DNA of 34,416 nucleotides from a virus. Positions 1 to 34,416 of this stretch are shown piece after piece. Where the stretch lies: IMG/VR virus record IMGVR_UViG_3300034190_000562, positions 1-34,416 of that record, one strand, 5' to 3'. The position numbers were made by a program, and so were the translations under genes. Position 1 is the first letter of the stretch; the number at the start of each line of letters is the position of its first letter. Below the pieces are notes generated by a model. It saw only the letters and a list, made by a program, of their open reading frames with translations. It made no database searches and was not told the DNA's origin.

Positions 1-165
1 AACACCTCAGCGGAATACTCAGGGGGTGTCTTTGTAAACAAAGGTTCAGTACATACCAACGGCTCAGGAGTATCAGCTAGTATTGGTGTTGAGAGTACTA
101 TTGACGGTAGTCCGTTTTCTATACAAACAATTGATATACACGCTCTATTAGGGAGAATGATTTAA
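1..165 (+). CDS. C-terminal end of a truncated upstream gene, probably tail/virion protein
   Basis: An open frame enters from the left edge and runs 54 codons to a TAA at 163-165. The piece is rich in Gly, Ser, Thr and Val and ends in ALLGRMI, which fits the beta-rich end of a structural protein. The stop directly abuts the ATG of the next tail gene at 166, so both are probably in the same late operon. Its start lies outside the window. The tail gene cut at the right edge cannot be joined to it as the window stands, because the junction would create an immediate stop codon. Function is unknown; a virion role is inferred only from position. Confidence 0.7.
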   Translation, partial: NTSAEYSGGVFVNKGSVHTNGSGVSASIGVESTIDGSPFSIQTIDIHALLGRMI

Positions 166-1242
166 ATGTCCAACTACACACAAAGTACAAACTTTACAGC
201 TAAGGATTCCCTTCCTTCAGGCGATGCCGCTAAGAAAGTAAAAGGTGTTGACTTCGACGGAGAGTTCGGGCCTATCGCTACTGCCGTTGCGACCAAGGTT
301 GACAAGACTGGCGCAACAATGACTGGTAATCTCGACTTCGGCGACGACCACCGACTACGTTTAGGTGCGGGTAATGATTTACAGGTCTGGCATGACGGAA
401 GCCACTCGTACATATCTGATATAGGCACAGGCGAGTTACGCATAGGCGCTGCTGATAGTATTCGCCTGATGAATGCAGACTTTACTAAGACGGCTCTGTT
501 ACTTTCAACATTAGGCACTGGCGCAGGTACAGCCTACCTTATGTTTGACAATAACTCTAAACTAGCAACAACCAACACAGGCATAGACGTTACCGGAACA
601 GTAGTGTCGGACGGACTTACTGTTGATGGCGCTAGTACCACAAAAACTTTAGTAGTAGACAACAGTGCTAACGGTGTCGTGCAAGAGTTTAAACTAGGAG
701 GTACTGTTTGTGGTGGAGTACGTACAACAGTTTCAGGAGGCATCCCTGACATTACTTTAGGTAATGATGTTGTAGGTTTACGTTTTGTACGAGCAGCCGG
801 AGGAGCCAGTGCTAACATCTCCCCTACCAGTGTTGCTGACAACAGCGCACAGGACGACTTAATTGACTTAGGTCGTAGTGCTGCTCGTTTTGACGACATC
901 TTCGCAACTAACGGTACAATCAACACCTCTGACGCTACTGAAAAGCAGAGCATTGAGGAACTAACTGAGGCAGAGATTCGTGTAGCTCAGACTTGTAAAG
1001 GCTTGGTACGTAAGTTCAAGTGGAACTCAGCGGTAGAGAAGAAAGGAATTGAGGGAGCTAGGTATCACTTTGGTGTTATGGCTCAGGACGTACAGGCAGC
1101 GTTTGCAAGCGAAGGACTCAGCGCGGAAGACTACGGCGTGTTTGTTAGTGAGACATGGACAAACGAAGCAGGTGCAGAACAAACAAGACTCGGTGTACGT
1201 TACACTGAATTATTAGCGTTTATTATCGGAGGATTAGTTTAA
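166..1242 (+). CDS. Tail fibre/appendage protein with C-terminal S74 intramolecular chaperone
   Basis: The protein has 358 aa. The N-terminal part (to about residue 60) has the MSNYTQSTNF...AKDSLPSG...KVKG pattern common at the start of podophage tail appendage proteins. A repetitive beta-rich middle follows. From about residue 254 to the end it resembles the Peptidase_S74 chaperone domain of endosialidase-type tailspikes. The Ser-Asp motif TSDATEKQ places the likely autocleavage Ser at 255 and the partner Lys at 260. In this family the chaperone trimerises the fibre and then cuts itself off. The start ATG abuts the previous stop, and the stop overlaps the next start (TAATG). The fold assignment is good; the receptor target is unknown. 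Confidence 0.82.
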   Translation: MSNYTQSTNFTAKDSLPSGDAAKKVKGVDFDGEFGPIATAVATKVDKTGATMTGNLDFGDDHRLRLGAGNDLQVWHDGSHSYISDIGTGELRIGAADSIRLMNADFTKTALLLSTLGTGAGTAYLMFDNNSKLATTNTGIDVTGTVVSDGLTVDGASTTKTLVVDNSANGVVQEFKLGGTVCGGVRTTVSGGIPDITLGNDVVGLRFVRAAGGASANISPTSVADNSAQDDLIDLGRSAARFDDIFATNGTINTSDATEKQSIEELTEAEIRVAQTCKGLVRKFKWNSAVEKKGIEGARYHFGVMAQDVQAAFASEGLSAEDYGVFVSETWTNEAGAEQTRLGVRYTELLAFIIGGLV

Positions 1243-2102
1243 TGGGGTTTCTTTCAGATTTAGTAGGAGGCGGTGCTGCTTATTACGCAGGTAAAGAAGG
1301 CATCAGTGACGCAGAGGCAGCAGGAGCGGCAGGCTTAGCTGTTGGTCAAGAGCTAGGTACTACAGCCGCAGGTATGGCTGAGTTTAAACCTTACACAGTT
1401 ACAAGTAATTTAGCTGACGCTTACACAGACGCGCAGGGTGGACTAGACTTACAACTGTCTGCTGAAGAACAAGCACGACAAAACCAGTACTTAGGTCAAG
1501 CACAAAGTATGTTTGGTGGTCTTAGTGGTGACGTTGCCGGAGGTTCACAGGCTATCTATGAACAGATGAGAGCCGCACAGCGCCCTGAAGAAGAACGTCA
1601 AAGACTACAGATGCAGGAAGGTTTGTTCCGAGGCGGTCGTGGCGGGTTACAGAGCAATATGTTTGGTGGAGGTAATGCTGAGACATTCGGCGCTGAGCAA
1701 GCACGTCAGGAAGCTATGCTTAACGCTCAGATAGCGGCACGTAATCAGTTTGGAACAGAGCAGCAGAATATGTTACAATCTGCTCAAGGACTACAGACAG
1801 CAGGTTATAACCCACAGGAACAGGCTATTGGTTTGTTTGGTGCGGCAGCTACTCCTGCTTCTTTTGCTGATGCAGCGCGTAGACAGCAAGGTTCTTTGTA
1901 CGGTCAGGCCGGTTTAGGTGGTTTAGAAGGCTTTATGGAAGGACAGAAACAAGCTAATGAGCTACGTCAGATTCAGATGCAAGGTATCCTTAACGCAGCT
2001 TCTGGTTATGTCAACCCTGTAACAGGGGAACGCAGCGAGGGAATGTTTGATGATGTTCTCGATTCGATAGGCAGCAAAGTTGGCGGCTGGTTAGGAATTT
2101 AA
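1242..2102 (+). CDS. Putative internal virion (DNA-ejection) protein, small subunit
   Basis: The protein has 286 aa and is dominated by Gly, Ala and Gln. An N-terminal Gly/Ala-rich amphipathic stretch (MGFLSDLVGGGAAYYAG to about residue 45) is followed by long Gln/Ala-rich helices. There is no signal peptide and no enzyme motif. It is translationally coupled to the tail-fibre gene (TAATG at 1240-1244) and is the first of three consecutive genes placed like the internal core proteins of T7-like phages (gp14-gp15-gp16), which leave the head and form a channel across the cell envelope. The role is inferred from composition, order and size gradient (286, 520, 683 aa), not from recognisable homology. 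Confidence 0.55.
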   Translation: MGFLSDLVGGGAAYYAGKEGISDAEAAGAAGLAVGQELGTTAAGMAEFKPYTVTSNLADAYTDAQGGLDLQLSAEEQARQNQYLGQAQSMFGGLSGDVAGGSQAIYEQMRAAQRPEEERQRLQMQEGLFRGGRGGLQSNMFGGGNAETFGAEQARQEAMLNAQIAARNQFGTEQQNMLQSAQGLQTAGYNPQEQAIGLFGAAATPASFADAARRQQGSLYGQAGLGGLEGFMEGQKQANELRQIQMQGILNAASGYVNPVTGERSEGMFDDVLDSIGSKVGGWLGI

Positions 2103-2121
2103 TTAATAGGAGATAAAGATA

Positions 2122-3684
2122 ATGGCACAAACAGATTTAACTGGCCTTCTTACAGGCGTAGGACGCTCACCTATTAGTCCTATGGCAGGTATGAACAGAG
2201 AAGGTCGTATGGCTCAAAGAGCGCAGGGATTTGCTGATAGAACGACACGCGGGATGTTAAGCGTAGCAGGCAAAGACCCGCGTACTCTAGGTCAACAAGC
2301 TCAAGCGGCTCTGGCAGAGCTAGACATTAACAATCCTGACCACCAACCTAAAATCATGGAGATTGTTAAGCGTGTTGACCCAGCCCGTGCGGCACAGATT
2401 CAGGCTCAGATTGGAATACAGCAGAAAGAGCGTGATACGGAAGGTAAAGCGAAGACTAAAGCAGCAGCACAGCGTACACAGTTTGCTGCTTACTTGGACA
2501 AAACTTACCCTGAGTTAGACTTGGGGGCGCTTGCTGAAGCAGGAACAATTACTCCTCAGAATCTAAAAGATTTCCTACCTGCATTGACTAAACAAGGCGA
2601 CAGGTATAAGGTAGTAGGTAGCAGTGTTTTCGACACAGTGACTGAGAAGTTCATGGCAGGGCCAGCGGCTAAAGGCAACCCTAAAGACGACATACTCACT
2701 GTCAATGACAGACTATATAGCATATCAGCAGGTGATTTCATAACTGACTCTCCGACCGAGGAAAGTAAAAAGACTGAGGAAATGGTTACTTGGGAATACA
2801 TTAAATCAGCTAATGACGCTAAGGGCATTGAAACCCCAGACTTCTCAACGTGGCGTAAAAAGGAAGCAGATTACTCGAACAGGTCTCCACAACGTAAAGT
2901 ATATGATGACTTGGTTCGTTCTACTGAAGGAACTGGTAAAGAAATGCCTACTTACAATGACTGGTTTGAAGCGCAGAAGAAAGCTGACACAACAGTCGTT
3001 AAAACAACTAACGCAGACACAGGTGTAGAGACCTCTTACCTTATCAACAGCGGAACAGGCGACAGAATTGCTAATTTAGGAATTACTGGAATGCCTACGT
3101 TGAGTATTCAGAAGAACGAAGACGATGGTACTTATCAGCTATTCAACAGCTTAACTGGTTCTTTAGGCGACCCTGTGGAAACTGCCGCCTCTGCCGCTAT
3201 TAAGCAGAAGAAGTTTTATAAGACTTACTCAGCTATTCAGGAACTTGATGCTACCATGGGTATCCTTGGTGAAGCTAAAGAACTGAGAGAAAATAAAGTT
3301 GCTTTAGGGGGTGTAGGTTACGTCTTAGGTAAAGCTCTTCCCATGACTGATGCAAGAGAACTCGCAAGTAAGGTTGACACTATCCAAGCCAATCTAGCTT
3401 TCGACGAGTTGGAGAAAATGCGTAAAAACTCCCCTACAGGTGGAGCATTAGGTCAGGTAACTGAGATGGAACTTAGATTACTTAAGAGTGCTATTTCTGG
3501 ACTTGACCCTGCATTAGGTGTTGATGCGTTTAACGGCCAAGTAAAGTTAATCAAACAAAGTTACGACAGGTTTAAGTTAGCACTTATCGGTGAAGGTGAT
3601 TATCGTGTTGTAGACGGTGAGTATTTCATTAAAGCTCCTGACGGTACTATTTACAATGTAGGAACAGTTGGAGGAAAACTATAG
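2122..3684 (+). CDS. Putative internal virion (DNA-ejection) protein, middle subunit
   Basis: The protein has 520 aa and is soluble and mostly helical. Residues 1-110 are rich in Ala, Gln and Arg. The middle, about 185-300, is charged with beta-type segments. A helical C-terminal part, about 360-490, includes KVDTIQANLAFDELEKMRKN. It has no membrane segment and no recognised catalytic motif. The start ATG has an AGGAG Shine-Dalgarno sequence (2108-2112), and the TAG stop overlaps the GTG start of the next gene. Position between two other putative ejection proteins suggests the equivalent of T7 gp15. A structural search would be needed to confirm this. I do not recognise the family with certainty. 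Confidence 0.5.
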   Translation: MAQTDLTGLLTGVGRSPISPMAGMNREGRMAQRAQGFADRTTRGMLSVAGKDPRTLGQQAQAALAELDINNPDHQPKIMEIVKRVDPARAAQIQAQIGIQQKERDTEGKAKTKAAAQRTQFAAYLDKTYPELDLGALAEAGTITPQNLKDFLPALTKQGDRYKVVGSSVFDTVTEKFMAGPAAKGNPKDDILTVNDRLYSISAGDFITDSPTEESKKTEEMVTWEYIKSANDAKGIETPDFSTWRKKEADYSNRSPQRKVYDDLVRSTEGTGKEMPTYNDWFEAQKKADTTVVKTTNADTGVETSYLINSGTGDRIANLGITGMPTLSIQKNEDDGTYQLFNSLTGSLGDPVETAASAAIKQKKFYKTYSAIQELDATMGILGEAKELRENKVALGGVGYVLGKALPMTDARELASKVDTIQANLAFDELEKMRKNSPTGGALGQVTEMELRLLKSAISGLDPALGVDAFNGQVKLIKQSYDRFKLALIGEGDYRVVDGEYFIKAPDGTIYNVGTVGGKL

Positions 3685-5735
3685 TGGCTACTACACAGTA
3701 CGGACAGGTTGTTGACCCTGATAAGTTGACTCAGGTACGTGGTTTGTTTGATTCGGAGCCTACCACTGCTGACGTTACCCCTCCACGCCCACAACTAGAT
3801 GCTAACCAAAAAGCAACCAACTCTCAGGTAGGAGGTGTAGGTTTAACAAGCGGAAGAGTTACCGACGAAAATCTATTAGCTGAGTTGAACAAGTCTTTTG
3901 CAACACAGATTAAAGGCGGTCGTCAGCAGATACTAAGTAAAGTTGATAAGCCAGAATCAGACAAACCTTCGTGGGCAGACTGGGTAGCGCCTTCTCTGAG
4001 CATCAGTTCTTCCTTAGCGGTAGGTATTCCCGCTGCTAGGGCAGGTGCAGTTGCAGGCGCTCCTTTCATCCCTCCGTATGGGTCTGCTATAGGTGCTACG
4101 GCGTTTGGTCTGGCGGCTACACTGCCTTTAGTGTTTGGTAGCGAGTATGCGGGAAACGCTGTTGAGGACTTAGTAGAAGGTCGTGAGTTCAACCCTGACA
4201 GAGCTTTTCAGGAAGCAATGGATGCAGCACAAACCGATGCTATTATTCAGATAGCGTTACCCGTTATAGGTACAGGCGCTAAGACAGTATACACTGGCGG
4301 TAAGAAACTTCTGACAGGTAAGGCAGGTTTAACGGACGATGCTATTGAGGAAGTAGTCGATTTTCAGGCCAGATTGAAGGAGTATGACCCTGATTTAACA
4401 TTGACTCCTGCGGCAGCTAGTCGAGGTAAGAAAACCTACGCTACACAGATTGCCCGTGTTTCTCAGTTGTCTAAAAGGACTGTAGAGCGTTTGCTCACTG
4501 GTTACGACAAGTATATGGGCGCGCAGTTAAACGAGGTTATAACTAAGTTTAAAGGTGCTACGCCTTTTGAACAAGGGGAAGCGTTACAGACTTTTATACA
4601 ACAGTCAAAAATGGCTATTGACGACATTGTTGACCCTATATACAAGAATATAGACAAACTGGGTAAGGGTGTTATTGTTGACCCTGCACAGGCGGGTATG
4701 GACTTAGCCAAACAGTTCAAGAAAAAGCACAGAGGTAAGTCAGTTACCGACCCTGAGACTGGAAGAACTACTGTTAGGAGTGCATACCCTACAGAAGCTA
4801 CGGCTTCAGCAGTTGCACGTTTACGTAACTTACCTTCTGACTTAAACTTCTATGAAGCACATAAAAGATTGTCTGAAGCTAAGAAACGCCTGTACAACGC
4901 TAACAAGTCTACTACTAAGGATAGTGACCTTGTAGAGGTGTTGGGTGCTGAAGTTGATATGTACGCGAAGGTAATGAAAGAAGCGTCTGATACTTTAAGT
5001 CCTGCATTACGTAAAGAGTACGAAGAGGTTACAAACTTCTACAGCAAGTCCAGAGATGTTGTAACAGCTTCTTTCCTTGATAAGGCTGTTAAGGTACTCG
5101 ACCCGTCACAGATAGGCGCTATGCTTACTAAGGACGGTTTAGAAGTGCCAGTAAGTCAGATAAAAAACCTTAAAAAACTTGCTGCTGAGTTAAAATCTAA
5201 ATTACCTAAAGGTTCGACTGTAAAAGGTTTAGATGATGACCCTCTGTCCGGTATAAGGAAAGGCTATCTTGAGCAGATGTTTAAACTAGGAGGGGAAGGA
5301 GGACAAAGCAGTCTAGCTAAGTTCCAGAAAAAACTACAGGAACCTAAGTTTAAAGCTACGTTTGACGCTTTGTTTGAAGGAACTCCCGTCGCTAAGAACA
5401 TGGATAGAATGCTTAAAGATTTAGACATCTTAGAGAACATCAATAAAGCAGGAGGAGGTATGCAGTTATCCGTGGCGGGTGCTGAGTACGGTGTAGCTAA
5501 AGGTACTAATCCTAATATCTTGGCAAGCCTACGAGACTTAATTCCTTCGTTTATGGCAAAGAGGGCGATTAAGCAAAAGAATGTAGACAAGCTGATTAAC
5601 ATGATTAAAGCAGCAACGGAAGCTGAAAGAAGAGGTGTTAAACTGTCGCCTAGCTATGCTATGGAACTAAATAACCTACTAGGTGTTATTAAGGTAGGTC
5701 AGGGTGTAGGAGCGGCTTCAGGCACTATGGACTAA
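3684..5735 (+). CDS. Putative internal virion protein, large subunit with membrane-inserting segment
   Basis: The protein has 683 aa with a GTG start overlapping the previous stop (TAGTG). Residues about 101-157 form a long Ala/Gly-rich hydrophobic block (SLSISSSLAVG...AGAVAGAPFIPP...AFGLAATLPLVFG) that could cross a membrane as one or two hairpins. The rest is charged and helical, with Lys-rich coiled-coil-like stretches around 380-520. It is the largest and last gene of the late operon, just before a transcription terminator, the usual place for a T7 gp16-type ejection protein. No lytic transglycosylase motif is visible, unlike T7 gp16, so wall digestion would have to come from another protein. 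The function is inferred. Confidence 0.5.
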   Translation: MATTQYGQVVDPDKLTQVRGLFDSEPTTADVTPPRPQLDANQKATNSQVGGVGLTSGRVTDENLLAELNKSFATQIKGGRQQILSKVDKPESDKPSWADWVAPSLSISSSLAVGIPAARAGAVAGAPFIPPYGSAIGATAFGLAATLPLVFGSEYAGNAVEDLVEGREFNPDRAFQEAMDAAQTDAIIQIALPVIGTGAKTVYTGGKKLLTGKAGLTDDAIEEVVDFQARLKEYDPDLTLTPAAASRGKKTYATQIARVSQLSKRTVERLLTGYDKYMGAQLNEVITKFKGATPFEQGEALQTFIQQSKMAIDDIVDPIYKNIDKLGKGVIVDPAQAGMDLAKQFKKKHRGKSVTDPETGRTTVRSAYPTEATASAVARLRNLPSDLNFYEAHKRLSEAKKRLYNANKSTTKDSDLVEVLGAEVDMYAKVMKEASDTLSPALRKEYEEVTNFYSKSRDVVTASFLDKAVKVLDPSQIGAMLTKDGLEVPVSQIKNLKKLAAELKSKLPKGSTVKGLDDDPLSGIRKGYLEQMFKLGGEGGQSSLAKFQKKLQEPKFKATFDALFEGTPVAKNMDRMLKDLDILENINKAGGGMQLSVAGAEYGVAKGTNPNILASLRDLIPSFMAKRAIKQKNVDKLINMIKAATEAERRGVKLSPSYAMELNNLLGVIKVGQGVGAASGTMD

Positions 5736-5747
5736 AACAGTAGACGT

Positions 5748-5772
5748 AAAAAAGGGGGTCGCAATGACCCCC
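5748..5772 (-). terminator. Rho-independent terminator between convergent operons
   Basis: A perfect 7-bp stem, GGGGGTC (5754-5760) with GACCCCC (5766-5772), encloses a 5-nt loop. On the minus strand it is followed by six U residues (complement of A 5748-5753), a textbook intrinsic terminator for the leftward operon ending with the reductase at 5826. On the plus strand the downstream U-tract is poor, so rightward termination would be weaker. The rest of the 90-bp gap (5736-5825) shows nothing else. Confidence 0.85.
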
Positions 5773-5825
5773 AAGTTTACATTTAGTTGAGTTTAGGTAG
5801 TTTAGCGCCTTATATTGGCACTTAT

Positions 5826-7706
5826 CTAAACTATTTCACAAGCACCTCCGGTACACGCTAGTTCCTGTGAGCCGGTGGTGTTATCTTCCTGCTCAAAGTA
5901 TTGCAGGTCATTCCAGTTAATATCTTTAGGCATTGATGCTAGTAGTTTATCATATTCCTCAGCACTGATGTCCTCATAAGGAGCTTGTTGATACGTATGT
6001 TCACTTACTGGCAACAAACTAATACCACTACACAAGTCAAAGTTATCCCATATCCACTGAGCTACCTGAAGGAACTCGCTGTCAGTGTAGTATACTGTGA
6101 TACTTGGCTTATGCTCACACCAACTATTCTGGTACATCTTCCAAAGTTCTAGCTGATGCATTGCACCTACGTCACTGACTGTCACACTGGTCGCCGGTGC
6201 CTTGACAGGGAAACTAAACACTGACGAAGACTCAGACATCACATCGTCCTCTACAGGGAACCCTGCTGTCTTCATAAAGACTGCTAAGGGGTCTTTCTTG
6301 TCCGAACGTACACGTCTAATGTAATGCTTAGAGAAGCGAGGATGGATGCCACTAGCACTATCGACAAGCTGAGAAACAGTACCACTCGGCTTAACAGCAG
6401 TAACGGCAGTAGACTGATTGATACCAAGCTTCTTTGCCCACTTCTTATTCGTTGCAATAGCGACATCTCGTACAGCCTCCAACACTACTTCACAATGCGG
6501 TGAGTTAGGTGTGCTTAACAGTTTGTTGTCCATGATACCTGTCATGCTTACGCCTAGCAACGCCTCTTCCTCTGTGTTCTTCTTCCAGATGTTACGTAAG
6601 TATCTGAAGTCAGTCAAGGTAGCCTGTAGTGTGCCAATGATGGCTGCTACTTCCGCCTTAGCTTTCAACGTCTCTTCCGTGTCATCCTCTCGTACCACTA
6701 TCTCTGACAAGTTGCAGAACTGATTGCTCCGTAGGATAATCTCTGAGCAAGGGTTAGTACCGAAGTCCTGATTAGGGTCACGACGACCATTCCTAGCTGC
6801 AATCTTCTGTGCTGCTACACGACTAAACAAACCACGTTCACCTGACTTAGACTCATATAGTGTCTGCATCTCATTAAGGAAAGCCTCGAAGTCTGGCTTC
6901 TCTGTGTACGCTACGCTGTTGTTAGCCAGTCTACGGTGTCCGTCGTTCTCCCACCATGCACCTGACTTAGCCTTAGCCATCCGTCCGTCTGACAAGTTGG
7001 AGAGGCTGATTAGTGCTGAGCGTCTAACGCCACCTACGACTACAATGTCAGCTATCTTACAAACTACATCGTGACACTCAATGGATGTCAGCTTGCGTCC
7101 TGCCGCGTTACGGAACACAGCAACACAGAAGTGAAACAACTCGTCCAAAGGAGCAGAGCCTGACGCTCGACCACCAAATGTCTCTAGTCTTGCACCTGCG
7201 GGTCGTACACCTGACATATCCCACTTAGGTATCTTACCTGCGTACAGCATAGCGATAAGCTCACGGAACGCTGATGCCCAACCCACCTTACTATCACCCA
7301 CCACAATTGTTGTGTCTGACTTGTGGAATGTCTCTGCGACTACTGGTAGCTTGGTAATGAAGTTACGTTCAACACTGAACCCTACACCTGTACCGCACAT
7401 AAGCACGTACATAAGCTCATCAAAGCTACGTGGTGAGTCAATGGCTAGGTAACTACAGTTAAAGCCTGCTACGTTATCCTTATCTAGTGCCACACCGGCA
7501 GTCATAAGACAGCGCATTGACGGCATGACTTCTAGGTTCAGGATAGAGTTGTACAGTTTCTTGGCCACCTTGCTGTCAATCTGTCCACGTTCTGTCCAAA
7601 AATCGACATATCGTTGTACTGTCTCCTCCCATGTCTCACGACGGCCTTCTTCCTTCATCCATCGTGCGTAACGTGACTTGTGTATAAACTGTTGGTACTT
7701 ATCCAT
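5826..7706 (-). CDS. nrdJ: Class II adenosylcobalamin-dependent ribonucleoside-triphosphate reductase
   Basis: The 626-aa enzyme reduces ribonucleotides to deoxyribonucleotides using a radical made from adenosylcobalamin. With the start at 7706, the conserved residues are Cys84 (GFNCSYL), Cys320 and Glu322 (NPCSEI), Cys331 (QFCNLSE), and the C-terminal redox pair Cys618/Cys623 (CTGGAC). The 11-residue spacing between Cys320 and Cys331 and the C-x4-C tail match the monomeric Lactobacillus-type RTPR, although the protein is shorter than that enzyme (about 740 aa). The frame is open six codons further upstream, but the ATG at 7706 is preferred: it overlaps the previous stop (TAATG) and has GGAG seven bases upstream. 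It is the last gene of the leftward operon. It implies that the host makes or imports cobalamin. Confidence 0.95.
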   Translation of the reverse strand: MDKYQQFIHKSRYARWMKEEGRRETWEETVQRYVDFWTERGQIDSKVAKKLYNSILNLEVMPSMRCLMTAGVALDKDNVAGFNCSYLAIDSPRSFDELMYVLMCGTGVGFSVERNFITKLPVVAETFHKSDTTIVVGDSKVGWASAFRELIAMLYAGKIPKWDMSGVRPAGARLETFGGRASGSAPLDELFHFCVAVFRNAAGRKLTSIECHDVVCKIADIVVVGGVRRSALISLSNLSDGRMAKAKSGAWWENDGHRRLANNSVAYTEKPDFEAFLNEMQTLYESKSGERGLFSRVAAQKIAARNGRRDPNQDFGTNPCSEIILRSNQFCNLSEIVVREDDTEETLKAKAEVAAIIGTLQATLTDFRYLRNIWKKNTEEEALLGVSMTGIMDNKLLSTPNSPHCEVVLEAVRDVAIATNKKWAKKLGINQSTAVTAVKPSGTVSQLVDSASGIHPRFSKHYIRRVRSDKKDPLAVFMKTAGFPVEDDVMSESSSVFSFPVKAPATSVTVSDVGAMHQLELWKMYQNSWCEHKPSITVYYTDSEFLQVAQWIWDNFDLCSGISLLPVSEHTYQQAPYEDISAEEYDKLLASMPKDINWNDLQYFEQEDNTTGSQELACTGGACEIV

Positions 7707-7858
7707 TAACCTTCTCCGTTGCAAGCGTCACACGGTACATATAATTGATGTGCTTTTTCACACTCAGGGTCGAAACCTAGTAAGCCTGAGCCGTGACAAG
7801 CGGTACATCCCTCTATTAAGTCGCCACCTTCGTCTAGTATTTTATACCAATCAGTCAT
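7706..7858 (-). CDS. Small zinc-finger-like protein with DnaJ-type CxxCxGxG motifs
   Basis: The protein has 50 aa. Two Cys pairs, CTACHGSG and CDACNGEG, follow the CxxCxGxG pattern of DnaJ zinc-binding repeats, so one zinc ion is probably held between them. The ATG at 7858 is chosen over an upstream in-frame start because the upstream part is the Lys-rich end of the neighbouring gene read in another frame. Its stop overlaps the reductase start (TAATG), so the two are translationally coupled. The role is unknown: it could be a redox or chaperone helper, or a protein-binding finger. Confidence 0.75.
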   Translation of the reverse strand: MTDWYKILDEGGDLIEGCTACHGSGLLGFDPECEKAHQLYVPCDACNGEG

Positions 7859-7991
7859 TCTTCTTTTTATCCTTATCTTGTTTGTCTTTGTTCTTCTGCT
7901 TACCGAAGATAGCATCGAAGTTGTTCTCAAACTTCTTCTTGTCAGTAGGTCTGACCCCTGAACCTTTACCGCCGTGTGTCTGCCCTTGCAT
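7851..7991 (-). CDS. Conserved small basic phage protein (46 aa)
   Basis: The 46-aa protein begins with a glycine-rich HGGKGSGVRPTD segment, continues with KKKFENNFDAIFGK, and ends in an alternating Lys/Asp tail. The GKGSxxRPT...FxxNFDxIFG pattern is recurrent in podophages near replication and nucleotide-metabolism genes, where it is of unknown function. The gene is coupled at both ends: its ATG overlaps the stop of the DUF3310 gene (TAATG) and its TGA lies 8 bases inside the next gene. The coding sequence is supported by that coupling and by the recognisable motif. Confidence 0.75.
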   Translation of the reverse strand: MQGQTHGGKGSGVRPTDKKKFENNFDAIFGKQKNKDKQDKDKKKND

Positions 7992-8329
7992 TACGACACC
8001 TCCTTAATAAGTTTGTTTAAGTACCAACCTGCTTTCTCTAAGTCCTCTGAGGCTTTACCTTTGTAGTCGTAGCGCCACAGGTACTTCATGGTGTTGCCCT
8101 TTAGGTATCCTTTGAACGCTTCCGATGACATAGACTCTTGGATGGCTTCAATACATTCTATGTTACCAGTGTTGTAGTGTTGTGGGTTATTCACAGGGTC
8201 TGGGTCAGGGATTGACGGATACTCTAACTGGTCTTTCCTGAAGTCATACTTAAACTCTTCGTCTGCCATGGCTTTGTATTTTTCCTGTAGTTTGTTCCAC
8301 ATCTCTGGTGTTGCTTCATTAATACTCAT
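7991..8329 (-). CDS. DUF3310 protein (T7 gp1.7-like)
   Basis: The 112-aa protein has the DUF3310 signature: NNPQHYNTGNIECIEAI, then FKGYLKGNTMKYLWRYDYKGKASEDLEKAGWYLNKL. The family includes the C-terminal part of T7 gp1.7, a nucleotide kinase, but short stand-alone members have not been proved to be kinases, and no Walker motif is seen. An upstream in-frame TTG at 8335 was rejected because its spacing to the GAGG is only three bases; the ATG at 8329 has nine. Neighbours (reductase, nucleases) fit a role in nucleotide supply or in degrading host DNA for reuse. Confidence 0.85.
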   Translation of the reverse strand: MSINEATPEMWNKLQEKYKAMADEEFKYDFRKDQLEYPSIPDPDPVNNPQHYNTGNIECIEAIQESMSSEAFKGYLKGNTMKYLWRYDYKGKASEDLEKAGWYLNKLIKEVS

Positions 8330-8468
8330 CGCCAAGTACCTCTCTATATCTAATCAGTCTATCTTCAAATGCTTCCAACAGTTCCTCACTGTTAATCTCT
8401 AGCACTTCCAGTACCATTATCTCGTCGTGGTCACGTAGGAACGCTTCCTTGTATTCTTCAAACGACAT
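8319..8468 (-). CDS. Small acidic conserved phage protein (49 aa)
   Basis: The 49-aa acidic, helical protein contains VLEVLEINSEELLEAFEDRLIRY. This 'LEI-S-EELLEAF-DRI' pattern recurs in T7-like phages next to endonuclease I and DUF3310 genes. The ATG at 8468 has a GGGGGA Shine-Dalgarno sequence inside the end of the endonuclease gene, with an 11-nt overlap, and its TAA overlaps the start of the DUF3310 gene. No function is known. The conserved context and the ribosome site support it as a real gene. Confidence 0.75.
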   Translation of the reverse strand: MSFEEYKEAFLRDHDEIMVLEVLEINSEELLEAFEDRLIRYREVLGDEY

Positions 8469-8835
8469 CTTTATCCCCCACATATTCCAGTAACTTATCT
8501 ATTGTCTTAACAGTGTAGCACTTAAAGCCTTGCTTCTCGCACCACTGTCCCATTGTTAGCTTGCTACCCTTGCGTACCTTCTTGGTAGGGTCGGAGAGGA
8601 CAAACACTAACTCCCATTCTGGCATTGAGTCTCGGATGGCGGTGTACTTTTGTGTGTCGCCTACCCTGAAGTATCCCTTAGCCTCGATTAGTATTGCCTT
8701 CTCTTCATGTACAAAGTCCGGTACGTACTTCCTGTGTATGGTGTAGGGAAGCCTGTATGGTTCGTAAAGAAAGGTATCGTTTAACTTCTCATGTATCGCT
8801 GACTCTAATCCTGACCTGAATTTTAATTTACTCAT
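8458..8835 (-). CDS. Endonuclease I (Holliday-junction resolvase), T7 gp3-like
   Basis: The 125-aa enzyme cuts branched DNA and helps break host DNA. Features matching T7 endonuclease I are FRSGLE with Glu11, YEPYRLPY with Glu25, YVPDF with Asp40, and IEAKG with Glu51 and Lys53, which together form the PD-(D/E)XK catalytic set. A C-terminal MGQWCEKQGFK segment also aligns with the T7 protein. The length is slightly below the 149 aa of T7, with a shorter N-terminus. The start overlaps the exonuclease stop by four bases (ATGA). It probably works with the exonuclease encoded just upstream in the same operon. Confidence 0.92.
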   Translation of the reverse strand: MSKLKFRSGLESAIHEKLNDTFLYEPYRLPYTIHRKYVPDFVHEEKAILIEAKGYFRVGDTQKYTAIRDSMPEWELVFVLSDPTKKVRKGSKLTMGQWCEKQGFKCYTVKTIDKLLEYVGDKDVV

Positions 8836-9698
8836 TTAATTTTCAGCTCCTGTACGTTTGGTTCCTTAACTACCTTACACAAGTACTTAGGCTTGTAGGA
8901 GTAGTTAAACAACCTTAGCTCTGGATAACAGTGCTTTTTGTATTGGCAGTAGGAGCAGCCGATTGCTAGTTCCAAGTTACCTGACTTACCATCTGGCTTA
9001 GGTTGATGACAGTAGTAGTCAGGCTCTGGCTTTTTTACCATCTCCTTCAGGTGGTCAACTCTTTCAGTTATCGTGCCGTCGAAGTCCATAGCAGCCTTAA
9101 CCTTGGGGTCAGCCATGTCGTACTTCAGGAACGTAAGGTGTCCGTTAGTCTTGTCCATAGCAAGCCAACCAATCTCCGTCTCTCCCTCTGAGTGAGCGTA
9201 GGCTTTAATCTGGTCAACGTAACCGAAGGGGTCGTCATGTAGCAGCTTACCTTCCTTAAACTTCTTAAAGCCGAAGGCACTGGCTGACTTAACGTCCGTA
9301 ACTACTCCGTCTATCTTACAGTCCATTGAGCCGCGAATGCCATTCACTTCGCACTGCTTCTGCTCGTCTGTAACTGTGTGTCCTGCCATACGTGTTAAGA
9401 ATAACAGCATCTCTTCAACTAGATGTCCATACATAAACTTAACGTACGTGTGTGGCTCTATCTCTTCCTTCTCAGTACCTGCTACTACATTCCAAAGGTA
9501 TCGGTCAGTGCGTCCAATGTTAGACAACCTAAGCGTCCGTTTGTCCTGTCGTTTCTCCCTGCCGAACTCAGTACGCATTAGCTCTTTAACACCTTCACCG
9601 AACTTCTCAATCTCTGCCTCTACGTCCACGTTAGGGTCAGCGTCCTTAGTCTCCATCATCTTGTAGATGTCTGCTACTACTGTATCAGTCGTTTTCAT
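8832..9698 (-). CDS. PD-(D/E)XK exonuclease of the RecB/Cas4 type
   Basis: The 288-aa protein has RecB-like nuclease motifs in order: GHLVEE (His92, Glu95/96), MDCKIDGVVTDVKSAS (Asp130, Asp135, Lys137), and a Gln-Tyr motif VDQIKAYA (Gln163). A Cys set at 230, 248, 251 and 257 (CSYCQYKKHC) could hold an iron-sulfur cluster as in Cas4/AddB-type nucleases. It sits where T7 has the gp6 exonuclease, between DNA polymerase and endonuclease I, and likely degrades host DNA or processes phage ends. It overlaps the next upstream gene by 14 nt. The nuclease fold is confident; 5' to 3' polarity and the Fe-S cluster are inference. Confidence 0.85.
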   Translation of the reverse strand: MKTTDTVVADIYKMMETKDADPNVDVEAEIEKFGEGVKELMRTEFGREKRQDKRTLRLSNIGRTDRYLWNVVAGTEKEEIEPHTYVKFMYGHLVEEMLLFLTRMAGHTVTDEQKQCEVNGIRGSMDCKIDGVVTDVKSASAFGFKKFKEGKLLHDDPFGYVDQIKAYAHSEGETEIGWLAMDKTNGHLTFLKYDMADPKVKAAMDFDGTITERVDHLKEMVKKPEPDYYCHQPKPDGKSGNLELAIGCSYCQYKKHCYPELRLFNYSYKPKYLCKVVKEPNVQELKIK

Positions 9699-10101
9699 TG
9701 TCTAAGTCCTTGAACGCTTGTATCGAGTTCATATCAAACAGCTTCTTTAATGGAATCAGGTGCATCCTGCTTGCGTTATTATCGCCACCTGATACTGAGC
9801 GGAACTTGTTAGCTGCAATAATCTTCCTCAACACCGTTGTGTCAAAGACTAAGGTGCAGTATTCCTCTTCCCCTACGCACAGGTTGTGGAACCAGTAGTC
9901 AGATTCAGTAGCTTCAATGCCTGAAGGCTTACCCCACGACTGGTACTCAATGCAAATGTTACCAGTCTTCTGCCACATATCCTTCTCTGACTTAACCTCA
10001 ATCTTCTTGTTGGTCATCATCTCGGCAATCTTATCTTCCCTTACTTCACCGTATGCTAAGTCAATGTCAAACTTCTTCCTATCAGCTTTAGTAGGCTTCA
10101 T
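9685..10101 (-). CDS. Small PD-(D/E)XK nuclease-like protein
   Basis: The 138-aa protein has a compact restriction-endonuclease-like pattern: FDIDLAYGEVREDKIAE at the start, then KKIEVKSEKD with the Glu35-x-Lys37 pair, then NICIEYQSWGKPSGI and an ATESDYWFH motif. This arrangement recurs in phages as a conserved protein of the PD-(D/E)XK superfamily, with no defined substrate. It is one of three consecutive nuclease genes. The ATG at 10101 directly follows the stop of the membrane-protein gene. It could be a host-DNA nuclease or a structural relative that has lost activity. Confidence 0.7.
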   Translation of the reverse strand: MKPTKADRKKFDIDLAYGEVREDKIAEMMTNKKIEVKSEKDMWQKTGNICIEYQSWGKPSGIEATESDYWFHNLCVGEEEYCTLVFDTTVLRKIIAANKFRSVSGGDNNASRMHLIPLKKLFDMNSIQAFKDLDNEND

Positions 10102-10102
10102 G

Positions 10103-10357
10103 TTAGCTCCCTGTTGTTGCTACGATACTAGCTGCTATGATTAACGCTACTACAAAACAAACGCTAGTCCAAGGGAACTGCTCAGGTTCTTGTACTTCAA
10201 CTACCTTCTTATCTATCAACCCCATAGCCATAATAACTGCCTGTAGTCCGTGCTGCTTGTACATCTCGTGGTAAGGATGGTCAGGATTGCCCACTCTAAT
10301 CTGCTTACCGTTTACTCTCATTCGTGTTCTGTCTTCTAAATGTCTATTATAAGCCAT
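10103..10357 (-). CDS. Small C-terminally anchored membrane protein, unknown
   Basis: The 84-aa protein has a polar N-terminal part (RMRVNGKQIRVGNPDHPYHEMY) followed by one hydrophobic segment at about 64-82 (WTSVCFVVALIIAASIVAT). This is a tail-anchored topology with the N-terminus probably in the cytoplasm. GAGG lies nine bases before the ATG. It is the only membrane protein among the replication genes, just after DNA polymerase. I do not recognise its family. It might tether replication or nuclease complexes to the membrane, which is speculation. Confidence 0.65.
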   Translation of the reverse strand: MAYNRHLEDRTRMRVNGKQIRVGNPDHPYHEMYKQHGLQAVIMAMGLIDKKVVEVQEPEQFPWTSVCFVVALIIAASIVATTGS

Positions 10358-10371
10358 CGTTTATTACCTCA

Positions 10372-12102
10372 TTAGTGAGTTTCTGACCAGTTGTCGCCAA
10401 TTTGATACTCTCCTGCGAGAGGGCAGTTAAGTTCGTAGTGCAAGCCTGCGGCTTCAATGCTAGCCGTTGCCAGTCTGCCAAACCTTTCTGCGTCCTTTGT
10501 TGCGACCTCCGTCTGGATTTCATCGTGGATGTTTCCTATTATCTTATAGTTAATCTTATGTAGGGTAGCGTACTCGTCTAAAATGCACAGTGCTTTTTTC
10601 ATAATGATTGCGCCTGCGCTTTGTAAGAGTGAGTTCAATGCCGCGTGTTCGGAACGAATGGAAACTTTCCTTCTATCGAGTCCAAAAACAAAGCCTCTTC
10701 CTGAAGCCACAACAACTCGTTCTCGTAGTTTTCCAAGAGCAGGCGTATTTTTAAGGAACTTCGCCTTAAGTCGTCTACCATCTCGTGCAGTTCCACCGAC
10801 GATACTTCCGATTTTTGCATCTCCTGCACCGTACAGAAAAGCGTAGATGAAAGTCTTTGCTTGACTTCGAGTGTCAAGGCCCGCAGCCAACTGGTTTGCC
10901 GTGTGAATATCTCCCGTGAGAATTTCATTAGTGTAGTCCTTATCGTTCATGTAGTGTGCAAGCATTCGTAACTCTAAGCCGCTTGCGTCCATACCTACCA
11001 ACTTGTAACCTTCCGGCACAACCCATACTGCACGACACTCTTTACCGTAGGGCGAATAACCTGCCGGAACCTGTCCCATGTTTGGACTGGAGTGTGTCAT
11101 ACGTCCTGTCACAGCACCGTTGGCATTAACATAACCGTGTACCCTACCGTCATCCTTAACAGCGTCCAACCAACTTTGCACCTGCGCGATACGCTTCTGT
11201 ATCATCAGGTACTCACCAATAAGCTCCGCTTCCGGTATACCCTTCACCTTGCTAAGAACGCCTTCGTCAACGATTGGCTGTCCTTTGTCAGTGAAAGTCT
11301 CTGGTTGCCATCCGAAGTACTTTAGGTAACGTCCTATCTGTTGACGTGAGCCTAAGTTAAACTCTGGATAATCCAGTCTGCTAAATGGTGCTACTGCTAT
11401 CTCCCATTGGTCACCTAAGAACTTTAAGCCTACTACTGAGTAAGTTCCGTCCTTCTTAACCTTGGGTGTTATCTCTTTAACGAATGTAGGGAGCGGCTTG
11501 AACTTCTCATGTACCTTATCCTCTAAGTCGAACTTCTTTTCCTTCAGTTCTCCTAACAGGTTAAAGGCTGCTCTCTGGTTTAGAAGCCATCCGTTCTCAA
11601 TCTGCTTGCTAATAATCCTTTGTACCTGACCTTCCAACATAACGCTTTCAGTTCCAAAGCCATTAAGGTCACGAAGTAATCTCTGGTACACCAGTTCATT
11701 AACCCTAACATCTTGCTTACAATACTCCACCATATCCTGCGAAAAATTAAGCCAATCACTGTGTTCTCCTTTCGGTTGATGTAGTAGCTGACCCCAGTTC
11801 TCCAAACTATGACCACCTAAGCGCGATGGTTCCGCTAGTCGGGACATAACTAATGTGTCAGTTACTTTGCACTTACTAAAGTCTACCTTTAATAGTCTCT
11901 CCAACACTGGTATGTCGTAACCAATGATGTTGTGACCAATAACCTCTAGCTCGTCCTGCTCTTTAACCCAGTCCTTGAAGTTAGGTAGGGTATCCCCTGA
12001 CCACTCAATGTACTCCTTAGCCTCTCTCTCGTAGGCTATAATGCACCAAACCGTATCAGGGTTTAGGCCATTAGCTTCAATATCAAAGACTATCTGTTTC
12101 AT
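10372..12102 (-). CDS. polA: Family A DNA polymerase with 3'-5' exonuclease, T7-like
   Basis: The 576-aa replicative polymerase has proofreading motifs Asp7/Glu9 (FDIEANGL), Exo II HNIIGYD (57-63) and Exo III YCKQD (Asp131). Polymerase motifs are A MDASGLELR (Asp372), B RSQAKTFIYAFLYG (Arg412, Lys416, Tyr420, Tyr424) and C NIHDEI (His526, Asp527, Glu528). Tyr420 occupies the site equivalent to T7 Tyr526 (E. coli Phe762). It is about 130 aa shorter than T7 gp5, and the thumb (about 150-310) looks too short for the thioredoxin-binding loop, so processivity may not depend on thioredoxin (inference). The ATG overlaps the primase stop (TAATG) with GGAG upstream. Confidence 0.96.
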   Translation of the reverse strand: MKQIVFDIEANGLNPDTVWCIIAYEREAKEYIEWSGDTLPNFKDWVKEQDELEVIGHNIIGYDIPVLERLLKVDFSKCKVTDTLVMSRLAEPSRLGGHSLENWGQLLHQPKGEHSDWLNFSQDMVEYCKQDVRVNELVYQRLLRDLNGFGTESVMLEGQVQRIISKQIENGWLLNQRAAFNLLGELKEKKFDLEDKVHEKFKPLPTFVKEITPKVKKDGTYSVVGLKFLGDQWEIAVAPFSRLDYPEFNLGSRQQIGRYLKYFGWQPETFTDKGQPIVDEGVLSKVKGIPEAELIGEYLMIQKRIAQVQSWLDAVKDDGRVHGYVNANGAVTGRMTHSSPNMGQVPAGYSPYGKECRAVWVVPEGYKLVGMDASGLELRMLAHYMNDKDYTNEILTGDIHTANQLAAGLDTRSQAKTFIYAFLYGAGDAKIGSIVGGTARDGRRLKAKFLKNTPALGKLRERVVVASGRGFVFGLDRRKVSIRSEHAALNSLLQSAGAIIMKKALCILDEYATLHKINYKIIGNIHDEIQTEVATKDAERFGRLATASIEAAGLHYELNCPLAGEYQIGDNWSETH

Positions 12103-13733
12103 TAAAACTCCGAGTTACCTTCAGTGGGGCAGGCTGTTTCAATCATACGGCCTGACTCTGCATCATAGTACAGGTAACAAGCTGCACCAGTTAGACCAAC
12201 AAACCTGTTCTTCATTACCCTAACGCACGTAGTATTTCTAGTATGTTCATCTGCGTGTTGCTGATTACGCTCTAAGCCGATAACCATGTCGCTTAACTGT
12301 GCAATGCTCTGGCTACCTCGTAAATCTGCTAGACTAATTTTACCTCCGTCCTCGTGTGCTACGCCTGACGAACGCTTTAGGTGTGAGATTAAGAACATAC
12401 CAACACCAGTTTCTTGAACTATCGAACGCAGGTTAGTCATAATACGGTCAATGGCTTTACGCTCGTCGCCATTCTCCTGACTAGACACCACGATACTTAA
12501 ATGGTCGAGTATAATCCATTTACAGTCTAAGCCTTTAGCCATGTAACGTATACGGGACATTAGGTGGTCTTCCTGCGCACTACCAAAGTGGTCGAGTAAG
12601 TGTATCCTATCTAACCCGAAAGTACGTAACCAGTAACCATATTCTTCTTCCTCTGTAACGGTTTCTGCTACGTCTGGTTTGTGTAGTAGCTTGTTAGCTT
12701 CAACAGACATAATACCTACAGTGGTTTTAGGGATGTCCTCCTCTAACGCTAGGATGCCTATTTTGTCCTCGGTGTTCATAAGTAGGTAATGCTGTAGCTC
12801 TCTCATTATCTGAGACTTGCCCATACCAGAGCCTGAAGTGAAGGTAACTAGCTCTTTCCGTCTGAATCCGTAGGTAAAATCATTCAGACACGCCCACGGA
12901 TAAGGGATAGATGTTACTTTCTTCTGCTCTTTAAGCATCTTCCATGTATCTAACCCTGAGACAATACCATCCGGCCTATAGGCTTTAGCGTCCCACCAAG
13001 CGTCAGTAAAGTCTCTGACCTTGTTAGCCTTCAACATATCCCCTGCATCCTTCAAGGGGAGAACTACGTTCTTAGCTTTGTTAGGTGTGAACAAACCAAG
13101 CACTGACTGAGCTGCCTCCTGTCCTGCCTTATCGTTATCAAAACAGATAATGACGTTATCAAAGGTTTCTAACCAATCTAAGTTGGCTTTGATGTCCTTA
13201 GCTGCTGCCGCTGCGCCTGACCTAATAGACACTACAGGCCATTTGCCGTCGAACATCTCACTAACTGCTAAGGCATCCGCTTCACCTTCCGTGATGGTGA
13301 TGTACTTCCCACCTTCCCTGCCTACCTGTTGTCCAAACAATCCTACGTTATCAAAGTTACCAGTGGCGTAGAATCCTTTAGTTTCTACCTGCCTGACCTT
13401 TGACCCTGTAGGCTTGTTACTGTCCTTATCGTAGTAAGGGTAGTGGTGTTTTACTATCTTACCTTCCGGAGAGAACTCAACTGTTACACCAAACTTCTGT
13501 GCAATCTTCTGTGATATTCTCCTGTCCGGTATTGCTGCTATAACTCCTGTCATCTCATACGCTCTGGTTGGTTGACTTGGAGCAAAGTCTGAGGCAGTTC
13601 CGTTGCCTCTCTCTCTGTGTCCACATCCCGCTGTGAAGCAGTGTGCGTGACCATCTGAGTACCTTGCTAGATTGTTGCCTGAGCCACATGACGGGCATGG
13701 CTCATGCTTTAGAAAGGTTGACTCTGTTTTCAT
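12102..13733 (-). CDS. Bifunctional primase-helicase, T7 gp4-like
   Basis: The 543-aa enzyme unwinds DNA and primes the lagging strand. A zinc-binding domain has Cys13, Cys16, Cys32 and Cys37. The TOPRIM primase core has TEGEADAL (about 148-155) and FDNDKAG (Asp199, Asp201). The hexameric helicase domain starts around residue 260, with Walker A TSGSGMGKS (299-307), a post-Walker segment ALEEDIPKT, Walker B IILDH (Asp410) and a LISHLKR sensor-like motif. The C-terminus ends EGNSEF, acidic with a terminal Phe as in T7 gp4, a likely contact for the polymerase. It is coupled to both SSB and polymerase by overlapping stop/start codons. Confidence 0.96.
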   Translation of the reverse strand: MKTESTFLKHEPCPSCGSGNNLARYSDGHAHCFTAGCGHRERGNGTASDFAPSQPTRAYEMTGVIAAIPDRRISQKIAQKFGVTVEFSPEGKIVKHHYPYYDKDSNKPTGSKVRQVETKGFYATGNFDNVGLFGQQVGREGGKYITITEGEADALAVSEMFDGKWPVVSIRSGAAAAAKDIKANLDWLETFDNVIICFDNDKAGQEAAQSVLGLFTPNKAKNVVLPLKDAGDMLKANKVRDFTDAWWDAKAYRPDGIVSGLDTWKMLKEQKKVTSIPYPWACLNDFTYGFRRKELVTFTSGSGMGKSQIMRELQHYLLMNTEDKIGILALEEDIPKTTVGIMSVEANKLLHKPDVAETVTEEEEYGYWLRTFGLDRIHLLDHFGSAQEDHLMSRIRYMAKGLDCKWIILDHLSIVVSSQENGDERKAIDRIMTNLRSIVQETGVGMFLISHLKRSSGVAHEDGGKISLADLRGSQSIAQLSDMVIGLERNQQHADEHTRNTTCVRVMKNRFVGLTGAACYLYYDAESGRMIETACPTEGNSEF

Positions 13734-14101
13734 TAGAAGTCGGCTACCTCTTCCTGTGCGGCTACTTCCAATACCTTGACCTTATTAAGGTAGGTGCTAG
13801 TGCCGTGTACTGGATGTGGTGCGCCTTCCTGCCACAAGATACGAACCTTAGAGCCTCGTGGTACTCGACCTGCGAATGGTGTGCCGTCCGCATTCAGGAT
13901 ACCGACCTCAAACTTACTGGCAAACTTACGTTGCTTTGTTCCTTCGTACTCGCGTAGTTTGACACCCAAGGAGTCCAAGCTATCCGCATCACCTTCATCT
14001 AATGACAACACCAAGGAGTATTTACCTGTGGACTGTCCGTTGTACATCTCATGCTCAGTTAAGTTCTCAAATGCTACTGTACCTTCTAATACCTGACTCA
14101 T
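13733..14101 (-). CDS. ssb: Single-stranded DNA-binding protein, gp2.5-type role
   Basis: The 122-aa protein is beta-rich and ends in a short acidic tail with a C-terminal aromatic residue (AAQEEVADF), the hallmark by which phage and bacterial SSBs dock polymerase and primase. The body, with KYSLVLSL, KFASKFEVGILN and SKVRILWQEG segments, is compatible with an OB fold. It is the first gene after the strong promoter at 14.2 kb, followed by helicase and polymerase, the expected place. The assignment rests on this tail, size and context; sequence identity to T7 gp2.5 is low by eye. Confidence 0.75.
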   Translation of the reverse strand: MSQVLEGTVAFENLTEHEMYNGQSTGKYSLVLSLDEGDADSLDSLGVKLREYEGTKQRKFASKFEVGILNADGTPFAGRVPRGSKVRILWQEGAPHPVHGTSTYLNKVKVLEVAAQEEVADF

Positions 14102-14130
14102 ATCGTTTCTCTCTATGTTATTGTTGCTGA

Positions 14131-14153
14131 ATTATACTTTAGTATACCTTAGT
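14131..14153 (-). promoter_or_regulatory. Leader element shared with the terminase operon
   Basis: On the minus strand this 23-bp element begins ACTAAGG, continues with TATACT and ends in an AAGTATAAT-like half. It matches 19419-19441 on the plus strand at 21 of 23 positions. It lies in the untranslated leader between the SSB promoter start site (about 14188) and the SSB ATG. An imperfect GTATAC dyad suggests protein binding or an RNA structure. The function is unknown. Confidence 0.55.
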
Positions 14154-14181
14154 AAGAAACTACTTCTACTAACTAAATAAC

Positions 14182-14223
14182 TTACTATAGTAATATTATA
14201 GCATTAATTGTTACTGATGTCAA
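14182..14223 (-). promoter_or_regulatory. Strong sigma70 promoter with start-site palindrome, SSB/replication operon
   Basis: On the minus strand, TTGACA (14218-14223), a 17-bp spacer and TATAAT (14195-14200) form a full-consensus promoter with an extended -10 (TGCTATAAT). Immediately downstream lies the perfect 12-bp palindrome TTACTATAGTAA (14182-14193), centred 7.5 bp past the -10, at the predicted +1. The -35 sits inside the end of the 62-aa zinc-finger gene. The same palindrome core is found at the same spacing at 19.36 and 24.44 kb, which suggests an operator. Confidence 0.85.
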
Positions 14224-14392
14224 ACCCTAATTCACTTAAATCCAATACTTCTTCTACTTCACTGTCTCTTACTGCTCTTTCACTCTCAACCATGCACTCG
14301 TAGCATAAATCTAAATGCTCCCCAGTGTTGTAGTCAATTCTCTTTAACTCTGATTCAGTCATAATAGCGTCACACGCTTTGCATCTACTCAT
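14204..14392 (-). CDS. Small treble-clef/zinc-finger protein
   Basis: The 62-aa protein has two Cys pairs, CKACD at the N-terminus and CYECM in the middle, separated by about 24 residues (MTESELKRIDYNTGEHLDL), then an acidic C-terminal tail. This C-x2-C...C-x2-C 'TGE-x-LDLC' pattern recurs in podophage small proteins of unknown role, resembling DksA/TraR-like single fingers. GAGG lies seven bases before the ATG, which overlaps the previous stop (ATGA). Its 3' end carries the -35 box of the replication promoter. Confidence 0.8.
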   Translation of the reverse strand: MSRCKACDAIMTESELKRIDYNTGEHLDLCYECMVESERAVRDSEVEEVLDLSELGFDISNN

Positions 14393-14562
14393 TCTACAGC
14401 CTCTACTAATTCACTACTGTGAATAAACTTAGTGATAAAACCTATGTCTGCGGTGGTATCGTACAGTATGGCGTTACCTCTATTGTCTGTCTGAGGTTCC
14501 CCACTCTCGTCTACCTTTGCAAACTTTAACTCCTGCACTACTAGTGTATATTCCTTACTCAC
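14389..14562 (-). CDS. Small hypothetical protein with GTG start (57 aa)
   Basis: A GTG at 14562 overlaps the stop of the upstream gene (GTGA) and is preceded by AGGAG ten bases away. The frame runs 57 codons to a TGA that overlaps the next ATG. The product begins VSKEYTLVVQELKFAKVDES and is acidic, with no Cys and no membrane segment. The perfect coupling at both ends makes it a likely gene despite the non-ATG start. I do not recognise the family. Confidence 0.65.
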   Translation of the reverse strand: MSKEYTLVVQELKFAKVDESGEPQTDNRGNAILYDTTADIGFITKFIHSSELVEAVE

Positions 14563-14783
14563 TTTGTATGCACTCCTATGGTGTCATAATGTACTTTCTC
14601 AAAGTCGCTACGTGCCATAGTGTACAGGTCGTGTTGAATGTGCTGTTTAGCGGCCTGTTGCATCTCTGCTACGCTCATAGCGTACAATAGGTACTCCGTT
14701 ACTTCGTCCACCTTAACGTGGTCGTCATTACTAATCCAGTCGTTCTGCTCGTAACCAATCAATTCTTCTTTAATTCTACTCAT
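14559..14783 (-). CDS. Small acidic helical protein, unknown (74 aa)
   Basis: The 74-aa protein begins MSRIKEELIGYEQNDWISND and is predicted helical and acidic, with no recognised motif. GAGG lies nine bases before the ATG, inside the end of the preceding gene. The C-terminus overlaps the GTG of the next gene by four bases. It belongs to the string of early small genes, whose products in related phages often modify host functions; no function can be assigned. Confidence 0.65.
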   Translation of the reverse strand: MSRIKEELIGYEQNDWISNDDHVKVDEVTEYLLYAMSVAEMQQAAKQHIQHDLYTMARSDFEKVHYDTIGVHTK

Positions 14784-14850
14784 CGTCTAAAACCTCACTT
14801 GTACAATAAATCAAACCCAGTATAACGCCAGTCCCTAATATAGCCAACAT
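14776..14850 (-). CDS. 24-aa single-span membrane microprotein
   Basis: The ATG at 14850 overlaps the stop of the previous gene (TGATG) and has GGAGG seven bases upstream, an excellent initiation site. The product, MLAILGTGVILGLIYC then TSEVLDDE, is one hydrophobic segment with an acidic tail. A longer frame from 14958 is open but would run through the neighbouring gene and lacks such a site. If translated, it would be a minimal membrane peptide. The function is unknown. Confidence 0.55.
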   Translation of the reverse strand: MLAILGTGVILGLIYCTSEVLDDE

Positions 14851-15047
14851 CACTCGGCCTCCGTCCATACGTTCCCTAGTGTAACAATAAAGAAGGGTAT
14901 TAGCAATACCAATCCGTCGAAAGCCATAGTTCCTAACTCTCCGTCCTTTACTACCCACACTGGGCGGCTCTCTACGCTCTCAATGTCCAACCCAAGGCCG
15001 AACCGTGGTTCTACATTTAAAAACATACCGAAAATATTAAACTGCAT
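14850..15047 (-). CDS. Small membrane protein, unknown (65 aa)
   Basis: The 65-aa protein has a polar N-terminal half (FGLGLDIESVESRPVWVVKD) and a hydrophobic segment at about 40-57 (GTMAFDGLVLLIPFFIVTLG), then a short acidic end. GGAG lies nine bases before the ATG, which lies inside the end of the MazG-like gene. It is coupled to the 24-aa membrane peptide downstream, so the two small membrane proteins might act together. The family is not recognised. Confidence 0.6.
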   Translation of the reverse strand: MQFNIFGMFLNVEPRFGLGLDIESVESRPVWVVKDGELGTMAFDGLVLLIPFFIVTLGNVWTEAE

Positions 15048-15369
15048 CTTGAATCACTCCGCTTTCGTCCACTAAATCCTTCACAAAAATACCGTCTACC
15101 ATACGCCCTGTGCGGTACTTAATATCATTATAGGCTACGTTCATACAGTCCGTCAATGTTAAGTTGTGTCTCTCGCATAGGTTAATTAGCACGACCAAAA
15201 TGTCGCCTACGTCATCGCTGAAGTCTTGACTGTGTTCTATGTTCACTCGCAGCTCTTCTACTTCTTCCAATAGCTTTTCAAACTGTTGGTGGTCTGTGCT
15301 GCCCTCAATCAGGTTCCGTGCGTTATGCCAGTCGATTATTTTCTGTTCCAGTGCGTAATAGGTTGCCAT
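15037..15369 (-). CDS. MazG-like nucleotide pyrophosphohydrolase
   Basis: The 110-aa all-helical protein has the MazG/NTP-PPase motif: EEVEE (35-39) on one helix and DDVGD (Asp52, Asp53, Asp56) on the next, the acidic residues that bind Mg2+ and the nucleotide triphosphate. These enzymes split (d)NTP to (d)NMP and pyrophosphate, and marine phages often carry one, with proposed roles in cleaning nucleotide pools or lowering (p)ppGpp. The start is well placed, with GGAG five bases upstream and overlapping the previous stop (TAATG). The substrate cannot be read from the sequence. Confidence 0.85.
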   Translation of the reverse strand: MATYYALEQKIIDWHNARNLIEGSTDHQQFEKLLEEVEELRVNIEHSQDFSDDVGDILVVLINLCERHNLTLTDCMNVAYNDIKYRTGRMVDGIFVKDLVDESGVIQDAV

Positions 15370-15500
15370 TATGACTCCTCTCTGTAGTTTACTTGCTCTT
15401 TAATATCTGCGATAACCTGCTGTAGCTCCGTTAGGCTCTGACCTAACTCCTCTATGGTCTCCGCTAGTAGGTCGTTCTCTGTCGTGTTATCTGTAATCAT
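15369..15500 (-). CDS. 43-aa coiled-coil-like protein
   Basis: The 43-aa acidic helix (MITDNTTENDLLAETIEELG, then QSLTELQQVIADIKEQV) has Leu/Ile at heptad-like spacing. The ATG overlaps the preceding stop (ATGA) with AAGGTGG upstream, and its TAA overlaps the MazG-like start (TAATG). It is probably translated as part of the early string. The function is unknown; a dimerising helix is plausible. Confidence 0.6.
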   Translation of the reverse strand: MITDNTTENDLLAETIEELGQSLTELQQVIADIKEQVNYREES

Positions 15501-15772
15501 TTTTCCACCTTCTCTTTGTTTTTAGTGACTGAGGCATACCAATATAGCTCCTCTTGAATTGTTAGTAGCATCTCAATATCATCCTCATCCGGCGACCAGT
15601 TGGGACGCTTAAGCATAAAAGCCGTGTCTGTAGTTAGCTCCTCCAGTAGTTCTTTGAACTGCTCGCGTCTGCTCTGTGCGTCCTCCCGCTCCATCTCCGG
15701 TGTTATCTCTACCTGCGCATGGTCGTGCGCCAGTTCGTCCTCTGATACCCTACATCTGTAATCGTTCATCAT
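15497..15772 (-). CDS. Small acidic protein, unknown (91 aa)
   Basis: The 91-aa protein is rich in Glu, Asp and Gln, with helical segments (EITPEMEREDAQSRREQFKE; DDIEMLLTIQEELYWYASV). There is no metal or catalytic motif. Two adjacent ATGs (15772 and 15769) are available; the second has the better distance from GAGGG. It overlaps its neighbours by four bases on both sides. The family is not recognised. Confidence 0.65.
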   Translation of the reverse strand: MMNDYRCRVSEDELAHDHAQVEITPEMEREDAQSRREQFKELLEELTTDTAFMLKRPNWSPDEDDIEMLLTIQEELYWYASVTKNKEKVEK

Positions 15773-15924
15773 AAATCCCTCAATAGTTTATTGTAGTGCT
15801 TGCTCTCATTGTCTCTTAATTTTTCCAACCAGTCCAACAGTCTATCAATTTTTTTCTTGTCACTTGTAAAAATTAATTCTGTCACCAAATAATCGTGGTC
15901 ACTTTTAAATTCTGCGTAAGTCAT
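15769..15924 (-). CDS. Small charged helical protein, unknown (51 aa)
   Basis: The 51-aa protein starts MTYAEFKSDHDYLVTELIF and continues with DKKKIDRLLDWLEKLRDNES, two amphipathic helices. GAGG lies nine bases before the ATG at 15924, and the TGA overlaps the next start (ATGA). A gap of 72 bases separates it from the membrane microprotein gene upstream; that gap (15925-15996) has GGGTA/TACCC inverted repeats that could fold in the mRNA. The function is unknown. Confidence 0.6.
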   Translation of the reverse strand: MTYAEFKSDHDYLVTELIFTSDKKKIDRLLDWLEKLRDNESKHYNKLLRDL

Positions 15925-15996
15925 GCTGTAAAACCTCATATAATCAATTCTAAGCCATTTTAACAGGGTAACCCATGCTACCCTATAGGCTACCCG

Positions 15997-16113
15997 TTAA
16001 ACCGCTGTAATCGCCCTAAATCCTAAAGTAAACACCGCGACAATCAAACTGCCCGCGACAAAACCGCCCACGAATAACAGCACCAGTTGTAAAATTCTTT
16101 TGTATTTATTCAC
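15997..16113 (-). CDS. 38-aa membrane microprotein with GTG start
   Basis: The frame starts at GTG 16113, with GAGG nine bases upstream, and ends at TAA 15997. The product begins VNKYKRILQLVLLFVGG and continues FVAGSLIVAVFTLGF: a basic start and one or two tight hydrophobic segments with Gly. The basic flank first suggests an N-in orientation. It overlaps the end of the 70-aa gene by 8 bases. It could be an early membrane-acting peptide, for example in superinfection exclusion; that is only a guess. Confidence 0.55.
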   Translation of the reverse strand: MNKYKRILQLVLLFVGGFVAGSLIVAVFTLGFRAITAV

Positions 16114-16318
16114 TGTATAGCACCTCATTAAATACTGCGTCTAATTGCTGAGCTGTCAAGTGCGCGTCTGCTATTACGTGGTGCGATATATTAAAGCCAT
16201 AGGTTACCAAATCATGCAAGCGGTTATCCTTTGACCCGAAAGTATCGCGTTTACAGTCGTAATAATAATCTACTGTTTCCGCTGTTTTAGCTGTGTTTAT
16301 TACTTGTACTTTTTTCAC
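16106..16318 (-). CDS. Small hypothetical protein, GTG start (70 aa)
   Basis: The 70-aa protein begins (M)KKVQVINTAKTAETVDYYYD and ends HLTAQQLDAVFNEVLYSE. The GTG at 16318 overlaps the stop of the preceding gene (GTGA) and has GGAGG followed by TTATACA before the start codon, the same initiation cassette used by the preceding gene. No motif is recognised; there is a mixed alpha/beta pattern and no membrane segment. Confidence 0.65.
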   Translation of the reverse strand: MKKVQVINTAKTAETVDYYYDCKRDTFGSKDNRLHDLVTYGFNISHHVIADAHLTAQQLDAVFNEVLYSE

Positions 16319-16446
16319 TGTATAACCTCCCCCACTATTTTTTTAATATCCTCAATTGGCTTTCCAGTCATTACAGATAATTGATAGACTGTAACTCCGC
16401 TACCTTCAAAATATGCGCGTAAATCCGCGTCCGATAACATAAACAT
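16315..16446 (-). CDS. 43-aa helix-turn-helix-like protein
   Basis: The start ATG at 16446 has GGAGG seven bases upstream. The 43-aa product (MFMLSDADLRAYFEGSG, VTVYQLSVMTGKPIEDIKKI, VGEVIQ) looks like a minimal helix-turn-helix: a helix, the turn MTGKP, then a second helix. That makes it a candidate DNA-binding regulator encoded early, before the operons whose promoters carry a palindrome. The HTH call is by eye on a short protein and uncertain. An in-frame extension to 16539 was rejected because it reads through the membrane-protein gene. Confidence 0.55.
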   Translation of the reverse strand: MFMLSDADLRAYFEGSGVTVYQLSVMTGKPIEDIKKIVGEVIQ

Positions 16447-16460
16447 TGTATAACCTCCAA

Positions 16461-16619
16461 TTAGAATAACATTATATAAACTAGCGCAGTATACATAAAT
16501 TTTGCTGTTACTGCTGCCCCTAGTATTACAACCGACCAACCGAACACCTCTACTGTCATATTGATACGCGCCTCCCGACGCGCTTTGGTTTTCAATTGTC
16601 TACGCTTTGCGCTATTCAT
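16461..16619 (-). CDS. 52-aa membrane protein with basic N-terminus
   Basis: The product starts MNSAKRRQLKTKARREARIN, strongly basic, followed by hydrophobic VFGWSVVILGAAVTA and FMYTALVYIMLF. By the positive-inside rule the N-terminus should be cytoplasmic, with one or two spans. The ATG overlaps the previous stop (ATGA). Its TAA is 15 bases upstream of the next start. The family is unknown. It is one of at least four small membrane proteins in this early block. Confidence 0.55.
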   Translation of the reverse strand: MNSAKRRQLKTKARREARINMTVEVFGWSVVILGAAVTAKFMYTALVYIMLF

Positions 16620-16828
16620 AGTATCAGTCCCTTTACAATTGTTACTAAACAGACATCCCTATCGGTTACCTTTTGCCCTAGAAAATCATGCTCCGCTACA
16701 TAGCGTGTTTTTACCAAGTCACCCGCGCTGTTATATGTCTTTAAAATATCCGTTACAGTTTCTACGCGTTCCTTATTGGTATGCTTGCCGCGTTGTTTGA
16801 TAAATTTTGTGCCGATTTCGATAGTCAT
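16616..16828 (-). CDS. Conserved small phage protein (70 aa)
   Basis: The 70-aa protein starts MTIEIGTKFIKQRGKHTNKE and continues ERVETVTDILKTYNSAGDLVK, then RYVAEHDFLGQKVTDRDV. The 'RGKH...TVTDI-TYN-AGE-VK-RYV-EH-GQ-VTD-DV' pattern is one I associate with a small beta-rich protein common in phages, with no known function. It is the first gene after a consensus promoter (16861-16889). The Shine-Dalgarno sequence is weak (GGGAA). Confidence 0.7.
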   Translation of the reverse strand: MTIEIGTKFIKQRGKHTNKERVETVTDILKTYNSAGDLVKTRYVAEHDFLGQKVTDRDVCLVTIVKGLIL

Positions 16829-16860
16829 AATGTTTTCCCGTTGTTTGTTTGTATGCCGCT

Positions 16861-16889
16861 ATTGTAATCGCGGTGACAATCCCTGTCAA
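16861..16889 (-). promoter_or_regulatory. Sigma70 promoter for the small early genes
   Basis: On the minus strand, TTGACA (16884-16889), a 17-bp spacer and TACAAT (16861-16866) match the consensus at 11 of 12 positions. A TGACA/TGTCA inverted repeat (16874-16888) overlaps the -35 and could be an operator. The TACTATAGTA palindrome of the other three promoters is absent. It drives the leftward genes from 16828 on. Confidence 0.75.
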
Positions 16890-16906
16890 CACTTATTTAA
16901 ATTATT

Positions 16907-17668
16907 TTATACTACTTGTAATGTTTGAATTAAATTTGATTTAAAATTGTTTTTACGTTGACCGTGTACCACGATAGCGATATTTTTGCTTTGCCCGTCG
17001 CATAGTCCGCAGTCAATACACTGAATACCCTTGCTATCTGCTAAACATTCTATTTCGTTATCATAAAGGCTGTCGTCAGGCAACGCAACTCTGAAAGTCT
17101 TAGCGCCTAGTGCTTGGTATTTTAACGCTTGTTTGGGCGTATCCGCTGATACTTGACACACTGACAAATAACGCTTATCAAACGCTTTATGCGCTATCTG
17201 GTGCGTATATCCAGTATGTACGCTTGCAAGTGCTACCAATGGCGCGAATACTTCGAAGGGTACAGCTGCGGGGTCGCCATACGCACCCAACCTTAAGGCG
17301 CGACCGGCCATAATGCTGCTATGCTTGTCGCTGTCATATGTAGGATACAGGCCGCGCTTGTAGCTGCGGTAAACGCTTAGGGGAGCTTGGTGCGTCATAA
17401 CATAGCACGCGCCGCCGGTGTGATGGCGTTGTGGGCAATTACCGCATACACTTTCATCTTCACCGCTTTTGATTGCCTGATGGGGTTCTATATCGCTGCG
17501 CAAAATCCAAGTTTGAACCATTGCGCCCGTCTTGGCGTTGCTTGTCTCTAAGGTAGCGACTACTACAATAGGCGCGCCGTCTAGTACACTAGCGCCATCA
17601 TATAGGACAAAGCCTTTTTGCTTTGACTTTGCTGCCGTTGGTTTTTTTACCGCGCTGAATTTTTGCAT
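16907..17668 (-). CDS. Cys-rich conserved phage protein, possible metal or Fe-S protein
   Basis: The 253-aa protein has two Cys clusters: VCGNCPQRHHTGGACYV (Cys75, Cys78, His82/83, Cys88) and CIDCGLCDG (Cys217, Cys220, Cys223), plus Cys171 and Cys208. Between them lie KRGLYP, GRALRLGAYGDPAAVP and HTGYTHQIAH, and near the end NIAIVVHGQRK. The layout recalls the radical-SAM-like Gp37/Gp68 group of phage proteins, but the spacing is not the classical CxxxCxxC, so the fold is uncertain. AGAGGG lies seven bases before the ATG. It is the largest early gene, with GCGC-rich composition unlike the late genes. An early host-takeover or RNA/DNA-modifying role is possible but unproven. Confidence 0.75.
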   Translation of the reverse strand: MQKFSAVKKPTAAKSKQKGFVLYDGASVLDGAPIVVVATLETSNAKTGAMVQTWILRSDIEPHQAIKSGEDESVCGNCPQRHHTGGACYVMTHQAPLSVYRSYKRGLYPTYDSDKHSSIMAGRALRLGAYGDPAAVPFEVFAPLVALASVHTGYTHQIAHKAFDKRYLSVCQVSADTPKQALKYQALGAKTFRVALPDDSLYDNEIECLADSKGIQCIDCGLCDGQSKNIAIVVHGQRKNNFKSNLIQTLQVV

Positions 17669-17713
17669 TGTTTTACCCTCTTAGGTTTAACAGTTGTTTT
17701 GAGTATACCGGCT

Positions 17714-17741
17714 AGTATATACACCGATATAATTAATGCAA
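17714..17741 (-). promoter_or_regulatory. Possible weak promoter upstream of the Cys-rich gene
   Basis: On the minus strand, TTGCAT (17736-17741), a 16-bp spacer and TATACT (17714-17719) lie in the 77-bp gap between two leftward genes. The -10 is good and the -35 poor. A GTATAC palindrome follows just downstream. Only weakly supported. Confidence 0.3.
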
Positions 17742-17745
17742 CTGT

Positions 17746-17949
17746 TTATTTTGGTAATGATAAATAAGTTTTATAATGTGCTGCTTTACTCGCGTTAAGC
17801 GCCTCAAATCGCGCCTCAACCATGTTTTGTAAGGCCTCAACCGTGGTGGGACAATCGCCACGATAATCACAAACAGCGTGCCATGCCGCGTTGTACTCGC
17901 TTTGGGTTTGCTCAACTAACTGGTTCAAGTCTTTTAATATATGTAACAT
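17746..17949 (-). CDS. Small helical protein, unknown (67 aa)
   Basis: The 67-aa protein starts MLHILKDLNQLVEQTQSEYN and is mainly helical, with two Cys (ACDYRGDC-like spacing around residues 27-33) and no membrane segment. The ATG overlaps the preceding stop (TAATG) with GAGG upstream. A second frame of similar length in the same place (ending at 17733) lacks an initiation site and is a shadow. The family is not recognised. Confidence 0.6.
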   Translation of the reverse strand: MLHILKDLNQLVEQTQSEYNAAWHAVCDYRGDCPTTVEALQNMVEARFEALNASKAAHYKTYLSLPK

Positions 17950-18182
17950 TATAGCACCTCAACATCATAGAAGTATTGGCCTACGCTCGTATAGCGCTTT
18001 GTCACCAGTTTATCATGAGAGAATTGGTGTCCTTTAGTAGATAGGAACGGCACAAAGCTGTCAAACTCGCTCTCATAATCCTCTGGATAAACTGCCGCAA
18101 TTGTTAAGGTGAATATATGCCCGTCTCCATTCATACGCTCGCCGTGTAGCTTGATTGTATCGCCCGCTTTGTAGTCTCTCAT
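17949..18182 (-). CDS. Small beta-rich protein, unknown (77 aa)
   Basis: The 77-aa protein starts MRDYKAGDTIKLHGERMNGD, followed by HIFTLTIAAVYPEDY and KLVTKRYTSVGQYFYDVEVL, a pattern of short beta strands as in small SH3-like or OB-like folds. GAGG lies seven bases before the ATG. It is the second gene of the earliest leftward transcript, and its stop overlaps the next start. The function is unknown. Confidence 0.65.
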   Translation of the reverse strand: MRDYKAGDTIKLHGERMNGDGHIFTLTIAAVYPEDYESEFDSFVPFLSTKGHQFSHDKLVTKRYTSVGQYFYDVEVL

Positions 18183-18202
18183 CTTGTCACCTCTTTAGGT
18201 TT

Positions 18203-18216
18203 GCCCCTTGCGGGGC
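18203..18216 (-). other. GNRA-capped mRNA hairpin between early genes
   Basis: In the leftward transcript, GCCCC-GCAA-GGGGC folds into a 5-bp GC stem closed by a GNRA tetraloop (complement of 18203-18216). It lies between the stop at 18227 and the Shine-Dalgarno sequence of the next gene. No U-tract follows, so it is unlikely to be a terminator; a transcript-stability or processing element is possible. Confidence 0.45.
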
Positions 18217-18226
18217 GTTTGGTTTG

Positions 18227-18523
18227 TTATAGCGGGTAACATTCCGCGTCATACGCTTTTTGCCATGCCTCGCCTACTTCGTTCGCGCTGTAGTCGCTCA
18301 CTAGTTCCTCAGCGTCTAATCCGTTGACTACAGAGAACCAACCTAATTCCAGACCCATGCTATCCTTTAGAATAATCTCCGCGGTGTCGCACGCCTCAGC
18401 CGCTTCCTTGGCTAGTTTGTAGCTAGTGCCTGAATAGTCTAACTCTTCACCGTCGCCCCATACATAGAGAACGTGGCCTTGGGCGATTGCCCATTTGATA
18501 GCGTGTAAGTGTGATTGTTGCAT
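18227..18523 (-). CDS. First early gene, acidic protein of unknown function (98 aa)
   Basis: The start is set at ATG 18523 (MQQSHLHAIKWAIAQGHVLY). The longer frame to 18586 overlaps the promoter core and would begin upstream of the transcript start. The product has 98 aa and is acidic, with SYKLAKEAAEACDTAEIIL, MGLELGWFSVVNGLDAEELV and EVGEAWQKAYDAECYPL. It is probably mixed alpha/beta, with no known motif. As the first gene after the strongest early promoter it is a candidate host-takeover or anti-defence protein, by position only. Confidence 0.7.
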   Translation of the reverse strand: MQQSHLHAIKWAIAQGHVLYVWGDGEELDYSGTSYKLAKEAAEACDTAEIILKDSMGLELGWFSVVNGLDAEELVSDYSANEVGEAWQKAYDAECYPL

Positions 18524-18569
18524 AATGTGCCGCCTTGTTTGTTTGTGTGTTTGTTGTCTTGATGGGTTC

Positions 18570-18597
18570 ATTATATAGCGTGGCAAACTATTGTCAA
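18570..18597 (-). promoter_or_regulatory. Principal early sigma70 promoter (leftward)
   Basis: On the minus strand, TTGACA (18592-18597), a 16-bp spacer and TATAAT (18570-18575) match the consensus in both boxes. An AT-rich tract upstream (18600-18632) could act as an UP element. There is no start-site palindrome, unlike the promoters at 14.2, 19.3 and 24.4 kb, which fits immediate-early, host-driven transcription. Confidence 0.8.
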
Positions 18598-18756
18598 CAA
18601 TTATTTACATTTATTTTCAATTTATTTTTATAGCCAAAGGATAAGGAGCGGGCGCGCACGAATATCACAGATAAAACACAGAGTCAATATAATTTTTAGC
18701 TATAAGCACCACCACCTTATATAACCAACAAAGGGACCACCGCTGAAGCCTAGGCG

Positions 18757-18804
18757 TGGCAAGGGATACAGAGGATTTCGACGTTCGGACCTTGACCCTT
18801 GCCA
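18757..18804 (+). repeat. Nine-base inverted repeat with 30-nt loop
   Basis: TGGCAAGGG (18757-18765) pairs perfectly with CCCTTGCCA (18796-18804). Inside, an AGG/CCT pair and a small CGA-CGT-TCG hairpin could extend the structure. A palindrome GCCTAGGC lies just upstream (18748-18755). No U-tract follows, so this is not a terminator. It might be a structured RNA or a protein-binding dyad. Confidence 0.45.
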
Positions 18805-18917
18805 TGATATAGGTAGACGTTAAACGCTGTTAGACGGCAATTGAGAGCCTTTAATAACTATAGAACTATTAGTTATAACCTCTGTAATATATATGCTAAT
18901 TGAGTATAGAATATATG

Positions 18918-19000
18918 TTGACAGTAGTGTGCAAGATGTGCTAGGCATCCAATAGGTATCCAATAGGTACCCGCTAGCACACTCACCCTCGTGCTGTCAA
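18918..19000 (+). repeat. 83-bp interrupted dyad with two conserved box pairs
   Basis: Each strand reads TTGACAG, 13 unconserved bases, then GTGCTAG toward the centre: 18918-18924 and 18938-18944 on plus; 18994-19000 and 18974-18980 on minus. The two halves face each other and enclose tandem repeats. The TTGACA boxes resemble -35 elements, but no good -10 lies at the right distance, so a recognition site for a dimeric or multimeric DNA-binding protein is a better reading. Confidence 0.6.
18947..18968 (+). repeat. Tandem 11-bp direct repeat (iteron-like)
   Basis: ATCCAATAGGT occurs twice head to tail with no spacer (18947-18957, 18958-18968), in the centre of the 18918-19000 dyad. The 11-bp period is close to one helical turn, so both copies face the same side of the DNA. 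This fits an initiator or regulator binding site; two copies are few for a classical iteron origin. Confidence 0.6.
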
Positions 19001-19055
19001 GAGTTTACATAATTATTTACGTGACTATTCTCTCGGTTCCGGTCACCCTTAGAGA

Positions 19056-19081
19056 TTGACAGGCCGACTGGTGTATGCTAG
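19056..19081 (+). promoter_or_regulatory. Third TTGACAG...TGCTAG box pair
   Basis: TTGACAG (19056-19062), 13 bases, then TGCTAG (19076-19081) repeats the box pair of the 18918-19000 dyad with one base less between the boxes. It stands alone on the plus strand, 56 bp to the right of the dyad and just before a G-rich tract. A promoter reading is weak: the hexamer 17 bp downstream is TAGAGA. Confidence 0.45.
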
Positions 19082-19090
19082 AGATTTACA

Positions 19091-19113
19091 GGGGGGCGGG
19101 GGGGGCGCTGGGG
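19091..19113 (+). other. G-rich tract with quadruplex potential
   Basis: Runs of 6, 8 and 4 G (19091-19096, 19098-19105, 19110-19113) are separated by one and four bases. Splitting the longer runs gives four or more G-tracts, enough for a G-quadruplex on the plus strand. It is the most G-rich spot seen in an otherwise AT-leaning window, and non-coding. Confidence 0.6.
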
Positions 19114-19327
19114 TGCGCAGGATTGTCACGGTAACCGCTCAGATACAAAAAAGAGTGAAAAGTCAATAAAAAGACAATACAAAAGGTTACCAAAAGTAAC
19201 ATTAAAGGTAAGTATCTCATGTATACATAAGTAAGCCTAAGTCATTGATTTTGTTGGGCAAAAGCGGGTACGTGCGGAGACTAAGGTAATTACTTTAATG
19301 CTTTTACTAAATTAGTTAAAATAAAGC

Positions 19328-19369
19328 TTGACATTTGCCTAAGAATATGTTATAATAATACTATAGTAT
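19328..19369 (+). promoter_or_regulatory. Strong sigma70 promoter with start-site palindrome, packaging operon
   Basis: TTGACA (19328-19333), a 17-bp spacer and TATAAT (19351-19356) with TG at -15 form a perfect consensus. The palindrome ATACTATAGTAT (19358-19369) is centred 7.5 bp past the -10, at the predicted +1. The 60 bp from 19318 match 24393-24452 at 54 positions. It drives terminase and the downstream genes. Confidence 0.88.
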
Positions 19370-19418
19370 AGTTTAATTTACTAAAGAAAAGCTCCTACAG
19401 CAACTACTAAAGAAACAT

Positions 19419-19513
19419 ACTAAGGTATACTTAAGTATACTAAGGTAAAAGCTTAATGTTTGTAGAAGGAGTATTTACTAAGGAACACCAAAGAATACTT
19501 AAGTATACTAAGG
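19419..19513 (+). promoter_or_regulatory. Palindrome-rich untranslated leader of the packaging operon
   Basis: Four copies of ACTAAGG (19419, 19439, 19477, 19507), with a fifth upstream at 19280, surround a perfect 16-bp palindrome GTATACTTAAGTATAC (19425-19440) and a 12-bp copy ATACTTAAGTAT (19495-19506). The first 23 bases match the SSB-operon leader (complement 14131-14153). The last ACTAAGG merges with the GGAG ribosome site of the terminase small subunit, so binding or folding here could control translation. Confidence 0.6.
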
Positions 19514-19522
19514 AGTAGTTTT

Positions 19523-19939
19523 TTGTCAGATTTAAAAAACGACGATGTCAAGGATAAACCTAAGCGCAGAGGGAGGCCACCTAAGTCAGAGATGGTCAAC
19601 CGTAAGCGTGGCACAGTAGGAACCCGTGGTCGTCCCAAAGGTGATGCAGCTATCATCAACGAATATAAGACTAGGATGCTAACGTCCCCTAAGTCAGCCA
19701 GAGTGTTGGAGTCTATCTTTGATGCAGCTCTTAACGATGACCATAAGAATCAGGCAGCGGCTTGGAAGCTAGTCATAGATAGAGTCCTCCCTGCAAGCTA
19801 CTTTGATAAGGACAAGGCAGGAGGAAGTAAAGGTGGAATCAACATCTCGATTACCGGAGTGGGCGGAGAGACTACTGTCATCTCCGAGAACACAGACCAA
19901 GAGTCAGATATTATTGACGGAGAGTACACCGATGTATAA
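19523..19939 (+). CDS. terS: Putative terminase small subunit with AT-hook-like motifs
   Basis: The 138-aa protein is read from TTG 19523, which has GGAG seven bases upstream. The N-terminus carries two AT-hook-like motifs, KRRGRPPKS (14-22) and TRGRPKGD (34-41), which bind the minor groove of AT-rich DNA. A helical part follows (MLTSPKSARVLESIFDAALN, HKNQAAAWKLVIDRVLP), with an acidic tail. It is first in the packaging operon, two genes before TerL, so DNA recognition for packaging is the likely role. There is no direct proof; a regulatory DNA-binding protein is an alternative. The next ATG (19592) would remove the first hook. Confidence 0.65.
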   Translation: MSDLKNDDVKDKPKRRGRPPKSEMVNRKRGTVGTRGRPKGDAAIINEYKTRMLTSPKSARVLESIFDAALNDDHKNQAAAWKLVIDRVLPASYFDKDKAGGSKGGINISITGVGGETTVISENTDQESDIIDGEYTDV

Positions 19940-20285
19940 TCCAAAGTACTTCGCCCTGAGCGAGTTCAACTGTCAAGAAACAAATGAAAATGATATGCAG
20001 GAAGAGTTCCTAAAGAAGCTCGACCTACTGAGGGAAGCCTGTGGTTTCCCCTTTGTAATTACTAGCGGATACCGTGGTGAGAACCACTCGAACGAGAGAA
20101 ACAAACCTAATGGTGGTGGAACACATACGAAAGGCATTGCGGCAGATATTAAAGCTGTCTCAGGAACAGAGAGATACGCAATTGTCCAACACGCACTCGC
20201 CCTTGGGTTTACAGGAGTGGGAGTGGCTAAGTCTTTCGTTCATGTTGATATTCGCACTACAGTTCCTGTGATGTGGACTTACTAA
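19932..20285 (+). CDS. Endolysin, M15-type D-Ala-D-Ala peptidase
   Basis: The 117-aa protein is a Peptidase_M15 (VanY/HedgehogN-like) domain with no other part. Zinc ligands are His65 and Asp72 in THTKGIAAD and His104 in FVHVDI; Arg48 in SGYRG is also typical. It should cleave peptide cross-links of peptidoglycan for cell lysis. There is no signal peptide or signal-anchor, so export needs a holin. The ATG at 19932 is used instead of the longer open frame to 19803, which runs inside the terminase gene; the eight-base overlap fits coupling. Holin genes are 10 kb downstream rather than adjacent. Confidence 0.88.
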   Translation: MYNPKYFALSEFNCQETNENDMQEEFLKKLDLLREACGFPFVITSGYRGENHSNERNKPNGGGTHTKGIAADIKAVSGTERYAIVQHALALGFTGVGVAKSFVHVDIRTTVPVMWTY

Positions 20286-21539
20286 ATGACTGACTTAAAA
20301 GTAGAACTCCTACCATGGCAGCAGGAAGTATGGGCGGACAATGCTCGTTTCCAAGTCATAGCAGCGGGACGACGAACAGGTAAGTCCAGACTAGCAGCGT
20401 GGAAGCTAATCATTGAAGCCTTGGGTACGACTAAGGGTCATGTCTTCTACGTAGCACCTACACAGGGACAGGCTAGGGACATTATGTGGCAGTCCTTGCT
20501 AGAGATTGGAAACCCTGTCATTGCTTCCAGTCATGTCAACAACCTACAACTTAAACTGGTGAATGGTGCTACAATCGCACTCAAAGGTGCTGACAGACCT
20601 GAAACCATGCGTGGTGTCTCCCTTAAGTTCCTAGTAATGGACGAGTACGCAGATATGAAGCCGGAGGTGTGGGAGCAAATCCTACGCCCTGCTCTCGCTG
20701 ACCAAAAGGGTTCAGCCATGTTTATCGGTACACCAATGGGACGTAACCACTTCTACGACCTCCATCAGTACGCTAACATAGCTAACGACCCTGATTGGGC
20801 AGGATACCACTTCACTAGCTTTGATAACCCTCTAATCGACCCTGAGGAGATTGAAGCAGCTAAGAAGTCGATGTCAGCCTTCTCCTTCCGACAGGAGTTC
20901 ATGGCATCCTTTGAGGCAGCAGGTGGTGAACTCTTTAAGGAGGAACACGTTAAGTTCTGTGAGGAAGAACCTGATGAAGGTCAGTTCTATATAGCAGTCG
21001 ATTTGGCAGGATTTGCAGAAGTTGAAAAAGCTACAACTAAAACAAACAGACTTGACCAAACGGCAATTGCGGTGGTTAAAGCAGGTACGGAGGGATGGTG
21101 GGTCGCAGACATCATCCACGGTAGATGGGGAGTCGAAAAGACAGCAAGGAAAATCTTCGAGGCCGTCAGGGACTACCAACCAGTCGCAGTAGGGATTGAG
21201 AAAGGTGCGTTGAAGAATGCTGTCTACCCCTACTTGAATGACATAATGAAAAAGAATCAAAGGTTCTTCCGTATCGAGGAGCTTACCCACGGTAACAAAC
21301 GTAAGATTGACCGTATCGTGTGGGCCTTACAAGGTCGCTTTGAACACGGCAAGATTAAACTTAACAAGGGTGAATGGAATGCTCCTTTCCTAGATGAGCT
21401 GTTCCAGTTCCCTAATAAACTAGTACATGATGATTTAATTGATGCGTTGGCATACATTGACCAGTTGGCTCAGGTTGCTTACGCTATCGACTACGAGGAA
21501 GAAGAATATGAACTCACTGACTTTTATGCAGGGTATTAA
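20286..21539 (+). CDS. terL: Terminase large subunit (packaging ATPase-nuclease)
   Basis: The 417-aa protein has an ATPase domain with Walker A AAGRRTGKS (26-34), Walker B FLVMDE (Asp119, Glu120) and the coupling motif IGTPMGRNHF (148-157). The RNase-H-like nuclease domain begins with IAVDLAG (Asp239), and a C-terminal HDDLIDALAY motif supplies later acidic residues. It is a pump and end-cutting nuclease that works with the portal. The start follows the endolysin stop directly. The length is normal for short-tailed phages. Family-level comparison would tell the packaging type (headful or fixed ends), which cannot be read here. Confidence 0.95.
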   Translation: MTDLKVELLPWQQEVWADNARFQVIAAGRRTGKSRLAAWKLIIEALGTTKGHVFYVAPTQGQARDIMWQSLLEIGNPVIASSHVNNLQLKLVNGATIALKGADRPETMRGVSLKFLVMDEYADMKPEVWEQILRPALADQKGSAMFIGTPMGRNHFYDLHQYANIANDPDWAGYHFTSFDNPLIDPEEIEAAKKSMSAFSFRQEFMASFEAAGGELFKEEHVKFCEEEPDEGQFYIAVDLAGFAEVEKATTKTNRLDQTAIAVVKAGTEGWWVADIIHGRWGVEKTARKIFEAVRDYQPVAVGIEKGALKNAVYPYLNDIMKKNQRFFRIEELTHGNKRKIDRIVWALQGRFEHGKIKLNKGEWNAPFLDELFQFPNKLVHDDLIDALAYIDQLAQVAYAIDYEEEEYELTDFYAGY

Positions 21540-21541
21540 CT

Positions 21542-23587
21542 ATGTTTGACAATCAAGACGATGATTACAACTTTGAAACCCTAGAGGGGTGGGTAGACAG
21601 TAAATGTCAAGACTGGCGTGACCATTTTGAAACCAACTACTCCGAGAAGTTTGATGAGTACTACCGCCTATGGCGTGGACACTGGGCAGCAGAGGACAAA
21701 ACACGTCAATCTGAGCGTTCTAAGATTATTTCTCCTGCTTTGCAACAAGCTGTGGAGTCATCCGTAGCAGAACTGGAAGAAGCGACCTTTGGACGTGGAA
21801 AATGGTTTGATATTCGTGATGACGCTGCTGATACAGAGACTGCTGACATTCAAATGTTGCGTAATGGCCTAGAAACTGACTTTAAACGCAACATGATACG
21901 TAAAAATGTAGCTGAATGTTTTATTAATGCTGCTGTTTTTGGCACTGGTATTGGTGAAATTGAGCTAACTACTGAAAAAGAGATGAAACCTGCTACACAG
22001 CCTGTCATGGGTGGTGAATTAACAGCAGTTGGTGTCACAATTGAGGACAGAACCTGCGTTAAGCTAAATCCTGTCATGCCTCAGAACTTCCTTATTGACC
22101 CTGTAGCGACTTCCGTTGAAAGCGCCCTAGGCGTGGCTATTGATGAGTTTGTTTCCAAGCACATTGTGACACAGTTGCAGGAAGAAGGTGTTTACCGTGA
22201 TGCTGACGTAGGTGGTGCAGCTCCAGACTTTGACATTGAGCCTGACCATGACATTGGTTCTACCTACGACGACGATAAAGTACGTCTTACTAAGTACTAC
22301 GGTTTAGTTCCTCGTCACTTGCTTACTGAAGCACAGGCTGACCCTGATGCAGAGGAAGAAACAGTAACCTTGACTGAGGAAGAGGAAGGAGACGACAGCT
22401 ACTACGTTGAAGCTATTGTTGTTATCGCTGATGGCGGTACTCTACTTAAAGCTGAAGTTAATCCTTACATGATGGGTGACCGTCCTATTGTAGCATTCCC
22501 TTGGGATGTCGTTCCTAGCCGTTTCTGGGGTCGAGGTGTATGTGAGAAAGGGTATAACTCTCAGAAGGCGTTAGACGCAGAACTACGCGCTCGTATCGAC
22601 GCTTTAGCACTAACTGTACACCCTATGCTTGCAATGGACGCTTCTCGTATGCCTAGAGGCTCTAAGCCAGAGGTACGTGCGGGTAAGGTTATCCTAACTA
22701 ACGGTAACCCTTCTGAAGTTCTACAGCCATTTAACTTTGGACAGGTACAGAACATTACCTTTACTCAGGCAGCAGAGCTACAACGCATGGTACAGACTGC
22801 TACAGGCGCTATAGACTCAGCGGGTATCGCAGGCTCTGTAAACGGAGAAAGTACAGCAGCGGGCATCTCCATGGGTTTAGGAGCTATCATTAAGCGTCAC
22901 AAGCGCACTTTGATTAACTTCCAAGAGTCCTTTGTCATACCGTTCGTTACTAAGGCAGCTCACCGCTATATGCAGTTTGAGCCTGAGAAGTTCCCAGTAG
23001 CTGACTATAAGTTTGAAGTATCTAGCTCTCTAGGTGTTATTGCCCGTGAGTACGAAGTTACACAGCTTGTACAGCTCCTACAGACTATGTCACCGGACAC
23101 ACCGATGTATCCTGAGCTGATTAAGTCCATTGTGGACAACATGAGCCTAGCTAACCGTGAAGAACTGATTGCCAAGCTCGACCAAGCTAATCAGCCTAAC
23201 CCAGAAGCAAAGAAGGCACAGCAAGCGGCACAGGCACAGCAAGCTGAGTTCCAAGCGTCACAGACTAATGCTCTCAACGGACAGGCTAAAGAGTCCGAAG
23301 CACGAGCTGCTAAAGCTATGGCTGAAGCACAGGCTGTACCACAGGAGCTTGAGATTGACCGTATTAAGGCTGTTACAGCTAACCTTCAAGCAGGAGACGC
23401 AGACGACAAGGAGTTCCAGAAGCGACTTAAAATCTCTGAGCAGCTATTGAAGGAACGTGAAGTAGCCGTTAAGGAAAGCACTACAGTACAAGCTACTCCA
23501 GAACCACAGGCACAACCAGAGCCTACGGCACAGCCACAAGCTCAACCACCAATGATGCAACCTAACATAGGACAATTGCCACAATGA
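21542..23587 (+). CDS. Portal (head-tail connector) protein
   Basis: The 681-aa protein forms the dodecameric ring at the packaging vertex. Portal-like features are the N-terminal helical wing (YYRLWRGHWAAEDKTRQSER, SKIISPALQQAVESSVAELE), a conserved VMPQNFLIDP segment and RPIVAFPWDVVPSRFWGRG, followed by a helical crown. From about residue 555 it becomes Gln/Ala/Glu-rich coiled coil and ends in a Pro/Gln tail (PEPQAQPEPTAQPQAQPP). The long flexible tail is unusual in length and may lie inside the capsid. Its TGA overlaps the next ATG. Confidence 0.92.
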   Translation: MFDNQDDDYNFETLEGWVDSKCQDWRDHFETNYSEKFDEYYRLWRGHWAAEDKTRQSERSKIISPALQQAVESSVAELEEATFGRGKWFDIRDDAADTETADIQMLRNGLETDFKRNMIRKNVAECFINAAVFGTGIGEIELTTEKEMKPATQPVMGGELTAVGVTIEDRTCVKLNPVMPQNFLIDPVATSVESALGVAIDEFVSKHIVTQLQEEGVYRDADVGGAAPDFDIEPDHDIGSTYDDDKVRLTKYYGLVPRHLLTEAQADPDAEEETVTLTEEEEGDDSYYVEAIVVIADGGTLLKAEVNPYMMGDRPIVAFPWDVVPSRFWGRGVCEKGYNSQKALDAELRARIDALALTVHPMLAMDASRMPRGSKPEVRAGKVILTNGNPSEVLQPFNFGQVQNITFTQAAELQRMVQTATGAIDSAGIAGSVNGESTAAGISMGLGAIIKRHKRTLINFQESFVIPFVTKAAHRYMQFEPEKFPVADYKFEVSSSLGVIAREYEVTQLVQLLQTMSPDTPMYPELIKSIVDNMSLANREELIAKLDQANQPNPEAKKAQQAAQAQQAEFQASQTNALNGQAKESEARAAKAMAEAQAVPQELEIDRIKAVTANLQAGDADDKEFQKRLKISEQLLKEREVAVKESTTVQATPEPQAQPEPTAQPQAQPPMMQPNIGQLPQ

Positions 23588-23724
23588 TTTCACTACGAGA
23601 CTTTAACTCAGCACTAGAGCAGATTAACAGCGGCTTTGCAGAACTAAACGAAAGAATTGAGAAACTAGAAAAGGAAGTAAAAGATGCCGACAGCAAAACC
23701 AAGAAAGGGAAAAGCAAAGGTTAA
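23584..23724 (+). CDS. 46-aa coiled-coil protein with basic tail
   Basis: The 46-aa product (MISLRDFNSALEQINSGF, AELNERIEKLEKEVKDAD, SKTKKGKSKG) is a single heptad-repeat helix followed by a Lys-rich tail. The ATG overlaps the portal stop (ATGA). The 3' end overlaps the next gene by 41 bases in another frame. It may bind the portal tail or DNA. The function is unknown. Confidence 0.65.
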   Translation: MISLRDFNSALEQINSGFAELNERIEKLEKEVKDADSKTKKGKSKG

Positions 23725-23947
23725 GGTTACTTCCTCAGGTAAGAAAGTCTCCTACGGACAGGCAGGCAAAGCTAAGGACGGAGGTTCCCGTGTAAGAGCG
23801 GGGACTTCCAAAGGCGACAGCTACTGTGCCAGAAGTCTAGGTATTAAGAAAGGCTTATCTAAGAAGAAGCAGAACGACCCTAATACACCTAACAACTTAT
23901 CACGTAAGCGTTGGAAATGTTCTGGCGCTAAGTCTAAGAGGAAGTAG
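23684..23947 (+). CDS. Small basic Lys/Arg-rich protein, conserved in marine-type phages
   Basis: The 87-aa protein is very basic. Its central GGSRVRAGTSKGDSYCARS and PNTPNNLSRKRWKCSG segments contain the only two Cys (47 and 79) and look like a conserved fold; both ends are Lys-rich. AGGAAG lies before the ATG at 23684, inside the preceding gene. Position between portal and scaffold suggests a packaged or head-associated DNA-binding protein. I recognise the pattern from other phages but know no function. Confidence 0.7.
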   Translation: MPTAKPRKGKAKVKVTSSGKKVSYGQAGKAKDGGSRVRAGTSKGDSYCARSLGIKKGLSKKKQNDPNTPNNLSRKRWKCSGAKSKRK

Positions 23948-23949
23948 TT

Positions 23950-24096
23950 ATGGCAGGTTTATACGACAACATCCATGCCAAGCGTAAGCGTATAGCAGCA
24001 GGCTCTAAAGAGAAGATGAGAAAGGCAGGAGCTAAGGGCGCGCCTACAGCAAAAGCTTTTAAAAGTGCAGCTAAAACTAAGGGGAGAAAGAAATGA
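23950..24096 (+). CDS. 48-aa basic conserved phage protein
   Basis: The product MAGLYDNIHAKRKRIAAGSK followed by EKMRKAGAKGAPTAKAFKSA and a basic end has 48 aa. The 'LY-NIHAKRKRI-AGS-EKMRKPG-KGAPT-AF' pattern is a recurrent tiny protein of podophage and siphophage head regions, of unknown role. It overlaps the next ATG by four bases (ATGA) and follows the previous stop by two bases. The recognisable pattern makes the call secure despite its size. Confidence 0.75.
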   Translation: MAGLYDNIHAKRKRIAAGSKEKMRKAGAKGAPTAKAFKSAAKTKGRKK

Positions 24097-24218
24097 AGAA
24101 AGCAACAGGATGTAAAAAGAAAGCAAAGTCTTGTCCTGCTAAACCTAAGCGTGGCGGACGTGCAGCTAAGAACAAAAAAAGAAAGAGTAACACCATGAAG
24201 ATAAGCAGCGGGTACTAA
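24093..24218 (+). CDS. 41-aa very basic peptide
   Basis: The 41-aa product MKKATGCKKKAKSCPAKPKR then GGRAAKNKKRKSNTMKISSG is about 40% Lys and Arg and has two Cys (7 and 14). It overlaps the previous stop by four bases and is followed one base later by the next ATG. The composition is like a protamine or histone tail, so it is a candidate DNA-condensing virion peptide. That is inference; no family is known to me. Confidence 0.6.
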   Translation: MKKATGCKKKAKSCPAKPKRGGRAAKNKKRKSNTMKISSGY

Positions 24219-24219
24219 T

Positions 24220-24390
24220 ATGAAAGGTGTTAAGCATTATAAAAAGGATGGCACTGAGCATAAAGGTAATACACATAAGATGCCTGACGGTAGTTTACAC
24301 AGCAACAAGTCTCACACTAAGACAAGCCAGAAGCTGTTTCACTTTAAAGACTTATCGGCTAAGGCTAAAGTTAAGGCTAAAGGTAAATAA
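24220..24390 (+). CDS. 56-aa conserved phage protein, Lys/His-rich
   Basis: The 56-aa product begins MKGVKHYKKDGTEHKGNTHK and continues MPDGSLHSNKSHTKTSQKLF, HFKDL, ending in a Lys/Ala tail. The 'KHY-KDG--KG-THKMPDGS-H-GK-HT-SSK--HFKDL' pattern recurs as a small protein in many phages beside head genes. No function is established. It is the last gene before the second late promoter, so it closes the first late transcription segment. Confidence 0.75.
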   Translation: MKGVKHYKKDGTEHKGNTHKMPDGSLHSNKSHTKTSQKLFHFKDLSAKAKVKAKGK

Positions 24391-24402
24391 GTAAAATAAA
24401 GC

Positions 24403-24444
24403 TTGACTTTTGATTAAAAGTATGTTATAATAATACTATAGTAT
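24403..24444 (+). promoter_or_regulatory. Sigma70 promoter with start-site palindrome, scaffold/capsid operon
   Basis: TTGACT (24403-24408), a 17-bp spacer and TATAAT (24426-24431) match the consensus at 11 of 12 positions, with extended -10. The palindrome ATACTATAGTAT (24433-24444) lies at exactly the same distance as at 19.36 kb. The two promoters look like diverged copies (54 of 60 bases identical). It boosts expression of scaffold and capsid. Confidence 0.87.
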
Positions 24445-24471
24445 ACTTTAATGTTTACTTATTTACTACTT

Positions 24472-24481
24472 GAGTATACTC
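24472..24481 (+). promoter_or_regulatory. GTATAC palindrome in the scaffold/capsid leader
   Basis: GAGTATACTC is a perfect 10-bp palindrome 40 bases downstream of the predicted transcript start. The same GTATAC core recurs in the leaders at 14.14 and 19.43 kb. The rest of the leader (24445-24534) is AT-rich and ends in an AAGGAG ribosome site. Confidence 0.45.
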
Positions 24482-24534
24482 ATAGATATACTCCTACTTA
24501 TAACAAACTGTCCTTTAGAAGGAGAAACAGTTAA

Positions 24535-24780
24535 ATGATTGAAGAAACAAACAAAGAATTAGAACAATACTACGAAGAAATGCTTTCTATGTTCCGTACA
24601 GCAGGTTGGAAAACACTGACTGAGGACTTAGAAACAAATGCTAAAGGTATTGATTCAGTTGAAGCATCGAAGAATGAACAAGACCTCTTCTTTAGGAAGG
24701 GACAACTCTATGTCATTGCTACGTTGCTAAACCTAGAAGAGCAAGTCCGTAACGCATACGACGACTTAGGCGCAGAATAG
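24535..24780 (+). CDS. Conserved small acidic phage protein (81 aa)
   Basis: The 81-aa acidic, helical protein starts MIEETNKELEQYYEEMLSMF, followed by RTAGWKTLTEDLETNAKGID and a conserved DLFFRKGQLYVIATLLNLEE segment. The 'FRKGQL-IATLLNLE-Q' pattern is common in small proteins encoded just before phage scaffold or capsid genes. AAGGAG precedes the ATG. Its stop overlaps a GTG start (TAGTG). It is likely a head-assembly accessory; function unproved. Confidence 0.75.
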   Translation: MIEETNKELEQYYEEMLSMFRTAGWKTLTEDLETNAKGIDSVEASKNEQDLFFRKGQLYVIATLLNLEEQVRNAYDDLGAE

Positions 24781-24998
24781 TGCCTTTGTTCGACTTTAAA
24801 TGTGAAGCAGGACATACTGAGGAACGATTCGTCAGTAGCGACACTAGAGAGGTAGTCTGCAACGAATGTGGACTATCGGCAGTAAAGCAGCTAAACTCTT
24901 TCGGGACTTGGACTGAGAAACACAACGGTGTCAATACCGATGCTTGGTGTAAGAAACGAGAGCAGAAACTGCAACAAGAACGCAAGGCAAATTCATAA
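24780..24998 (+). CDS. FmdB-type zinc-ribbon small protein
   Basis: The 72-aa protein starts at GTG 24780, overlapping the previous TAG. MPLFDFKCEAGHTEERFV with Cys8 and His12, then VCNECG with Cys27 and Cys30, form the zinc ribbon of the FmdB 'regulatory' family, common as small phage proteins in head operons. A charged C-terminal helix (KKREQKLQQERKANS) follows. The cellular role of such phage copies is unknown; zinc binding is well supported by the motif. Confidence 0.8.
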   Translation: MPLFDFKCEAGHTEERFVSSDTREVVCNECGLSAVKQLNSFGTWTEKHNGVNTDAWCKKREQKLQQERKANS

Positions 24999-25057
24999 GG
25001 TGTATGAACCCTCGCATAATATAAACCTCCATAATACTAAAGGTACGGAGTTTAATA

Positions 25058-25849
25058 ATGGCAGCAAACATTATAGATGATGAGCGTCTAGACGACGACA
25101 AAGAACTTGACAACATCAATGACCTTCAAACGGAAGCTGAGGCAACCCCTGAGCCAACACCGGCTGAAGATGATGTCCCAGAGAAGTACAAAGGAAAGTC
25201 AACCGCAGAGATTGTAAGGATGCACCAAGAGGCTGAGAAGCTCCTAGGAAAGCAAAGCGGAGAAGTAGGGGAGTTACGTTCCGTAGTCGATAGTTATATA
25301 CAGACACAACTCGATTCGACACCACCACCAACACAAGAAACTGAAGCTGAAGATATTGATTTCTTTTCCGAGCCAGAGAAGGCAATGGAAAGAGCTATCG
25401 CTAATCACCCTTCAATTAAGAAGGCAGAGGAAGCTAATCTAAACAACCAACGACAGACCGCACAAAGTAAGTTACAGTCACGTCATCCCGACATGAATGA
25501 AATTGTACAGGACGGTAAGTTTGTTGATTGGATTAAATCCTCTAAGATTCGCACACAGCTCTTTGCTCAGGCAGACAGACAGTACGACTACGATGCCGCA
25601 GACGAACTCTTTACCAACTGGAAAGAACGTCAAGGTGTAGTAGCTCAAGCTGCTTCTACTGAGAAGGACACACGGAAAGCCGCTGTTAAAGCCGCCTCAA
25701 CAGGCACCGCTAGAGGAACTGGCGAACAGCGAGCGAAGAAAGTTTATCGACGCTCAGACATTATTAAGCTAATGAAAACCGACCCCGACAGGTATATGTC
25801 TTTGTCTGATGAAATCACACAAGCGTATGCAGAAGGAAGGGTTAGGTAA
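25058..25849 (+). CDS. Capsid scaffolding protein
   Basis: The 263-aa protein is highly acidic at the N-terminus (IIDDERLDDDKELDNINDLQ), helical in the middle (MHQEAEKLLGKQSGEVGELR) and basic at the C-terminus (RRSDIIKLMKTDPDRYMSLS), the usual layout of podophage scaffolds whose basic C-terminal helices bind the capsid. It directly precedes the major capsid gene. GGAG lies seven bases before the ATG. It acts inside procapsids and leaves before or during DNA entry. Confidence 0.85.
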   Translation: MAANIIDDERLDDDKELDNINDLQTEAEATPEPTPAEDDVPEKYKGKSTAEIVRMHQEAEKLLGKQSGEVGELRSVVDSYIQTQLDSTPPPTQETEAEDIDFFSEPEKAMERAIANHPSIKKAEEANLNNQRQTAQSKLQSRHPDMNEIVQDGKFVDWIKSSKIRTQLFAQADRQYDYDAADELFTNWKERQGVVAQAASTEKDTRKAAVKAASTGTARGTGEQRAKKVYRRSDIIKLMKTDPDRYMSLSDEITQAYAEGRVR

Positions 25850-25882
25850 ACTAAACTCTTTTATATTATAAGGTAAATTATT

Positions 25883-26839
25883 ATGACTACAGACGTATAT
25901 CCAACGGCGGCAGCAATTGTCGCAAAAACAGAAGCAGCAAACTTTATTCCAGAAATCTGGAGTGACGAGATTCGCGCATCCTACGAGTCTAATCTAGTAG
26001 TTGCCCCTAAAGTCAAGAAAATTTCTATGACTGGTAAGAAAGGTGATAAGATTAATGTCCCCGCTCCTACCCGTGGCGCTGCCGCTCTTAAAGCACCAGA
26101 CACTCGTGTAACTATCCAGTCTAACGTAGAAGGCACTGTAGGCGTAGACGTAGACAAGCACTACGAGTACTCACGTTTCATTGAAGACATTGTTGAAGTA
26201 CAGGCTCTTTCTTCTCTGCGTAAGTTCTACACTGATGACGCAGGCTACGCACTGTCTAAGCAAATCGACACTGACCTTCTTGACCTTGCTAAGACTCTAG
26301 GTAACAACACTGGCAACTACGTAAACACAGCTTCTTTCTACAACGACGCATCTGGCGGTTTGACTGCTTACGCTGCTGACACTGTAGTTCCTGCTGACGT
26401 ATTTACTGATGCAGGCTTCCGTGCTTTGATTCAGAAGATGGATGACGCGGACGTTCCTATGGAAGACCGTTGTTTTGTAGTTCCACCTTCACTGCGTAAC
26501 GCTATCATGGGCATTGACCGTTATATGTCTTCTGACTTTGTAAATGGTCAGGGCGTTGTAAACGGTAAGATTGGCGAGCTGTACGGTATCGACATCATGG
26601 TATCTACTAACTGTCCTATCATCGAAACTGCGGCTGAGAACGGCGCTACTGGCGGCGGTCGTATCCGTTCTGCACAGCTTCTGCACAAGGACACTTACGT
26701 TCTTGCAGAACAGCAGGGCATCCGCTCACAGACTCAGTACAAGCAGGAGTTCTTGAGCACTCTGTACACTGCTGATACTCTGTACGGTGTTAAGTGTCTG
26801 CGTCCAGATGCAGGCTTCTCACTGGCTGTAAACGGCTAA
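25883..26839 (+). CDS. Major capsid protein (HK97-like fold)
   Basis: The 318-aa protein begins MTTDVYPTAAAIVAKTEAAN. An N-arm leads to FIPEIWSDEIRASYESNLVV, a spine-helix region LRKFYTDDAGYALSKQIDTD, and P-domain/A-domain segments such as EDRCFVVPPSLRNAIMGIDR, ending GFSLAVNG. This order is typical of T7-type and marine podophage capsid proteins. There is no protease or cleavage site. It lies between scaffold and a strong terminator, so high expression is expected. It is the most abundant virion protein. Confidence 0.93.
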   Translation: MTTDVYPTAAAIVAKTEAANFIPEIWSDEIRASYESNLVVAPKVKKISMTGKKGDKINVPAPTRGAAALKAPDTRVTIQSNVEGTVGVDVDKHYEYSRFIEDIVEVQALSSLRKFYTDDAGYALSKQIDTDLLDLAKTLGNNTGNYVNTASFYNDASGGLTAYAADTVVPADVFTDAGFRALIQKMDDADVPMEDRCFVVPPSLRNAIMGIDRYMSSDFVNGQGVVNGKIGELYGIDIMVSTNCPIIETAAENGATGGGRIRSAQLLHKDTYVLAEQQGIRSQTQYKQEFLSTLYTADTLYGVKCLRPDAGFSLAVNG

Positions 26840-26849
26840 GTAACAAACT

Positions 26850-26877
26850 GGGGGCATCCATAAGGGTGCCTCCTTTT
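26850..26877 (+). terminator. Rho-independent terminator after the capsid gene
   Basis: A 10-bp stem (26850-26859 with 26864-26873, including two G-U pairs) closes a four-base ATAA loop and is followed by TTTT. Because virion genes continue downstream without an obvious new promoter, termination is probably partial, setting a high capsid-to-tail ratio. Confidence 0.8.
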
Positions 26878-26922
26878 ACTTTCGGGCCATAGCGCCTTCT
26901 TATCTACACATAGGAAAATATT

Positions 26923-27222
26923 ATGTCTACATTGACAGTTGATGCAAATTCAAAACCAATTCAAGTTTTACGCCCCACTACCACTTCTAAAGTTGCCATC
27001 TCCGGCTCTTCCAACGCTGCTAACAGTTTAGGCGCAGGCACTCGTGTTGCCCGTATTGTCGCCACTGTTGACTGCTTCTATAAAATTGTTGGCCCTGCGG
27101 CTGTTACCGATGCTTACCTCCCTGCAAACACTATTGAGTATGTTCATGTGTACGGTGGAGAAAACATTGCTGTAATTACCGGCGGTGCTACAGGTTCTGT
27201 ATACATTACCGATATGGTGTAA
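26923..27222 (+). CDS. Putative virion-surface (decoration-like) protein, 99 aa
   Basis: The 99-aa, all-beta-looking protein has TSKVAISGSSNAANSLGAGT, RVARIVATVDCFYKIV, AYLPANTIEYVHVYGGENIA and GATGSVYITDMV. This 'SGSS...TRVVRI-AT-DC---AYLPA--EY--V--GD-IAVI-G--G-VYIT' layout recurs in short proteins next to phage capsid genes and suggests a small beta-sandwich or jelly-roll subunit. AGGA precedes the ATG. A head-decoration or fibre-base role is inferred from location. Confidence 0.6.
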   Translation: MSTLTVDANSKPIQVLRPTTTSKVAISGSSNAANSLGAGTRVARIVATVDCFYKIVGPAAVTDAYLPANTIEYVHVYGGENIAVITGGATGSVYITDMV

Positions 27223-27225
27223 GCC

Positions 27226-28209
27226 ATGTATGGTTTAGGTGTAAACAGACTAGGCGCTACAAGCGCACGCGGAGGTAGAGTCCCTGAGTCCCTTTTCGCT
27301 TCCGGTGAAGAGGGTGCTTGGTATGACCCTTCCGACCTTTCAACCATGTTTCAAAACAGTGACGGTACTGGTGCGCCTGCTGTAGACTCTCCTGTAGGTT
27401 ATATTGCAGATAAGTCAGGCAACGGCAACCACGCTATTCAAGCTACTTCCTCTAAACGTCCAACTTTAAAACAAAACGGCGCTTTATACTATTTAGAGTT
27501 TGAAGGAGCGCAAGGTCTAGCCGCAAGTGCTATTGACTTTACAGGCACTGACGAGATGACTGTAAGCGCCGGCATAACAAAGGACACCTTAGATACTGCT
27601 GTAATTGCAGAGCTTTCTGCTAATGTAACAGGCAACGCAGGCTCTTTTAGACTTGCTGCTATTAGTACAGCGAGTGGCTTGTATCGTTTTCAATCTCGCG
27701 GAGACGGTACTGCTATAGCTGCTAATGCTTCGCCTTTTGGTGTAGGCACTCACGTCTTGACAGGTATAGGCGACATCAGCGGCCCTGAATGTACAGTCAG
27801 AGTTGACGGAACTGAAGAAGCGTCCGTCACAACCACGCAGGGCGCAGGTAACTACGGCGATAAAACCCTAAACATCGGCGCTCGTTCTAACGCAACTAGC
27901 TTGTTTTTAGATGGACGTATTTACGGCCTTATTGTCCGTGGTGCTACTTGTACTGCACCTGAGCTTGCAGACCTTGAATCATACATGACTGCTAGGCTAA
28001 CTGCATTAGAGGGTGGAGATTCGGACTCAGGGGACTCAGGTACATCAGTACCACCGTCACCACCGTCACCGTCACCAACACCTGCTAATAATCTTACATT
28101 ATATAGTTCTGATGGTGTACCGTGGGTTGACTCTAACGACGTTATAGTGACAGACTCAAGCGCAGGTCTTTCTGCGGCTGATATATCAACCAAACTATCC
28201 TCTGTATAG
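27226..28209 (+). CDS. Concanavalin/LamG-like lectin protein with Pro-rich linker and C-terminal tag
   Basis: The 327-aa protein has residues about 30-260 resembling a LamG/concanavalin-A-like jelly roll: AWYDPSDLSTMF, YIADKSGNGNHAIQA (62-68 DKSGNGN, the common start of such domains in phages), and strands ending DGRIYGLIVRG. A 16-residue Pro/Ser linker (about 274-289) leads to a C-terminal region of about 38 residues ending SAADISTKLSSV, which resembles the end of the subtilase encoded next. It probably binds glycans on the cell or on particles while the tail end anchors it. The role is inferred; the fold is moderately sure. Confidence 0.7.
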   Translation: MYGLGVNRLGATSARGGRVPESLFASGEEGAWYDPSDLSTMFQNSDGTGAPAVDSPVGYIADKSGNGNHAIQATSSKRPTLKQNGALYYLEFEGAQGLAASAIDFTGTDEMTVSAGITKDTLDTAVIAELSANVTGNAGSFRLAAISTASGLYRFQSRGDGTAIAANASPFGVGTHVLTGIGDISGPECTVRVDGTEEASVTTTQGAGNYGDKTLNIGARSNATSLFLDGRIYGLIVRGATCTAPELADLESYMTARLTALEGGDSDSGDSGTSVPPSPPSPSPTPANNLTLYSSDGVPWVDSNDVIVTDSSAGLSAADISTKLSSV

Positions 28210-28230
28210 TAATTAAGGAATAAAATTAAA

Positions 28231-29826
28231 ATGAAAAATTATTACATTAATATCGTTGAGGGTACTAATCAAGAAGATTTGTATCCTTTGGTATCTAGCG
28301 TAGTCAACGAATATTCCTCCTACCCTACTTTCTTTCTTGCGGAATGTACAGACGAGCAAGTGCTTGAGTTAAGCAACCGTTCTGAAGTTCGTCTGATTGA
28401 AAGTTTGGAAGAGATACAAGCAGGAGAAGACGACGACGCTACCAAAACTATGACTCTGGGACGTACTTCAAAATCTCACGCCTTGTCTACTTTTGTTGGT
28501 GTAGGAAATTGGGGTCTAATTCGACACACTAGCGATGCAAACCCTTTTGCCGCTGAAGATGTTGCCTACAATAAAACATACACTTACAACTATGACGGCA
28601 CAGGTGTTGATTTTGTAGCTAATCTAGCGGGTATGGTTGATGTCAACAATGCTGAATACAAAACAAACGGTGTAAGTAGAATCCAACAGTTTCAGTGGAA
28701 TACGCTTACTGGTATGGGCAACTTGGGAACAACAAACTACGCAACCGGCGCACAGAGTAATCACGGTAAAGCCGTTCTTGCTGTAGCTTGTTCAAACTCT
28801 TGTGGGTGGGCCACTGGTTCTAATATTTACATACTCCCAAGAAACCAAATTTCTAGTTCTGTAGACTACTACGAGGCAATTCAGAAATTCCACGAACAAA
28901 AAGGTAATTCAAGGCCGACCATAATGGTGGCTTCTTACAGTTCAGCAGGTTCAGCCGGTGGTGGCTTCGTAAGAGACATTACCTTTAGGGGTACTACAAA
29001 TGCGCAGCCTCATGGCTTACACCCTAAAAAACGTGCGAGCCTAAACGCAGCAATGTCAGTCGGAATGACGGTTCAGTATAAATACGGGTATGCAGAAGCA
29101 GCTAATGAAAAGGGCGCGATTGCTACGGCTGTACAAGCAATGACTGATGCAGGTGTCATAGCAGTTAATAGTGCAGGCAACTACAATCAAAAATGTGACC
29201 ATCCCGGCGGTTCTGACTGGAATAACAGCTACGTCAACGAGAACAACAACGTTCGCTACTATTACAATAGAGGGGCGCAGGAGTGGTCAAATGACTCAAT
29301 TGTGGTTGCCAACCTAACAAGTGATTTTGACACTTTTGGAAACAACCTCGAAGAGTTATCTTACTCCTCTAACAGAGGGCCGAGATGTGACACAGCCGCT
29401 GCCGGTATTGTAAAACTAACAGCGGGATTAGTCTCTTCTGGTACATATACTACAAGCGGGACTTCTTTTTCTGCTCCGAATGTTGCAGGCATGGCGGCTT
29501 TAGTTCTTGAAAAGTACCCTACTACTACTCCTTATCAGATGCGTAGGTTCTTTAGAGAAACAGCAGTATCCTCAGCAAACTTATATATGGGAAAGACAAC
29601 CTTAACGACAGACCTTGGTGACCACGGTGACCCTGAATATTTCAACGATGCACTAGCTCCGTGTGGGTTCTCTGGAAATATTGCTTATCTTGACCCTACG
29701 TTACCTGACGACCCTACTGCCTTGTTCCCTACATCAGGAAGCTACACTTACCCTGCTGAAGTAACAGAAAGTCAAGGTATTAACTTTACTACTGCGCAGA
29801 TTAATACTAAGTTAGCAAGTATTTAA
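28231..29826 (+). CDS. Divergent subtilisin-like (S8) protein, putative virion protein
   Basis: The 531-aa protein has an N-terminal region of about 65 residues resembling a small alpha/beta prodomain, then the subtilase core. Catalytic His178 (SNHGK), oxyanion Asn317 (NSAGNYN) and catalytic Ser412 (SGTSFSAPNVAG) are clear. The usual Asp-Ser-Gly after GTGVDFVA is replaced by Asn-Leu-Ala-Gly (131-134), so the catalytic Asp is missing or shifted (Asp137). The C-terminus ends TTAQINTKLASI, like the lectin protein before it. There is no signal peptide. AAGGA precedes the ATG. It could be a virion protease, or a pseudo-enzyme used for binding. Confidence 0.78.
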   Translation: MKNYYINIVEGTNQEDLYPLVSSVVNEYSSYPTFFLAECTDEQVLELSNRSEVRLIESLEEIQAGEDDDATKTMTLGRTSKSHALSTFVGVGNWGLIRHTSDANPFAAEDVAYNKTYTYNYDGTGVDFVANLAGMVDVNNAEYKTNGVSRIQQFQWNTLTGMGNLGTTNYATGAQSNHGKAVLAVACSNSCGWATGSNIYILPRNQISSSVDYYEAIQKFHEQKGNSRPTIMVASYSSAGSAGGGFVRDITFRGTTNAQPHGLHPKKRASLNAAMSVGMTVQYKYGYAEAANEKGAIATAVQAMTDAGVIAVNSAGNYNQKCDHPGGSDWNNSYVNENNNVRYYYNRGAQEWSNDSIVVANLTSDFDTFGNNLEELSYSSNRGPRCDTAAAGIVKLTAGLVSSGTYTTSGTSFSAPNVAGMAALVLEKYPTTTPYQMRRFFRETAVSSANLYMGKTTLTTDLGDHGDPEYFNDALAPCGFSGNIAYLDPTLPDDPTALFPTSGSYTYPAEVTESQGINFTTAQINTKLASI

Positions 29827-29841
29827 TATAGGAGTTACTTT

Positions 29842-30096
29842 ATGAATCAGTATGCAACCATAATCGTAACGACTGCTAACAAAGCGGCTGCTCAAGAGTT
29901 GCTTGGTGATACCTTTTTTGATATTCCTTTAAAGAAAACACTAAGCAAGTATTGGGTCAGTTCAGGTTACTTTCTAGTTGAAGAGTATGATGCAATAGTA
30001 GACAGCGGTTTAGCTTTTAATATTAACACTGAAGACAGCTATCTTGATTGTCTGTTAGGACTAGGTATGACTAGAATTATCAAGGATGAGGACTAA
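29842..30096 (+). CDS. 84-aa protein, possible prodomain-like partner of the subtilase
   Basis: The product begins MNQYATIIVTTANKAAAQEL and later has SSGYFLVEEYDAIVDSGLAF. Its start and the 'YFLVEE...' strand-helix resemble the first 60 residues of the subtilase (MKNYYINIVEGTNQED; FFLAECTDEQVLELSN), suggesting a related small alpha/beta fold. GGAG lies seven bases before the ATG, 15 bases after the subtilase stop. It might be a stand-alone inhibitor or folding helper like I9 prodomains. The resemblance is weak and judged by eye. Confidence 0.6.
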   Translation: MNQYATIIVTTANKAAAQELLGDTFFDIPLKKTLSKYWVSSGYFLVEEYDAIVDSGLAFNINTEDSYLDCLLGLGMTRIIKDED

Positions 30097-30099
30097 CCC

Positions 30100-30264
30100 A
30101 TGGTAGAGGAAACTAAAGAAATGATGGACATAGCAGCAGTGTCAACAGGGGTGTTATCCTTAGCTGCTTGGTTACCACCAGTGGCTTCATTGTTTACAAT
30201 CGTGTGGATGGGACTTCGTATTTGGGAGTCCGACACAGTTATGGAACTTAGAGGAAAGAAGTAA
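30100..30264 (+). CDS. Putative class II-type holin (54 aa)
   Basis: The 54-aa product begins MVEETKEMMDIAAVSTGVLS and continues LAAWLPPVASLFTIVWMGLR, then IWESDTVMELRGKK. A charged N-terminus, one or two closely spaced hydrophobic stretches around residues 12-40, and a basic end fit the small holin seen in T7-like phages (LPP...SLFTIVW-GLRI-E motif). It would form lesions that release the endolysin. The TAA overlaps the next ATG. It is too short to separate one from two spans with certainty. Confidence 0.7.
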   Translation: MVEETKEMMDIAAVSTGVLSLAAWLPPVASLFTIVWMGLRIWESDTVMELRGKK

Positions 30265-30647
30265 TGACAATTCTTAGTGCGCTTATACAGCCAGTAACAG
30301 ACATTTTGGATAAGGTAATACCTGACGCTGACACTAAGCAACGTATAGCGCACGAGATTGCCACACAAGCACATACAATAGCACAAGCACAGATAGAGGT
30401 GAACAAAACTGAAGCAGCAAGCAAGGACTTATTTGTCGCAGGTTGGCGACCCGCTGTGGGTTGGACTTGTTGCCTTGGAATGGCGGGTAACTTCCTTGTT
30501 ATTCCGATGGCAAACTTTGCGCTTGCTCTATCCAGTTCTACAATCGTTATTCCCCTTATAGATTTGTCAACTATGTTGCCTGTCTTGATGGGGATGCTTG
30601 GGTTAGGTACGTTGCGTACATATGAGAAAACTAAGGGGGTTAAGTAA
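30264..30647 (+). CDS. Holin of the 3TM/GTA type
   Basis: The 127-aa protein has a helical N-terminal part (DADTKQRIAHEIATQAHTIA, QAQIEVNKTEAASKDLFVAG), then the family hallmark WRPAVGWTCCLGMAGNFLV followed by two more hydrophobic segments (IPMANFALALSSSTIVIPLI; LPVLMGMLGLGTLRTYEK). This matches the 'holin of 3TMs' family of gene-transfer agents and phages. It is coupled to the small holin upstream and to the 773-aa gene downstream (TAATG on both sides). The endolysin is encoded elsewhere. Confidence 0.85.
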   Translation: MTILSALIQPVTDILDKVIPDADTKQRIAHEIATQAHTIAQAQIEVNKTEAASKDLFVAGWRPAVGWTCCLGMAGNFLVIPMANFALALSSSTIVIPLIDLSTMLPVLMGMLGLGTLRTYEKTKGVK

Positions 30648-32968
30648 TGTCATCAAGATATGACCCACACGGGGCGCAGAACTACAGAGGTGCTAGTCAA
30701 GGCGGTAGGTCTCGTATTAATCAAGGAGGAGGCCAGTCCTATGCGCCTGACCCTACTCCTACTGTAAATCGTTTATCAGGCGGCACTAGCACATACGTAA
30801 GTAGTGACATGGGTAATATGGGAGGAGCCTCAGCACAGGACGTAGGCGCAGTTGGAAGCATGGTAGGACGTGAAGGCGCGTTAAACATGGGACTTGTTGA
30901 CCAATACGACCCTGAAAGGTTACTTGCAGAGTCTCAGGAAGCAACCTTTGCTGACAACGTAAATGATAATTGGGAGATGTCTCAAAGAGACTTGTTTGGT
31001 GTAGCTCCCCTAGCTTCAGACTTTACGGAAGAAGAGTTTGGCATGGGCGCGAGTAGTGCGTATAGAGAAGCAGTAGACGAGTACGCTCCGATAGAAGACT
31101 ACATTCAAGGTGGAAAGCTAGTAAACACTGCGGCAAATTATTTTGGTACGTCTACGGAAGAAGTACTACCTAGAGTTTTAGCCGATGTGTATGACGTTGA
31201 TTCTCTTAACAATATTGACACATACCTTACCAAGTCACGCACGGATACGTTTAACGAACAACTATTAAAAGCAGGATACACAGAAGAAGAGCTAAGCGGT
31301 TTAAACTTAGTTACTGATTTAGATGTCAACGAGTTTGTAGACGAGACAGGTAAGGTAGACACCCAAGCCTATGGTGCAGCGCAGCGTAACGCTTTTAACG
31401 ATTCCGCTGTAAAGTTTATTGATTTATACGACGCTAAACAAACAGATAAGTTTGACACAGAACTTAATACTCTTTCCGGTTTAAAAGAAACAGACCCTCA
31501 AGCCTTTGTGACAGAGTACTATAATGCTGACTCAGGCACACGTAATCGTTTTCTTTACGATAGCTACTCTAAAGGCGATATAAGTGAAGACAGGTTTAAG
31601 CAAGGTGTAGTAGAAAGTCTTGCTCGTGACGGTAAGCAGATTATAAGATTTGAAGGTGAGTATTACTACTACGAAGCTCCCGAAGGTAGCGACTTAACAA
31701 GTTATTCTCCTGACGGCACTGAGCAGTTCTTTAAGGTAAACTTTACACCTGAGCAGTTTGAAGCAACTCCTCCTCGTATGAGCATGGGTCAAGGAATGTT
31801 TAAAGACTCAAGCGGCAGCACTGTCTATACAGGTACTGATGCTTTAGGTCAGCTAGAGGGTGTAGGTGGTTATACAAACTTTACTTTAGACGGAGAAGCA
31901 CAGGAACGACATAAAGATGTTTCTTATTTAGATGTTGGTATTGGTTCTCAAGGTGAAGCATATAACCCTTTACCTAGTAAGGCAGAACAAATTGCTAAGA
32001 CAGCCGTACGTGTTGGAGTAGGGGTTTTAACGGGAGGTATGTCTGAAGCAGCTATTGTCACAGGTAAGGCAGTCACAGGACAGACACTACACGCCGAAGA
32101 CTACGCAACATTAGCTACTTTTGGTTTAGGACAAGTAGGCTTAATATCCCCACCTACAGGTACTAATCCAGACGGTGTTGGTTTAGGTTCTTTATCTTAT
32201 AGTCAAACAACTGGACTAATTGATGCGGTAGCTTCAGGAAACCCTACTTCCTTTATTGTCAAAGAGATTGTTACACCTTATGTTGAAGACGCTTTAAAGG
32301 ACATAGATATAGACTTTGGCGGTGCAGGCGAACTACAGAAGGACTGGAAAGCGTATTGGGATACTGTACCTACTGGCATTAAAGCAGGATTAAACGAAAC
32401 AGCTCACGAAATGATGCAAGGCGCTTCATTTGAAGAAGCAGCGTCTGATGGTGTTATAGCTTGGGCAGAAGCGTCGGGAAACAGAGATAAGGTTGAAGAG
32501 GCTTTAGGACGAGCAGGTAGAGCTTTTGATGATACAGTACTACAGCCTATTAAGGAACAAACAAAGGAAGCACTAGCTCCCATTGCTTCTTTATTTGACA
32601 TAGATATGGGCAAAGGTTTCGGAAGTATTGTAGATACAGTCGAAGATATAGGCTCAGATATAGCAGACGCAGCAGAGCCTCTTAAAGAGCCTTTACAGGA
32701 GGCTGGGAGGTTTATTGATGATAACCTACTACAGCCTACTAAAAACGTTCTAGGAGCCTTAGCAGGCGCTATGCTGACAGGCGGAGGCACACGTACAACG
32801 GACAGTTTGTTTAGAGATGAGTTGTTTAAGTTCGCTCCCGCTGAGTTAGTAGACGTAGAGCGTGTAGTAACACCAGAGCAAACAGAACGAGTAGAGGAAG
32901 AAGAAGAAGAAGAAGTGGATTTGTTTTCAAGTCCTTTTACTAGCTCACTAGACAGGTATACAGTTTAA
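30647..32968 (+). CDS. Large virion-associated protein of unknown fold (773 aa)
   Basis: The 773-aa protein has a Gly/Ser/Gln-rich, probably disordered N-terminus (MSSRYDPHGAQNYRGASQGG), an acidic helical middle (about 85-310), a Tyr-rich segment FEGEYYYYEAPEGSD, an Ala/Gly hydrophobic stretch near residues 448-480 (AVRVGVGVLTGGMSEAAIVT), amphipathic helices, and a run of Glu before the C-terminal LFSSPFTSSLDRYTV. I do not recognise it. It lies between the holins and the head-tail adaptor and shares start/stop overlaps with both, so it is probably a structural or ejected protein. Confidence 0.55.
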   Translation: MSSRYDPHGAQNYRGASQGGRSRINQGGGQSYAPDPTPTVNRLSGGTSTYVSSDMGNMGGASAQDVGAVGSMVGREGALNMGLVDQYDPERLLAESQEATFADNVNDNWEMSQRDLFGVAPLASDFTEEEFGMGASSAYREAVDEYAPIEDYIQGGKLVNTAANYFGTSTEEVLPRVLADVYDVDSLNNIDTYLTKSRTDTFNEQLLKAGYTEEELSGLNLVTDLDVNEFVDETGKVDTQAYGAAQRNAFNDSAVKFIDLYDAKQTDKFDTELNTLSGLKETDPQAFVTEYYNADSGTRNRFLYDSYSKGDISEDRFKQGVVESLARDGKQIIRFEGEYYYYEAPEGSDLTSYSPDGTEQFFKVNFTPEQFEATPPRMSMGQGMFKDSSGSTVYTGTDALGQLEGVGGYTNFTLDGEAQERHKDVSYLDVGIGSQGEAYNPLPSKAEQIAKTAVRVGVGVLTGGMSEAAIVTGKAVTGQTLHAEDYATLATFGLGQVGLISPPTGTNPDGVGLGSLSYSQTTGLIDAVASGNPTSFIVKEIVTPYVEDALKDIDIDFGGAGELQKDWKAYWDTVPTGIKAGLNETAHEMMQGASFEEAASDGVIAWAEASGNRDKVEEALGRAGRAFDDTVLQPIKEQTKEALAPIASLFDIDMGKGFGSIVDTVEDIGSDIADAAEPLKEPLQEAGRFIDDNLLQPTKNVLGALAGAMLTGGGTRTTDSLFRDELFKFAPAELVDVERVVTPEQTERVEEEEEEEVDLFSSPFTSSLDRYTV

Positions 32969-33618
32969 TGACATACTTACAAGCAGTAAATAAAGTACTA
33001 AAAAGACTTAGGGAGAACACAGTTAGCTCTGTGGACGAAACCTTATACTCACGGTTGGTCGGTGAGTTTGTTAATGACGCTAACCGTCTGGTGGAGGACT
33101 CTTGGGATTGGTCAGACTTGCGTGCAACCAAGGTAGTAAATACAGTTGCTAGTCAGCCTAACTACAGTATCCCTGATGTTAGTACAGCATTTAAAACACT
33201 AAACGTAATTAACTCAACTGAAAAATGTTATGTTAATTTAGGGACTCAGCTAGGATTACAGAGTAATCAATACCTTAACACTGCTGCTAATACTGTTCCT
33301 TCAAACTATGTTTACACAGGGTTTAACACGGTAAACGACGGTGTGGACTTTAGCTTGTACCCTACTCCTGACAAAGCGTACACCCTACAGTTTACCATTG
33401 TTGACAGGACTGAAGAGCTTACTAGCGACACTCAGGCATTAAAAGCTCCTAGCTTGCCTGTCGTACAGTTTGCACACGCTATGGCTGTAGAGGAGCGTGG
33501 AGAGACAGGAGGCACTACTGCTGCAATGCTTATGGGTATGGCTAAGTCTTCCTTGTCTGACGCTATCTCCTTTGATGCCGCGAGGTTCCCAACTGAGACT
33601 ATATGGACGGACGTATGA
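32968..33618 (+). CDS. Head-tail adaptor / tail tubular protein A-like
   Basis: The 216-aa protein begins MTYLQAVNKVLKRLRENTVS, followed by SRLVGEFVNDANRLVEDSWD and WSDLRATKVVNTVASQPNYS, the start typical of podophage gp11-type adaptors that dock on the portal. A beta-rich middle and a C-terminal helical region (VVQFAHAMAVEERGETGGTT) follow. It is coupled to both neighbours (TAATG, ATGA). It connects the portal to the nozzle encoded next. Assignment is by pattern and order. Confidence 0.8.
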   Translation: MTYLQAVNKVLKRLRENTVSSVDETLYSRLVGEFVNDANRLVEDSWDWSDLRATKVVNTVASQPNYSIPDVSTAFKTLNVINSTEKCYVNLGTQLGLQSNQYLNTAANTVPSNYVYTGFNTVNDGVDFSLYPTPDKAYTLQFTIVDRTEELTSDTQALKAPSLPVVQFAHAMAVEERGETGGTTAAMLMGMAKSSLSDAISFDAARFPTETIWTDV

Positions 33619-34416
33619 GTGGACAAAACTTACAGAACTTAGCTGTATCTGCTCCTGCCTTCTTTGGCATTAACACCGAGGAGTCTCCCGTTGGGATGAA
33701 CCCTAACTATGCTGACATTGCTGATAACTGTGTTATTGACAAGCAGGGGCGTATCGGTGCTAGAGAAGGTTACACTCAGGTATCTACTAATGACGTATTA
33801 GGTAGTAGTCGTGGACTAGAGGCTGTATTTGAGTATACTAAGTTTGACGGTACAATAGTGGTATTCTCTGCGGGTAACAATAAGATATTCACAGGTACTA
33901 CTACTTTATCTGAGGTTACCTTGCCAAGCGGTTACTCTATCTCAGCAAACAACTGGAAGATAGTATCCTTTAATAATGACGTGTACTTCTTCCAATCAGG
34001 TCACAACCCTCTTGTTAGTGTTGCAGGTAGTACTACATTAGTAGTCGCAGTAACGGGCGGGACTACAGCACCTGCGGGTAACGAAGTTCTAGCAGCTTTT
34101 GGTCGTTTATGGGTAGCTGATGTTGTAGGTAATAAGCATACTCTTTATTTTAGTGACTTGCTTAATGGTGATGACTTCAATGGTGGCAGCTCAGGCAGTT
34201 TAGACTTAACATCTGTATGGACTAACGGTTACGATGAGATTGTAGCCTTGACTGAGCATAACGGTTTCTTGCTTATATTTGGTCTACATAGCATTGTTGT
34301 CTACGCAGGCGGTGACGCTGTAACTACTACTGCTTTTAAACTGTCGGACACTATTGAAGGTGTAGGCTGTATTGCTAGAGATTCTGTAGTAGCCACAGGT
34401 AATGACGTTCTATTCT
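33615..34416 (+). CDS. Tail tubular protein B-like (nozzle), truncated by the window edge
   Basis: 267 codons are visible with no stop. The start ATG overlaps the adaptor stop (ATGA). The N-terminal NLAVSAPAFFGINTEESPVG, MNPNYADIADNCVIDKQGRI and GAREGY pattern, then repeated beta blades (TIVVFSAGNNKIFTG; RLWVADVVGNKHTLYFSDLL; FLLIFGLHSIVVYAG), fit the beta-propeller-like platform of podophage nozzle proteins (T7 gp12 equivalents). The C-terminal part lies outside the window. Together with the adaptor it completes the short tail. Confidence 0.8.
   Translation, partial: MSGQNLQNLAVSAPAFFGINTEESPVGMNPNYADIADNCVIDKQGRIGAREGYTQVSTNDVLGSSRGLEAVFEYTKFDGTIVVFSAGNNKIFTGTTTLSEVTLPSGYSISANNWKIVSFNNDVYFFQSGHNPLVSVAGSTTLVVAVTGGTTAPAGNEVLAAFGRLWVADVVGNKHTLYFSDLLNGDDFNGGSSGSLDLTSVWTNGYDEIVALTEHNGFLLIFGLHSIVVYAGGDAVTTTAFKLSDTIEGVGCIARDSVVATGNDVLF

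Follow-up and report, generated by a model that had tools for sequence, protein, structure and literature searches.

A C-terminal tag shared by a phage subtilase-fold protein and its unrelated upstream neighbours

Introduction

Short conserved N-terminal peptides have been proposed to mount a second receptor-binding protein on the first in Klebsiella phages, and such peptides are found on both receptor-binding proteins of SP6/K1-5-like phages (PMC6872550). In these anchor-branch systems (Klebsiella KP32/KP34-type, K1-5 and SP6) an exchangeable virion protein is believed to be held on another protein, or on a common adaptor, by a short conserved peptide. An S8 peptidase gene cluster (T4-GC518) has been described in the cyanomyoviruses P-HM1 and P-HM2 (PMC3037559).

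Here we describe a locus in a complete virus record from IMG/VR, 34,416 bases long (the window, i.e. the whole stretch of DNA analysed), in which a lectin-like protein and the subtilase encoded directly downstream end in similar tails. The arrangement recalls the anchor-branch systems in its short conserved peptide. However, the anchor-branch peptides are N-terminal and mount depolymerases, whereas here the tag is C-terminal, is carried by both proteins and has a subtilase-fold protein as its constant partner. Owing to the opposite chain end and this constant partner, we do not file the present pair with the anchor-branch systems. The conserved N-terminal peptide of those systems was not encountered, the shared tag being C-terminal, and no T4gp10-like docking domain was among the Pfam matches of the window lectin (E up to 1) or of the scanned partners (E up to 0.1). 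The cyanomyovirus S8 peptidases (PHROG 9158) resemble the window subtilase in fold, and relatives from the present searches matched PHROG 9158, often with tail-fibre or baseplate genes as neighbours. They differ in that both the subtilase and its upstream neighbour lack the tail in the myovirus loci examined. T4-GC518 is a candidate member of this family. A limited literature search covering open-licence papers found no published description of the tag.

Results and Discussion

Gene order and the lectin-like protein

The features of the locus are listed in Table 1. In the nearest relatives the 84-aa gene directly follows the lectin gene; judging from this gene order, the present phage seems to have gained the linker, tag and subtilase. 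Upstream of the locus, about 60 bases (24378-24436) share 90% identity with Pseudoalteromonas phage vB_PtuP_Slicky01, in which no feature is annotated at that place.

Table 1. Features of the window locus and tagged upstream partners in related loci. Locations are positions in the window unless a locus is named.
Feature	Location	Strand	Basis or remark
Capsid protein	25883		before the 99-aa protein
99-aa protein	26923		between capsid and lectin-like genes
Lectin-like protein ORF, 327 aa	27226-28209	+	ORF translation
Lectin-like family core, residues 1-257	27226..27996	+	homologues end about there; start MYGLGVNRLG, start motif shared
LamG/ConA-like domain, residues 94-237	about 27505-27936	+	Pfam PF13385, E=1.2e-6
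Gly/Asp/Ser- and Pro-rich linker	27997..28083	+	ORF translation; absent from homologues
Lectin C-terminal tag, residues 287-327	28084..28206	+	leave-group-out partner profile (residues 287-324); alignment
Subtilase (peptidase S8-like) ORF, 531 aa	28231-29826	+	PF00082, E=2.3e-17; model matches subtilisins and proteinase K
Pro-domain-like N-terminal region, residues 1-60	28231..28410	+	confident model segment, pLDDT about 90
Subtilase C-terminal tail, residues 511-531	29761..29823	+	conserved in tagged-clade subtilases; model; partner-tag profile
Stretch present here, absent from nearest relatives (approximate)	27997..29841	+	gene order in L004, L005, L010, L021, L084
84-aa protein	29842		after subtilase
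Holin-like protein	30264		after 84-aa protein
Partner: LamG	window		
Partner: GH10 xylanase with Ig-like domains	L227		
Partner: Mu gp48 baseplate protein	L229		
Partner: unclassified	L231/L235		
Partner: unclassified, second family	L233/L239-L241/L247		
Partner: T7-fibre N-terminus	L243		
Partner: cadherin repeats	L246/L249		
Partner: 58/59-aa protein, almost only tag	L002/L003		
Partner: tail collar	L263		
Separate 58/59-aa near-tag-only ORF	L002:8929-9108, L003:9819-9995		

The lectin-like protein falls within the LamG/ConA-like family (PF13385, 29.2 bits against a curated cut-off of 27.6), and this domain predicts a protein of sugar-binding type. Relatives that are 50-73% identical over residues 1-257 terminate at ..AYMAAKTGVTL or nearby. 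In the window the core is instead followed by a linker, of which SVPPSPPSPSPTPANN is the Pro-rich part that the initial annotation had placed ahead of the tail, and then by the tag, the ORF ending in VTDSSAGLSAADISTKLSSV (from 28147). At about 41 residues the module is longer than first annotated, and its last 18 or so residues alone are common to the subtilase. Of the lectin homologues, 59 had a closed end followed by 600 nt or more of sequence; two of these are the window sequence itself (the window and L162). Both the tag and a nearby subtilase were absent from all 57 others within the stretch covered for each, leaving the window sequence as the sole homologue with the extension, and there the subtilase is present too. 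The outcome that would have refuted the initial annotation, a tail native to each of the unrelated families, was thus not observed: lectins of this family do not normally carry it, although subtilases of this clade do.

A start of the form M[YFL]x[LI]G[VI] is common to the lectin family (window 27226-27255) and to the cadherin partners of Table 1 (L246:3995; L249:3932), and in the loci viewed the gene ahead of them encodes a protein of 90 or 99 aa. The 90-aa one has a match in a PHROG with the name tail fiber protein. Judged on sequence, the common start is possibly an N-terminal anchor.

Similarity of the two tails

Within the window the resemblance of the two tails is slight. Over the last 14 codons 19/42 nt are identical, in line with the low DNA similarity already remarked upon. 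Aligned without gaps, the two ends score 33, a value reached by 6 of 3000 shuffles and equalled or exceeded by two others of the window's 1275 C-terminal pairs. Taken alone, the pair is weak and could have arisen by chance. The likeness asserted in the initial annotation was instead confirmed through a profile of the tags of other partners, which detected both window tails, that of the lectin at E=9e-4 and that of the subtilase at E=8.5e-4 (E values scaled to 24,454 ORFs, the tested group being left out). Such leave-group-out profiles recovered 14 of 16 partners at E <=4e-8, the remaining two being the window lectin and L227 (E of only 0.4). Profiles of the subtilase tails recovered fewer partners, and when built from these tails alone did not recover the window lectin (E=620), so the link between lectin and subtilase tails runs via the wider partner tag. 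Tails of a subtilase and its own partner were more similar than shuffled pairs across all 16 pairs (p=0.005); with nine representatives the difference was not clear (p=0.09).

Partner tags are under constraint at the protein level, dN being lower than dS in the compared tag pairs of relatives (dN 0.146, dS 1.05 for the small 58/59-aa ORF). They contain an eight-residue DSxGxxLx repeat followed by a short helix. The structural model of the tag is short and uncertain (mean pLDDT 70, pTM 0.39, helix at 49-56) and gave no significant match in the PDB. Neither the 59-aa protein nor the window tag matched a Pfam family (E up to 10) or a PHROG (E up to 1), and known C-terminal sorting domain families in these databases were likewise not matched.

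Unrelated partners carry the same tag

A profile-based subtilase search gave 65 viral loci, whereas bacterial and archaeal genomes, scanned by alignment, yielded no relative of the subtilase. The gene directly upstream of the subtilase ends in the same tag of about 38 residues in nine locus groups, which span several kinds of marine phage, although the partner families are unrelated (Table 1). In several partners the linker that precedes the tag is rich in Ser, Gly, Pro or Pro-Val-Asp. The proposal that the tail is a separately attached module, placed on different functional domains, therefore holds, both from the 57 untagged lectin homologues and from the nine tagged partner groups. The xylanase domain of the tagged phage protein L227:3588-5999 matches PF00331 at E=4.2e-49.

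Several partners themselves contain tail or baseplate domains (T7-fibre N-terminus, Mu gp48, tail collar), and three groups (L227, L231/L235 and the L233-type) sit in a contractile-tail baseplate operon with gp5 OB, gp25, gp6 and PAAR genes in one or another. These contexts point to tail, fibre or baseplate appendages as the location in several of the groups other than the window's. The earlier suggestion of one site such as the capsid surface, with both proteins displayed there, is not supported.

The subtilases of L001-L003 have FTKDEINTKLAT or YTRDEINTKLAT at the C-terminus. Immediately upstream lies an ORF for a 58/59-aa protein, in which the tag makes up the final 39 residues. This ORF is in frame with the fibre ORF and 9 nt away from it. 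Stop-codon readthrough joining the two was considered and rejected, since a TAA stop and a GGAG resembling a ribosome-binding site ahead of the next ATG fit separate translation better. When isolated phages were searched by tBLASTn with the 59-aa protein, all matches were at chance level.

Co-occurrence of tag and subtilase

Before dereplication, 43 subtilases had both a tail and a tagged partner, 64 had neither, eight had the tail only and none the partner only. After dereplication at 90% identity the corresponding numbers were 17, 27, 1 and 0; these counts are not phylogenetically independent, and the tail may have arisen once. The independent part of the evidence is that unrelated partners carry the same tag. 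The sole dereplicated exception is the second subtilase of L243 (L243:5189-6925).

Scans without any neighbour requirement gave the same picture. The pattern [FY]TxxEINTK[LF] matched 64 stretches in IMG/VR, and every match <=3 residues from a C-terminus belonged to the subtilase family or to the gene just upstream. Apart from L182 (see below), the remaining matches were internal, and many of them fell in the repeats of fibre-like proteins. A second IMG/VR scan, for TxxQ/EINTKLG, gave a concordant result, so that in both C-terminal copies occur almost only in these two gene slots. Two near-terminal matches outside the slots, L182 (ending YTRSEINTKLLKSF, 4 residues from the end) and L307 in the second scan, are probably due to chance. 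In bacterial and archaeal genomes a stop-anchored scan for the tag gave two matches, both unrelated. The tag is almost certainly a genuine module associated with this subtilase.

This distribution also bears on an alternative in which fibre-type genes exchange the tag as a small module for folding or oligomerisation, its likeness to the subtilase tail being irrelevant to any partnership. The eight-residue repeat ahead of a short helix would suit such a module, as would the internal copies of the helix motif in fibre-like proteins. Nevertheless, a module of this kind should not be confined at C-termini almost entirely to the neighbourhood of the subtilase, nor should the lectin family go untagged when the subtilase is absent, and we regard this explanation as very unlikely.

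A proposed model for coupling

We propose that the tail is a coupling tag between the subtilase and its upstream neighbour, an appendage-type protein that would reach its place in the virion by its own domains. The partner would present the tag as its C-terminal end, in many cases beyond a flexible linker, and the subtilase would offer a short counterpart that follows a predicted disordered stretch. The two neighbouring gene products may then pair through these ends, either directly or as mixed oligomers. The subtilase would in this way ride on whichever appendage the phage uses, which in the present phage would be the LamG protein. We place the probability of such coupling, to an appendage protein with its own place in the virion, at roughly 0.55. 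Among the observations that speak against it, the tag protein of L001-L003 is a separate ORF without a cargo domain, and the second L243 subtilase has a tail but no tagged partner beside it, although its operon does contain such a partner.

Alternatively, both tails might bind one third protein, as has been supposed for the two receptor-binding proteins of SP6/K1-5-like phages, whose shared short N-terminal peptides provide a precedent (PMC6872550). Homologous tails on two proteins would indeed be the simplest sign of a single receptor. Gene clustering across the nine groups argues otherwise, as the tag family and the subtilase were the sole families common to all. The next most common was a holin, in 4/9 groups, and no third family occurred in more than four of the nine within about 6 kb, a search of partial loci that distant or very diverged receptors would escape. 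For this reason neither a common docking site nor the 99-aa protein as common receptor is needed. Moreover, virion-type domains are already present in several partners. A shared third protein thus seems unlikely, and mutual coupling of the two tagged proteins fits better than one common site.

More tentatively, and at somewhat short of even odds, the tag could form part of a transferable two-part system in which C-terminal tags on diverse appendage proteins recruit a tagged subtilase-fold protein in podovirus-, Mu-like- and contractile-tail-type phages. If true, this would be a natural and portable way to fix an enzyme-like protein onto very different phage appendages, and the tag would be a sequence signature by which the partner of the subtilase can be picked out. 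It also raises a testable question, namely whether two proteins with homologous ends pair together.

The subtilase-fold protein

The window subtilase matches PF00082 at 63.7 bits, well above the curated cut-off of 21.8. Its AlphaFold2 model (mean pLDDT 74.8) has a subtilisin fold, with subtilisins and proteinase K as its structural matches (Foldseek against the PDB, best E=1.7e-13). The N-terminal region resembles inhibitor I9 in the order of its elements only, and one relative has an Inhibitor_I9 match that lies under the cut-off (E=0.018). At the other end the ORF closes with VTESQGINFTTAQINTKLASI, modelled as a low-confidence stretch (511-519, predicted flexible) and a short helix (521-529).

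Like subtilisin and proteinase K, the aligned subtilases (n=24) keep the His, Asn and Ser motif regions. Unlike them, they lack the Asp motif in 24/24 sequences (noted for window 28231-29826 and L256, L264, L265, L269, L272, L278 and L285), so that a complete Asp-His-Ser triad was not found; by alignment, the position is mostly hydrophobic in tagged-clade sequences, and those of the myovirus clade have Glu. The catalytic acid thus appears to have been lost in this family, and with the Asp motif missing proteolytic activity is uncertain.

The apparent loss is relevant to a further possibility, that the tail is a processing signal which the subtilase recognises on, or removes from, its partner and from itself during maturation. 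One carrier being a subtilisin-fold protein with a pro-domain-like N-terminus, and the tail lying at the extreme end of both proteins, would be in keeping with such a role. A processing role is nonetheless quite unlikely, given the doubtful activity and the conservation of the tail to its last residues; the linkers, too, would seem more like tethers than cleavage sites.

Untagged relatives

Among untagged relatives, predicted-structure matches include subtilase-like folds within proteins named baseplate wedge (S-SCSM1, 1411 aa) and proximal tail fibre (S-CAM1), and within a ConA-like lectin of an uncultured phage. Such folds inside appendage proteins would fit a covalent coupling in place of the tag-made one. 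The S-SCSM1 protein is annotated as 'baseplate wedge subunit (virion protein)', and the S-SCSM1 paper reports 45 proteins by mass spectrometry; neither there nor in the other phage papers searched could a statement on virion detection of the subtilase protein be matched to the gene.

Some operons contain two subtilase genes. In L243 (1250-3106 and 5189-6925) several genes lie between them, and many myovirus loci have a tandem pair (e.g. L256:3215-4735 and 4737-6359).
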